54,070 bases of DNA from Bacteriovoracaceae bacterium (GTDB lineage Bacteria; Bdellovibrionota; Bacteriovoracia; Bacteriovoracales; Bacteriovoracaceae). Positions 1 through 54,070 of the stretch are shown here, piece by piece (positions within the stretch are counted from its first letter, which is position 1; each line of letters begins with the position of its first letter). The notes beneath the pieces are model-generated. The model had not been told where the DNA came from and did not search any database. It saw only the letters and a program-made list of their open reading frames with translations. The stretch spans positions 1-54,070 of the forward strand of contig JADHTQ010000026.1 in NCBI GenBank assembly GCA_016784965.1, read 5' to 3'. A program made the position numbers and the translations under genes.

Positions 1-5
1 ACACA

Positions 6-30
6 CCGTGTCCCACAAGTCTGCTGGCAC
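6..30. repeat. Half copy of palindromic repeat family B at window edge
   Basis: The first bases contain GTGTCCCACAAGTCTGCTGG followed by CAC, the same unit found near 37.4, 38.3, 39.0 and 39.2 kb. The bases before it (acacacc) look like the loop and start of the opposite arm, so the window probably begins inside a palindromic copy like that at 37383-37439. The other arm would lie outside the window. Confidence 0.75.
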
Positions 31-103
31 AAAAAAAACTTAAGATATTTATTGGTAAACCGAAAATATTGTATCAAGGATGCATAAAAAAGGATCTACC
101 TCC

Positions 104-586
104 ATGGAATGGAAAACTCAAAAAAGAAAACTCAAAGGTATCATTATCAATCCCAAGTTTCAGCTCTCAATAACGGGGTATTTTCTGTTTATAGCGCTAG
201 TAATCCTGTTTATTTTTTATAGTACCAATCTCATCTTTTTTCTAAAAATAGAAGAATTAGGGCGAGATTTAGGGCTTGGCAAAGGACATATATACTTTCA
301 GTTTATAGCAAAACAGCGAAATCTACTGAATTTTATCTTTATAGGTACTTCGTTTGTCGCCACTGTCGTGTTTGTTATTAGTGGAGTGATTTTATCGCAT
401 AAAATTGCAGGGCCATTTGATAAGTTTTGTAAACACCTAGAAAAGCTAGCAACTGGTGAAACAATGGAAGATGTATTTTGCCGAAAGGGTGACTATTTTC
501 AGGAAGTATTCGCACTATTTAATCGACACATGGATACTTATCGCAAAAAAATTAGCAATCCTTGTAAACAAGATGAGTCACAATGA
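104..586 (+). CDS. Two-TM membrane protein with HAMP-like linker
   Basis: A 160-residue inner-membrane protein. Two hydrophobic segments (about residues 21-45 and 75-100) bracket a short periplasmic loop. The second is followed by SHKIAGPFDKFCKHLEKLATGE, a stretch typical of HAMP linkers in signalling proteins, and the protein ends soon after without a kinase or chemotaxis output domain. The start is taken at ATG 104, which has AAAGGA nine bases upstream; an ATG at 80 sits directly against AAGG and is a poor start. The stop overlaps the next start by four bases (ATGA), so it is the first gene of a translationally coupled operon. It could be a sensor fragment or a scaffold working with the next anchored proteins; the exact role is unknown. 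Confidence 0.75.
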   Translation: MEWKTQKRKLKGIIINPKFQLSITGYFLFIALVILFIFYSTNLIFFLKIEELGRDLGLGKGHIYFQFIAKQRNLLNFIFIGTSFVATVVFVISGVILSHKIAGPFDKFCKHLEKLATGETMEDVFCRKGDYFQEVFALFNRHMDTYRKKISNPCKQDESQ

Positions 587-1491
587 ACTTTATAATCATT
601 ATGTCCCTATTTATGATCAGTTTTATTGTTGGTTCAATAACCGGCGGCCTATTTAGTTATGACAATGATTTTGAATTTGAAGAACATATTTCTTCAGTGG
701 GTGGGGATCAGACACTAGGCACTTCTTCAACTGACTTTAAATCAATTAAAAATAATTTAAATGATACTTTAAAACAAATTCAAATCAACCAAATTAAAAA
801 ATCTGTTGGGCGCATCCCTGCTTCTACTCCTGTGTCTTCAACTGAGGAGATGGTTAAACAACTACCGGTACCTGCTAAATACGAAAAGTTAAAAGAGGTA
901 TTCGACTTGGATAACCCCTATGAAGAGATGTTGATGAATTTGGCAGTAGCTGATTCTTATCGCAATAGCCTTCTTACTCCAGAAAAAGTTGATAAATTGA
1001 CTAAAGGCTATATATTAAAATTAAAAAGTAATCCCCAGGCGGCAATTAAGGCAATTAGAAAGTACCTTGGGGCAACAAATCCTAATCAATATCCACTAGA
1101 GCACGCATCCCTCATTATACTTGGTGCTCAACTTGATGGGCAAGAAGAAAAAGTAAAGGCAATGGCATATGATACTTTTACAACACCGATTGAGGGAGAA
1201 TATATTTACGTTAATGAAGCACGCAATGAGGAGGAGTTAAATCAAGCATTAAGTACGACTCATGAAATGCATGCTCCGGTTGTTGCTCACGAAATATTTT
1301 TACGAAAAGAGACAAATCCAGATGCCGCATTTAGTGCAACGGTCGACGCAATTAATAGTCAAGCGGATCCTCGAATTAAAGAATCAGTTACCAAACAACT
1401 TATAAACCATTTCCCTGAGCTAGAATCACAAATACGTGAAGTTTGGTCAGTTGCAGATGCTCAAGGGACCAAAACACCTGGAAATACATGA
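583..1491 (+). CDS. Membrane-anchored helical protein of unknown function
   Basis: A 302-residue protein with one N-terminal hydrophobic segment (about residues 3-22) and a long, mostly helical, probably periplasmic domain. No catalytic motif is visible. The motifs LKSNP (about residue 148) and PIEGEY (about residue 204) recur in the same order in the next gene (LKSNP, PIEGKY), so the two look like divergent paralogues. It overlaps both neighbours by four bases (ATGA), implying tightly linked synthesis. A HEAT/TPR-like helical repeat fold is possible but cannot be proved by eye. Confidence 0.7.
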   Translation: MNFIIIMSLFMISFIVGSITGGLFSYDNDFEFEEHISSVGGDQTLGTSSTDFKSIKNNLNDTLKQIQINQIKKSVGRIPASTPVSSTEEMVKQLPVPAKYEKLKEVFDLDNPYEEMLMNLAVADSYRNSLLTPEKVDKLTKGYILKLKSNPQAAIKAIRKYLGATNPNQYPLEHASLIILGAQLDGQEEKVKAMAYDTFTTPIEGEYIYVNEARNEEELNQALSTTHEMHAPVVAHEIFLRKETNPDAAFSATVDAINSQADPRIKESVTKQLINHFPELESQIREVWSVADAQGTKTPGNT

Positions 1492-2210
1492 TGATAAAAT
1501 ACATGGTGTTGTATCTTCTAGTGCTTGCAATCGGCTTCTATGTGGGCCTTAAGCTAGTTTATCAGGACATAGATGATAGTGAATCACTTTCAGCAGAAAT
1601 TGAGCAGAGTGCTCCAAGTAAAGAGGAATCTCAAAATAATTCAGGCCCGATGCAAAAGACAAAAGCAGGTACTCAAAAGGTTCAAGTAGCAACGGATTCA
1701 AATAGTGCTGCCGCTTTGGCCTTAAAAAAAGATATTGAAGTTATAAAAGAGATGATAGGACTTGAAAATTTTCTACCTCAGATCAATTCACCAGAAAATA
1801 GTCAATATCAAAAAAGGGCCAATAAACTTAAGTCAAACCCCAACCATTACTTTGAAATAATGGAAGAAAATTTAAACGGCACTCTTTTTAATGATCTACA
1901 AAAACAGTGGATGATAAAAATGTGTATGCAACTGGATGTTGCAAGAGATAAAAAAGTAAACCTTCTTGAAAAGGAAGTAAAAAAAACGTTAACTTTATCC
2001 AAAAAGGGGACCCCTACAGAAAGTTCTTTTACCGTCTTAACTGCAATGGAGTATTTTGTTCAACATGCTGATAGAGACCACCTTTTAACGGTCGCCAGAG
2101 ATGTTTTAGAAAATAACTCTTCAAAGCTTGCTTACAACTTCATTGTTGTACCCATCGAGGGTAAGTATCCTGATGAAGCCAATATTTTAAAAAGTGAGTT
2201 TGAATTATGA
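1488..2210 (+). CDS. Membrane-anchored helical protein, likely paralogue of preceding gene
   Basis: A 240-residue protein starting at ATG 1488, which overlaps the previous stop (ATGA). A longer reading from 1443 would add a cysteine-rich stretch that is only the previous gene read out of frame. Residues 4-20 form an N-terminal membrane anchor, followed by a polar, low-complexity linker (about 25-75) and a helical domain. LKSNP and PIEGKYPDEA match the motif order of the upstream protein. The next gene again starts inside its stop codon. No enzymatic motif is seen. Confidence 0.7.
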   Translation: MMIKYMVLYLLVLAIGFYVGLKLVYQDIDDSESLSAEIEQSAPSKEESQNNSGPMQKTKAGTQKVQVATDSNSAAALALKKDIEVIKEMIGLENFLPQINSPENSQYQKRANKLKSNPNHYFEIMEENLNGTLFNDLQKQWMIKMCMQLDVARDKKVNLLEKEVKKTLTLSKKGTPTESSFTVLTAMEYFVQHADRDHLLTVARDVLENNSSKLAYNFIVVPIEGKYPDEANILKSEFEL

Positions 2211-3070
2211 ATGTATTTATCAAAATGAAATTTTTAACTTTTATCATGCTCACAATGGTATTGAATTTATCTAACATGACATTATATGCAATAACTTGCA
2301 ATAACCAAGATACCTGTTTGTTGAATTTACCTGCATACATTCAAACAAACCGAGATCATGTATCTGAGCAATGGTTTTTACCTGGCAATAGAACAAATGT
2401 CTGCGCACCAACTTCAGCGGCAATGATTAGTCAAGGTATTGCCAATATATCCGGGCTTGATGGTCCTTCCAATCCAACATTTGCAGATTTTTATAATACA
2501 GACTCAATTCCTGCAAAAATTGATTTTATGGCGACAGCAATGAGAACTTCTCGCACTGATGGAACATATATACCAGAAACTGGGCAAGTTTATGACGATT
2601 TTAAAGATGCCTATGGCCTAAACTGGCATATAAATTATTTTCAAAGTGGAAGTTCATATATACGCATATCAACCCTAGTGCCGATGTGTACACTACAAAA
2701 CATATTCAAAGGAACAAGTGGAAATTGGAACAACGGTCATGCTGCACCGTTTGCTCTTTTATATGGACACTACTATGAAAGCACTGAGACTAGAAATGGA
2801 GTGAAGTTTCATAGTTACGAAAGAAGGGGTGGGCATGCAACTACGGTTCGGGGTTATGTCTACAATAAATTGAGAATGCAGGATCCAGCACTTGGAAATT
2901 ACGATTTTAAAGTGTCTGTGCTCCCAAAAAGGATTGAAGAGGATGGAGTACTGAAAGAGGAATTTTCACTGCCGTATTCTAGCCAAGATAGAGTAATGTA
3001 TATTTTTGAAAAAAGTGTTAATAATTATATCCCTATTATTAGGACATTTCTTGCAGTTGGAACAAAATAA
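2207..3070 (+). CDS. Exported C39-like (papain-fold) cysteine peptidase
   Basis: A 287-residue protein with a signal peptide (hydrophobic about residues 8-27, cleavage after LYA). NVCAPTSAAMI (Cys66) resembles the CGPTSxAM nucleophile motif of the peptidase_C39_2 family. RGGHATTVRGY (His210) and MQDPALG (Asp226) match the family's His and Asp/Asn positions, so a complete papain-like triad is readable. The family usually has CGP; here it is CAP. The product should act in the periplasm or outside. It overlaps the upstream gene (ATGA) and is followed after 26 bases by the thrombospondin-repeat lipoprotein, so it may process or work with that protein; this partnership is inference. Confidence 0.7.
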   Translation: MNVFIKMKFLTFIMLTMVLNLSNMTLYAITCNNQDTCLLNLPAYIQTNRDHVSEQWFLPGNRTNVCAPTSAAMISQGIANISGLDGPSNPTFADFYNTDSIPAKIDFMATAMRTSRTDGTYIPETGQVYDDFKDAYGLNWHINYFQSGSSYIRISTLVPMCTLQNIFKGTSGNWNNGHAAPFALLYGHYYESTETRNGVKFHSYERRGGHATTVRGYVYNKLRMQDPALGNYDFKVSVLPKRIEEDGVLKEEFSLPYSSQDRVMYIFEKSVNNYIPIIRTFLAVGTK

Positions 3071-3096
3071 TTGATAAAGTAAATTAAGGATACACC

Positions 3097-5514
3097 GTGA
3101 AGTTTTATTATTGGATCATTGTAATTTTAATTTTGATCACATCGTGTAAGTTAGAAAAACTTCAACTTAAGGAGGACCAAAAAAAAGGTACTTCAGAAGA
3201 AAGACTACAAAGGGGAGAACCATTTTCTTTGCGTGGTACGGTTACATTTATTTTCGACACACTTATTTCAACCGCCCATGCAAATGTACCAGAATGTAAA
3301 TCAACATGTACTGACCAGCAAAAATGCGTAAAGCTATATGTGGTTAAAGATGGAATTCAAACTGCAGTTTGTGAAGCACAAAAAAAAGATGATGGAAGCT
3401 TCAAAATGGACTTTGCCTCAAAGCCCGACATCCTACACAATGCAGTTACCTTATACGTATCAGCAGATGAAAGAGGTAATCGTCGAGAAAATCTTTCATT
3501 TTTTGACAACCCAAGCAATTTACAAAACATTGCAATCAACCAAACCAGCACCACTGAGCGTGTGCGAAAGCAAGAAGTGTTTGACCAGGTGATAGATGAA
3601 TTTGGAGAAGTTGGTTATGCTCTAAATAATTTATCAACTGATGAGGTAACCACATTTTTAAACCAAGTGGAAAATGGAATGACTTGTGCGGATAGATCAG
3701 ATGCAACTTGCAGAATCAATGGAGGGTGGTCAGCGTGGTTCAATGATGGCGAATGTGACACTTCTGTTGGATTGTTACGGCAAAAGCGCTATTGTAATAA
3801 TCCTACACCAAGAAATGGTGGCAGTGGGTGTGTAGGAGAAAGTGCAAGAACAATTTCTTGCAAACGACATGGAGGATGGTCCAACTGGGTCCGCGGAGCG
3901 TGTTTAACTCATACAGGAGAATTAACTGAAACTCGTCATTGTAATAACCCAACGCCAGCTAATGGTGGTAATGGATGTCCCGGGACAGGTACGCGAATTA
4001 CGGGGTGTATTCGTCATGGAGGTTGGTCAGAGTGGGTTAATGGTAACTGTGACTCTACAAGAGGCAGTCAAACTCAAACCCGTGAATGCAATAATCCAGC
4101 TCCCGGTAACGGAGGACAGGACTGCCGAGGTGCAAGTTCACGTACTATAGGTTGTGCCCGTCATGGGGGGTGGTCAGATTGGCTAGATGGAAGCTGCAAT
4201 ACAGCTACCGGAGAACAAACCCAAACGCGAGTATGCAATAACCCGACCCCTGCTAATGGAGGAAGAAACTGCATTGGTGATGATACACAAACGGCAGAAT
4301 GTAAGCGCCACGGAGGATGGTCAAACTGGGCAAATGGAACTTGTGATACTGCCACAGGTAGACAAGTACAAACGCGCGAATGCAACAATCCTACACCTCT
4401 CCACGGAGGTAACCCCTGTAGAGGAGACCGTGAGCGAACAATGGGCTGCGCTCGTCATGGAGGTTGGTCTGCCTGGCAAAATGATGGGGGATGCAACACT
4501 GAAACGGGAGAGATTAGACAAATAAGAAGATGTGACAACCCCGCCCCGAACAATGGAGGACATAATTGTCAGGGAGAAAGTGTAAAAATAATTTTATGTC
4601 CACGCCATGGAGGTTGGTCTGCCTGGCAAAATGATGGGGCCTGTAATACTACGACAGGAGAGCAAATTCAAGTTCGTCAATGTGACCACCCAACTCCTGC
4701 CAACAATGGCGACAACTGTAGTGGAGAAAGCAGACAAGTTATTGCCTGCGCACGCCATGGAGGATGGTCTGATTGGGTAGTCGGAAACTGTGACACAACA
4801 ATTGGAGAGCAAGTTAAAACTCGCTCATGCAACAACCCTGCCCCCAGAGGTGGAGGAAATAATTGTGAGGGTAGTAATTCTGAAACCATGCCATGCAAGA
4901 GACATGGAGGCTGGTCAGACTGGTTAAATGACGGAGAATGTGATAATGCCAATGGCACCGTTAGACAAATACGTTATTGCAACAGGCCCACTCCCGCAAA
5001 TGGAGGGGACCCTTGTAGTGGTGAGAGCTCACAAACCGTAAACTGCCAAAGACATGGAGGCTGGTCTGACTGGGCAAATGATGGAAACTGCAATACAGGA
5101 ACAGGTAGAGTAAATCAAGTCAGATACTGCAATAATCCCGCTCCAAGTAATGGTGGAAGACCATGTGAAGGAGAAAGCTCCAGAGAGGTAGACTGTCCAG
5201 TTGATGGAGGTTGGTCGGACTGGGCAAATGATGGCGGATGTAATACAAGTACCGGTAAACAGCGTCAGACACATGTGTGCAATAATCCTACACCTCGCAA
5301 TGGGGGAAGACCATGTCCAGGAGAGTCCTCAAGAGAAATCGGCTGTCTAGTAAATGGCGGATGGACCCCATGGCAAGAACCAGAATGCAGCGCTAGCACA
5401 GGAAGATCAGTTCACACCAGATCATGCACCAACCCCACACCCCAAAACGGTGGCACTGTCTGTCAAGGCGAAGACAGAAAAATCCTAAGATGCGCAGTAG
5501 AAACCTGCGACTAA
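3097..5514 (+). CDS. Lipoprotein with twelve thrombospondin type-1-like repeats
   Basis: An 805-residue protein starting at GTG 3097 with AAGGA upstream. The N-terminus has a lipobox (ILITSC, Cys17), so it is probably an outer-membrane or surface lipoprotein. After a Cys-containing N-terminal domain (about 60-200) come twelve tandem units of about 49 residues from residue 208 to the end. Each has GGWSxW near its start, a middle Cys, CNNPxPxNGG and a C-terminal Cys, the pattern of thrombospondin type-1 repeats with their disulfide cysteines. Such repeats commonly mediate adhesion to glycans or proteins. It is the last gene of the coupled operon with two anchored proteins and a C39-like peptidase. 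An adhesin used for attachment to other cells is the favoured inference. Confidence 0.85.
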   Translation: MKFYYWIIVILILITSCKLEKLQLKEDQKKGTSEERLQRGEPFSLRGTVTFIFDTLISTAHANVPECKSTCTDQQKCVKLYVVKDGIQTAVCEAQKKDDGSFKMDFASKPDILHNAVTLYVSADERGNRRENLSFFDNPSNLQNIAINQTSTTERVRKQEVFDQVIDEFGEVGYALNNLSTDEVTTFLNQVENGMTCADRSDATCRINGGWSAWFNDGECDTSVGLLRQKRYCNNPTPRNGGSGCVGESARTISCKRHGGWSNWVRGACLTHTGELTETRHCNNPTPANGGNGCPGTGTRITGCIRHGGWSEWVNGNCDSTRGSQTQTRECNNPAPGNGGQDCRGASSRTIGCARHGGWSDWLDGSCNTATGEQTQTRVCNNPTPANGGRNCIGDDTQTAECKRHGGWSNWANGTCDTATGRQVQTRECNNPTPLHGGNPCRGDRERTMGCARHGGWSAWQNDGGCNTETGEIRQIRRCDNPAPNNGGHNCQGESVKIILCPRHGGWSAWQNDGACNTTTGEQIQVRQCDHPTPANNGDNCSGESRQVIACARHGGWSDWVVGNCDTTIGEQVKTRSCNNPAPRGGGNNCEGSNSETMPCKRHGGWSDWLNDGECDNANGTVRQIRYCNRPTPANGGDPCSGESSQTVNCQRHGGWSDWANDGNCNTGTGRVNQVRYCNNPAPSNGGRPCEGESSREVDCPVDGGWSDWANDGGCNTSTGKQRQTHVCNNPTPRNGGRPCPGESSREIGCLVNGGWTPWQEPECSASTGRSVHTRSCTNPTPQNGGTVCQGEDRKILRCAVETCD

Positions 5515-5535
5515 ACGCTCCCCAAACGCTCCCCC

Positions 5536-5556
5536 AAAAGGTTCCTGGTTCCAAAA
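5536..5556. repeat. REP-like repeat family A, downstream of transposase
   Basis: AAAAGGTTCCTGGTTCCAAA plus A. This is the reverse complement of the 21-base core that occurs three times in tandem on the far side of the transposase gene (6421-6521). Copies of opposite orientation therefore flank the gene, as expected for REP elements mobilised by a REP-associated tyrosine transposase. Confidence 0.8.
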
Positions 5557-5609
5557 CGGGTCACACAGCACAATAAATTATAACCAAAGGGAATGGGCAA
5601 AGCAGTTCG

Positions 5610-6305
5610 TTAAAGATGTAGGAATGAGTTATTTTTTAGCGTTGTACTTTCTAACGTTGTATTTGTATGCATGGCCTTAGGCTTTATAAGTCTTTTGAAG
5701 TGCTTATCCTTTGCATATTTAAATTTTGGTCTATCTAGGCCAGACCTAATACTACTTGCTTCATCATCGTCAAATTTATGATTAAGCCATTGGTTAAAAG
5801 AACTTTTGACATCAAATAAGTTTGGGAGTGCAAACTTATTAATGTTCACGGGGAAAGACTTATTGTAAAAACTATAGTGGTATGTGCTGTAAGGATATGC
5901 TTCCACTTGCTTGCAAAGGTCCACAACTACCGGGTTGCGGATAATATATTTAAAAGCATTAAGCAATTGATCAGGCTTTACTAATAGTGAGGATTTATAT
6001 CTTCCACCATAAATTGAGTTGATGGTTTTTGCTCGTTTTTGCACTTCAAGTGTAGATTTTTTCATAATCCAATACATAATGCGATCTATGTTTTCAAGAG
6101 GAGTCCACAACATAAGGTGAAAGTGATTGTTCATTAAAACAAAAGCTACAATCTTAGCTTGTTCGACTTTGGCCACAAATCTAAGCTGTTCGAGATAGAT
6201 TTGCCACATTTGTGAATTATCGAGTGGAAACCAACACTTGTTGTGGGCACGTGCAACGACATGATAGGGATAAAGATCGGTTCTTATAGTTGGTTTTCTT
6301 GGCAT
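5610..6305 (-). CDS. REP-associated tyrosine transposase (IS200-like Y1 family)
   Basis: A 231-residue single-domain protein. It begins MPRKPTIRTDLYPYHVVARAHNK, like other RAYT proteins. The metal-binding motif is NNHFHLML (HFH in place of HUH) and a candidate catalytic tyrosine lies in FKYIIRNPV. These enzymes cut and join single-stranded DNA at REP hairpins. The start is taken at ATG 6305; an in-frame TTG at 6311 is less likely. Family A repeats lie on both sides (5536-5556 and 6406-6536), as is usual for this family. The gene appears intact. It sits between an operon and an unrelated exported protein, so it is probably a domesticated or recently mobile element. Confidence 0.88.
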   Translation of the reverse strand: MPRKPTIRTDLYPYHVVARAHNKCWFPLDNSQMWQIYLEQLRFVAKVEQAKIVAFVLMNNHFHLMLWTPLENIDRIMYWIMKKSTLEVQKRAKTINSIYGGRYKSSLLVKPDQLLNAFKYIIRNPVVVDLCKQVEAYPYSTYHYSFYNKSFPVNINKFALPNLFDVKSSFNQWLNHKFDDDEASSIRSGLDRPKFKYAKDKHFKRLIKPKAMHTNTTLESTTLKNNSFLHL

Positions 6306-6405
6306 GAACAAGTCAATATCAGCTTTATCACTTAATATGAATTAAATACTTCGTTTTTGTCGTGATATTTCGTTTTTGAAAAATCGGAGAGATAATGCGT
6401 CAACA

Positions 6406-6536
6406 ACGCATAGTGCCCCCTTTTGGAACCAGGAACCTTTTGACCACGCATAGTGCCCCCTTTTGGAACCAGGAACCTTTTGACCACGCGTAGCGCCCCC
6501 TTTTGGAACCAGGAACCTTTTGAAGGAACCTTTTGA
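6406..6536. repeat. Three tandem 40-bp REP-like units (family A) plus partial copy
   Basis: Units at 6406-6445, 6446-6485 and 6486-6522 each contain ACGCRTAGYGCCCCC followed by a 21-base core that includes GGAACCAGGAACC. A shortened copy (GGAACCTTTTGAGGG) follows at 6525. The third unit differs by two bases in the left part. The array lies between the transposase and the 3' end of the next gene (stop at 6544). An inverted single copy lies on the other side of the transposase. The core is a direct repeat of GGAACC rather than a strong hairpin. Confidence 0.85.
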
Positions 6537-6543
6537 GGGAAAA

Positions 6544-8751
6544 CTATTCGCCTGATAGGGTTTTTAACCATTCACCGCGCTCTGGCGTTACGTAGCAATC
6601 ATCTTCTTCTTCATCTACATGGCAGATCATTTTTCTATAGAACTCACCTAAGGTATCAAGAGATGTATCCATGGAGCGAGCATCGTGTTCTCTGCTATTT
6701 AAAATTCCTTGGACATATGTGAATTGATCAAATAAAGCATCTTGATTGTCAGGGTTGTGAAGGACCTTTACGGGTTTTACTTTTTTACCACTCATTTCTA
6801 ATTTTAGGGTAACTAGTTGATCAACATTTTCTTTTGGTAGCAATTGTACTAAAAAGCCAAGTCCTACATTTATAAAGACTAAGTTATCCCTGAGTTGGTT
6901 TAACACTGTAAATTTTTTCTGTCTTCCCATTAAACTTTTATCTCTATCTGTTGTAATGGCGGCTAAGGCGTTTAGCATACTGCTAATTTTGTTTCTGTAG
7001 CCCATGAAGAATTTCTCGGCTCTGCCAGGGCTCATTTCATCGGGGTATCCGCGGTTTTCAGGGTTCCTGTACTGGCTATCTAAACAGTGGTTAATTTCTG
7101 CATCGGTATCGAAGCAATTTGCTATATCCGCGCTATGAGGCATGTAGTTTAATTTATCTTCCTTTTCTAGTTTAAAGATGTATTTGATAAAGCGTCGCTC
7201 TAGCTCATAAAAGCTTATGTAGGGCAAACTTAAAAACGCATCGAGCTTGAATCTAATTTGGAAATAGATTCTGGCACTTTTAATCCTATCCATGTTGCGC
7301 CATTGCCCCCAATCAATTCTTTGAAATAGTGGGGCAGGTGTAACAGATTGTATTTTGGCCATACTTGCAAAAATATCTCGTCTTGAAAGTTTGCTATCTT
7401 TGACATCATATATATAGGTAAGTCCGACAAAGTTAGAGGGTAGACTTTTTTCATTGGTCTTGATCAAAGTAGAAAGAGACTGAGTGGTATCTGTTTTAAA
7501 AACCCACAGTAGTGCTCCACCTTTTGTGTGTCTAGTGGTATCTAATTGATAATAACTGATATCGCCATCAATTCTTTCACTGGAAATATTGTGTTTGGAG
7601 TATGTTTTTTCGTCAGTTACCCTGAGCAGGTTGTTGCCAAGTTTGATACCTGCAGTATCATTGTATGCATGATCATTACCTTTAAAAACTCTGTGAACCC
7701 TTCTTTCCTTTAGAGGAAGAATGGAGTCTTTTTTGGCTATTTCTTCTGCTGTAGTGATATCAGATAATACTTGGCTTTTTAATCTAGAGAGACCTTTAAA
7801 TGGCTGTAGGGTTTCAAGTCTTTTAAAACGATATGTAGATGCTAAGATCCGATCATACGCGATCCTTGCATCTTTGTCTTTTAGGTCAAAGATATAGTCA
7901 ACCATAAAAAGTTCTGTATTACTCTCACCAAAACCAAAACTTAACAAATTTAGGTCAATGATTTTTTTAATTCTCTTTTTTACTCTGTGTTCTGCCTTAT
8001 CAACTAGTTTATCGTATATTGCATTACCATTTTTATTATTTTCAAACTCAACTCTAAAAATATCAATTCCCAAATCAAGCCTTGCAAAGAAGCTTTTGCC
8101 GTTGGATCTAAGGGCGATAACTTTCATTCGGACATAGTCATTTTTCATTTTTTGGATATCAAGGCGAAAGGCCCCACTCCAGATAAAAAGTATGCCGGCA
8201 TTTGCATGTAGGTGATTATCTATAATTCCTTCACCTCTACCTATTGAGAGGTTCAGACTTATGGGGATACTAACAAAGTCACCATCATTTAACTTGCGTG
8301 CTTTTTCTGCATTTATTGGAAGATTTAAGGGGGTATAGGGAGTGGCAAACAATGCGTCTTTTTGTTTTTTAAATTGTCGTACAAAGACAGCTTCAGTATT
8401 ACTTCCTATGCCAAATGAAATTGGGAGGTTAGCGCCTATCCACGACATGGGGCTTAAGCCTAAATTGAATCGATAGCGGTCGACTCGTGAATATAAACCT
8501 TTATTGTAAGAGGGGCGTACTTTATAATTGTAACGGCCATCAACACTGACACCAGTTAGCAGTTCTGAATTAAAAACTTTAAATTCTTCAGATATGTCTA
8601 AGTCAGCTATTTCTTCTCTTAGTTTTTTAAAAGCAGTATCAACGTGCAGATATTCTTTTAAGTCGTCGATGTCATTTCCGTAAGCCACCTGAGCGATTAA
8701 AGATACAAGAAGCATTGAGTACATTGCGAATTTTTTGACTATTGTTTGCAT
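6544..8751 (-). CDS. Large exported protein of unknown function
   Basis: A 735-residue protein with a signal peptide (hydrophobic about residues 10-24, cleavage near AYG). The ATG at 8751 has a strong GAGGGGGA ribosome binding site. The N-terminal third contains short alternating polar/hydrophobic stretches (for example YRFNLGLSPMSWIGANLPIS) compatible with beta strands, and a basic helical stretch (HRVKKRIKKI) lies near residue 250. Cysteines are few and occur mainly as C-terminal pairs. No catalytic motif is recognised. Its promoter region (8752-8984) contains repeated TGCAT motifs. It could be an envelope or outer-membrane-associated protein, but nothing in the sequence settles this. Confidence 0.7.
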   Translation of the reverse strand: MQTIVKKFAMYSMLLVSLIAQVAYGNDIDDLKEYLHVDTAFKKLREEIADLDISEEFKVFNSELLTGVSVDGRYNYKVRPSYNKGLYSRVDRYRFNLGLSPMSWIGANLPISFGIGSNTEAVFVRQFKKQKDALFATPYTPLNLPINAEKARKLNDGDFVSIPISLNLSIGRGEGIIDNHLHANAGILFIWSGAFRLDIQKMKNDYVRMKVIALRSNGKSFFARLDLGIDIFRVEFENNKNGNAIYDKLVDKAEHRVKKRIKKIIDLNLLSFGFGESNTELFMVDYIFDLKDKDARIAYDRILASTYRFKRLETLQPFKGLSRLKSQVLSDITTAEEIAKKDSILPLKERRVHRVFKGNDHAYNDTAGIKLGNNLLRVTDEKTYSKHNISSERIDGDISYYQLDTTRHTKGGALLWVFKTDTTQSLSTLIKTNEKSLPSNFVGLTYIYDVKDSKLSRRDIFASMAKIQSVTPAPLFQRIDWGQWRNMDRIKSARIYFQIRFKLDAFLSLPYISFYELERRFIKYIFKLEKEDKLNYMPHSADIANCFDTDAEINHCLDSQYRNPENRGYPDEMSPGRAEKFFMGYRNKISSMLNALAAITTDRDKSLMGRQKKFTVLNQLRDNLVFINVGLGFLVQLLPKENVDQLVTLKLEMSGKKVKPVKVLHNPDNQDALFDQFTYVQGILNSREHDARSMDTSLDTLGEFYRKMICHVDEEEDDCYVTPERGEWLKTLSGE

Positions 8752-8984
8752 TTTTCCCCCTCAAAGTGAATGCATAAAAATTATTGATTTTTCGTTGCAT
8801 ACCACAAATTTGATGCATGTGAATAAAAAGTTAAAAAAACTGCATATAAGTGCATTCACACTGTAAATAAGGTATTTTTTATACAGTAAAAATGTGCAAC
8901 GCGCGGCGACGTGGGCTCACCAAACGCTTATGTGGCAAACATTTTCTGTATTTAAAAAGAGATGCCCTATGTATAATTTAAGTT
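8752..8984. promoter_or_regulatory. Divergent intergenic region with TGCAT repeats and inverted repeat
   Basis: The 233 bases between two divergent genes are AT-rich and contain TGCAT five times. A 9-bp inverted pair is present: GTGAATGCA at 8766-8774 and TGCATTCAC at 8851-8859. The pair could bind a dimeric regulator of the leftward gene. No regulator gene is adjacent, so this is only a candidate. Confidence 0.35.
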
Positions 8985-9524
8985 ATGAGCTATAACAAAG
9001 TAATAGAATTTTGGTTTGGTCAGTTGGACCCCAAGGATTGGTTTTTAAAAAGTGACGTTCTAGATAAAAAAATTCGTGATAATTTTTCAGACTTACTCGA
9101 AGCCACTGCAAAAGGAGAGTCATATAAATGGCGCCAATATCCACTTGGCAGGCTTGCTGAAATTATTGTTTTAGATCAATTTTCCAGAAATATTTATCGA
9201 GAGACGGCCAGAGCATTTTCTCAAGATCAAATGGCACTGACCCTGGCCCAAGAAGCCGTGGCCCAAGGGGTTGATCAGGCCATTACCAACCAGCAGAAGG
9301 CATTTTTATATATGCCATATATGCACAGTGAATCGCTAATTATTCACGAGGAGGCCATCAAGCTTTTTTCCAGGCCTAATCTTTCGCACAATTTGGAATA
9401 TGAAATAAAACATAGGGATATCATTGCTAAGTTTGGTCGCTACCCACACAGAAACAAAATACTTGGTAGAGAGTCCACCCCAGAAGAAATTGAATTTTTA
9501 AAAACACCTGGTTCATCCTTTTAG
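8985..9524 (+). CDS. DUF924 family protein
   Basis: A 179-residue cytoplasmic protein close to full length for DUF924. It starts with the family's IEFWFG motif. It then shows RQYPLGRLAEIIVLDQFSRN (residues 46-65), YMPYMHSES (about 108) and FGRYPHRNKILGRES (about 148-162), all typical of this helical, TPR-like family. The biochemical function of the family is not established. It is convergent with trkH, with only 13 bases between the stops. No signal peptide is present. Confidence 0.92.
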   Translation: MSYNKVIEFWFGQLDPKDWFLKSDVLDKKIRDNFSDLLEATAKGESYKWRQYPLGRLAEIIVLDQFSRNIYRETARAFSQDQMALTLAQEAVAQGVDQAITNQQKAFLYMPYMHSESLIIHEEAIKLFSRPNLSHNLEYEIKHRDIIAKFGRYPHRNKILGRESTPEEIEFLKTPGSSF

Positions 9525-9537
9525 CAATGCTATCAAA

Positions 9538-10980
9538 TTAAGAATGCCGCCAAAAAGAGGGAGATAGAACAACCAAAATGGTAAAGATCTCAAGACGACC
9601 AATTAACATGCAAAACGTAAGGACTACTTTGCCAAGTTGAGGGATCTGGGCAAAATTGTCAGTTGGTCCAACTATTCCAAGTCCTGGGCCAATGTTGCTC
9701 ATGCAGGCAATAACCGCCGACATCGAAGAAACTATGTCGATGTCTAAGCAGACGAGTATCACCGTAGAGATGAAGAAAATAATGCTGTAGAAAGTGAAAA
9801 ACCCAAGGATTTTTTCAATTATATTTTGAGGGACAGCGCGATGATCTATTTTTAGTTTCTTTATACCCTTGGGGTGGATAATGTAAAACAGCTGAACCAG
9901 TGCATGCTTTACAATAATGAGAAAACGCACAACTTTAGCACCCCCACCGGTTGAGCCTGAACAACTTCCAACAACCATTAGTAAAACGAGTATATATTGG
10001 GCAGCAAAAGGCCACATTTCAAAGTTTGCGGTAGCAAAACCTGTACTAGTGCCAATAGAGACTACTTGAAATGCCATATCTCTAATATTGATTAAAATGT
10101 TGTCGTAGTGGTCATAGTTTAGATAGACAAAAAAGATAGTTGCAAATACAAAGATCAACCCATAAACGCGAAATTCTTCACTTTTTAAATAGGAGAGAGG
10201 TTTTCCACAACAGGCCTGATAGTGAAGAGCAAAGTTTGCTCCGGCCAAAAACATGAAAATTATAATGATCCAGTGAGTGTAGCTGCTGTCAAAAGCTGCG
10301 ATACTGGCGTCATAATTAGAAAATCCTCCCGTGGCCATGGTAGTAAAGGAGTGACAAATAGCGTCAAATAAAGAGACGCCTCCAAGCATGAGAAGGATTA
10401 CTTCCATCAACGTTAGGGTAAAATAGATGCCCCATAGGACCTTGGCGGTATCTCTTATTTTAGGAGTTAGCTTGTCCTTGGTGATCCCCGGAACCTCAGC
10501 TTGAAAAAGTTGGGCCCCCCCTACTCCCAAAAAGGGCAAAATGGCAATGGTCAAAACAATGATACCCATTCCTCCAAGCCACTGAGTTTCTGCTCGCCAA
10601 AATAGAAGGCTTTTGGGAATTGTGTCTAGATTGGATAAAATGGTTGAACCCGTGGTAGTAAACCCTGACATCGATTCAAAAATTGCATCAACAAAGTTGG
10701 TTATGGTACCAACAAACAGATATGGCAGTGTTCCCAGGGTCGCAAATAAAAACCAACCGACAGTAACAACAGCAAACCCGTCTCTATGAGAGAGTTGCCC
10801 ATTATTTTTAAATACAAAATATAAAAAAGCACCAACAATTAAAGTGATGGAGGCAGACATTATATAGACAGGCCAAAGCCCATCATTATAGTAGAATGAA
10901 ACTGGAAGTGGCAACAAAAGTGTCGCAGCCAGCGCCATAATGAGTCCTCCAAGAATGTGCATGCCTGTTTTTATATCCAT
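9538..10980 (-). CDS. trkH: TrkH family potassium uptake membrane subunit
   Basis: A 480-residue integral membrane protein that forms the potassium translocation pore. The four pore-loop signatures of the Trk/Ktr/HKT superfamily are readable in order: SGFTTTGST, MATGGFSNY, GTSTGFAT and SNIGPGLG. Length matches the family. The gene lies 14 bases downstream of trkA on the same strand, so the pair is one operon encoding the pore and its cytoplasmic gating subunit. SCSGSTGGGAKVVR, a segment conserved before the last pore loop of TrkH, is also present. Confidence 0.95.
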   Translation of the reverse strand: MDIKTGMHILGGLIMALAATLLLPLPVSFYYNDGLWPVYIMSASITLIVGAFLYFVFKNNGQLSHRDGFAVVTVGWFLFATLGTLPYLFVGTITNFVDAIFESMSGFTTTGSTILSNLDTIPKSLLFWRAETQWLGGMGIIVLTIAILPFLGVGGAQLFQAEVPGITKDKLTPKIRDTAKVLWGIYFTLTLMEVILLMLGGVSLFDAICHSFTTMATGGFSNYDASIAAFDSSYTHWIIIIFMFLAGANFALHYQACCGKPLSYLKSEEFRVYGLIFVFATIFFVYLNYDHYDNILINIRDMAFQVVSIGTSTGFATANFEMWPFAAQYILVLLMVVGSCSGSTGGGAKVVRFLIIVKHALVQLFYIIHPKGIKKLKIDHRAVPQNIIEKILGFFTFYSIIFFISTVILVCLDIDIVSSMSAVIACMSNIGPGLGIVGPTDNFAQIPQLGKVVLTFCMLIGRLEIFTILVVLSPSFWRHS

Positions 10981-10994
10981 AATTTTATATTATT

Positions 10995-12344
10995 CTATGA
11001 AAAGAACTCTTTTGCCTTGGGGATTACATCGGCCAAGCACATGGTAATAACGTTGTCTTCTGCTTTGAAAATATCATCTCCGCTAGGAATCACAAGCTTG
11101 CCATTTTTCCTCAAAATAGCACCAACCTTTACCCCTTTAGGCATGGGAAGATCTTTCATGGGAACGTCTATGATCGGTGAAGAATCGGGAATTTTAAACT
11201 CGATGACTTCAGCATCGTTAAAATTCAATTTTGCAATATTTAAGACCATCTCACCTCTAATACATTTCAAAATGGCAGAGGCGGTAGCAAGTCTTGGGTT
11301 TACCAGGGTGTTCATATCCAGTGATTTGGCCAAATTTAAAAGATCGGGCTTGTTTACAACTGTAAATGCTTTTTTTACACCACTGCTTCTTGCTAGAAGT
11401 GATCCAAGAATGTTAGTTTGATCATTATCAGTTACTGCTATAAAAATATCAGCATGATCTAGACCTTCTGCTTTTAAAGTTTCGGCATCAGTATTATCAC
11501 TACAAAGGATGAGTACATTGTCAGGCAGCATTTGTGATGCACGCTCACATTGGATTGGATTGTGATCGATCAGAGTGACTGTATATTTTCTGGCAGTTAA
11601 TCTTTTGGCAACTTCTACACCAATTTCTCCGGCCCCCAATATAAAAACTTTTTTGGCCTTGTCGCCATTAAAGCCAAATGAGTGTTTGATATAGGTGTGA
11701 TCTTTTTTGCAGCAGACAATTGAAACGACGTCATTGGGTTTTATCAAGTCGTTGCCCTTAGGGATAAATATTTCTCCGTCTCGGCGAATGGACATGATCA
11801 CAAAGCCAACTCCATGTGCCATAGTCACAAACTCATTTATTCTAAAACCAGCTATGGGATTGTCTTTTGTGATGGTGTAGCTGATAAAGACCACTTCGCC
11901 ATTGGCGAACTCAGCTGCATCGTTAGCATTTAAATAGGTTACCAGGTTACATATCTCATTGCTTAAGACATTTCTTGGATTGATTAGAAAATCAATGCCC
12001 AGTTTTTCGGGATTGATTTTACCGATGGCCTTGCTGTAACCCATATTGCGAATGCGTGCAATTTTGTAGGTGACCTCATACTCTTTTGCCAGCAGACACC
12101 CCAGAATGTTTACTTCATCCCGGTTGGTAGCTGCAATAAAGAGGTCGGCCTTGGCAATCCCTGCCGATAATAAAATCTCTTCGCTGGCACCATCACCATA
12201 GATGACCATCGCATCGATTTTCTCTTGGGCCTGTTCGACCTTCTCTTTTTCGTTTTCTATTATGGTGAGGTTGTGGCCTTCCTTTGCTAAAATATCTGCA
12301 ATTTGGAACCCTACTTTCCCTGCACCCATTATGATTATTTTCAT
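10995..12344 (-). CDS. trkA: Trk potassium transport regulatory subunit TrkA
   Basis: A 449-residue cytoplasmic protein built as a duplicated RCK unit. Each half starts with a nucleotide-binding Rossmann motif: IIMGAGKVGFQIADIL at residue 3 and VFILGAGEIGVEVAKRL at about residue 229. Each RCK-N is followed by an RCK-C domain, and the total length is typical of TrkA. It senses NAD(H)/ATP and gates TrkH, encoded 14 bases downstream. The start ATG at 12344 places the Rossmann glycines immediately after the first strand, as in the family. Confidence 0.95.
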   Translation of the reverse strand: MKIIIMGAGKVGFQIADILAKEGHNLTIIENEKEKVEQAQEKIDAMVIYGDGASEEILLSAGIAKADLFIAATNRDEVNILGCLLAKEYEVTYKIARIRNMGYSKAIGKINPEKLGIDFLINPRNVLSNEICNLVTYLNANDAAEFANGEVVFISYTITKDNPIAGFRINEFVTMAHGVGFVIMSIRRDGEIFIPKGNDLIKPNDVVSIVCCKKDHTYIKHSFGFNGDKAKKVFILGAGEIGVEVAKRLTARKYTVTLIDHNPIQCERASQMLPDNVLILCSDNTDAETLKAEGLDHADIFIAVTDNDQTNILGSLLARSSGVKKAFTVVNKPDLLNLAKSLDMNTLVNPRLATASAILKCIRGEMVLNIAKLNFNDAEVIEFKIPDSSPIIDVPMKDLPMPKGVKVGAILRKNGKLVIPSGDDIFKAEDNVITMCLADVIPKAKEFFS

Positions 12345-12478
12345 GGAATTGTATAGTTACTCTGAATTTAAGAAGATGTCTAGAAATACTAAAGATTCAA
12401 TGCAAATTAGGGTGGAGCGTTGCGGGCTAACATGTTGATTATAGGTAGTTGGAATATGTATGTTGCTGCAAACAATAA

Positions 12479-12522
12479 AAACAATCTTGAGATCACAATT
12501 TGTAAACTCAAGATTGTTTTTT
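12479..12522. terminator. Bidirectional intrinsic terminator
   Basis: AAACAATCTTGAG (12479-12491) and CTCAAGATTGTTT (12507-12519) form a perfect 13-bp stem with a 15-base loop. T runs follow on the plus strand, and a T-rich stretch also follows on the minus strand. It lies 16 bases beyond the stop of the leftward gene ending at 12538, so it most likely ends that transcript before it enters trkA. Confidence 0.8.
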
Positions 12523-12537
12523 CCTGGCTAAGCAACA

Positions 12538-14160
12538 CTAACGAATAAGGTTTTCTACGATAATCTTTTTTTCGGTTTTATCTAGTTTTTCAGAATATAT
12601 GATAGACTCTTTAAGGTTTGCAACAATCTGTTCGGCAACACTTTTATTCATTGATGCTAAGTAAGCTACGGTCAATTGCATAATTTCATATAACTGTGAA
12701 ACAGCATCCTTGTCCCATAATGCATACTCTTTCCAGTCACCAGTATCAAACCATGCAATTCGCCCAAACTCATTTAAAACTAGGTCAGGGTCAACAGGCA
12801 TGATTCTTTCTTCAATGGTTCTAAGGTAGAACCTTACAATTTGATCTAGTACTTTTTCAGAATTACTATTCATAAAAGATACAAAACGTTTTTTGCTGGC
12901 AGAATCCATCATAGCTGACTTCAAATGGGCAGTTTGTCTACCAGGGAGTTGTTTGGCAATGTCTAAGTAGTAATATTTATCTCCCTTATAAGTAATTTGC
13001 CCGTGACCATATAATCTTGGGGCATCCACTACCTGCCCCAAATTTGCCATGTTTACTTCTTTTAAATAATCCTGAGCAGAAATATTCATCAATTTCAAAA
13101 TACGGATTTGACTCCCTTTTGGACGATACTGCATTATATGAGAGTGGTGTAATCCCCATACTAAAGGTGATGTACCAGAAAGAAGTTCAACCTTGTTACC
13201 ATTAATTTCCAGCACTTCATGGCCCGAATTTATTGCTGAGACGATTTCTAATTTTTTATATTGGGATAACAGTTCAATTAATTCTGCCACACTTGCCCCA
13301 TCCCCTTGTTGCCTGTCTTTTTGTAGTGCTGAGATTTGATTATATAATCTACGATTTAATTTGTATTTATCAGTAGAGTCTACAAAGACATCCATCTTTT
13401 GTTGTTCAATAAACGCTAAAAAATGCTCTCCAAGTTTTGGGTCAAAATGCCCTGCTGTAATTCGAGCATCTATTGACTGTAGCGCTTGGGTCTTGGTGAG
13501 TAAGGCCCTGCCCCCGTTTTGTTTGCGATATAAAAGCCATGCATCAGATAGTGCAAGCATTCTACTTAGAAGTGGAATTTCTTCTTGCTTTTTCCCATAA
13601 GGTCCATCACCATTCCATAACTCTTGGTGATGGTTAACAATTGAACGCACTTGTTGCCAAGCTTTTTTATCATCAGCTGGAATGCTTTTGGAGGCAGTAT
13701 GAGCAGCACGATTAAATTCGCGCCTTATCGTACTATCAAATCCAGATAGTCTTGCTACAGTTACTCCTTGAGAGAGTAAATTTTGAGGGATTGCAAGCAT
13801 TCCGCGACTTTGAATATTTGCTGCCAGATAAAGCATTTGAAACTCTTCTGAGGACAACTTTACTATATTGTTGGAGTGCAAGTGCCAGGCAAACGCCATA
13901 CTTACTTTCACTAGGCCTCTAAATTGCTCCAGCATGGCAAAGTCGTATCTGACAATATCATCACCAAGTTGTCTCGCTGCTAAACCGATTTTTTTTTTAC
14001 GGATCTGTCTGATTCCTGCAATAAGCTCGGAGTCCATTTCAATATTTGTTAAAAAATGTGAGATAAAACGAGCACAGCCTGTGCCAGAGGAGGCCTGGAC
14101 AGGGATTATATTTAACCAACAGCTCCACAACAAGGAAACAACAATATATCTAAGCTTCAT
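12538..14160 (-). CDS. Exported protein: degenerate HD-GYP domain plus kinase-like domain
   Basis: A 540-residue protein with a signal peptide (residues 1-24, cleavage after VQA). Residues about 80-255 follow the HD-GYP template. LAANIQSRGMLAIPQNLL aligns with the segment that normally reads AAxxHDIGKxxIP, but Gln117-Ser118 replaces HD. NHHQELWNGDGPYG (176-189) matches HHExxDGxGYP with GPY for GYP, and IPLLSRMLALSDAW follows as in the family. Several metal ligands are missing, so it is probably not an active phosphodiesterase. Residues about 300-540 resemble a kinase fold: RILKLMN, YYYLDIAKQLPG as a hinge, and DPDLVLNEFGRIAWFDTGD like the catalytic loop and DFG region. The substrate is unknown. 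A strong terminator follows the gene. Confidence 0.6.
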   Translation of the reverse strand: MKLRYIVVSLLWSCWLNIIPVQASSGTGCARFISHFLTNIEMDSELIAGIRQIRKKKIGLAARQLGDDIVRYDFAMLEQFRGLVKVSMAFAWHLHSNNIVKLSSEEFQMLYLAANIQSRGMLAIPQNLLSQGVTVARLSGFDSTIRREFNRAAHTASKSIPADDKKAWQQVRSIVNHHQELWNGDGPYGKKQEEIPLLSRMLALSDAWLLYRKQNGGRALLTKTQALQSIDARITAGHFDPKLGEHFLAFIEQQKMDVFVDSTDKYKLNRRLYNQISALQKDRQQGDGASVAELIELLSQYKKLEIVSAINSGHEVLEINGNKVELLSGTSPLVWGLHHSHIMQYRPKGSQIRILKLMNISAQDYLKEVNMANLGQVVDAPRLYGHGQITYKGDKYYYLDIAKQLPGRQTAHLKSAMMDSASKKRFVSFMNSNSEKVLDQIVRFYLRTIEERIMPVDPDLVLNEFGRIAWFDTGDWKEYALWDKDAVSQLYEIMQLTVAYLASMNKSVAEQIVANLKESIIYSEKLDKTEKKIIVENLIR

Positions 14161-14273
14161 AACGGTCCTGTTTAGTAAAAATTGATTTAATACCAGATAC
14201 GTATACTTGCCAACTGCTGTGAATTGATGATGATTTAGTTAAATATTTTTAACAATTGCTAAGAGAAAATTAT

Positions 14274-17200
14274 TTATATTGCAGCTTTGCGAATATAAAA
14301 AATTGAATAAAGTGCTGGTATTAATAAAAGTGTGACCACTGTGGCAAACATCAATCCCCAGCTCATAGATAAGACCATGGGAACAAGAAAGGGCTCATAT
14401 CCACCCCACCCATAAACAGTGGGCAGCAAGCCCAACACTGTTGTAATTGTGGTCAATAAGACTGGGCGAAGTCTGGTTTTTGCTCCCGTTATCAAATCTT
14501 CAAGGTTAAAGTTTTGCCTATCAAGCCTAATTGTGTTTAAGTGAGTTACCATAACCAAAGAATCGTTTACAACAACACCAATCATACCCAGAGTACCAAT
14601 CACACCAATAAAGCTCATGGGGTATCCATGAAGTAAAAAGGCATAAAAGACACCAACAAACCCAAAGGGGACAGCAATCATAATTAGAAATGGTTGAAAG
14701 AAGGAATTCAAAAGAAGAACCAAGACAAAATAAATGGCCAAAATGGCGACAATAAAAGCAAAAATAAAATTGTCCATACTTTTCATTGTTTCTTTTTCAT
14801 GTCCCCCAAAATAGATGGAAAGCCCCGGAGTATTTCTTATTTTATCCTCAAATTCTTTTTTTATCAGAGCATTTACTTTAGCTGGTGTAATGATTTTGCT
14901 GTCTACATTTCCAGTAACAGTAATGGCGCGTTTTCCATCAAAATGGGCGATCGTCTCATCTGTCAGGCCCTCTTCGAAGGTAACTACTTTACTAAGCTTA
15001 ATCAGTTTTCCCAGTTTGTTTGGAACTTGCAGCTCACTCAATACATCGAGGTTGCCCCTTTGAGACTTCATCAATTGCACTCTGAAGTCAATTTCTTCGC
15101 CATCTCTTCTGATAGTTGTTGCAATTTTTCCATCATAGGCAGATCTAATGGTATCAGCAATGGAGACAGCGGAGATATCTAGTCTTGCAAGAAGCTCATA
15201 ATCGAGTTTGAGGCGAATTTCTTTTTTGCCAGGTCTGTTTGATGACTCAATATCCTTTGTGCCTTTGATGGTCGATAGGTAACTAACAAGCTGCTTAGCA
15301 TATTGTTTGCAATCAGAAAAATTATCTGAAACAAACCGCACTGTAATGGGACTACCAACTGGGGGCCCGTCTTGAAGTTCTCGAATATCAAGCTTCGTGA
15401 AACCTGTGATGTCTTTTGCTGCTTGCTGTAGCTTTTCGATGATTCGTTCACTTTTTGTGTCTCGCTGTGAAGCGGGGTAGAGGTAGACAGTGATGAGTGC
15501 CCAGTTTTCGTGAAGGGCAGGGGAGCTTGCAGCTTCATCTGTTCTGTGGTCTCCAACCATTGTCTTGTAGCCAACCATCAAATTTTTCGGGATTTCAGAG
15601 ACGATTTTTTCTACCTGTAAAACTTGCTTTGCAGTTTGTTGCAGCGATGATCCCGAAGGGGTTTCCATAACAATATAAAAAAGGTCAAAGTCTTCTGTGG
15701 GGAAGAGGTCAAAGCGGCTGAATTTGGAAAAAATGCCAACTGAGGCCAAGAAAAAAAACATAAAAAAGATAAGAGTAGTTTTTTTGTATTTTAAAAAAAA
15801 GTGCAATGCTTTGCTGTAAATTTGTCTGATTGACTCAAACCATGTTTGTTTTTTTAATTTCGTATCACCTTTTTTAGCACTTAAGTGGGCCGGCAGGAGG
15901 GTGGTAGATTCTAATAGACTCATAAGAAGTGTTAGAATAACCACAGTTGGAATTGCCATTACAAAACGTCCCATAATCCCTTTCATGAAATAAATTGGAA
16001 CAAAGCAAAGGATGGTAGTCGCAATCGTTGCCAAAACGGGATAAAACACCTCTTTGGTGCCATGCAAGGCCGCCTCCTTGGGGGAGAGCCCATTTTCTAT
16101 GTGGCGATTTATGTTTTCAGCAATTACAATAGCATCATCTACCAACATACCAAGAACCATTATGACAGTTATCAATGTAATTTGGTTAGTAGTAACACCG
16201 AACATGGGGAAGAATATATAGGCGGCCAGAATGGAAAGTGGAATTCCCACTGCTACCCAAAAGGCTGAGCGAAAGTTTAAAAAGATAAATAAGGAGATAA
16301 TAACTAAAATAAAACCGATGAGGGCATTATTGGCCACGATATTGAGTAGGCTTTTTGTATAGTGAGTAAAGTCCACAACTTTAACAATTTGGATACCTCG
16401 GTCTTTATAGGTTTTTTGATACTTGTCTACTACGCTATTAATTTTTTTACTAAGATTAATAACGTCAGTGGTACCTCTTCTTTTAACGATAAGGTTGATG
16501 CTATTAATTCCATTTGTTTTTGTTATAGTTTTTCTTCTTTGAAATGAATTGGAAACTTTAGCAACGTCTTTAACCTTGAGACCTTTTCCGGAAAAGTTGC
16601 TGCGTATTATGACATCTTTGACATCTAGTGGATCTTGAAACTCAGAAAAGGTGACAATCTTTTTTTCGTCCACAAACGACTCTAGAGTCCCACCAGATAC
16701 TTTGATATTTCGCGCTTTAATGGCCGTTATAACCTCATAGAAGGAGATGTGGTATTTTGAAAGTTTACTTTGATCGAGATCAATACTAATTTCTGGAGCA
16801 CGATAGCCTATCTTTTCAATTTTACCCACTTTATCAATAGTTCTAATTTCTGACTCTAGGTCTTTGGCTATTTTTCGCAACAGTCTTTCATCATCATGGC
16901 CATAAACCGCAACTTCTAAAATCGGAAAGTCTGTACTTTTCATTTCAGTGATAGTTGGTCTGTTTTCCACCTCACTGGGGAAGTTACTAACCCGGTCAAG
17001 AGCACTTCGGACATTATCTTTTATTTGATCCACATCTTCAGTATCTGGGTCGAGAGTGATAAAAATGGCAGACATGCCCTCGATAGAAAAAGAAGACATC
17101 TCCTCTAGCCCGTCAACTTGCTCTAACTCATCTTCTAAAAGATCAGTAACATTAACTTCAACATCTTCAGGAGAGGCCCCTGGATAAAAAGTTTGAATTG

Positions 17201-17336
17201 TAAGGATATAAAAATCTACATTGGGAGTATCTTGTCGTGGCAAACTTATCACTGAAAAGAGTCCCGACAAGAGAACGAAAATAAGTAGTAGGTGAGTTAG
17301 TTTTTGTCTTTCGACAAAGTACTGAGTAATTTTCAT
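14274..17336 (-). CDS. RND family efflux transporter (AcrB/HAE1-like)
   Basis: A 1020-residue inner-membrane transporter of full family length with the duplicated RND architecture. It has a first membrane helix, a large periplasmic loop starting [15 protein letters not shown], membrane helices 2-6 with [13 protein letters not shown], a second periplasmic loop, then helices 8-12 containing [13 protein letters not shown] and [16 protein letters not shown]. Such pumps use the proton gradient to export drugs, lipids or metals through a membrane fusion protein and an outer-membrane channel. Neither partner gene lies nearby, so the partners must be encoded elsewhere. The short spacing to both neighbours suggests it is transcribed alone. 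Confidence 0.93.
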
Positions 17337-17487
17337 ATTTTGCTCCCATCAAACAAAATAGTTATTAGTTCCAGTATGTTATAACTGGCATGCAGTTTAT
17401 ATATTTCCGTTATGCTTGCTGTTGTCATATATTGCCTTCAACAAATTGAGCTGTGGAAGAGGATTCCACATACAACAAGGAATTAAC

Positions 17488-17856
17488 ATGAAAACATTAT
17501 TACTTACATCACTACTACTGACAACCTTTAACCTGTTTGCTGCATCAGCTAACTATCAATCCTTCCATTCAAACTATTGTGATAATTTTATTTTAGATAG
17601 ATTGGTGACACACGACTGGTACCTAAATGAAGATGATTATAATGAGGCTAAAATAATTAAAATTGAAAGAAAAAACGGGCCGGAATTATATATAAAAGGA
17701 ATCTTTAATCTAAGATATTTGGTTCGCGCTGGTTACGATTTGGAAGATAAGGCGCCCACTAACAGTGACTACAAAGTTTATGTAAAATTTGTTGAAAATG
17801 AGAGTGAAGTTTCTTGCAAAATAAAGAATATTTATACTAAACGAGGTCGTAGATAA
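17488..17856 (+). CDS. Small exported protein of unknown function
   Basis: A 122-residue protein. The start is placed at ATG 17488 (AAGG seven bases upstream), giving a clean signal peptide MKTLLLTSLLLTTFNLFAA. A longer reading from 17416 would put 24 unlikely residues in front of it. The mature part is charged, contains two cysteines (CDNF and SCKI) that may form a disulfide, and ends in KRGRR. No known domain is recognised. It is divergently placed relative to the RND pump. Confidence 0.65.
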   Translation: MKTLLLTSLLLTTFNLFAASANYQSFHSNYCDNFILDRLVTHDWYLNEDDYNEAKIIKIERKNGPELYIKGIFNLRYLVRAGYDLEDKAPTNSDYKVYVKFVENESEVSCKIKNIYTKRGRR

Positions 17857-17867
17857 CTCATCTGCCT

Positions 17868-17924
17868 TGACAGCAACAGCAACAGCAACTGTTTCCGTTT
17901 TTCGTTTTCAGTTTGGGTTCGTTG
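17868..17924. repeat. Hexamer-tract intergenic element, copy 1
   Basis: Three copies of CAGCAA are followed by CTGTTTCCGTTTTTCGTTTT and CAGTTTGGG. The same CTGTTTCC...GTTTT(C/T)AGTTTGGG tail occurs at 22171-22251 behind a different set of six-base repeats. The element lies at the 3' side of two convergent genes (17488-17856 and 17951-19072). Confidence 0.5.
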
Positions 17925-17950
17925 AGAGAGAGACTTTTTATTGCCCTCTG

Positions 17951-19072
17951 TTACCTACGGACTCTAACCGTAAACCTAAGAGCGTTATTGTTCTCTTTAT
18001 ACTCATGATTAGCATTAGTAGTATCAATATTTAACTTGACCACATAATTTGCCGCACGGTTAATTGGAATTGTTCTGACAATAGCAAAGGCCCTGCCAGG
18101 TCCAAGAGCTGGTACTTGGTAGGTCTTGCCAAAAGTTTCCCCACCAAATTTTAGTTTGGCAACAGAGGCAGAAGCTGTATCACTACCATAGTTTTTTACT
18201 TTGATTTTTATCTTTATAGTATCTCCGACTCTTGGTCTTCTAGGAGTTACGGTGTAATTTGCAGCATACGTTAAGTCTGGACCACAGCGAAGAACTTTTT
18301 TAGTGTCATAAACTTCTGTAGGGTTACCTCTGACCCAATAACCGTGAAGACGTACCTCTTTGATGTCTCCGGGTTTAAATTCATCGCGAAAATCGCTACT
18401 TCTAAAAGTATAGCTAGCTGTGCCGCCACGAACCCTAAGCTTTTTTTGTGGATCAAATTGGTGCATTCTTTTTTGTGATTGAGCAAAGCCGTCAAAGGCA
18501 AGGCTGTTATTTATATTTTGACTGTAACTAGTTCTCCATGCTTGGAGAGTCAAATTTTTGGGACCTGGGTTTTTTAAAATTACTTTTATACTACAGTCAG
18601 AATCAGGCACAATTCCCCAAGCTTTAACTCGTAGTGGTTTCTCCTGTACTGTAGGTAGCGATGCACACTTCATTGATAAAAATTTAGAGTTGGGATTACC
18701 GTAAGCACTTTCTTCAATAACGTAACCGTAGTTAACCATCGCTAGTACTGATTTGCCTTTTTCGAGATATAGGTAATCTGTGATGTTAAAAGTAGCAACT
18801 CCATTTTGTATGGTCATTCGGCGATTGGGATCAACTTGATCTAAAAAAAAGTGTCTCTCGCCCTTATTGCTTCTGACCATAAAAAATGTTCTAGGGTGTA
18901 TGCTGCGATCATAAAAATCAGCAGACAATCCCGCGCCTTTATTTGTAAAAGTAACATAGGCCCCAGTGCAGCTTTGGTTCATCCACATGTTAGTGACTCT
19001 AAAATCAGGTAAAGTTGAGGCAATAGAAGTTGTGCAAAAAATTATTGAGATTAAAAGTGATACAGTTTTCAT
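17951..19072 (-). CDS. Exported protein with C-terminal CARDB-like domain
   Basis: A 373-residue protein with a signal peptide (residues 1-18, SIAS). The mature protein is beta-rich. The last domain (about residues 270-373) begins YTVTPRRPRVGDTIKIKIKVKN, continues with GSDTASASVAKL and ends ANHEYKENNNALRFTVRV, the pattern of CARDB adhesion-type immunoglobulin-like domains. The two preceding segments may be related beta domains with paired cysteines. It follows the S41 protease gene by 63 bases on the same strand. A role in the cell envelope or in surface adhesion is likely but not proved. Confidence 0.7.
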   Translation of the reverse strand: MKTVSLLISIIFCTTSIASTLPDFRVTNMWMNQSCTGAYVTFTNKGAGLSADFYDRSIHPRTFFMVRSNKGERHFFLDQVDPNRRMTIQNGVATFNITDYLYLEKGKSVLAMVNYGYVIEESAYGNPNSKFLSMKCASLPTVQEKPLRVKAWGIVPDSDCSIKVILKNPGPKNLTLQAWRTSYSQNINNSLAFDGFAQSQKRMHQFDPQKKLRVRGGTASYTFRSSDFRDEFKPGDIKEVRLHGYWVRGNPTEVYDTKKVLRCGPDLTYAANYTVTPRRPRVGDTIKIKIKVKNYGSDTASASVAKLKFGGETFGKTYQVPALGPGRAFAIVRTIPINRAANYVVKLNIDTTNANHEYKENNNALRFTVRVRR

Positions 19073-19135
19073 GATAGATCCCCTTGTTAATAGACCCTAC
19101 TACCATGCATTATCTGTGTCTGCAATTGTAAAATA

Positions 19136-21307
19136 CTAGCTTGGATTTAGTATTTCAATTGCTTTGTTTAGTACTGGATCTATGCCCTCTTTAAAATCTT
19201 TAGGAGTGGGTGTGATCTCGTAGTCAGGTTGTATACCGACACCATGAAAAGTAGATCCATCATGCCTTCTAATTTCCATTGCAGTAAAGGAGAAGGTTAT
19301 ACCGCCTGGAAGGTATAAATCAGTTATATTTCCGTTGGTTGCAGCAGTTTGCCTTCCGACTACTGATACTCTTTTGGCATCAGTTAACATAATCGAGAGA
19401 TTTTCTGCGGCAGATACTGATCTTGGGCCAACAAGTAGAGCGACTGGACCACAGTATTCGATAGTATCAACACTGGGAGCAATGGGAAATTCTTGTTGTT
19501 TTAGATATCTAAGCTTTTCTCCCCAGACAATGGGAGTAATAAATTTGGGAGAAAAAGTATTCAAATCGCAGCTTAGTCGGCTGACAAGCTCATATTGAGT
19601 AGGTCCAGGATATCCTCTCATATCTAAAACCATTCCCTGTGCATCTTTAGCGGTGGTCAACAGCTCATTTAATTGCTGTGTGTTTTTTAGTGAGGAGCCG
19701 TCAAGGTTGATGTAGAAAATTTTCTTTTTGTCTTTATTGATCCAACCATTTTTTCTGCCTGGATCATAGTTACGCGCCTTTTGCAGTGCGGCAAAAGTTT
19801 GTGGCTCAATTACTAGGGTTTTTTTGTTACCCATAGTATCCATAACTTCCAAGGTTGCTGCTTTTTTTATCTTAGAAAACTCACGAGAAGCCAAGTCAAA
19901 ACGATACCCATCACTAGCAGCAGAAGTTATACTTTCTTGGAAGCGGAGAATTTCACTCATTGGAGTTTGATCAATACTTAAAATTGTATCTCCTGGCTTA
20001 AGTTTGGGGGATGTTGATCTTCTGACAACCACTGAGTTATTTATTTTTTCAAAAAGTGCAGCAATGGTGCCAACATGCTCTGGGGTAGAAAAGGTGCTGT
20101 GGACAAAATTGTGGCCATCTTTAAGGATTTGTCCAAACCTTCTCATAATGTTTATTGCTCGCAGTGGTGACATGCTGAGGTCATTTTGCATAGTCTTGAT
20201 AACTTCCAGTAGACGCTCATCGATGTGATTTCCCACCACATGAAAGTAAGGGAAAAATAATTTTAAGGCACCATGAGTGATGATCAAAGCGGCCATTACA
20301 TCACTGTGCTCCAGGGTTTGCCAGTAAAAATCTTTATTATCATTATAGGGAGTTTTGGCCTTTAGGAGGTTTCTTTTGACACCAGATTTAATTGGGTCAG
20401 CAATTGTCGTAAGCTCTGCCAAATTAATCTTAAGATTAGCTAACTCCTCTTTTGCATAGTCGTAACTTACAATATCAGCAATCGGACTGCCATTTTGCAG
20501 TAGCTCAAAACGCCTGTATGCTAGGCTTCCAAGGTTGCCAATACCAATTGATTGGCTTTGTGCAACTTTGGCAATTAAGGGAGAACCTACAATCCATGCT
20601 CTGTTTTCAAGACGTAAATTGAGTGCTAACTCCACAGCTATTGCTGGCATCTGTTTGCTAGTAATTATTGCCAGAGGCCTTGAGCTTGTTGCTTTTGCAA
20701 CGATGTCCTTTTGAGGAGATGAAAAAAGGTTATTTGAGTAGATACTTGAGTTCCACGATTTCTCACTGGTTAGACCCTGGTGATAGCGCATTCTTTTATT
20801 AAAGCGCTCTAGGTCTTCACTTAAAGCGGCTTGCAGTGTATTGATAAGCACTTCTTCTAAATTTTTTACTCTATCCAACTTGGTAAAATCAATAATGACA
20901 GCTTGGGCCACCGCTGGGATGTTGATGTCTCCTGTGCCTGGAGTTACAACTGCTACTAAATTTTCGTTCATAGATACCGTGGCTTCAATATCTTGGTGTT
21001 CTATAAAAGATTTGGGGACAAAGCATACACTCTGTATAGACTTTGCATAATGTGACAAATTTACTGCATTTAAATTCTTAGATTTAAAAAAGGAGCTGGC
21101 CAAGGCTTGGTCAACATCTCTATAAGATTTGTGAATACCAAAAAAGCGCACATTTCTATGCGCCTTGGATAAATCAAGTGCTAGCTCACTGGTACCTACA
21201 GTAGCTGGAGTTAAGTGGTCACACCAGTTTTTAGTTTCTGCTAACTCTTGAGCGGTGACATTGCTTATCAAAATAACGTTGACCAAAATCAATTTTATCA
21301 AATTCAT
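19136..21307 (-). CDS. Exported S41 family (tail-specific type) serine protease
   Basis: A 723-residue protein starting at ATG 21307 (AGGAAG upstream), which gives the signal peptide MNLIKLILVNVILISNVTA. An earlier start at 21358 adds 17 residues without support. A PDZ-like segment (KLKPGDTILSIDQTPMSEI) lies near residue 450. The C-terminal third is an S41 domain: QGMVLDMRGYPGPT, then GPRSVSAAENLS with the nucleophile Ser in SAAE (about residue 632). GVGIQPDYEITPT is the usual S41 ending. The N-terminal 400 residues are a family-specific extension. It probably cleaves proteins in the periplasm or outside. The CARDB protein gene follows closely. Confidence 0.85.
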   Translation of the reverse strand: MNLIKLILVNVILISNVTAQELAETKNWCDHLTPATVGTSELALDLSKAHRNVRFFGIHKSYRDVDQALASSFFKSKNLNAVNLSHYAKSIQSVCFVPKSFIEHQDIEATVSMNENLVAVVTPGTGDINIPAVAQAVIIDFTKLDRVKNLEEVLINTLQAALSEDLERFNKRMRYHQGLTSEKSWNSSIYSNNLFSSPQKDIVAKATSSRPLAIITSKQMPAIAVELALNLRLENRAWIVGSPLIAKVAQSQSIGIGNLGSLAYRRFELLQNGSPIADIVSYDYAKEELANLKINLAELTTIADPIKSGVKRNLLKAKTPYNDNKDFYWQTLEHSDVMAALIITHGALKLFFPYFHVVGNHIDERLLEVIKTMQNDLSMSPLRAINIMRRFGQILKDGHNFVHSTFSTPEHVGTIAALFEKINNSVVVRRSTSPKLKPGDTILSIDQTPMSEILRFQESITSAASDGYRFDLASREFSKIKKAATLEVMDTMGNKKTLVIEPQTFAALQKARNYDPGRKNGWINKDKKKIFYINLDGSSLKNTQQLNELLTTAKDAQGMVLDMRGYPGPTQYELVSRLSCDLNTFSPKFITPIVWGEKLRYLKQQEFPIAPSVDTIEYCGPVALLVGPRSVSAAENLSIMLTDAKRVSVVGRQTAATNGNITDLYLPGGITFSFTAMEIRRHDGSTFHGVGIQPDYEITPTPKDFKEGIDPVLNKAIEILNPS

Positions 21308-21402
21308 TATGCTCTTCCTATCTTTGCATGATTTAAACTTGATCTTAAACAAGTGCAATCTGTGTACCGTTTTTTAACGCAGGTTTTGGAGTCATACTGA
21401 TA

Positions 21403-21996
21403 CTAGGACTTATCTGTTAGAATACCAAAGTAAAATAATTTATTTACTTCTTCGGTGAGCTCATTAAAACTTTTGCCAAGTGCTTTGGCCTGCTTGGATT
21501 TTGGAAAATTACCCAAATACTCTATGAGGGCCAGTATTGTTTTTGAGTCTAAGTCTTGGCGTACATCACCTGAGCTTTGGCCCTCTACGATGAAGGATAA
21601 AAACTGGTCGTAATTTTGTTTGGTTGTATGCTTTGTAAAATCGGCCAGCTCCTCAGATGCTTGATAAAACTCTTCAACAAATTCTGCATTGATATGGGAG
21701 GTAATCTCTACTTTATATTCAATCCAACTATTAATTTTTTTGTAAAAGGGCATATCACAAGTTTTTAGCTCCTCTAGTTTGTGCATCAGGTTCTTTGAGG
21801 ATAGCTTGAATATATACTTTATGAGTTCTACTTTGTTTGGGAAATATTTATAGAATGTTGCTTTGCTGACACCAGCTTTTTGGCAAATCTCTTCAACAGT
21901 AATGCGCTTCATGCCAAAACGATAAAAGAGTTTGGTAGCAGTATTAACAATGATTCTTTTCTTTTTGGGAATGGAACTATTGTCTGGAACTAACAT
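21403..21996 (-). CDS. TetR family transcriptional regulator
   Basis: A 197-residue protein with the classic N-terminal DNA-binding domain: ATKLFYRFGMKRITVEEICQ, then KAGVSKATFYKYFPNKVELI. The C-terminal two thirds are helical and would form the ligand-binding, dimerising part. The start is set at ATG 21996, preceded by GGAGG at some distance; an in-frame TTG at 22017 is the alternative. Two dyads (22088-22098 and 22106-22124) upstream are candidate operators. The regulated genes may be the regulator itself or the divergent lipoprotein at 22354. Confidence 0.9.
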   Translation of the reverse strand: MLVPDNSSIPKKKRIIVNTATKLFYRFGMKRITVEEICQKAGVSKATFYKYFPNKVELIKYIFKLSSKNLMHKLEELKTCDMPFYKKINSWIEYKVEITSHINAEFVEEFYQASEELADFTKHTTKQNYDQFLSFIVEGQSSGDVRQDLDSKTILALIEYLGNFPKSKQAKALGKSFNELTEEVNKLFYFGILTDKS

Positions 21997-22087
21997 CGTT
22001 TTAACAACCCTCCACAATATATTAAAATGACGTTAGTAATACTTATACCAAACTCTAAAGTAGTAAGTAAAACCAAATGAAATCACT

Positions 22088-22124
22088 TACCGGCGGTACA
22101 CGTAAATCGGTTAAATATACCGAT
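22088..22124. promoter_or_regulatory. Candidate operator dyads upstream of TetR gene
   Basis: Two inverted repeats lie about 90-130 bases upstream of the regulator start. TACCGGCGGTA (22088-22098) has 5-bp arms. ATCGGTTAAATATACCGAT (22106-22124) has 6-bp arms and a 7-base spacer. Both share ACCG/CGGT half-sites. Their size and position suit a TetR dimer; binding is inferred only. Confidence 0.45.
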
Positions 22125-22170
22125 ATCGTTTAAATATATTTATTTCGTACAAAAGTCAAGCCTTTTTTAA

Positions 22171-22251
22171 AAACAGGAACAGGAACAGAAACAGAAACAG
22201 GAACAGTTGCCGTTGCCGTTGCTGTTTCCATTTCTGTTTTTAGTTTGGGCG
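22171..22251. repeat. Hexamer-tract intergenic element, copy 2
   Basis: Runs of GGAACA and GAAACA (six units) are followed by GTTGCC, GTTGCC and GTTGCT, then TGTTTCCATTTCTGTTTTTA and GTTTGGG. The purine-rich left part and the T/C-rich right part are partly complementary and could fold. The tail matches the element at 17868-17924. It lies between the TetR gene and a divergent lipoprotein gene. Confidence 0.55.
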
Positions 22252-22353
22252 GCGCGTGTATAGAAAGTATAGACCTAGAAGTTTTTTTGATGCTGAATTG
22301 AAAAACTTATTATATTCGGCTGTTAGCTTAAATATTACCAAGGAGATATACTT

Positions 22354-24327
22354 TTGAAATCGATACTTCAGATTATCCTCATAGCTGTGACTTTGGCATC
22401 TTGTGGCAAAGGAATTATACAACTGCAGCAAGAACAAAATTTACACATGGATAACTTTTATGCCCGAGGATCAAAAAGTATTGGTGTTTCAGTGCAAGCC
22501 AAGGTGAATCTAATTCACAAGGTGTGGCTAGATGCAGGACATATGGAGCATATGACTCCAGAGCAAAAATTACAATACATTGATGAGCAAGTTCATAGTC
22601 AAATAATGCACCTATTTGGGGCATTCAAAATGTATTTTTATAAAGGAGTACCAAAGTTAGGCAACGGCCAAAAGCTGGATTACCTTGGCAGTGTATACAA
22701 TGAGCAGACTAATGAGCATATTTTAACTTATCAATATCTAGGATATGCTCAAGTAGATGAACAATATGAAGGTGTGGTAAAGCTTCCACTGCCCAGAAGA
22801 CCTGATAGTATTTACAAAAAGGGAAAAAGAGGTCTATCAAAAAACCCCTGTACAGATAAACACTATAATTCAAAAGGTGATCACTGGTACTTTTGGAATC
22901 TTTTTAATTACGGTTGTTTTTTGCAAGCTGGGGTTGACTATGATTTAGCAGATGTTGAATTTACTCACATGCCTAGTACGATGTCAACTTATCCAGAATA
23001 TGATCGACTGCTGCAAACAAGCAGTGATAGTGATCTCAAGGAGCTTCCAATTTATATTTTCTTTGGAACTGCCAAACCAAAAAGCTCAGTTCCCATAGAC
23101 CTTAAAGGTGTAAAGTATCTAGAGGATAATTATAAAAAGCTTAAGGTGTTTTTAAAAAATAAAGGTTTCACTCAAACTAGCAAAATTCAATATGGAGTAA
23201 CGTCAACCTTACATACGTATCAGAGATTGATGCCTCAAAGTGGAGTGGTCGCAGTAATAAAAGTATTTTTTGGAAATACAGGAATAGTTGAAACGGCAGT
23301 GGCAGATTTTCACAAACTATTCAAAGAGGCACTTGAAAAATCTTCTGTTATGTATTATGTCGGGCACTCAGGTCTTGGAGGTAATTTAGACCTTACATCT
23401 ATTGAGGCCAATGTAGGAAAAATAACTCCACCCAAGGATCAATACCAGATTTACTTTTTTGATAGCTGTAGTTCCTACCCCTACTACACACAAATGTATT
23501 TTGATAAAAAGGTAGGAGCAATCACCAAAGATGGAACTGTTGATACAAGTGGAACATATAATCTAGATATTGTAACCAATGGTTTAGAAACATATTTTGT
23601 TAGAGCAAGCAATGACTTTGAGTCCTTTGTATCTTCGATTTTAGATGTTTATGAAAAACAAGTTTACAAATCTTGGCAAGAGATTGTTGATGATCTGCAT
23701 TTTGTGTCATTAAAAAAGGCCAGCATTATGGGGGGCCAAATGTTGGCAATAAATGGGGATGAAGATAATCCGACAACAATCCCCTATGTGGAGTATGATG
23801 AAAAAAATCTCTTTCCCCAAAAAATTACTTTTGCGGCTTCATTTAAAAATAATCAGATAAGAAATTTTATAGTAAATAATGACAATGAAGCATTTAGGAA
23901 GAAGCTTGATGACATTTACCATGATGGTGAGCAGGTATATATTTTAAGTGATGAGGGGGTTGTATATTACAAAGATAAATTACATCCAAGGTGGACAACT
24001 TCTTCAGTAAACAACAACAAAACTGGAGAGTATGTATATCTTTCATATGTATTTAATGGGGATAAAGCGGTTTTATATTTAGTCTCATCTGATAATACAG
24101 TCTATTATAAAATAAATGGCAGTGCAGTAAAGCTTTCTGCTCGTCAACACCCTAGTAAAAAGAAATGGCTTCTTTTAGGTGAGGATGATCAAAATAATAC
24201 CTTTGGGCAAGACAGCGATGGAGATTACTTCCAGTGGAAGCCAAGTCCCGCAAGCAATGGAAGCAAGCAATATATGTGGCTCCCATCTGTTGCCAAAAAA
24301 GCTATATATACAACAACTATAAATTAA
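22354..24327 (+). CDS. Lipoprotein with caspase-clan-like His/Cys motif
   Basis: A 657-residue lipoprotein (lipobox VTLASC) that starts at TTG 22354 behind an excellent AAGGAG site. The middle contains VMYYVGHSG (His338) and, 34 residues later, IYFFDSCSS (Cys372). A hydrophobic strand ending in H-x-G followed by a second strand ending in D-x-C is the dyad layout of clan CD cysteine peptidases (caspases, gingipains, clostripain), so a surface or periplasmic peptidase is possible. The C-terminal 180 residues are beta-rich (repeated YVYLSY, VLYLVSSDNTVYYK) and may be a sensor or binding domain. No close family is recognised, and the peptidase idea is tentative. The gene stands alone between TetR and a two-component pair. 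Confidence 0.6.
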   Translation: MKSILQIILIAVTLASCGKGIIQLQQEQNLHMDNFYARGSKSIGVSVQAKVNLIHKVWLDAGHMEHMTPEQKLQYIDEQVHSQIMHLFGAFKMYFYKGVPKLGNGQKLDYLGSVYNEQTNEHILTYQYLGYAQVDEQYEGVVKLPLPRRPDSIYKKGKRGLSKNPCTDKHYNSKGDHWYFWNLFNYGCFLQAGVDYDLADVEFTHMPSTMSTYPEYDRLLQTSSDSDLKELPIYIFFGTAKPKSSVPIDLKGVKYLEDNYKKLKVFLKNKGFTQTSKIQYGVTSTLHTYQRLMPQSGVVAVIKVFFGNTGIVETAVADFHKLFKEALEKSSVMYYVGHSGLGGNLDLTSIEANVGKITPPKDQYQIYFFDSCSSYPYYTQMYFDKKVGAITKDGTVDTSGTYNLDIVTNGLETYFVRASNDFESFVSSILDVYEKQVYKSWQEIVDDLHFVSLKKASIMGGQMLAINGDEDNPTTIPYVEYDEKNLFPQKITFAASFKNNQIRNFIVNNDNEAFRKKLDDIYHDGEQVYILSDEGVVYYKDKLHPRWTTSSVNNNKTGEYVYLSYVFNGDKAVLYLVSSDNTVYYKINGSAVKLSARQHPSKKKWLLLGEDDQNNTFGQDSDGDYFQWKPSPASNGSKQYMWLPSVAKKAIYTTTIN

Positions 24328-24356
24328 GCGTTTAAGTGGTGTGGCAGCGGTAGATA

Positions 24357-24743
24357 CTATGTAAGATTTTCTGCTGCCTGTCTGTCTAGAACATTCATTA
24401 TAAGTGGAACCATTTCGGTATATATCTTCTTTTTATCGAGGTAAGCAACATTTTCAATATCTTTGGAGCTTTCAAGGCATTCAAGCAAAAAGCCCGTAAC
24501 AAAAACTATCGGAGTGTTTTGATTCTGACCTTCGCGTCTAATAACATGCGCCAGCTCGGCCCCTGACATATTGGGCATACTATAGTCGAGACTAATTAAA
24601 TCATACTTGTTATTATTAATGTAATCAATCGCACTCTCAATTTCAACTGTGGTGTGGACAGTGCAGTCACATGTGTCCTCAAAGATCTCTGTAAATATCG
24701 TGAGGATCTCAGGATCATCATCAATTACTAGAAATTTGTACAT
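24357..24743 (-). CDS. Stand-alone response regulator receiver domain
   Basis: A 128-residue CheY/Spo0F-like receiver with no output domain. The acidic pocket is DDD (8-10) and the phospho-acceptor is Asp53 in ISLDYSMPNMS. The conserved Thr lies in IVFVTGF and the Lys in YLDKKK. The start has AAGGAG upstream. It follows the histidine kinase gene by 42 bases and is its likely phosphotransfer partner; output must pass to another protein. A 15-bp perfect inverted repeat brackets the gene (24372-24386 and 24769-24783). Confidence 0.92.
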   Translation of the reverse strand: MYKFLVIDDDPEILTIFTEIFEDTCDCTVHTTVEIESAIDYINNNKYDLISLDYSMPNMSGAELAHVIRREGQNQNTPIVFVTGFLLECLESSKDIENVAYLDKKKIYTEMVPLIMNVLDRQAAENLT

Positions 24744-24783
24744 CGCTCACTCCTTTGGTCTGTTTGCTGACAGACAGGCAGCA
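24372..24783. repeat. 15-bp perfect inverted repeat bracketing the receiver gene
   Basis: TGCTGCCTGTCTGTC at 24372-24386 and GACAGACAGGCAGCA at 24769-24783. The left arm lies inside the 3' coding end of the receiver gene (codons for DRQAA). The right arm lies in the 42-base gap before it. In the leftward transcript the arms could pair across the whole gene. Confidence 0.75.
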
Positions 24784-24785
24784 CT

Positions 24786-26129
24786 TCATTTATTGTAAAA
24801 AAACAGGGTGATCAAAGTGCCATGACCTGTTTGGTTTTCCTTTTTGCTGGTAGATTTAATTTCTATTCTACCTTTGTAAAAATCCATATAGGCCTTTACA
24901 ATTGGTAACCCGATTCCGATTCCTCTTTCTTTTTCTGTTCCTAAAGTACTAGTTTTAACTTTATTATCCAGTATACTAGGTAGGCGACTACTCTCAATCC
25001 CATGGCCAAAATCTTCAAATGTAACTATGGTCTGCTCGCCAATATTTTCACCCTTAATTATAATCTTAGATCCGCGGTAAGAAAATTTACAAGCGTTAGT
25101 TAATATATTTTCAAAGATATTTTTTTGTAGTGAAGTGGGATCTGCAAAAATTGCATCAGAAAAAACTTCTGAAAACTGTGTTTTTACTGCAACCTCTTTA
25201 ATCAGGTATTGTTCTTCGACTGCTTTTAAAGCAGCATTTAGATGTGGCATAAAGTTTATGAGAGTGGGCCTTAGTGCTATACTATCAAGCTCTAAAGACT
25301 CTACGTTTTTTACCTCTTCTATAATCTCAAACATGTTGGCCGTCGCATTTTGAATTGATTTGCATCTATCTTTTAACTCATCGATATTTTGCGGAGTTAA
25401 CTGGGTGATGCGATCATACTTCACTCTGGCCTTTCCTTGAATAATTGTGAGTGGGCCTGTAATGTCATGATATAAAACAGCAAGTAGATGTTGTTTATCT
25501 GAGACTGCCTTTAGAAATAGCCTGTTTTTTTCATTTAACTTATTTACGGCATTTTCTTTTCGGGAAAAATATAGGTAGGGGATGCTCAAATAGGCAATCG
25601 CACCGAGAATAATGGTAGTGGTGCAATCAGTTGCAACTATATCTGCAGGGATAAGTGCTGTTTCAACCAAAGAGGTGTGAACGGCCCAGCCAGCGAAGAC
25701 ATGCATGACAACATTGACTGATGTCCAAAATATCCCCCAACGAGTTCCAAGCATAAATATGGTGACTCCAGGAATAATTGGTAACCAGTAAATTACCATT
25801 GCCTTAAAACCACCTGAAGACAGCAAAAATGCAAAAAAAGTCAAGGTCATTGAAAATAGCAAAAAGTGAGCGGCAAAAAAATAATTGCCCTTCCACTTGT
25901 AGAGAAATAAATTAATAACTAAGCAAGGTAATAGACTGTAATAAATGGGCATGTAAGTATAAAAATTATCAAACATACTTTTTATCATATGAGCAGAGAT
26001 CGCTGCTATGGCAATTAAGATAAAATTGATTAATAAATTTGATTTATCAAGATGGTCTTGAAGGTCAAAGTCTTCCACATTGAATTTGTTTTGTACATTA
26101 CTTGGAGTAAAAAATTGAGCGATGTTCAT
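24786..26129 (-). CDS. Membrane-bound sensor histidine kinase
   Basis: A 447-residue kinase. Residues about 30-190 hold six hydrophobic segments, a multi-pass sensor region resembling MASE/7TM-type inputs. His221 in LLAVLYHDITGPLTIIQG is the phosphorylation site of a HisKA domain. The ATP-binding domain shows the N box FENILTNACKFSYRG, the G1 box DFGHGIESSRLP and the G2 box ERGIGIGLPIVKAY. Family length is normal. The stand-alone receiver follows after 42 bases, making a two-gene signalling operon. The signal is unknown; an intramembrane cue is likely because there is almost no periplasmic loop. Confidence 0.92.
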   Translation of the reverse strand: MNIAQFFTPSNVQNKFNVEDFDLQDHLDKSNLLINFILIAIAAISAHMIKSMFDNFYTYMPIYYSLLPCLVINLFLYKWKGNYFFAAHFLLFSMTLTFFAFLLSSGGFKAMVIYWLPIIPGVTIFMLGTRWGIFWTSVNVVMHVFAGWAVHTSLVETALIPADIVATDCTTTIILGAIAYLSIPYLYFSRKENAVNKLNEKNRLFLKAVSDKQHLLAVLYHDITGPLTIIQGKARVKYDRITQLTPQNIDELKDRCKSIQNATANMFEIIEEVKNVESLELDSIALRPTLINFMPHLNAALKAVEEQYLIKEVAVKTQFSEVFSDAIFADPTSLQKNIFENILTNACKFSYRGSKIIIKGENIGEQTIVTFEDFGHGIESSRLPSILDNKVKTSTLGTEKERGIGIGLPIVKAYMDFYKGRIEIKSTSKKENQTGHGTLITLFFYNK

Positions 26130-26197
26130 CTTTCATAAACCTAATCAATTTATTATATGTAGATATTGTAGGGCCAATTATGATTAATGTCTATTGC

Positions 26198-26971
26198 TCA
26201 AGAGTTTAATTTCCCGGTGATAGACCTTAGAATAAATCGTGGGGTAATGCTTGTAGATTTTGCCATAAGCCAATTAACTAAACCTGGAATGACAATAATT
26301 TTATTATTTTTTAAGCCGTGATATCCAATCGCTGCAACTTTCTTGGAGCTCATCATCCACGGCAAAGCTTTTAAATGGGTGCTTTTTAGATCATCAGAGT
26401 TAAAAAAGTGCGTTTTGGTCGGACCTGGACATAAACAAGAAACACATATTGGAGTATCTTTAAGCTCATAGGCCAAACCCTCAGTGAAATTTAATACATA
26501 CGCCTTGGAGGCATAATAGACAGACATATATGGTCCAGCTTGGAAAGCTGCAGTGGATGCTACATTTAGTATTCCTCCACTACCTCTACTTATCATATCG
26601 GGTATAAAAGCTCGACAAAGTATGGTGAGTGAAGTCATATTCAGGTGGATCATCGATTCAAGGCGTTTGGCATCGTTTTCATAAAAACTTCCCGCCAGAC
26701 CAACACCTGCATTGTTAACAAGGGTATGCACAGATATATTTTGAGCTGCAATTTCTTCGACTAGCTCCTGTGCACTACTTGCTTTGGAGAGGTCTTTAGA
26801 GATGCAAATAATTTCAACCTGATACTGCTTTTTTAAAACTGCAGCTAACTCATCAAGTTTACTGGTTGACCTTGCAACCAAAACCAAGTTATTTCCAGAG
26901 CTTGCAAAAATTTCCGCAAAATCTGCACCAATTCCTCCAGAGGCACCGGTTATCATTGTCCAGTTTGACAT
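26198..26971 (-). CDS. Short-chain dehydrogenase/reductase (SDR)
   Basis: A 257-residue classical SDR. The cofactor motif is TGASGGIG (8-15), followed by NNAG (86-89). The active site has Ser139 and Y152-x3-K156 (YYASKAYV). CPGPTKT lies in the expected substrate-loop position. The Arg34 after the second strand (LVARSTSK) suggests NADP(H). The ATG has AAGGA upstream. It probably oxidises or reduces a hydroxyl/keto group of a lipid or small metabolite in the cytoplasm; the substrate cannot be told. It lies between the histidine kinase and a methyltransferase on the same strand. Confidence 0.93.
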   Translation of the reverse strand: MSNWTMITGASGGIGADFAEIFASSGNNLVLVARSTSKLDELAAVLKKQYQVEIICISKDLSKASSAQELVEEIAAQNISVHTLVNNAGVGLAGSFYENDAKRLESMIHLNMTSLTILCRAFIPDMISRGSGGILNVASTAAFQAGPYMSVYYASKAYVLNFTEGLAYELKDTPICVSCLCPGPTKTHFFNSDDLKSTHLKALPWMMSSKKVAAIGYHGLKNNKIIVIPGLVNWLMAKSTSITPRFILRSITGKLNS

Positions 26972-27038
26972 ATCTTATCCTTTTGCAACTTAAAAAGATA
27001 AATTATGCCCAACTAGACAGATTGTGTCGAATTACTAA

Positions 27039-27683
27039 CTACTTTTTTTCAAGTACAACTAATAAGCTATCATTGTCAGTATTTAACTTTGAATAGACTA
27101 GGTTATTAACATTTGGGAGCACTCTTTTTATCATTTCGTGAGTTGAAGGTAGTAAAAATATCTTTCCTCCAGGCTTGAGTGTTCGAGATAGCTCAGCTAA
27201 GGCAGCTTTTATAAAGAAGCGATCATATGCTTGAAAGTGAAAGAGTGAGTAGTGGGAAACGATAACATCAAAGGATGCATCCAAAAAAGGAAGATCTAAT
27301 ACATCTGCCCGATAAAAATTTGCATTCTCAATTTGCTTTTTAGTTAACGTAAGGTCTACCGCTTTTACATTGATTCCTCTTTCTATCAAGTCGTCAACAA
27401 ACCCACCAGTACCAGTTCCAACATCTAGAACTTGCTTATCAATTAAATATGGAATTAGATCCATCTCTAGTGATGGAAACAACTGATGATAACCTGCTCG
27501 GTGTAACATCTGTAGGGTCCGGTTGGTTCTAGCATATGGAAACCTTATACCTGCAGAAAAAGAGACTACTTCGGTGGCAGAATGGATGCAGTCGTTTTTT
27601 GGTTTGCTCCCCGCACTCTCAGCGATAGCTATTGGATCAAAAGCGTTCAAGGCAAGTAATATTATTGATAATTTGATAACCAT
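27039..27683 (-). CDS. Class I SAM-dependent methyltransferase with apparent signal peptide
   Basis: A 214-residue protein. VLDVGTGTGGFVDDLIERG (about residues 87-105) is motif I of class I methyltransferases, followed by VKAVDLT, RADVLDLPFLDASFDVIVSH and the post-motif LSRTLKPGGKIFLLPS. The fold and order are those of Methyltransf_11 proteins. Residues 1-22 (MVIKLSIILLALNAFDPIAIA) look like a signal peptide, which is unusual because SAM is cytoplasmic. No clear ribosome binding site is seen at ATG 27683, and no good internal start removes the leader. It could be a membrane-tethered cytoplasmic enzyme or a truly exported protein. Confidence 0.8.
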   Translation of the reverse strand: MVIKLSIILLALNAFDPIAIAESAGSKPKNDCIHSATEVVSFSAGIRFPYARTNRTLQMLHRAGYHQLFPSLEMDLIPYLIDKQVLDVGTGTGGFVDDLIERGINVKAVDLTLTKKQIENANFYRADVLDLPFLDASFDVIVSHYSLFHFQAYDRFFIKAALAELSRTLKPGGKIFLLPSTHEMIKRVLPNVNNLVYSKLNTDNDSLLVVLEKK

Positions 27684-27766
27684 TGGTAATCTATATCAAA
27701 CAAATATTAAGCATTAGTTAATGATTGATGTTAATTTATTAACTATTTATGGCGACTTAAGTAAAT

Positions 27767-28531
27767 TTAAAAATTACATGTTAGGATTGAATCTAGGTAT
27801 TCCCTATTAAGTCTTGCAATAGCGTTGATGTTAATGCCCTTGGGGCATGCATCTTCACATAGTCCTTGGTTGGTACAGTTTCCAAAGCCAAGCTCATCCA
27901 TTGCTTTGATCATATTGGCAGCACGTTTTTTTCTTTCTACTTGTCCCTGGGGCAAAAGCGCAAGGTGGCTAATTTTAGCAGCGGCAAAAAGCATAGCAGA
28001 AGCGTTCTTGCAAGCGGCAGCACATGCACCACAGCCAATACAAGCGGCCATATCCATTGCAAGGTCAGCGACATCTTTACCAACAGGCAAACTATTGGCC
28101 TCTGGAGCATTACCGTAATTTACTTTGATAAATCCACCGGCTTGAATAATTTTGTCATAAGCTGATCGATCAACTGCTAGATCTTTTAATACAGCAAATG
28201 CCTTTACTCTCCAAGGCTCAATTACGATGGCGTCGCCATTTTTAAAATTTCTCATATGGAGTTCGCAGGTCGTTGTTTGTTTACCCGGTCCGTGTGGTTC
28301 ACCATTGATCACTACTCCACATGCACCACAAATGCCTTCACGGCAATCATGGTCATACTGAATGGGGTCCAGGCCCTGTCTGGCAAGGTCCTCATTGAGC
28401 ATATCGAGCATCTCTAAAAAAGACATGTCAGGTGAGACATTTGCCACTTCGTAATTGGAAAAGGCACCGGCCTCATTGCTGTTTTTTTGGCGCCATACTT
28501 GAAGGTAAAGTGTCATAGTATTAGAACTCAT
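27767..28531 (-). CDS. sdhB: Succinate dehydrogenase/fumarate reductase iron-sulfur subunit
   Basis: A 254-residue electron-transfer subunit. The plant-type 2Fe-2S motif is CREGICGACG (Cys63, 68, 71) with Cys89 in TTCELHM. The C-terminal half holds CIGCGACAAAC and CTNQGLCEDACPKG for the 4Fe-4S and 3Fe-4S clusters. It passes electrons between the flavoprotein and the membrane cytochrome. It is the last gene of sdhCAB, 11 bases after sdhA. The sequence type matches the soluble-subunit class found with the one-protein cytochrome b anchor. Confidence 0.95.
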   Translation of the reverse strand: MSSNTMTLYLQVWRQKNSNEAGAFSNYEVANVSPDMSFLEMLDMLNEDLARQGLDPIQYDHDCREGICGACGVVINGEPHGPGKQTTTCELHMRNFKNGDAIVIEPWRVKAFAVLKDLAVDRSAYDKIIQAGGFIKVNYGNAPEANSLPVGKDVADLAMDMAACIGCGACAAACKNASAMLFAAAKISHLALLPQGQVERKKRAANMIKAMDELGFGNCTNQGLCEDACPKGININAIARLNREYLDSILTCNF

Positions 28532-28542
28532 AAAAACTGCTC

Positions 28543-30471
28543 CTATTTATAACTTCGCTTAGTAAGTGCTATGTTGTTAAACTTCAATTGCTCAATATGT
28601 CTAAGAGGTACTTCGCTTTGCCCCTGATATTCCCAAGCGGCGACATGGCAGAAATTTTCATCATCTCTTTGTGCCTCGCCCTCGTCATCGACAAAGTCCA
28701 TTCTGTAATGAGCACCACAAGACTCTTTGCGCTCCAATGCATCTCTTGCCATTAGTAGACCTAAGTTAATAGAGTCCTCGACCCTTAGGGCCCTCTCTAG
28801 TTCAATGTTCATCGCATCGTCGCCAGATAATAGTAGATCCTTGTGGTAAAGTTGTTTGATCTTTGTGATTTCCTCTATGGCATGTTTTAGTTTTTCCTCT
28901 GTTCTTTCAATGCCGACATAATCAAACATTACTTTGCCCAGTTCTTTGTGAAACTGATTTGGGGTTTTGCTTCCTTTGATATTGAGTAGTCTGGTGATTC
29001 TATCTTTTACACTTTTTTCGGCCTTTTCAAATTCATCATGTTTGTCATCAATTTTTGCAAGTGTCTTAAAGTTCTCACCCAAATAATTGCTAACAGTAGT
29101 TGGTAGGACAAAGCAACCATCGGTAGTAGCAGACATCAAAGAGTTGGCACCTAGGCGGTTGGCACCATGGTATTCATAACTGGCTTCACCTCCCACAAAA
29201 AGCCCAGGGATGCTACTCATCAGGTTGTAATCGACCCAAAGGCCACCCATAGTAAAATGGGCGGTGGGGTAGATCCTCATGGGAACTTTATAAGGAGACT
29301 CGTCGACAATGTGAGTATACATGTCAAAAAGGTTGCCATATTTTTCTTTTATGGTGGTCAGGCCATCTCTTTTAATTGCATCTTTAAAATCTAGGTACAC
29401 AGCAACTTTGGTCGGCCCCACTCCGTGACCGCTGTCGACAGCTTGTTTGATCGCCCGTGAGGTGATGTCTCTGGGGGTTAGGTTTCCAAATGAGGGGTAG
29501 CGGCGCTCTAAAAAGTAGTCGCGCTCATCCTCTGGAATATCATTTGGAGGGCGGTGATCACCTTTTGCCTTTGGTACCCAAATTCGTCCATCGTTTCGCA
29601 AGGCTTCACTCATTAATGTTTGCTTGGACATAAATGGACCCATTACCGGCAGCGAAGTGGGGTGGATTTGTGTAAAACAAGGATTGGCCATGTAAGCGCC
29701 TTTTTCATAGCAGCGCATTTGCGAAGCACCATTTGAGGCCATGGCATTTGTTGAGAGATAGTACGTTTTACAAAATCCACCGGTAGCTAAAATTACAGCG
29801 TCCCCGTAGTGGCGTTCTAGTTTGCCAGTTACCAGGTCGCGAGTAATAATACCTCTTGCTTTGCCGTCAATCATAACCAAATCTAGCATCTCTTTTCGGG
29901 TGTGCAGTTTTACTTTGCCACGATTTACCTCTTTCATAAGAGATTGATAGACTCCAAGAAGTAACTGTTGACCAGTTTGCCCTCTAGCATAGAAAGTTCT
30001 TGAAACCTGGACACCACCAAAAGAGCGGTTACTTAAAGTTCCCCCATACTCGCGAGAAAAGGGAACACCTTGAGCTGTTGCCTGATCTATAATGTTGTTG
30101 GCGCATTGAGCGAGCCGGTAGGTGCTGTATTCATTAGACCTGAAGTCTCCACCTTTGACCGTATCATAAAAGAGTCGCCAGATTGAGTCGTTATCGTTGG
30201 GATAATTTTTGGCAGCATTGACTCCACCTTGAGCTGCAATGGAGTGTGAGCGCCTGGGAGTATCTAAAATAGTAAAGGCCTCTACGTTATAGCCCATTTC
30301 TGCAAGAGCGCCAGCAGAGCCACCTCCGGCCAGTCCCGTTCCTACCACAATAACTTTTAATTTTCTTCGGTTGGCAGGATTAACTAGCTTTAGACCAAAG
30401 CGGTGGCGATCCCATGCTGTTTCAATGGGACCTGTTGGGGAGTTGCTATCAAGTTGCTTTATTTTACTCAT
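28543..30471 (-). CDS. sdhA: Succinate dehydrogenase/fumarate reductase flavoprotein subunit
   Basis: A 642-residue flavoprotein that oxidises succinate to fumarate (or the reverse). The FAD-binding motif is [15 protein letters not shown] (42-56). His76 in [11 protein letters not shown] is the expected covalent FAD attachment site. [34 protein letters not shown] and [12 protein letters not shown] are conserved active-site and FAD segments. Length suits the class found with a single cytochrome b subunit. One base separates it from sdhC upstream, and sdhB follows after 11 bases. Confidence 0.96.
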
Positions 30472-30472
30472 A

Positions 30473-31147
30473 CTATTTTACCCCTTGAATATAGCACCAT
30501 ACAGGAAAGGTGATATAAGAAATTACTATAATGACTGAAAACAGATATGAAAAACGTCTGAAGGTTGTATTTAGCGTTGATCGATTTATACCAATGGATT
30601 GGAATGCTGACCAAACACCATGAAGCACATGGATCGATAACAAAGTCATAGCAATTACATAAGCAATCACATTGTGGATATTTCCGAAATATTCAAGCAG
30701 CAGCTGATAGAGATTTCTCATCTGTACCCCTTCATAGCTGATGGTGTAGTACGGACCATATTTAAAATCGATGATATGCTTAACTATGAATACTAAAAGT
30801 AAAGCTCCGGTATAAGGCATCGTCGCAGAGGCAAGGCTTTGGAGATCCCATTTTGTTGCTCTTTTGTGGTAGCTTATAGGTCTTGCTCGCCAATTTTCTA
30901 CGTTGGTTTTAATTGCCCAGAAAATGTGTAGAAAAAAGAAAAAGACAATTACAGCTTCAGCAAAGTAGATAAAAGGATTAGAGATTAAAGTATGTGCATA
31001 GCGGTTAAACATCTCTGGGTTGATGATCATCATGGAGTTTCCAGCTAAATGTCCAAGCAGAAAAATGCACAAAAACATTCCACTTAGGGCCACCCAGATT
31101 TTTTTAAAAATCGACGAACGAAATGCCTTTATAACAGACAAACTCAT
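30473..31147 (-). CDS. sdhC: Succinate dehydrogenase cytochrome b subunit (b558 type)
   Basis: A 224-residue integral membrane subunit with about five hydrophobic helices. It carries His residues in the helices suitable for two hemes ([32 protein letters not shown]). This is the single large cytochrome b of SQR/QFR classes that lack a separate SdhD, as in Bacteroidetes, Campylobacterota and Bdellovibrionota. It anchors SdhA and SdhB and exchanges electrons with quinone. The start has AAGGAG upstream. It is the first gene of sdhCAB. Confidence 0.93.
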
Positions 31148-31309
31148 AAAGTGCTCCTTAACAAAAATTTGATTACGACATATATCAAAATATTATAATA
31201 TGTGTATGCGCAAGACTTATATCAAAGTTGAAATGAAAAAGCATCAATTTTAACGTGAGTTTTTCTGTGTTTTAGAATATAGCTTGTCAGTTGCGCCAGG
31301 CGCCATCCG

Positions 31310-32215
31310 TTACTGATCTGTGTAAACAGTTGAAAGGTTTACTGACTCGCTAAATGGACTGAAATTTGTTGTACCATGTTGGCCAAACTGATCTCGTTCT
31401 ATAAATCTCATATTTAAAGAGCCATCGTTGTATACATCAAAGGTATGTGTCACAACCCCATAAATGACAAACTCTTTGTCTGATACCCTCTTTCCAATGG
31501 GCCCACCAGATACTCCACGCCATGCCTTACAGGTGGTGTCGATCAAGAGTCCATCGTATCCTTGGTCAAAACTGGTAGAGGGAAAATGCCCTTGATAGTC
31601 TGTTCCATAACAATCAGAAGAGATTACGCGCAAATAATCTCTTGAAAAACTACCTTGAGAAGGTGCTGGAAAACCAACTACTATAAGTGATGAAAGATCT
31701 TCTGGGAGCAGCTGAGCGATGGTAATTTTAACATCGAAAAAACTACTTAACTCATCGGGGTTGTAGCGCAAAAAAGCAATATCATTTTCGCCATCATCCC
31801 AAATCACTTCCTTGATTCTTACAACTTTTCGATCTCCTCTTTGTATAATGCGATCGGTTTTTGAAAAATGTACCGTAATATTGTTTCTTCTAGCATCACG
31901 AGATGAGTAGTTGTTGCCAAAGCAGTGTTTTGCAGTGGCCAAGATTCCAGGAGCAATGAACCATGCAGTACATGAGGGAGTATTTCTTAAAAACAATTGA
32001 CCAACCCAAGCATATTCCTTGCCAGCAATTTGTCTAACTCCCTGAACTCCTGGACGATTCGATTGTGGAAAAAACTCTTGATAACTGTTATCAGTTAGAC
32101 TGTTGCAAACATCATTTATAGGTAGTGGAAGAGGCTTTTGGGGGGGGGTAGCATTAACTTTATCGCAAGCAAGCGAGATAAAAACTAGTAAGATTATAAC
32201 GAAGAAATCTCTCAA
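31310..32215 (-). CDS. Trypsin-like (V8/S1B) serine protease, probable lipoprotein
   Basis: A 301-residue exported protease. The leader ends in the lipobox VFISLAC (Cys17). The chymotrypsin-fold triad is complete: His97 in LATAKHCFG, Asp145 in ENDIAFLRY and Ser236 in WRGVSGGPIG. Extra cysteines (SCTAW, DCYG, TTCKAW) may form disulfides. The layout matches glutamyl endopeptidase/V8-like enzymes. It probably acts on the cell surface or in the periplasm. It stands alone between sdhCAB and the exported deformylase gene. Confidence 0.88.
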   Translation of the reverse strand: MRDFFVIILLVFISLACDKVNATPPQKPLPLPINDVCNSLTDNSYQEFFPQSNRPGVQGVRQIAGKEYAWVGQLFLRNTPSCTAWFIAPGILATAKHCFGNNYSSRDARRNNITVHFSKTDRIIQRGDRKVVRIKEVIWDDGENDIAFLRYNPDELSSFFDVKITIAQLLPEDLSSLIVVGFPAPSQGSFSRDYLRVISSDCYGTDYQGHFPSTSFDQGYDGLLIDTTCKAWRGVSGGPIGKRVSDKEFVIYGVVTHTFDVYNDGSLNMRFIERDQFGQHGTTNFSPFSESVNLSTVYTDQ

Positions 32216-32312
32216 TAGGGCCCCCTTATTTTTGTGAATTTATTGAGCAGTATTTAACTATTTTTACAATAGGATGTAAACTTGTTTCAAGGTTGTAAGA
32301 ATTTGTAAGTAA

Positions 32313-32909
32313 CTACATTATAGGTGCAGCGATGTAATCAATGTAGTCTAGTAACTTCTCCATCAAATTTAAGTGATCTATAATGAGCACACCATTTAAA
32401 TGGTCATATTCATGCTGGACGACTGTTGCCATGAGGCCCCTGGCCTGTTGGGTAACAAATTTTCCCGTACGGTTATAATAACTAAACTTAACTTTTTTAT
32501 ATCTTTTGACCCGAACTCTTTTTCTTGGAATTGAAAGACACCCCTCAGTGGAGAGTTTTTTACCAAAGCTTTCAAGGTATTCAACGGTAGGATTTATAAG
32601 GATTGTAAGTGGTATTGAATAGCCACTTTTCATTACAAATACTCGTTTTGAGATCCCTACCTGTGGAGCCGCAAGACCCACTCCTTTGGAGTTTTTTAAA
32701 GTAGCAACCATATCATCTAAGAAGCTTTGAAATTCTTCCGTTTTAATCTCATCAAGGGGAACCTCCTGTGCGACTTGTCGCAAGGTGGGGTCTCCAAGTT
32801 TGATAATATCTAAAGGCCCATCTTGGTAGTTGGCCAATCGTTGAGAAAAACATAGTTGAGAGGTTAGGAGCAGCGCAATAATTAGATGTGGTTTTATAGT
32901 GGTACTCAA
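32313..32909 (-). CDS. Peptide deformylase with apparent signal peptide
   Basis: A 198-residue deformylase reading from TTG 32909, which has AAAAGG nine bases upstream. All three family motifs are intact: GVGLAAPQVG (76-85), EGCLSIP (122-128, metal ligand Cys124) and QHEYDH (165-170, ligands His166 and His170). Deformylase removes the formyl group from new proteins in the cytoplasm. Here residues 6-22 (KPHLIIALLLTSQLCFS) form a signal-peptide-like leader ahead of the enzyme. A GTG at 32999 would add 30 basic residues. No methionyl-tRNA formyltransferase gene is nearby, so this is probably an accessory, exported copy. Confidence 0.85.
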   Translation of the reverse strand: MSTTIKPHLIIALLLTSQLCFSQRLANYQDGPLDIIKLGDPTLRQVAQEVPLDEIKTEEFQSFLDDMVATLKNSKGVGLAAPQVGISKRVFVMKSGYSIPLTILINPTVEYLESFGKKLSTEGCLSIPRKRVRVKRYKKVKFSYYNRTGKFVTQQARGLMATVVQHEYDHLNGVLIIDHLNLMEKLLDYIDYIAAPIM

Positions 32910-33126
32910 ATTTTTTTGCCTTTTTGGTTGTTGTTTTTTAAATTTAGGTTTGTAACCTAGCTCAAAATACACATTCACACAAGTGTAGAAGGCAGTCACA
33001 ATTGTATTTTTTACAGCATCCGATATTCACATTGATAAAGCTAAAAATAAAATGTAACCACCTGTTCAGTGTTATAAATATAAAAATAAAATTATAATTT
33101 TTAGAATTGATCCCGGTGGGGAAGTC

Positions 33127-33645
33127 ATGCTTAAAATATTTTGCTCTATTGCTGTTGCTCTTACTATGAGTCTTTCTATCACTACTATCCATGCCAGAGA
33201 TATGAACCATTTGCGGGATATAAAAGTTCAATCACTTGATTGTCGAGTATTAAATGGAACGCTTCTTGGCTGGAAATTGTCTATGAGAGATGGCAAGTAC
33301 TCTAATGTTCGTTCAGTATATGGTTGGAGCAGAAGATCTGCAAAACTTCTAACTAGCCAACATTCTAAAACGCCAAATTATGGCAAGCCATTTACAAAAT
33401 TAGAAATCAAAGGATTTGCAACATATAGTTTTGTCTTTTCTAATCATTTAGAAGTAGGCGAACACAAGGTTGTAGGAATCTATGGCAAAAAGACTAGCTC
33501 TGGTGCCGTAGTTCCAAATATACGTTCAGTATTTATGCCAATGTACAATAGAGTACCGAGTCCTCTTATGAGCATGATTCCTGTTATTGGTATAGTTCCC
33601 TTAGGTGCAGTAAGCTGCACCATAGGCGTAGACGAGGTTCTGTAG
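33127..33645 (+). CDS. Small exported protein of unknown function
   Basis: A 172-residue protein with a signal peptide (residues 1-23, TIHA). The start ATG 33127 has TGGGGA upstream. The mature part has only two cysteines (DCRV and SCTI), probably a disulfide linking its two ends. It is rich in short strand-like segments. Two glycine-containing hydrophobic segments (PVIGIVPLGAVSC) lie near the C-terminus. No family is recognised. It is divergent from the deformylase gene. Confidence 0.6.
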   Translation: MLKIFCSIAVALTMSLSITTIHARDMNHLRDIKVQSLDCRVLNGTLLGWKLSMRDGKYSNVRSVYGWSRRSAKLLTSQHSKTPNYGKPFTKLEIKGFATYSFVFSNHLEVGEHKVVGIYGKKTSSGAVVPNIRSVFMPMYNRVPSPLMSMIPVIGIVPLGAVSCTIGVDEVL

Positions 33646-33693
33646 GTAAGACCGTTCATGGTGGAGCTTGTACAATGATCCATCAAGGAGCGT

Positions 33694-33860
33694 TCAAAAA
33701 TACCTGATGAATGCATAACCCTCACCAAAGGCGTGTCCCTTAAGGGCTACCACCCTTTTGGGGCCGTTTTGGTTCCCCTCTGTAATAAAGGAAATAACTT
33801 CTTGTGGACTATAAGCAAATTGCCTGGTCTTTCTATAAAAACTTATCTCAGCAACCATCA
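33694..33860 (-). pseudogene. Possible gene remnant or very short gene
   Basis: An open stretch encodes MVAEISFYRKTRQFAYSPQE and continues to a stop near GEGYAFIRYF. The composition looks like real protein, but no good start or ribosome binding site is present, and the longer reading begins at a TTG. The 300-base gap (33646-33942) between small exported genes holds nothing else. It may be the 3' end of a decayed gene. Confidence 0.25.
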
Positions 33861-33942
33861 AGTCTGCAAGTAACTCCCCAAGTGAGCTATGGCTTACACC
33901 TCTAACAAACAATTTTTTATTGTTAAGAGTAAAAATGTTTCT

Positions 33943-34290
33943 TTAAATTGTTTTGGCATGATATTCATTAATGCTTGCTAGAAAAATTAGGTATTGCTTT
34001 ATTTCTTCCTCATCAACTCTAGTAGAAAAGCGATAGTTTGCAACTTTTACAACACCGCTTAAATTTGCCATATTACTTTTAATTTTCTGCCATGTCGCAT
34101 TTTTTCTTTTTTCCTCTTTCGACAACCTTACTAGTTCGTCCAATAATGAATGGCATTGTTTTGGGTGTTCGATATAGTTGTAGCTGTATAAAGTGCTGGT
34201 ATTTGCAAGTGTAGTATAAAGGTATCCTCCAAGAAGTAGTACCACAATTAATTTGGTAACAACAAGTTGTTTCATTGTGGTTAAGTACAT
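33943..34290 (-). CDS. Small membrane-anchored or exported protein
   Basis: A 115-residue protein with an N-terminal hydrophobic segment (about 10-27) that is either a signal peptide or an anchor. The mature part is lysine- and glutamate-rich and contains one Cys (KQCHSLL). GAGGG lies upstream of ATG 34290; a second ATG at 34275 is possible. It follows the 205-residue exported protein after 16 bases, so the two form a small operon. Function unknown. Confidence 0.55.
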   Translation of the reverse strand: MYLTTMKQLVVTKLIVVLLLGGYLYTTLANTSTLYSYNYIEHPKQCHSLLDELVRLSKEEKRKNATWQKIKSNMANLSGVVKVANYRFSTRVDEEEIKQYLIFLASINEYHAKTI

Positions 34291-34306
34291 AAAAACTCAC
34301 CCTCTG

Positions 34307-34924
34307 TTATGGGTTTTCTGTGTCGTCTGGAGTGTAGATAGCAGGGTAAAGATGCATAATTTGCCCTCTTGGCCCAAAACGTAAATTGCGATGCTTTGAA
34401 AGTTTTATATGCCAAACCTGATTATAAGATTGGTTGAAGGTATAGTTGATCTGCATCAGTGTGAAAATGACATAGTAGCTATTTTCAGGTAAAAGTTGCA
34501 GTACTTTTTCAGTATCATAACTGTAGGTACCTTCAAGCTTATAAAGTGTGTTCCGTCTAAATCTGATGATAGATTTTGCTTGAATAGCATTATTGTAAAG
34601 AGAGCTGCGATACTGGTACACTACCGTGATCGCGCCCTCAACTGTATCTGAAGTTGCACTAGGTGTTGGGCCATTAAAAATGTTTAAAGAGTTTGCAGAG
34701 GTTACAATAAGTTCTCCTTCATCATCGTGGAACCGTTTAAGTAATATCCAGACATTTTGCTTAAATGTCTTTCCATCAAAACTTTTTCTATCTCTAATTA
34801 AGTTATATAGGTCGTCATCACATTGCCCAGAGTGGGCGGTGATTAGAGAAAATATCATTGGGGCGATAAATAGCTGCAACAACAAGATCCCATTTATAAA
34901 TAGTTTTTTCCGTATAGAAGTCAT
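34307..34924 (-). CDS. Exported protein of unknown function
   Basis: A 205-residue protein with a signal peptide (residues 1-30, cleavage near ITAHS). The mature part has a single early cysteine (GQCDDD) and then mainly beta-type sequence (AITVVYQYRSS, YVIFTLMQINYTF). No catalytic motif is visible. The downstream 115-residue gene starts 16 bases later. It has no recognised relatives by eye. Confidence 0.55.
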   Translation of the reverse strand: MTSIRKKLFINGILLLQLFIAPMIFSLITAHSGQCDDDLYNLIRDRKSFDGKTFKQNVWILLKRFHDDEGELIVTSANSLNIFNGPTPSATSDTVEGAITVVYQYRSSLYNNAIQAKSIIRFRRNTLYKLEGTYSYDTEKVLQLLPENSYYVIFTLMQINYTFNQSYNQVWHIKLSKHRNLRFGPRGQIMHLYPAIYTPDDTENP

Positions 34925-35212
34925 ACACCCCCCATTCCATATATCCTAATACATCAAGATATGTGTATAGATAATTATTGTGACACCACAATGATATAAT
35001 TAATAAGTTATTGCAATAGTTCCAAAATTCAGAGTGTATTCCCCATACATATAAAATAAAAAATTAAAAAAACTTAATGTTTCATACACACGCTCTTAAT
35101 TATTGATATGTATTTAGGAATCAGAATATTTTTGTTTTATTTAGTTTCTATCTTCTAAGAAAAGCAAAATGTTTTCATTAGGAAGTATGAAGTAAAAAGG
35201 CAGATTAGTATT
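34925..35212. other. AT-rich divergent intergenic region
   Basis: This 288-base gap between divergent genes is AT-rich and presumably carries both promoters. No repeat, RNA gene or clear operator was seen. Confidence 0.4.
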
Positions 35213-36145
35213 ATGAGTAACTTAAACATCACAGTTCCAATAAACTTGAAGAGGTCATTTAGTCTAAAAGATATTTATGTAGATAAACTCTATCAAGATG
35301 TACATCGATGCAAGGCCCAGATTTTGCGACACAATCACAACGTTGTCAAAAAGACAAATTACTACTGTCATAAAATATTATCAATTATGACAAATAACAA
35401 GCAGATTATTAAATATGACTTTTTAATTGCTCAAAACTATCGACAACAGATGCAACAGCACAAACAATTTCCATTGATCGTGCTACTTCCTCCTCTTAGC
35501 GCCCAGGGTTTAAAAAACACACTCATTGTAAAGTATTTGGCCAGCAGGTATGCAAAAATGGGTTATTCAATTTTAATTGCAAAGTCAGATACACAGTGGG
35601 GAGGCTATGAAGAGTGTCACTTTAATAAATTTACAAACTTTTTTATAAGAAATACCACCTATACAAGATTGGCCTTAAGGCACATCATTAACCACTATCC
35701 AGTAGATCCAGAAAAAATTAGTGCTACTGGTATTTCTTTTGGTGCAATAAGATTGTCTTATCTTTTAGCTGCTGAAGACAAGATTAAAAGCAGCACTCTG
35801 GTAATGGGTGGTGGAAATTTACCACAAATTTTGGCCAACTCAAGGCAACCAGATGTCGTAAGGTGCAGAAAAAAACATATGAAAAATGATGGATATAGTT
35901 TTTTAGAGGACTACGAAAAGGCCGTTAGTATGAACAACCACCTAGACCCTCTCGATGTGGCTCCTCTGATTGGCAAGGATAGGGTAAAGATGGTAATTAC
36001 CCACAAAGACACTTATGTTCCTACAAGAAACCAGATCGAACTATGGCAGAAATTAGGACGTCCAGAGAAGATAAGCCTTGAAGGTGGACACTACTATGGA
36101 GCTTATTGGTTTTTCAAGGATGGTTTACAGTTGGAAGAGACTTAG
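35213..36145 (+). CDS. Alpha/beta hydrolase (esterase/peptidase-like)
   Basis: A 310-residue cytoplasmic hydrolase. The nucleophile elbow is TGISFGAIR (Ser175). The likely acid is in VITHKDTYVP and the base is His in LEGGHYYG near residue 291, giving a full triad. The oxyanion region is LIVLLPPLS. The N-terminal 70 residues are family-specific and there is no signal peptide. The order resembles acetyl-xylan esterase/dienelactone hydrolase type folds. The substrate is unknown. It is convergent with the next gene, with two bases between stops. Confidence 0.8.
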   Translation: MSNLNITVPINLKRSFSLKDIYVDKLYQDVHRCKAQILRHNHNVVKKTNYYCHKILSIMTNNKQIIKYDFLIAQNYRQQMQQHKQFPLIVLLPPLSAQGLKNTLIVKYLASRYAKMGYSILIAKSDTQWGGYEECHFNKFTNFFIRNTTYTRLALRHIINHYPVDPEKISATGISFGAIRLSYLLAAEDKIKSSTLVMGGGNLPQILANSRQPDVVRCRKKHMKNDGYSFLEDYEKAVSMNNHLDPLDVAPLIGKDRVKMVITHKDTYVPTRNQIELWQKLGRPEKISLEGGHYYGAYWFFKDGLQLEET

Positions 36146-36146
36146 C

Positions 36147-36581
36147 CTATAAATAATAAAAATAGCAAACCAGTGTTGGCACTTCACTGTTATTTACGAT
36201 AAAACTCCCATCACCACAGCGATCATAGTCATCTCCAATCGGATCTGAGCAGCTACTATAAGGAGTGATATTGCCTGTTATTCTTCCATCAACTGATCCA
36301 AGCATAATCATATCCTGCTCAAACAAAGCAGCCTTAGCATCCAGCTCAATTTGCGTATCACTTGCAGTTGGGCCCAAAACGTACAAAATAGTAGCAACTT
36401 CACCTTCTTCAGATACGTACCTGATATAGGGAAATGCACTTGGATCACCCATATACACTCCGATGAGATCCTTTGCACACTCAATGGTCTCACCGATTGC
36501 AACCGTCCTACTAGCATGAGTGGTGTTTGAAGCTAGACTAGTGATGCTAATGAGTAAAATGTAAGTATAAATTGTTTTCAT
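36147..36581 (-). CDS. Small exported protein, coupled to glutamine amidotransferase gene
   Basis: A 144-residue protein with a signal peptide (residues 1-23, THAS). Four or five cysteines (ECAK, SSCSD, DRCGD, LVCYF) suggest two disulfides in the mature domain. The start overlaps the stop of the amidotransferase gene by four bases, so it is co-translated with it. No family is recognised. Confidence 0.6.
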
Positions 36582-37366
36582 ATTTTGGCCTTCCTTTTTT
36601 GTGTGAGTATTTTTCCTTTTGAAAATACCTGAAATTCACCTTTATCCATTGGATGCCACAATTCGTCTTCTGTAAGCGGACGTGTAGCTATCACTGTGAC
36701 AACATCTTTGGATGTGGCTTTCTTTTTAAAATCCACACACATCTCTGCATCGATTAAAGTGGCTTTACTAAATGGTGCCTTTCTTGTCAACCAGTAGAGC
36801 TTAGTTGAACAAAATGTGTATAGACAGGTGGAGTCAGACAGTAGCATATTAAATACTCCGCGCTTGTTAAGGCTTGCTGCCATTTGCCCAATTGCCTGTG
36901 AGAGCTTGAGGGGGCTCTTTGGCGGTCCTTTAAACTTGCACATCAGTTGATCTAAGATCCAACAAAAGGCATACTCACTATCTGTAGTTCCTACCGGTTT
37001 GAAGTGAACTAATGGTTCTTTTTTTATGCCCGCAAGTTGTCCATTATGAGCAAAAACCCAATGTTTTCCCCAAAGTTCACGAGTAAATGGGTGAGTGTTT
37101 TCCAAACAGATGCGGCCTCGATTTGCCCGTCTAATGTGGCTAATTACAATGTCACTTTTGATGGGGTAGCGTTGCACTAGTCGAGCAATTTCTGAATTAG
37201 CACTGGGGTTAGCATCGTGAAATGAGCGACACCCCTTCCCCTCATAAAAAGTAATTCCCCAACCATCACGGTGTGGACCGGTCTTTCCCCCACGTTGCAT
37301 AAGACCTGTAAAACTAAAACAAATATCCGTCGGGACATTTGCACTCATACCTAATAATTCACACAT
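36578..37366 (-). CDS. Class II glutamine amidotransferase (YafJ-like)
   Basis: A 262-residue protein. Translation from ATG 37366 gives MCELLGMSA with the catalytic Cys2, and AAGG lies six bases upstream. The earlier in-frame codons run through the palindromic repeat and are not coding. Conserved pieces follow: [22 protein letters not shown] and [20 protein letters not shown], all typical of YafJ-type Ntn amidohydrolases that release ammonia from glutamine. The acceptor is unknown for this family. It is preceded by the M55 peptidase gene across an 83-base gap holding a perfect 57-bp palindrome and overlaps the next gene by four bases. Confidence 0.88.
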
Positions 37367-37382
37367 ATCTGACCTTTTGGCC

Positions 37383-37439
37383 TTTGGTGCCAGCAGACTT
37401 GTGGGACACGCCGTGTCCCACAAGTCTGCTGGCACCAAA
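37383..37439. repeat. Perfect 57-bp palindrome (repeat family B)
   Basis: Two 28-base arms (37383-37410 and 37412-37439) are exact reverse complements around one central C at 37411. Each arm contains GTGCCAGCAGACTTGTGGGA. It lies between the M55 peptidase gene and the amidotransferase gene on the same strand. In RNA it would form a very stable hairpin able to weaken or end transcription between them. Confidence 0.92.
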
Positions 37440-37449
37440 TTTACCAAAT

Positions 37450-38256
37450 TTAAAATCCAACTGCGAACTTTAACATTGTCAGCAGATCAAAGTAGTTTGT
37501 TGATTTAAAGCTTATTAGTCTATCATTACTTAATCTTGCTCCGGGATAAAAAGAAATGCTATAAGCATCGGGCGCATTGTTAAATAGAATTTCCAAGCAA
37601 AAATCAGAAGGAAGGGCCACCGCAGAATTTGTCTTTATATTGGTAAGTCCAAAGTTTACTCCGGCTTCAATTTCTTCAAGAGACTTTTTAGGAGACTGAG
37701 CAATTGTTGCCGCCCCAACTCCCTTTTGCGTTGAGACAGTTTTGATTTTTTCATTGTATCGCTTGGCACTTTGGCACAGACCATCATCACCGGATAAAAA
37801 TATAACGGGCACTTTTTCAGAACTCGCAATATATGAATTTATTAAAAACTCAGACATCAAGTGGCCATTAATTTTTACTTCATGTATCTTGCGTCCAGAA
37901 AATGAATGAGCAAGGGGATTGTGCAAACTTCCGGCCCGTGAATGATATCCAATATAAACCACAGCATCGAAAGTATTATCAATACCATCCATCATAAGAT
38001 ACGGGTGACCTGACCACCCCCTAGATAAACTAACCTCTTTTGGTAAGTCGTCTCCCAAAATATTTCTCCCCGTAGCATGAGCATCTTTAACCAAGATCTC
38101 CTTTGCACCAGCAGCAATAGCACCTCTACAAGCAGCCAAAACTTCCTTTGTCATCTGCAGTTGAAAAACCTTATACTCCGGCTTGTCAGATAATATCTCA
38201 TCTCTATGACATATACCCGTAACCCCCTCAATATCCGCACTAATAAATACTTTCAT
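37450..38256 (-). CDS. M55 family D-aminopeptidase (DppA-like)
   Basis: A 268-residue zinc peptidase of normal family length. SADIEGVTG gives the metal ligands Asp8 and Glu10. Further ligands are His60 in KDAHATGRN and His105 in GYHSRAG, and His117 in NPLAHSFSG is the likely catalytic base. EFLINSYIA follows as in DppA. The family releases N-terminal D-amino acids from D-Ala peptides, so recycling of cell-wall peptides is the natural role. There is no signal peptide. GAGG lies upstream of the ATG. The palindrome separates it from the amidotransferase gene downstream. Confidence 0.92.
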
Positions 38257-38271
38257 AACCTACCTCATACC

Positions 38272-38304
38272 GTGCCAGGAGACTTGTGGGACTATCCGCA
38301 CAAT
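38272..38304. repeat. Solo copy of repeat family B
   Basis: GTGCCAGGAGACTTGTGGGA is followed by CTATCCGCACAAT. This matches the left terminal repeat of the 221-bp element at 39008-39228 with two differences in the tail. It lies 16 bases upstream of the M55 peptidase start and in direct orientation with the copy at 39008. Confidence 0.8.
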
Positions 38305-38477
38305 AAATCTTACTGTTTCCTGAATACTGATATTAATAATAATTCTTACTAATCCTCAAATTAACTATAAATAATTTCTAATTTATTAATTTATTTGTTA
38401 TCGCATCAATTGCAAATGAAAAATTAAAAAAATTTTTCGACAACTTAGAATATCACAAATAAAAAAAAGGCGAACCT

Positions 38478-38984
38478 ATGAAATCACTACTTTTACTAAT
38501 TACTGCTCTCTTAGTTACTACTGCCAGTTTTGCAACAGATTACGGAAATGTTATCGCTAAGTATACACACGGATCACTTGGAAGTGGTAACCGTATGATA
38601 GATGCCGGACTTTATAAAATCGAACTTACAGATGAGCAATATCTAATAAGAAGTAGAGTCTGGGGATATCCAGTATACAACTACGAAGAAACTCAGGCCT
38701 CAGATAGTGTTAAGCTTTTAAATAATGAAGTTTATAATGAGTTGTTAAATGATATCCGCGTATTAGAGGATGCCAAAATTGAGACAATCCGACCTGATTT
38801 TGTATGTGAAATGATGCCACTTATAAGCAACGATGACCTAGAAGTTAAAAGAGGACAGAGTCTAGAGTTAGTTGATGGCCCAAGTGGTTGTTGGGTACCC
38901 ACCCACGTTCACCCAAAAACAACATACGCTCAAAAAGCCGCCGCTCTACTAAAAAGATCACTCAAGCTACTCTCACTAATCTAG
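38478..38984 (+). CDS. Small exported protein of unknown function
   Basis: A 168-residue protein with a clear signal peptide (MKSLLLLITALLVTTASFA). AAAGGCGAACC precedes the ATG. The mature part contains two cysteines (FVCEMM and SGCWVP), a probable disulfide, and a charged stretch. It is flanked by repeat family B copies in the same orientation (38272 and 39008), so it may have moved with them. No domain is recognised. Confidence 0.65.
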   Translation: MKSLLLLITALLVTTASFATDYGNVIAKYTHGSLGSGNRMIDAGLYKIELTDEQYLIRSRVWGYPVYNYEETQASDSVKLLNNEVYNELLNDIRVLEDAKIETIRPDFVCEMMPLISNDDLEVKRGQSLELVDGPSGCWVPTHVHPKTTYAQKAAALLKRSLKLLSLI

Positions 38985-39007
38985 AAACGGTAGAAAAGGG
39001 TAGAAAA

Positions 39008-39228
39008 GGTGCCAGGAGACTTGTGGGACTATGTGCACAATTATTGTAATAAAGGTCAAAGAGAAAAAAGTTGAGGGTTATCGTTTGTCAATTACTGTGG
39101 TCTTGTAGAGTACAAGCTACAAGGCCACAACAGTAAGCTAGTGCTTGCAAAGTTGTATTTAGGAAGTGTTTTAAAACTCTGTAGGCGTTAGCGAATTGTG
39201 CGCATAGTCCCACAAGTCTGCTGGCACC
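39008..39228. mobile_element. MITE-like element with 34-bp terminal inverted repeats
   Basis: The ends (39008-39041 and 39195-39228) are inverted copies of a 34-base unit, GGTGCCAGSAGACTTGTGGG followed by ACTATGYGCACAAT, with two mismatches. Inside, TGTGGTCTTGTAG (39096-39108) pairs with CTACAAGGCCACA (39117-39129) in a 13-bp stem with one wobble pair. No coding sequence is present. The 221-base size, near-perfect ends and matching solo copies fit a non-autonomous mobile element. Confidence 0.7.
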
Positions 39229-39230
39229 AA

Positions 39231-39695
39231 TTAAGGCATGCCGTCGATGAAGGTGAATTTTTGTTCTCCGCTTTCAACTTTGGCGGTAATGAATTCAAGT
39301 TCATCTTCACAGGCGGCCCTTATTTGCAGACCTACACCACTTAATGTTGAAGTTATAATTGCTGCACTTGATTCTCTTTCATTTCCGAGGGTTTCAATTA
39401 GGATATGTAAATTTGGGCCCTGCTCAAGATTTGGTGCACTTGCCTCGTAATGACCCCATGACTCAAATTCTTCATTTATAAAGCCATAACGCTCCTGTGA
39501 CCTGCTAACCATTTTAAAATAAGGAAAACCATCATTTGATGGTCCATTAACAGAATACATAACTATTGTGCCTAAAAATGGCTTGGTATCTTCGGCAGAA
39601 TTTATTTGGGTAAAGTCGGCTTTGTCGCAATAGCCGTGTACTATAAACGTCATAGATAACAATAATAAGAAGAAAACTGTTGTGAAAAGATTCAT
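39231..39695 (-). CDS. Small exported protein of unknown function
   Basis: A 154-residue protein read from ATG 39695, which has GGAGG five bases upstream. It then begins with the signal peptide MNLFTTVFFLLLLSMTFIVHG; the upstream in-frame extension to 39770 is not needed. The mature protein is acidic and has two cysteines (YCDK, AACED). Its stop lies three bases from the MITE-like element. Function unknown. Confidence 0.6.
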   Translation of the reverse strand: MNLFTTVFFLLLLSMTFIVHGYCDKADFTQINSAEDTKPFLGTIVMYSVNGPSNDGFPYFKMVSRSQERYGFINEEFESWGHYEASAPNLEQGPNLHILIETLGNERESSAAIITSTLSGVGLQIRAACEDELEFITAKVESGEQKFTFIDGMP

Positions 39696-39811
39696 GCCTA
39701 CCTCCAACAAATTATTTTTGAAAAGATGATTTACAGTAAAGCTAGTGACGCACAGTATCATGGCTCGCAATAAATTACAATGGAAGAGTTTAGGGTAAAT
39801 TTGTTGTTGGA

Positions 39812-40309
39812 TTAAATTTCTTTTTTGCTTGCGAACCTTAAGAGGCCACTTATGCTCATTTCTCCAGCTTCTTGATTGGCCAAATAGATTTCATTGCCGT
39901 AGATACTGCCTTCAAAATCAACTTTCCACTCAAGAAATAGTGAGTACTCACTACCAAACTCTATAGGGCTATCCATGTAACCGTTGTAGTAGTGCTGTAT
40001 GCTTGCAGTTAATTTGTGAATTTCAAGTATCATAGTTTTTTCTTCATCTGAATCAACTGAATCAATTTCATACGTGTACTTTGATGATGGCAACTTGAGG
40101 ACATCTTCTTTGATTTCAAGTAAGACGACAGAGTCAGTGGTTTCAATTTTTACATTTGTGATGACATGTTGGTCGCTGGTAATTTTTAAAACAAAAGGTT
40201 GATTTTTGTTGTTGTCCCAATCTGAATATACTTCAAAGGTGGTAAGAGTTGAGGCCAAGGTAGTGTATGAGATTGAGAACAAAATTAATATGGTAGCTAG
40301 CGGTTTCAT
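39812..40309 (-). CDS. Small exported protein of unknown function
   Basis: A 165-residue protein starting at ATG 40309 with AAAGGA upstream; the signal peptide is MKPLATILILFSISYTTLAS. The mature part is beta-type and acidic, without cysteines. It lies 116 bases upstream of the previous small exported gene on the same strand, and the two have similar size and layout but no obvious sequence identity. Confidence 0.6.
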   Translation of the reverse strand: MKPLATILILFSISYTTLASTLTTFEVYSDWDNNKNQPFVLKITSDQHVITNVKIETTDSVVLLEIKEDVLKLPSSKYTYEIDSVDSDEEKTMILEIHKLTASIQHYYNGYMDSPIEFGSEYSLFLEWKVDFEGSIYGNEIYLANQEAGEMSISGLLRFASKKEI

Positions 40310-40325
40310 GTTTTTTCCTTTGGTT

Positions 40326-40684
40326 GTAAGCTTGTAAGCTAGCAAGACTGCAAGCTAGTAAGCTTCTTAAGTTGCTAGGTACTACTTACTGCAAGTGGTT
40401 AGTTAAAACAATTATATTAAGTGTATGGAGACTATCTAGAATTAAGATATATCCAAAGAAGGAATATCAGTTCGATAGATGTTTTTACCAAAAATAAGGC
40501 AGTTAGCGCAAGCATTGCTTTGTAAAGTAGTGTTAATGTGAAATAAATGAACATTAGTTAAAACACTGCTTGACGCATATGGTCAATGGGTGTATTACTC
40601 TACTGTTAAATTAAATGAATTAGGAAAATACAAATACAGGTGATAGTAAAATAGTCACAGGTTTTTAATCCGGATAAAACAACA
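40326..40684. other. Intergenic region with short AAGCT repeats
   Basis: The 339-base gap between divergent genes begins with clustered short repeats (GTAAGCTTGTAAGCTAGC and GCAAGCTAGTAAGCTTC, 40326-40365). The rest is AT-rich and presumably holds the pyrophosphatase promoter. No RNA gene was recognised. Confidence 0.4.
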
Positions 40685-41815
40685 ATGAAAATGCAATTTA
40701 TCAAAGTCATGTTCTTGTTAATAATATATGTTTTATCCTCACATCTTTATGCAAAAACCTTCTGTATTGGCCACAAAAATCCAGATACTGACTCAGTTGT
40801 TTCAGCAATTCTTGCTTCAAAAATGTATAATTGTGTTCCAGCTATTGCTGGTGAGTTAAACAATGAAACTAAATTTGTACTTGAGACCTTAGGTATAGAG
40901 CCACCTGAAGTCATTACAAAACATCAAGTTGGAAACAAAGTAATTCTTGTAGATCACAATTCACCAACACACGCCATTGATGGTCTTATAAAAGAAGATG
41001 TTATAGGCATTATCGATCACCACCCATTTAGTGGAGAGAGCTTTTTAAAAGTAGGTGATCCACGAGTTACTCACCAGGTAATGGGTAGTACTAGTACGCT
41101 TATTGCACAGGAAATGAAAATGATTGCCCCTCAAAATGCATTCGATAGCAGTGTTGCTAGGCTAATCGTAGCTGGTATTGTTTCGGATACTATCAATTTG
41201 AGCTCTAATGCTACTCGCGAGGCTGATCGAAAGGTTTTATTAAAAGCAACCGCAGAGGCCCATTTTAATGAGGTTGGCTCAAGATTTGATGATTTTGTTT
41301 TGGAGATGTTCAAGAAAAAATCGGATCTATCTCAGCTCAATGAAGCACAGATTATTATGAATGATTGGAAGAGATTTGATGATCAAAAAATGGGGTTTGG
41401 GGTTGCCCAAACTGTGGCACCTGATGAATTGTTGACAAGAAAAAGTGAGCTTTTATTACAGATGGAACTCATTAGAGAACAAGAGGGCCTTGAATATGTT
41501 TTTTTTATGGTTACAGATACTCGCTCTGTGGCCGATCCAGCGTACAATAAGCCACTGCAGTCATACTTTCTAGTTTCTAATAATAGGGAAGCTACGATGC
41601 TCACTGAAACATTTGGTGATGCTGTAGAAGATATGGGAGATAATGTCTTTGCTGTAAAGACAGGACAAACTTCAAAAAAATTCAACTATGCCCCAGAGCT
41701 GCTAAATCAAATTGAGCAAACTAGCTCTCACCCAGGGCTTAGTTTGATTATTGATAGTCAGGGAAAATGTGCAAATAGTGTAAATGTAATGATGATGATG
41801 ATGCATAGATTATGA
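40685..41815 (+). CDS. Family II (manganese-type) inorganic pyrophosphatase with signal peptide
   Basis: A 376-residue DHH-family enzyme. The metal site is complete by eye: FCIGHKNPDTDSV (His30, Asp34, Asp36), ILVDHN, GIIDHHPF and VSDTINL. The phosphate-binding motif near the C-terminus, usually SRKKQ, reads SKKFN here. The enzyme splits pyrophosphate to phosphate and is normally cytoplasmic. Residues 1-23 (FLLIIYVLSSHLYA) form a signal peptide, so this copy is probably periplasmic. The last residues include five consecutive methionines from an ATG run. It is convergent with the large exported gene at 41833. Confidence 0.87.
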   Translation: MKMQFIKVMFLLIIYVLSSHLYAKTFCIGHKNPDTDSVVSAILASKMYNCVPAIAGELNNETKFVLETLGIEPPEVITKHQVGNKVILVDHNSPTHAIDGLIKEDVIGIIDHHPFSGESFLKVGDPRVTHQVMGSTSTLIAQEMKMIAPQNAFDSSVARLIVAGIVSDTINLSSNATREADRKVLLKATAEAHFNEVGSRFDDFVLEMFKKKSDLSQLNEAQIIMNDWKRFDDQKMGFGVAQTVAPDELLTRKSELLLQMELIREQEGLEYVFFMVTDTRSVADPAYNKPLQSYFLVSNNREATMLTETFGDAVEDMGDNVFAVKTGQTSKKFNYAPELLNQIEQTSSHPGLSLIIDSQGKCANSVNVMMMMMHRL

Positions 41816-41832
41816 AGATTTATAAGGTGTGC

Positions 41833-44800
41833 TCATCCACGACAACTTCTGCCACCTTCTATCATGGGTAGATTCTTTTTAACCATCAAAATTTCTATCA
41901 TGCACCAGATATTTGAACTTTCATGTTGAAGTTTAATTTGATCATCTGGCATGGATAAATCAAAGTACGGATTTACCCTGTTTGGTTTGGTTCGATCAAT
42001 GAGTTCTACTGTGACCTCACCACTTTTTGAAATTGTAATTTTAACTCTATTGTATGGTACATTATCTCGCGTAATTTTAGTGGCCTCTTGCCAGTAAGCA
42101 TCTTCAATTTTAAATTCAAAATTGGTCGGACCACTACTAAGTGGCACTAAGCGATTAAAGGTACTACTATCTGATCCCATTAGAAGTGTAGCCTCTTCAC
42201 TTCTTTTTTTCTGAATGGAAAGGGCACGAAAAAAGCTGACTGCCAAGCCAGCTTGTGGATCACTTTCTTTGGGAATAATCTCAGTTTCTAGTCTTGCGAT
42301 TGGATTGTGAAACCAGCTTGGTTCTAGAAAGTCATCGATATTTTTAACATTGACGTAAAGCTTGTTGCCCACTTGTTTTAAATATTGCTCATTGTACATA
42401 GAGTTGAATCCCTTGATGCCCTCATAACTTGGTACAATTCCTGCAAACTCACCATCTTCGACAAAGACCACTTTGTGCATACCTGTTCTGGTTAAGTTAT
42501 GTCTGTTGATAGTATTGATAAAGCGTCTGACTCCCATTGACTGCTTCATGCATTTTTGCCTTCTGCTGGGAATGACGAGATCATCTTCGCTACAGGATTT
42601 AAAGCGACACTCATAAAATACCTCACCTAGGTGGTTGTCCGCTAAATTGTCTAACAGCGCTGGGCTTAAGTGGATGGATGATTCAGCTTGCTCAAAATGA
42701 AACTTTGAAAGAAATTTGAAAAAATCACCAAACGAGTTAACGGTATTTGGGCCACCTATAACTATATTTCGGCCACTAAATTGCTCTGGTGGTAGTGTTT
42801 GTTCAAAGTGGTCTAGCAATTTGATAAGGCCTTGTTGTTGCTTGATTGTAAGGGGCTCTCTTAGGATCAGGCTTAATCCTCTTTTTTGCCAAGCTGTTTT
42901 TAATCGATGGATATTTCTTGTAAATGCCGTTCTCCTTCGGGCCCCACTATTTCGACATAAATGTGGTTTGTCTTGGTCTTCAATCAATGTAACGGTCACG
43001 TTTTTAAGGCTTGATGTCTCCACTTGTGACGGATTCTTTGTTTTAAGGTTTTTTAATGGCCTTCTTATATTTGAAATCAATAAGGTTCCTTGATCAGCAT
43101 GGTAAACGTTGTCTTTAGTATTTTTAAAAAAGCTATCAAAATCAAAAACCAGTGAATCAAATTCAGGTTGTAACATCTTTTTTTCAATAACTGGCCAGTT
43201 GTCTTCCAAGTAACTTGAAAATTGCAATAGCTTTTCTTCGTCCTCTAAAATAGCTATGGTCCCCGGCGAAAAATATACCGATCTGTTTGGAGCTGACTGC
43301 AAGTAGACATCTAGAAGTTTAGACACCTTGGAAATGGCATTGCGGGCAGCATCTGTTTTATTTGCAAAATGAAATTCGAACTCTTTGCCACTTCTAACAA
43401 TATAACCTAAGGCCCCTTCTTTTGTGTTATGACATTCACCACGGTTGGTCCAGGCAAAAGAATGCCTGCCAGCTTTGCAGATAATCCGCGCACTATTTCC
43501 ACGACAGGCCATCTCATGGGACTTGAGCCAGGCAGCGTATAGACCAGAAGTAGTAGATATGCCTGCGCTGAGGGCATAGGATTTTCCATTTTTAAACTTT
43601 TTGCCAAATCCCACCCCAAGTGTAAAACCACAGTTTTTGGTAAATGTAGTTTGGGCCAGAGGAAAGTATCTGCGGTTTCCTTTGACCACAACACTTGCAG
43701 AGACATCACTGGTAGTAATTCTTCCAGTTCCATCGATCGTAGTGCCTAGGGGCTTTATATTAGTCCTGCTGCTAAATTGTACATTGCTAGCTAGTGCAAA
43801 GAGGTCTCCTACATCTTCTGTGGAGCGAGACAATAAATCTGAAAGCTTAGTGTTGGCCGAAATACCACTTTTTATTACAAAGTCGACTGTGCTGTTTCCA
43901 AGCATAATTCCACCATCGTACATTTCAAGATCAAGACTTACCCCAAAATAGTCCTTTATCAACTGGTCTAAGTCATCGACATCTGAAGCCTCCTCCAAGC
44001 GTGCATAGAACCCTCCAGAGATGCTGAGTTTTGCACTTTTAAAGAGCCCCTTTTGATCCATTTTCTGCACCAGAGAATTTATCTTATCCTCCTTAAACCC
44101 AAGTCCCATTAAGAGTTTGAAAAAGGCCTTCTTGGCGTCAACCTCTTTGGTCATCGACACTCTTGGGATTAAAACACCTGACTTGCTATCAAAGTCAGTT
44201 GAAAGATCAAGCGAAGGTATACTACCGTCCTCCGATAGAGGGATTTTATATACATAGTGCATATTAAGCTGATCAGGTGCTTGAAGAGCAAAACTTAAAG
44301 TAGAGTTTTTCCCCTTGATATTGCCATTTAAGGTGATACGACTAAGCTTAACATCTATGCGATACTCGTAGGTAAGTGTCTTTCCTTGTGTCCAAGGTGC
44401 ATTTACACTGACCGTACCATCACCATTAAATTGCAACCGTAAAATTTTAGCAGTTATGCGGGTGTTGCCTCTTCGCATTTCAAAAATTGTCGGAGAGTCT
44501 GCATCTGGATTTAACAAATCCAAGTGAACTGGATCATCGGCTTTGGGGAGGGGAATATCTCTGGTCCAATATTCGTTGTACTCATCAAAGCCTTCTTGAT
44601 CGAGCAAAAATTTCTTTTTAGCAAGTTTTGCAAGACGAGTATTTTCAGTAGTGGTACAAGGGATGGGTATACTTGGAGAAGCAGTTTTATTTTCTAGCAC
44701 CTTAAGGTCATCACCTAACTTTTCTAAATTAATTGCATTGTAAACTTTTAGCTTTTTTCTGCGCTCAGCTAAAATTTGACTAATTACTTGCTCATCACTT

Positions 44801-45147
44801 AGTCTGCCATACACCACCCCAAAGAACACTTTGTCGTGATCAGTGATCGAGATGTCTTTTAAAAAGTCTTTTAGATAGTCTGATATAGTGGCTTCACTTT
44901 TTTCTTTTGGAAATTTTATTGGGCCTACCTCTGGTTTCCAATCTTGATAACGGTATTTTTTAAGCAGATATAATTGTCCGTTATGATAGTATGTTTGAAT
45001 TTCTACGGTATCGAGATCTTCTCCTTCATGGCCATCAAAATTAACAGGTAGTCCTTGCAGAGAATAGGTAATGAGTATAATGGCGATAAAGGACTTCAAC
45101 ATATATCTATATCGTGATTTTGCGCCCAAAACTAAAATTTTCGACAT
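41833..45147 (-). CDS. Very large exported protein of unknown function
   Basis: An approximately 1104-residue protein. Three in-frame ATG starts exist (45171, 45147, 45102); 45147 has GGGG upstream, while 45102 would give the shortest classical signal peptide (MLKSFIAIILITYSLQG). The N-terminal half is beta-rich with many strand-like segments (TLTYEYRIDVKLSRITLNGN). The middle and C-terminal parts contain about ten cysteines, several in pairs (CRNSGARRR, ECRFKSCSED, CMIE, GRSCRG). No enzymatic motif was found. It may be an outer-surface or periplasmic structural protein. It stands alone between a pyrophosphatase and a MATE transporter. Confidence 0.65.
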   Translation of the reverse strand: MSKILVLGAKSRYRYMLKSFIAIILITYSLQGLPVNFDGHEGEDLDTVEIQTYYHNGQLYLLKKYRYQDWKPEVGPIKFPKEKSEATISDYLKDFLKDISITDHDKVFFGVVYGRLSDEQVISQILAERRKKLKVYNAINLEKLGDDLKVLENKTASPSIPIPCTTTENTRLAKLAKKKFLLDQEGFDEYNEYWTRDIPLPKADDPVHLDLLNPDADSPTIFEMRRGNTRITAKILRLQFNGDGTVSVNAPWTQGKTLTYEYRIDVKLSRITLNGNIKGKNSTLSFALQAPDQLNMHYVYKIPLSEDGSIPSLDLSTDFDSKSGVLIPRVSMTKEVDAKKAFFKLLMGLGFKEDKINSLVQKMDQKGLFKSAKLSISGGFYARLEEASDVDDLDQLIKDYFGVSLDLEMYDGGIMLGNSTVDFVIKSGISANTKLSDLLSRSTEDVGDLFALASNVQFSSRTNIKPLGTTIDGTGRITTSDVSASVVVKGNRRYFPLAQTTFTKNCGFTLGVGFGKKFKNGKSYALSAGISTTSGLYAAWLKSHEMACRGNSARIICKAGRHSFAWTNRGECHNTKEGALGYIVRSGKEFEFHFANKTDAARNAISKVSKLLDVYLQSAPNRSVYFSPGTIAILEDEEKLLQFSSYLEDNWPVIEKKMLQPEFDSLVFDFDSFFKNTKDNVYHADQGTLLISNIRRPLKNLKTKNPSQVETSSLKNVTVTLIEDQDKPHLCRNSGARRRTAFTRNIHRLKTAWQKRGLSLILREPLTIKQQQGLIKLLDHFEQTLPPEQFSGRNIVIGGPNTVNSFGDFFKFLSKFHFEQAESSIHLSPALLDNLADNHLGEVFYECRFKSCSEDDLVIPSRRQKCMKQSMGVRRFINTINRHNLTRTGMHKVVFVEDGEFAGIVPSYEGIKGFNSMYNEQYLKQVGNKLYVNVKNIDDFLEPSWFHNPIARLETEIIPKESDPQAGLAVSFFRALSIQKKRSEEATLLMGSDSSTFNRLVPLSSGPTNFEFKIEDAYWQEATKITRDNVPYNRVKITISKSGEVTVELIDRTKPNRVNPYFDLSMPDDQIKLQHESSNIWCMIEILMVKKNLPMIEGGRSCRG

Positions 45148-45239
45148 ATATCTAATGTCCCCACTTAACATCCTGAAATCACATGGTTGGTGCTTTTTTG
45201 GTAGTTTATATCCAACATATGATGTAAAGGTTAAGGTAC

Positions 45240-46625
45240 ATGTCAGGACTACTTAAAAAATTTAACTCATTCTGGGATGGAGAAGGTGGAGCACACCACA
45301 TTCTTCAAGTTGCCTTCCCCCTGATATTAAGCAGCTCATCATTTACGGTAATGCAATTTGTAGATCGCAAATTTTTGCTTATATATTCCAAGGAAGCATT
45401 TCAAGCGGCAGCGCCTGCTGGAATGTTGTCTTTTACCATTATGGCCTTATTTTTTGGGACGGTTAACTACATCAATACCTTTGTTGCCCAATATACTGGG
45501 GCAAAAAAGCATAGTCTCGTAGCAGTTGCCCTGTGGCAGGGTTTATATTTTGCACTCATTGGGTATCTATGCATTCTTCCATTTTCTGGTTTTGCATCGG
45601 AACTTTTTTTGATGATAGGGCATTCAAAAGAGGTCGCATTTTTAGAAGCACAATACTTTAAGATTCTAATCTACGGCAGTGGCCTAGTTTTAATTAACCA
45701 GGTCTTAAGCGCCTTTTTTAGTGGCAGAGGAAAAACAAAAGTAGTGATGTGGGTGCGTTTTTTGGGGATGAGTTTAAATTTACCTCTTGATTATCTTTTG
45801 ATTTTTGGTGGACTTGGAATTGCTCCGATGGGAATTGAAGGGGCAGCTTATGCCACGATTATATCAACTGGGTTTGTGACCCTTTTGTTTTGTGCTTTAA
45901 TTTTAAGGCCTAAAAACCAAGTTAAATTTCAAATTCTAGCAAATTATCGCTTTCACCTCGGTCTTTTCAAGCGGTTGATTAAATATGGACTACCCAGCGG
46001 TGTACAATTTATTATCGATATATTTGGCATGTCTTTTTTTATTTTAATGGTGGGACGTCTCGGTGAAGTAGAGCTTCTTGCAACTAACGCTGTTTGGTCT
46101 TTAAATTTGTTAGTCTTTTTGCCCATGATTGGGATGGTAATTGCTATTACTACCTTGGTGGGAAAATCAATCGGTGCTGAGGATATTAAGCTGGCCGAGC
46201 GAATTACGGCCAACTCTTTTGTTTTGGTCTTTAGTTATATGTTATTTGTTGGGAGCCTTTTTGTTGCTGCTCCACACTTTTTTCTCTCATTAATTTTAAC
46301 AAGAAACAGCGATGGAAGTCTCACAGAAATATATGACTTAGGTACGATTCTTCTGCGGTTTGTCGCCCTTTATTCAGTGTTTAATGCAATCGGAATGGTT
46401 TTTTCATCAGCAATTAAAGGGGCAGGCGATACAAGGTATGTGATGCGCGTTTCGTTTATTATATCTGCAACTGTCTTGGTTGCCCCAAGTTATTTAACCT
46501 CAACCGTTTGGCCCATGCCCGCGAGTATTCCCTGGGCCTTTGCCACAAGCTACATTTGCATTATGGGCCTTGTTTTTTATTGGCGCTATCGTCAGAAACA
46601 CTGGATGAAAATTAAAGTTATTTAA
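45240..46625 (+). CDS. MATE family multidrug/metabolite exporter
   Basis: A 461-residue integral membrane protein with about twelve hydrophobic segments arranged as two related halves. It begins with the typical HHILQVAFPLILSSSSFTVMQFVDRKFL, and YGLPSGVQFIIDIFGMSFFI opens the second half. The N-terminal motif and even spacing match MATE (NorM/DinF-like) transporters, which export cationic drugs or metabolites using sodium or proton gradients. AAGG lies just before the ATG. It stands alone. Substrate unknown. Confidence 0.9.
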   Translation: MSGLLKKFNSFWDGEGGAHHILQVAFPLILSSSSFTVMQFVDRKFLLIYSKEAFQAAAPAGMLSFTIMALFFGTVNYINTFVAQYTGAKKHSLVAVALWQGLYFALIGYLCILPFSGFASELFLMIGHSKEVAFLEAQYFKILIYGSGLVLINQVLSAFFSGRGKTKVVMWVRFLGMSLNLPLDYLLIFGGLGIAPMGIEGAAYATIISTGFVTLLFCALILRPKNQVKFQILANYRFHLGLFKRLIKYGLPSGVQFIIDIFGMSFFILMVGRLGEVELLATNAVWSLNLLVFLPMIGMVIAITTLVGKSIGAEDIKLAERITANSFVLVFSYMLFVGSLFVAAPHFFLSLILTRNSDGSLTEIYDLGTILLRFVALYSVFNAIGMVFSSAIKGAGDTRYVMRVSFIISATVLVAPSYLTSTVWPMPASIPWAFATSYICIMGLVFYWRYRQKHWMKIKVI

Positions 46626-46751
46626 TATTTAACCAACCTCCCTGCGTTGCGCATGAAGTCACTGTAACATTTACCTTTATAGACGCACAGCGCGGTGATC
46701 GGCATGCCAGTGCGTGCTATATCGCGTCAAGACACTGGGGGGGTGAGGTTT

Positions 46752-47813
46752 ATGAATCAAAGATATATTTATATTTTTATTGTTTTTATTTTTGTTTCTA
46801 AGGTTTATGCACAGCAAGCACTGCGCATAAAGGCAGTGGGCGACTTGCTGCTTGCTGATGCACTTGCAGGTATTTATTCAAAAAACTACTTAAGAGATGT
46901 TGAAGATGTCATGCAAGCTGCTGACCTTACTTTTGCAAATATTGAAGGAGGGCTTTGTGATGTCAAAGTGCCTGCAAAGTGCAAAAATAGTGGCTCAAAA
47001 AATAACTGCTATGCCTTTAGAATGCCCACAAGATACATTGATGATTTGTTAAGAGCAGGTATCGACATGGTTTCTCTAGCTAACAATCATGTCTTTGATT
47101 ATGGAACAAACTGCGCCCAGCAAACCTATAAAACCTTGATGGATTATGGTATTTTTCCTGCAGGAACCAAAGATAATCCTGGTGATGATGACTATAATAC
47201 TGTTGCTGAAATTGATATTAATGGATTAAAAGTTGCCTTAGTAGCATTTCATACGACTAGCAGTTGGAATAGAGTAATTAGCTTAAATACACTCAGCAGG
47301 GCCAAAAAAATTGTAAAGCGGGCCACTAAAAGAAATGACCTTGTAATTATTTCTTTTCATGGCGGTGGAGAAGGCCCAAAATATACTCATGTTCCCCATG
47401 GTGAGGAGTACTGTTATGGTTCTAATCGCGGAGATTTGAGAAAGTTTACCCATGCCATGATTGATTTGGGGGCTGACTTGATTTTGGGTCATGGCCCTCA
47501 TGTTCCCCGCGCAATGGAGCTTTACAAGGGTAAGTTAATCGTTTACTCCCTAGGAAACTTTGCTACATTTGGTCGCTTTTCCATGAGAACCCCTTTGGAT
47601 CTTGGAATGATTGTTGATGTATCACTAGATCAAGATGGAAATTTTCTTAAAGGAGAGTTAACTTCTACAATTCAAAAAAAGAGAAGCTCACTTAAAATTG
47701 ATCAATTACACAGGGCTTCTGCACTAGTTGCTTCTTTGTCTGCTGAAGATTTTCCTAACTCCAAGTTAAAGTTTTCAAGTGATGGACAGATCTCAATTAA
47801 TACAATTGACTAG
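46752..47813 (+). CDS. Exported CapA-like metallophosphatase-fold protein
   Basis: A 353-residue protein read from ATG 46752, preceded by GTGAGG, giving the signal peptide MNQRYIYIFIVFIFVSKVYA. The earlier in-frame start at 46695 adds 19 residues without support. Motifs of the PGA_cap (CapA) family follow in order: VGDLLLAD, FANIEGGLC, SLANNHVFDYG, ISFHGGGEG and LGHGPHVPRAMELY, then GKLIVYSLGNF. These are the metal and phosphate-type sites of a metallophosphatase fold. CapA proteins are linked to poly-gamma-glutamate export, but no capB/capC lies here, so the substrate is unknown. Confidence 0.85.
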   Translation: MNQRYIYIFIVFIFVSKVYAQQALRIKAVGDLLLADALAGIYSKNYLRDVEDVMQAADLTFANIEGGLCDVKVPAKCKNSGSKNNCYAFRMPTRYIDDLLRAGIDMVSLANNHVFDYGTNCAQQTYKTLMDYGIFPAGTKDNPGDDDYNTVAEIDINGLKVALVAFHTTSSWNRVISLNTLSRAKKIVKRATKRNDLVIISFHGGGEGPKYTHVPHGEEYCYGSNRGDLRKFTHAMIDLGADLILGHGPHVPRAMELYKGKLIVYSLGNFATFGRFSMRTPLDLGMIVDVSLDQDGNFLKGELTSTIQKKRSSLKIDQLHRASALVASLSAEDFPNSKLKFSSDGQISINTID

Positions 47814-47823
47814 AGTAGAAAAT

Positions 47824-48741
47824 TTACGGTATAGGCTCTGTAAGCCTAAATTCCCAAGAGTGAGTGGCCTCTTTAAAACCTAGATGTAGGTTGAGCTGTC
47901 GCATAGGATTGTTGACTTCATTGTTGGACTGAAAACGTTTGTATCCTTGTCGTTTGGCCCACTCCATTCCATAGGTTTTTAAAGCTTCCGTCAGGCCCCT
48001 TCCTCTGTGGTTGTGATGAATGCCTGTTATGTCGGAAAAAACCTCATCTTTAACTTTGGACATTATATTGTGAATACCAACTAATTGGTTGTCTCTTTCT
48101 ACAAATAGGCAGCCCTCTGGTAGAAACTCATCGCCACTCCAGTGCTTTCTTAGCCACTGCTCACAGATGGCATCAGCTTGACTCTCTTGCCCGGGAGTCT
48201 CTCTTATCACATGTCTAAGTATTCTCAATACTTTTGGATACACATCATCACCGATATGATCTCTAATACTTTTAAAGCTGACAATCTTGTAGCCTGGAGC
48301 GAGCATTTTAGTGGGAAGCTCCCATGACTGCAAATCAAAGTGAGATTCAACTACATCTAGGTAGACGTTTGCTCCTAGATCCATAAACAACTCATACTTA
48401 TCTTTTTCATCCACTGCAAGTATTACTTCTTCAGCACCTTTGGACTTAGTATCTTCAATTAACCTATTAATGGCAATTTTGCCATACTTTTGTATATCGC
48501 TTACAAAAAACCTAGCGTCCCACACTTTTGGATTTTCTTCCAAATGATAAATTGAGCTTTCAATAAAGCCTACAGTTTCTTCTCCGTCTTGTATGATCAG
48601 AGCAGAAAATGATTTAAAAATGATTTTCCACCTAAAAAGTTTAAAGTAATAATCCCACGGGCGATCGTTTTTACCTGTGTATTTATGGTAAAGATTCAAA
48701 AGTAATTTTTGATCTGCAGTAGTTAAAAATTCGATAGCCAT
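47824..48741 (-). CDS. GNAT family acetyltransferase, two domains
   Basis: A 305-residue cytoplasmic protein. The C-terminal half is a GNAT domain: LFVERDNQLVGIHNIM, then DITGIHHNHRGRGLTEALKT (the acetyl-CoA-binding turn) and NEVNNPMRQLNLHLGFKEAT. The N-terminal half (ALIIQDGEETVGFIES, IAINRLIEDTKSKGAEEVIL) looks like a second, weaker GNAT domain. The substrate is unknown. It is convergent with the CapA-like gene, ten bases between stops. Confidence 0.85.
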   Translation of the reverse strand: MAIEFLTTADQKLLLNLYHKYTGKNDRPWDYYFKLFRWKIIFKSFSALIIQDGEETVGFIESSIYHLEENPKVWDARFFVSDIQKYGKIAINRLIEDTKSKGAEEVILAVDEKDKYELFMDLGANVYLDVVESHFDLQSWELPTKMLAPGYKIVSFKSIRDHIGDDVYPKVLRILRHVIRETPGQESQADAICEQWLRKHWSGDEFLPEGCLFVERDNQLVGIHNIMSKVKDEVFSDITGIHHNHRGRGLTEALKTYGMEWAKRQGYKRFQSNNEVNNPMRQLNLHLGFKEATHSWEFRLTEPIP

Positions 48742-48864
48742 GCTTAATAGTTTATCACTAAATTGGCCTATTTTAAATAGGCACTTACTGCTCCAAAAAG
48801 CAATAAGGTCTTCTATCTACTTTTCATATTCCCAACGTCAATAGTTTTTACTTTTTAAAGTTAC

Positions 48865-50106
48865 TTACATGATTGGAGGAAAGATTGGAGGAAGTAAGAG
48901 ACCGTTATCCGCATAACGTTTCTTTATTTTTGAACAAACTAACTGTGGATCTGATATACCATACTTTTTCATCTTAGCTTCGGTTAACAAGCCGTTCCAA
49001 TACAGATAACAGGTTTTGATTCGAGCAAAATGAGATGCCATGCGAGCTTGAATTTTAGCAAAAGTATCATCAGGGCGGATTCTGGCTGCTGCAAGTGTTA
49101 TGTTGCCTGACATTTTAGAATCTTTATCAAGTGTAGTAAATAGCCCTTTTAAACCACTAAGCTTCTTTGAGTAAGTTTTCTCGCTTGCCAAGTCGCCGTC
49201 ACTATTGCCCATCACACGGGTGTTTTCATATTCAATTTCTGCCAAGAGGTCAGAAATTTGGGTTTGAAAAACTCTTTGAACTTGTTCATCGTCAACTATA
49301 CTGCGATTTATTCTTTTTGACAGGTATAGCATATCCTTTTTGGAAATATCGTGTACAACCATTAAGAATTCATCACCATCTGATGGCTTAAAAAAAGTAA
49401 CTTGGTTACCAGAGCGTGGTGATTTCTCAATTACCTGTGCAATTGCTTCTAAATATGAATCACCGGCTTCCATCTGTCTTAAAAAATAATTAACCTCTCC
49501 TAAGTTGCCCGCATCCATCAATACTACAAAGGTATGTAACCTCTCAAGGTTGCTAGTATGCTTTCTTCTGTTTACAAGTGCAGAATTGCTTTTTGCTTGG
49601 ATGATGTGATTAAGCAACCTCTTTCCGGCACCAACTTGTCCCTTTTTTTGGCCATTAAAAGATAAAAATCCAGATTTTCCATCAATTACAAATTCTTCGT
49701 AAGTTACTTTGCCATTTGGAAGCTTAGTTTCTAACATTACTACTTGGTCATTGTTAATAATTCTAGAAACAATGGTCATTGTATCAGAGATTCTGTGAAT
49801 AGTTTGTTGATGATAGCATCTTGGTATTTGGCAATCAATTACTGGAGCAACGGTCTTACATTTAAGACATCGCCCGGTATACTTGGTCATTTCATCTATT
49901 TGTTGTGCAAGGTTTCTATCATGCTCTTTTGCTCCACTTTGGGCAACTTTTTTAAGTTCCTGTGTGAGTCTCAACATAGATTGCAAAATAGTGATACAAG
50001 ATTGAACTGGTTTGAGGAAACTATTTTCTTCTGAATGCCCAAGATTAATTGGCAAATTGAATGTCACAATGATCACAAGTAACAATATTGTTGCCCTATG
50101 GTTCAT
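48865..50106 (-). CDS. Exported GGDEF-like protein with SDGDEF motif, copy A
   Basis: A 413-residue protein read from ATG 50106 with GGAG eight bases upstream. Residues 1-24 form a signal peptide. A four-cysteine cluster (C-x2-C-x8-C-x4-C, 80-97) follows a helical segment. From residue 192 the sequence follows the GGDEF template: VLMDAGNLGEVNYF, GDSYLEAIAQVI, PSDGDEFLMVVHD (242-254) where GGDEF is expected, and NITLAAARIRPDD. Acidic DEF is kept but the first Gly is Ser and the second Gly is preceded by Asp, so GTP cyclase activity is uncertain. It is a tandem paralogue of the gene at 50232-51488. Export of a GGDEF fold is unusual. Confidence 0.65.
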   Translation of the reverse strand: MNHRATILLLVIIVTFNLPINLGHSEENSFLKPVQSCITILQSMLRLTQELKKVAQSGAKEHDRNLAQQIDEMTKYTGRCLKCKTVAPVIDCQIPRCYHQQTIHRISDTMTIVSRIINNDQVVMLETKLPNGKVTYEEFVIDGKSGFLSFNGQKKGQVGAGKRLLNHIIQAKSNSALVNRRKHTSNLERLHTFVVLMDAGNLGEVNYFLRQMEAGDSYLEAIAQVIEKSPRSGNQVTFFKPSDGDEFLMVVHDISKKDMLYLSKRINRSIVDDEQVQRVFQTQISDLLAEIEYENTRVMGNSDGDLASEKTYSKKLSGLKGLFTTLDKDSKMSGNITLAAARIRPDDTFAKIQARMASHFARIKTCYLYWNGLLTEAKMKKYGISDPQLVCSKIKKRYADNGLLLPPIFPPIM

Positions 50107-50231
50107 GTCGTTCACTCCGTTAACCGCAAAAAATTTTATAGTTTTTTCCAACACCTACTTGAGACACTGTTAGCACACAATTGTATTTAAATGATTAAGA
50201 AATGAACTAGGTTTAAACACAGTTTTTCAAT

Positions 50232-51488
50232 TTACATTACAGGAGGAAAAACCGGTGGAAGTAGCATGTCGTTACGGGCGTAATGCTTTTTAAATTTTGC
50301 ACAGGTTTGTATTGGATCCGTAACACCATATTTAAGCTTTTTGGCTTCAGTTAAAAGGCCACTCCAAAACAAATAGCAAGCTTTAATTAATCCAAACTGT
50401 GATGACATCCTTGCCTGTAGTTTTGAATAAGTATCTCCAGGACGAATGCGTGCGGCTGCAATGGTGATGTTGCCGGCCATCTTATTGTCTTTTTCTAAGG
50501 TAAGTAGTAATCTTTTGGTGTCAGCAAGTGTTTGGGAAAACTTCTGTGCATTATTTAGGTCATTATCACTTTGACCTAATATACTAGTATTTGCATGTTC
50601 CATTTCAGCGAGCAAGTCAGAGATTTGAGTATCAAAAACACTTTGAACCTGATCGCTTTCTACCACATTGCGGTTTAGTCTTCTCGATAGATGTACCATT
50701 TCTTTTTTAGTTACATCATGGACTACCATTAAAAATTCATCCCCATCAGAAGGTTTAAAAAAATTAACTTTATTGCCAGATCTTGGTGTATTGTTAATTA
50801 CTGAGGCAATTGCTTCTAAGTAAAGATCTCCTGCTTCCATCTGTTTTAAAAAATAATTCACTTCTCCTAAGTTGCCAGCATCCATAAGTACTACAAAGGT
50901 GTGTAGTTTGTCAGGTTTTGTATCTTGTGATCTGCGCTTTTTAGGCTTATATGAAGCATCTGCTCTGGTTTCAATGATGTGATCGAGTAGTTTTTTTCCG
51001 GTACCAACAACACCCTTTTTTTGGCTATTAAAGGATAAAAAACCCGATTTGCTATCGACGATAAACTCTTCATATTTTTTGTTGCCATTAGGAAGCAGTG
51101 TCTCCAATACATAAATTTCTTCATCATCAATTTGCCTTGTAATAATTGCCACGGTATCAGAAATTCTATGTACCAGCTTGTGCCTATGACACTTAGGCAT
51201 TGGACACTCACTTACTGGTGTATCGGTTTTACATCTAAGACATAGAGACGTATACCTGGTCATTTCATCTAATTGTTGTGCATATGAACGGTTGTGTGTC
51301 CTCATGCCCGTCTTGGCAACCCTATCAACCTCACGCATGAATGCCATAAGAGACTGTATGGTTTGCAAGCAAGACTGAGCAGAGGCCATTGGACTAAGTG
51401 TTCCAGAGTAAGAAATACCAACTAGAAAATATAAAAAAATGATATATATGCTAAACAATAGCTTTATTTTTAAACGTATAATTTTCAT
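50232..51488 (-). CDS. Exported GGDEF-like protein with SDGDEF motif, copy B
   Basis: A 418-residue paralogue of the next gene downstream. ATG 51488 gives a hydrophobic leader (about 9-27) that may be a signal peptide or anchor. The cysteine cluster has the same spacing (83, 86, 95, 100). The GGDEF-like core reads VLMDAGNLGEVNYFLKQMEA, GDLYLEAIASVIN and PSDGDEFLMVVHD (SDGDEF at 247-252), followed by NITIAAARIRPGD. The two proteins share most residues from the cysteine cluster to the C-terminal FPPVM/FPPIM. The pair lies in one direction with 125 bases between them, as after a gene duplication. Activity and ligand are unknown. Confidence 0.65.
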   Translation of the reverse strand: MKIIRLKIKLLFSIYIIFLYFLVGISYSGTLSPMASAQSCLQTIQSLMAFMREVDRVAKTGMRTHNRSYAQQLDEMTRYTSLCLRCKTDTPVSECPMPKCHRHKLVHRISDTVAIITRQIDDEEIYVLETLLPNGNKKYEEFIVDSKSGFLSFNSQKKGVVGTGKKLLDHIIETRADASYKPKKRRSQDTKPDKLHTFVVLMDAGNLGEVNYFLKQMEAGDLYLEAIASVINNTPRSGNKVNFFKPSDGDEFLMVVHDVTKKEMVHLSRRLNRNVVESDQVQSVFDTQISDLLAEMEHANTSILGQSDNDLNNAQKFSQTLADTKRLLLTLEKDNKMAGNITIAAARIRPGDTYSKLQARMSSQFGLIKACYLFWSGLLTEAKKLKYGVTDPIQTCAKFKKHYARNDMLLPPVFPPVM

Positions 51489-51512
51489 ATTACATCCATT
51501 AGTTAACAACAA

Positions 51513-51862
51513 AAAACTAATAGTCGATAACAGCTACTTGTAACACACAACTGTTTTGAAAGGTTGAAGAAAATATATTTAAAAATTAACAAAACTAAAA
51601 AATGCAAGTGATAAACAAATCTTGATAAGCTGCTTGATTGGACTTGGCGCATTGTTTGTGGTGCAATGGAGTGATTAGAAGATGTGAGCACTTCCCAGAT
51701 GAGTCTATTACTGAAGCAACCCTGAAATACATCGATTTTCTTCTTAACTAACTACTACCTCGGATTATCCTTGTCGTACTTCCTGTGTCAAGTAACTTAA
51801 GGGTAAAAGTATAATATTTATTTAAGACATACCGATAGACTTATATCCAGTTGGGGTAAAAT
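51513..51862. other. Intergenic region, no feature seen
   Basis: This 350-base gap between divergent genes shows no repeat family member, terminator or RNA gene. It should hold the promoters of the GGDEF-like pair and of the small exported gene at 51863. Confidence 0.4.
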
Positions 51863-52327
51863 ATGAAATTATTTTATGTTTTGTTGTTAATATTGATGTC
51901 TTTTAGGCTTCATGCAGTCAGTAGTTGTCAGTTTGAGATGAATTACTCATCAACAATTCCAGGTACAGATGGTGCGGGAGATGTCACCACATATTACACT
52001 CTTGCCTACGCCACATCTATTCACGATAGTAGCGAACCACCAATATTACCTATCATTAAAACAGGCCAACAAAAAATTTGTAAAAAAACATCCTGCAAGT
52101 TGATAGTAACACTGAAAAATACTAAAAAAGTAATTGGCAGCAAAGTATTTGACTATATTTATGACAAAACCAGCAAGAGTAATAAGCCGACAGATTTAAG
52201 TGAAACCAACTTGTTTGAAATGTGGAGTGAAGATGTAGGTAGTGGAGAGTTTCTCTTTACTTTCAAAAGTAGCAGTTCAACAAAACCATACTGCACATTT
52301 AAAGTTAGCATAGGTCTTAAAAAGTGA
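51863..52327 (+). CDS. Small exported protein of unknown function
   Basis: A 154-residue protein with a signal peptide (MKLFYVLLLILMSFRLHA). GGGG lies upstream of the ATG. Four cysteines (SSCQF, KICKKTSCK, PYCTF) probably form two disulfides in a small beta-type domain. It ends six bases before the start of the LAS-type peptidase gene, so the two are likely co-transcribed. No family recognised. Confidence 0.65.
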   Translation: MKLFYVLLLILMSFRLHAVSSCQFEMNYSSTIPGTDGAGDVTTYYTLAYATSIHDSSEPPILPIIKTGQQKICKKTSCKLIVTLKNTKKVIGSKVFDYIYDKTSKSNKPTDLSETNLFEMWSEDVGSGEFLFTFKSSSSTKPYCTFKVSIGLKK

Positions 52328-52333
52328 GATGTG

Positions 52334-54070
52334 ATGAACTTGCACTTTAAAGCTATTTTTATAATCACTATGCTATTAATACTTAAAGTTTTTGCAATTG
52401 AACAAGGGTGGAATTGTCACACTATGTACATTGATGAGCCCCCTTTTTGGGTAGCTGTTGGCGATAGTGGCATGAAAGGCAAAGGATACGAGAACATTAA
52501 AGAAGTAAAAAGGGGCAAGCTTAAAAATGCCCGGGTAATACCCAAAGGATCAATTGTTATTAAAGATCCAGAAAGGCCCTTGATCCAAAATCCAGATAAC
52601 GGAGCTGAATACATGCCCGTGATTGTGGCATCTATCCAAAACACAAAAAGCATGCAAAAAAGAAAAAAAATAATCGCTGATAATTTCAATGCTCAGGAGG
52701 GATTTAACAAACGCATTTACCCGATGGCGGCAGCAAAAAACCCAATAGTGATGATTGGAGATGATGGTTATATCTTTGCAGGAAGACCAAAATCGTGGAG
52801 AGATAAAAATGGGAATCAACATATCGCCAGAGTGAATCCATCGATCATAGCTCCAGGTACACTAAAGCTAAAAACCAAAAAGGCCTCTGTCTCCAACGAT
52901 TTTGTTTTTATCGTAAAGCAAGATGCACCATTTTTTGATGTCCCTGGGGTTGATAAGTTTGATCAAAATCATTTATTGGCCCTAGATGTGTCAAATGGGC
53001 AGTACAAAGTGAATAAATGTGTAGATCCAATGGACAGTGAGAATTTTGTGCTCAATTATGTTTTTAATGTAAAAAAAGTCAATACAGATGGAACTATTGA
53101 GCAAGTATCTAACTTATCAATTGATACCACCTCTGATTGTGGTTTTGAGTTTTTAACAGGTATAATGCCTATTGATGAAAAACTTCACTCTCAACTTTTA
53201 AACCTCTCCATTGCAAGCCAGTCCATTTCAAATCAAGCTATACCCATCGAAGAGATGTTGTTTATGCAAGAGATGGACATGGTTCAGATTCCTCAGGGGG
53301 CAATGAAAAAAATTGGCAAACAGTGCTACAGCAAAGGGCCCTTTGGAAGCTATCACTATATAGGAGCTGGAGTAAGTAGGTGTCCTGCAGCAGGAGTTGG
53401 CGGCAGAGCTGGCAAAAGACAAAGACAAAAAGCAATAAGGGAGCAGCAGTCGGACTCCCTGCTAAGACCAGCTGTTGCCTGTGCATTTAGCGGGGGATCA
53501 AATAGTGTCTTAAAGCGTTTTAAGGATAGGTGTTCTGAGTGCATTGTACAGTGGGGGGATGCATTTTGGCCCAAAGGGGCAAGACATAAAGGCCACAGAC
53601 GAGGTACATGTATTGATATGAGACCGCAAAAACAAGATAATAGTATAGGAGTTAGTAACGCTTCAGATACAACAAGATATAGTGCTGATAAAACTCAAAT
53701 ACTGATAGAAGAATTGTTAAGGGCCGGTGCTCATAAAGTTATGTTCAACGGTGGTAGCATGTTAAAAAAAATCTCCCCTGATTTAAAAACATCATCTAAA
53801 ATTTTCCAAGATAAAAAAGTAGGACACCTGTATAATCGCCTTCACTCAAATCACATTCATGTTTGTTTTCCAGGTAAACCCCAGGTGCAGAAACAACTTG
53901 TAATTCAAAAAAGTATTGTAAATCTTCAAGCAAGAATTAAAAAACTTAACAAACGCAGAGTAACCAAAAAAAATAAATTGAAAATAAAAAATCTTAAAAA
54001 AAGGATCGAAAAACAAGAGTCTAGGCTAAAAGCTCTAAAGCTAGGCTTTGCTAGAATGAAAAAAGCATGT
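52334..54070 (+). CDS. Exported LAS-type (MepA/VanY-like) peptidoglycan peptidase, 3' truncated by window edge
   Basis: An open frame of 579 codons runs to the window edge without a stop. It starts at ATG 52334 (GTG 52331 is also possible). The leader FKAIFIITMLLILKVFAIE is a signal peptide. A long N-terminal region of unknown type is followed by a C-terminal domain with GHRRGTCIDMRP (His421-x6-Asp428) and LHSNHIHVCFPG (His507-x-His509). This is the zinc-site pattern of LAS peptidases such as MepA, VanY and DacA-type M15 enzymes, which cut peptidoglycan cross-links. A lysine-rich coiled coil (about 518-579) continues past the edge. The preceding small exported gene ends six bases upstream. 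Confidence 0.75.
   Translation, partial: MNLHFKAIFIITMLLILKVFAIEQGWNCHTMYIDEPPFWVAVGDSGMKGKGYENIKEVKRGKLKNARVIPKGSIVIKDPERPLIQNPDNGAEYMPVIVASIQNTKSMQKRKKIIADNFNAQEGFNKRIYPMAAAKNPIVMIGDDGYIFAGRPKSWRDKNGNQHIARVNPSIIAPGTLKLKTKKASVSNDFVFIVKQDAPFFDVPGVDKFDQNHLLALDVSNGQYKVNKCVDPMDSENFVLNYVFNVKKVNTDGTIEQVSNLSIDTTSDCGFEFLTGIMPIDEKLHSQLLNLSIASQSISNQAIPIEEMLFMQEMDMVQIPQGAMKKIGKQCYSKGPFGSYHYIGAGVSRCPAAGVGGRAGKRQRQKAIREQQSDSLLRPAVACAFSGGSNSVLKRFKDRCSECIVQWGDAFWPKGARHKGHRRGTCIDMRPQKQDNSIGVSNASDTTRYSADKTQILIEELLRAGAHKVMFNGGSMLKKISPDLKTSSKIFQDKKVGHLYNRLHSNHIHVCFPGKPQVQKQLVIQKSIVNLQARIKKLNKRRVTKKNKLKIKNLKKRIEKQESRLKALKLGFARMKKAC

Follow-up and report, generated by a model that had tools for sequence, protein, structure and literature searches.

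By textbook accounts, GGDEF domains work in the cytoplasm, where they make or read c-di-GMP. In PleD, we take residue 327 to be the metal Asp and Asn335 to be guanine-reading; Lys332, Lys442 and Arg446 are presumably phosphate contacts. Asp344 also has a role in reading guanine (PMC9140294), and in Hypr enzymes, a type to which the intracellular Bd0367 of Bdellovibrio belongs, its position is taken by Ser (PMC9140294). Degenerate GGDEF receptor domains act as sensors of c-di-GMP or GTP (PMC12943098); they reside in the cytoplasm, mostly fused to EAL or sensory domains. We found no description of exported GGDEF domains in the open-access literature searched. The nearest precedents are the GGDEF domains of phage polyvalent proteins: in the polyvalent proteins of phages and plasmids, delivery of a GGDEF domain into another cell has been proposed (PMC5512222). 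Those proteins are large, injected, multidomain products of a phage or element, whereas the family described here is chromosomal and has a signal-peptide-like leader. Another point of comparison is polymorphic toxin systems, with a common N-terminal export module and exchangeable C-terminal enzyme domains (PMC3482391); the word GGDEF is absent from the accessible portion of the text of that catalogue.

The window, by which we mean the whole stretch of 54,070 nucleotides analysed here, contains two tandem genes for GGDEF-like proteins with predicted export leaders, P0002 and, 125 bp downstream on the same strand (-), P0001 (Table 1). The open reading frames confirm what the first-pass annotation had described, i.e., two adjacent paralogues (56% identity, E 3e-161), each with a leader, an SDGDEF motif and a Cys cluster of exact C-x2-C-x8-C-x4-C spacing (C83, C86, C95 and C100 in P0002; C80, C83, C92 and C97 in P0001). 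Both also contain the GD-x-YLEAIA and NIT[LI]AAARIRP segments. The frames are open and constraint is strong, which rules out a pseudogene; scans for promoters and terminators at the locus gave results no better than shuffles. A third paralogue, P0003, is found on a different contig of the same genome. It keeps the core and the Cys cluster, the four cysteines being invariant across all three paralogues, and its motif is SNGDEF.

Table 1. Features of the window, and partner genes found in relatives of the pair
Feature	Coordinates	Strand	Basis
P0002, predicted exported GGDEF-like protein, 418 aa, tandem gene 1	50232..51488	-	ORF and translation
P0002 signal-peptide-like leader, residues 1-28, MKIIRLKIKLLFSIYIIFLYFLVGISYS	51405..51488	-	hydropathy and charge
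P0002 C-x2-C-x8-C-x4-C cluster, C83-C100	51189..51242	-	invariant in three paralogues
P0002 GGDEF-fold domain (predicted), ~residues 125-373	50370..51116	-	AlphaFold2 model vs GGDEF structures, Z ~16
P0002 VDSKSGFLSFN, counterpart of GGDEF N-terminal D-x-L-T-G motif	51027..51059	-	family alignment, in-phylum canonical GGDEFs
P0002 MDAGNLGEVNYF, metal Asp and guanine-reading Asn kept, Gly at PleD Lys332 position	50850..50885	-	
P0002 SDGDEF motif	50733..50750	-	
P0002 helical-hairpin insert, helix 3 to next strand, ~residues 279-335	50484..50654	-	model secondary structure
P0001, predicted exported GGDEF-like protein, 413 aa from ATG, tandem gene 2	48865..50106	-	ORF and translation
P0001 C-x2-C-x8-C-x4-C cluster, C80-C97	49816..49869	-	
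P0001 SDGDEF motif	49366..49383	-	
Leader-bearing HD-GYP-like protein	12538-14160	-	HD_5, E 2e-16
SAM-dependent methyltransferase, signal-peptide-like leader	27039-27683	-	
Peptide deformylase, N-terminal extension with signal-peptide-like stretch	32313-32999	-	
Manganese-dependent inorganic pyrophosphatase (DHH-DHHA2), signal-peptide-like leader	40685-41815	+	
Upstream partner genes of relatives, for small proteins predicted to be exported	L063:6231-6617, L064:9176-9565, L069:9537-9926, L049:2362-3003, L068:4622-5152		

The window pair scores 19.1 and 17.1 bits against the Pfam GGDEF profile (PF00990), below the cut-off of 23.8, and the ten relatives scanned pass it with 33-72 bits. An AlphaFold2 model of P0002, built on an alignment of 30 related domains, has pLDDT of 85 and pTM of 0.76 (an earlier prediction from three sequences, with pLDDT of 54, was set aside). 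The best structural match of the model is a diguanylate cyclase (Z 16.1, rmsd 2.0 over 154 residues), and its matches, among those listed, are GGDEF-containing structures; a 13-member family profile matches PDB GGDEFs with E of 1e-12. The modelled fold of P0002 is that of GGDEF and not an unrelated one, so that the domain assignment in the first-pass annotation stands. The model carries an extra two-helix insert (~residues 279-335), which is present in relatives as well.

Scans of genome contigs with single proteins and with the three-row alignment gave no relatives of the window pair, and neither did a scan of viral contigs; relatives emerged only with profile searches over whole genomes. With the three-paralogue profile, distant relatives came to light in two further genera of the taxonomic family to which the window genome belongs. 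The distribution, including that among predatory bacteria, was surveyed within one phylum, and wider profiles find the GGDEF-like family in 22 of the 369 genomes searched; these 22 are spread over eight taxonomic families. Its weakest member, at 7e-46, is well separated from the best non-member, at 1e-20, and in the tree the family is split from nine canonical GGDEFs of the phylum with support of 100; the place of the window trio within the family has weak support. The architectures seen include 530-aa relatives with GGDEL, relatives of ~820-1140 aa in which a GGDE-bearing domain and a degenerate one stand in tandem, and the window trio, which is short. That an exported GGDEF-fold family exists we regard as very likely, and the best explanation of the window pair is that it represents derived members of this sparse, phylum-wide family.

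Leaders were judged by hydropathy and charge. P0001 and P0002 each have a single N-terminal hydrophobic stretch with a positive n-region before it, as in Sec-exported proteins; in P0002, the n-region has net charge of +4 and AxA-type sites are found further on. Summed over 19 family members, net charge is +25 before the hydrophobic stretch and -17 after it, which places the domain outside, and cleavage-like sites of the classical type follow the stretch in most members. Moreover, relatives with very different N-terminal regions have a leader in all cases where the start of the protein is visible (one start is missing, cut by the contig end). Hydropathy and charge thus agree, in the pair and in essentially all relatives, with the exported type of leader proposed earlier, and they strongly support the prediction that these proteins are exported.

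Between P0001 and P0002, dN is 0.09 in the core and 0.47 in the N-terminus, so the core is constrained; dS is near or above 1, i.e., near saturation, which makes the exact dN/dS ratio rough. As judged from these sequences, the constraint on the core of the tandem copies is real. Selection on SDGDEF as the signature, proposed in the first-pass annotation, is not supported, since P0003 has SNGDEF and most family members have GGDE[FL]; the motif had been over-read because the third paralogue was not seen. In the light of the alignment, SDGDEF is a lineage-specific change, not a signature of the exported family.

All three proteins of the window trio keep the metal Asp and the guanine-reading Asn and Asp (PleD 327, 335 and 344). 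Lys442 is also kept, Gly is found at Lys332 and Leu at the Arg446 position. None of the three matches the GG[DE]EF signature, with SDGDEF in two and SNGDEF in one; NGG is replaced by PS[DN]G, with Asp or Asn in place of the first Gly and a turn that is longer by one residue. The RxxD I-site, five residues before the signature, is gone (RSGN, RSGN and RLGT). The simplest reading of these replacements is that guanine recognition is retained and catalysis is weakened or lost, and the window copies are probably catalytically weak or dead and nucleotide-binding. A binding role, one of the options raised by the first-pass annotation, is plausible because the metal and guanine-contact positions stay and the phosphate contacts and the I-site go. 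A different nucleotide, another of its options, is disfavoured because the equivalents of Asn335 and Asp344 are kept. Hypr-type adenine specificity is ruled out by the kept Asp344 equivalent.

In comparison with GGDEF diguanylate cyclases (PF00990; PleD, DosC and Bdellovibrio DgcB, 6hbz), the family has the same fold (Z ~16), order of motifs, metal Asp, acidic pair of the signature, guanine-reading Asn and Asp, and helix-4 Lys. It differs from them in predicted export, in the change of Lys332 to Gly, in the lack of Arg after D-x-x-TG-x-x-N, and in the helical insert; the window copies differ further in having S[DN]GDEF, no I-site, and Leu at the Arg446 position. Degenerate GGDEF receptors are similar in that the signature is changed, catalysis is likely lost and ligand binding is possible, but the window domain is predicted to be exported and its copies have lost the RxxD I-site. 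Bd0367, which likewise belongs to the GGDEF family and probably to the same phylum, is intracellular and of the type with Ser at the Asp344 position, where the exported family keeps Asp.

In several relatives, the GGDEF-like domain forms the C-terminus of a modular protein that is predicted to be exported. The region at the N-terminus of the 530-aa relatives (alignment A4), and that of another subgroup (A5), recurs in exported-type proteins with other C-terminal domains; the alternative tails on this common module include Gln_deamidase_2 (Pfam, E 2e-18), PI3_PI4_kinase-like domains (Pfam, E 4e-9 and 4e-8), and further tails without a Pfam match. In the 530-aa relatives and several non-GGDEF proteins, a gene for a small protein with predicted export is located directly upstream and overlaps the start of the large gene, and similar small genes precede non-GGDEF proteins with the same N-terminal module. 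The partner proteins are very divergent in sequence and receive no name from Pfam; inspection by eye leads us to suspect a DcrB/PsbP-like fold, and a partner-like stretch is discernible by eye at the N-terminus of one large protein, L090. Because the small partner is present with different tails, the role of an adaptor seems to suit it better than that of an immunity protein. Leader-bearing proteins of a polymorphic family (L111-L142), which have a Cys-rich module at the N-terminus in common and vary at the C-terminus (Gln deamidase-like, PI3/4-kinase-like, and others without assigned identity), occur in most genomes of one genus, for which there are many complete genomes of 3.0-4.1 Mb.

The modular architecture of the relatives is that of interbacterial effectors, which by analogy favours action outside the producer. 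As in polymorphic toxin systems, a common N-terminal export module is combined with exchangeable C-terminal enzyme domains; different from those systems, no clear immunity genes were found here and the window pair is without the common module. Neither that module nor the partner gene was found in the trio, the trio's own Cys-rich N-terminal region has no convincing relatives in the family searched, and we identified no immunity gene, no secretion machinery and no small partner beside the window pair. The effector reading therefore reaches the trio only via relatives of its domain. Use inside another cell, as suggested by the first-pass annotation, thus gains indirect support from the effector-like modular relatives, but not from the pair, which lacks their module.

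The explanation that we favour, with moderate confidence, is that the pair are Sec-type exported, non-cytoplasmic, nucleotide-binding and catalytically poor GGDEF-fold proteins, of a family acting outside its producer. The window copies would bind a guanine nucleotide or cyclic dinucleotide via the kept metal and guanine positions, and, owing to the changes at the phosphate-contact and GG positions, would produce c-di-GMP weakly or not at all; disulphides of the Cys cluster may stabilise the N-terminal region in an oxidising compartment. The family as a whole would act beyond the producing cell; the most likely place is the surface or the interior of another bacterium, which offers GTP. By analogy with effectors, we give action of the family in or on another cell somewhat less than an even chance, and such action of the window pair is less certain still; delivery into another cell rests on the architecture of the relatives, not on P0001 and P0002. 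A more far-reaching proposal, which is tentative and on balance rather doubtful, is that predator-related bacteria use exported GGDEF-fold effectors to interfere with cyclic dinucleotides or guanine nucleotides in another bacterium. GGDE-bearing members would then produce a signal inside the target cell, to be bound by degenerate members, the window pair among them.

A consistently exported chromosomal family breaks the usual assumption on where a GGDEF domain works. The modular relatives tie this family to candidate effectors in what seems to be a phylum with predators of the Bdellovibrio type. How such predators gain access to the contents of the prey cytoplasm is listed in a review as an open question (PMC10225642). 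Members that keep GGDE[FL] are candidates for c-di-GMP-type activity outside the producer.

Among the alternatives, a catalytically dead GGDEF fold could have been recruited for protein-protein interaction or for structure within the periplasm of the producer itself, where it would bind no nucleotide. The degenerate motif, loss of the phosphate contacts and I-site, degeneration of the second domains in relatives, and absence of a partner gene beside the window pair would all fit such a scaffold. A pure scaffold, however, has no need of the metal and guanine-reading positions that the trio keeps, and constraint on these proteins is strongest in the core, so we consider this role unlikely.

The same 54 kb encodes leader-bearing versions of other normally cytoplasmic proteins (Table 1). 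The pyrophosphatase has a GHKNPDTDS motif and intact catalytic motifs. The HD-GYP-like protein matches c-di-GMP phosphodiesterase structures, with the HD motif absent; its C-terminal region is common to another leader-bearing protein, on contig C90, and no full-length relative was found among the 74 related genomes searched. The deformylase is possibly another exported version of a cytoplasmic enzyme. These genes, all from one 54-kb window, suggest export of several enzyme-fold proteins by this bacterium, in keeping with a function outside the cell; neither they nor the methyltransferase gene form an operon with the pair. The leader-bearing pyrophosphatase and HD-GYP-like protein would also be in line with a role of the pair in the producer's envelope, binding nucleotides from digested prey or biomass and aiding uptake or signalling. 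Against such sensing or scavenging, which we hold to be improbable, stand the lack of operon linkage and the deamidase and kinase tails of the relatives, which resemble effectors rather than uptake.

Most relatives keep the metal Asp, guanine-reading Asn and Asp, GGDE[FL] and helix-4 Lys, with Gly in place of Lys332 and without Arg after D-x-x-TG, and many have RPGD or a similar RxxD five residues ahead of the signature. The relatives with both GGDE[FL] and RxxD at the right spacing, together with the acidic pair kept in DGDEF, could be taken to mean that the window proteins are exported diguanylate cyclases that remain active despite a changed signature; against this stand Asp or Asn in place of the first Gly, a turn extended by one residue, and Gly and Leu at the Lys332 and Arg446 positions, which make cyclase activity very improbable. 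Finally, ordinary membrane-anchored GGDEF proteins, with the N-terminal helix as anchor and the domain in the cytoplasm, might be imagined from a second, weakly hydrophobic stretch in some relatives, but this stretch is not present in the window pair, the single N-terminal stretch is preceded by positive and followed by negative or neutral charge, and the Cys clusters are conserved, so that this orientation is ruled out on charge and hydropathy and retains hardly any likelihood.

The window genome also encodes other GGDEF proteins. An FHA-GGDEF protein has Bdellovibrio bacteriovorus DgcB (6hbz) as its best match, which extends over its length and suggests a Bdellovibrio-related phylum. In one canonical GGDEF, L097 (G000:C81:104000-105900), the PleD Asp344 position is occupied by Ser, which is also the residue of Hypr (cGAMP-making) GGDEFs; in L094, it is occupied by Thr. 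As for other genes of the window, a MATE transporter (45240-46625, +) has relatives that also lie near the GGDEF-like gene, in two genomes from a different genus (L065 and L066), a proximity that may be due to chance. A leader-bearing 805-aa protein (3097-5514, +) contains about a dozen Cys-rich GGWS-x-W repeats, which by eye resemble thrombospondin type 1 repeats.
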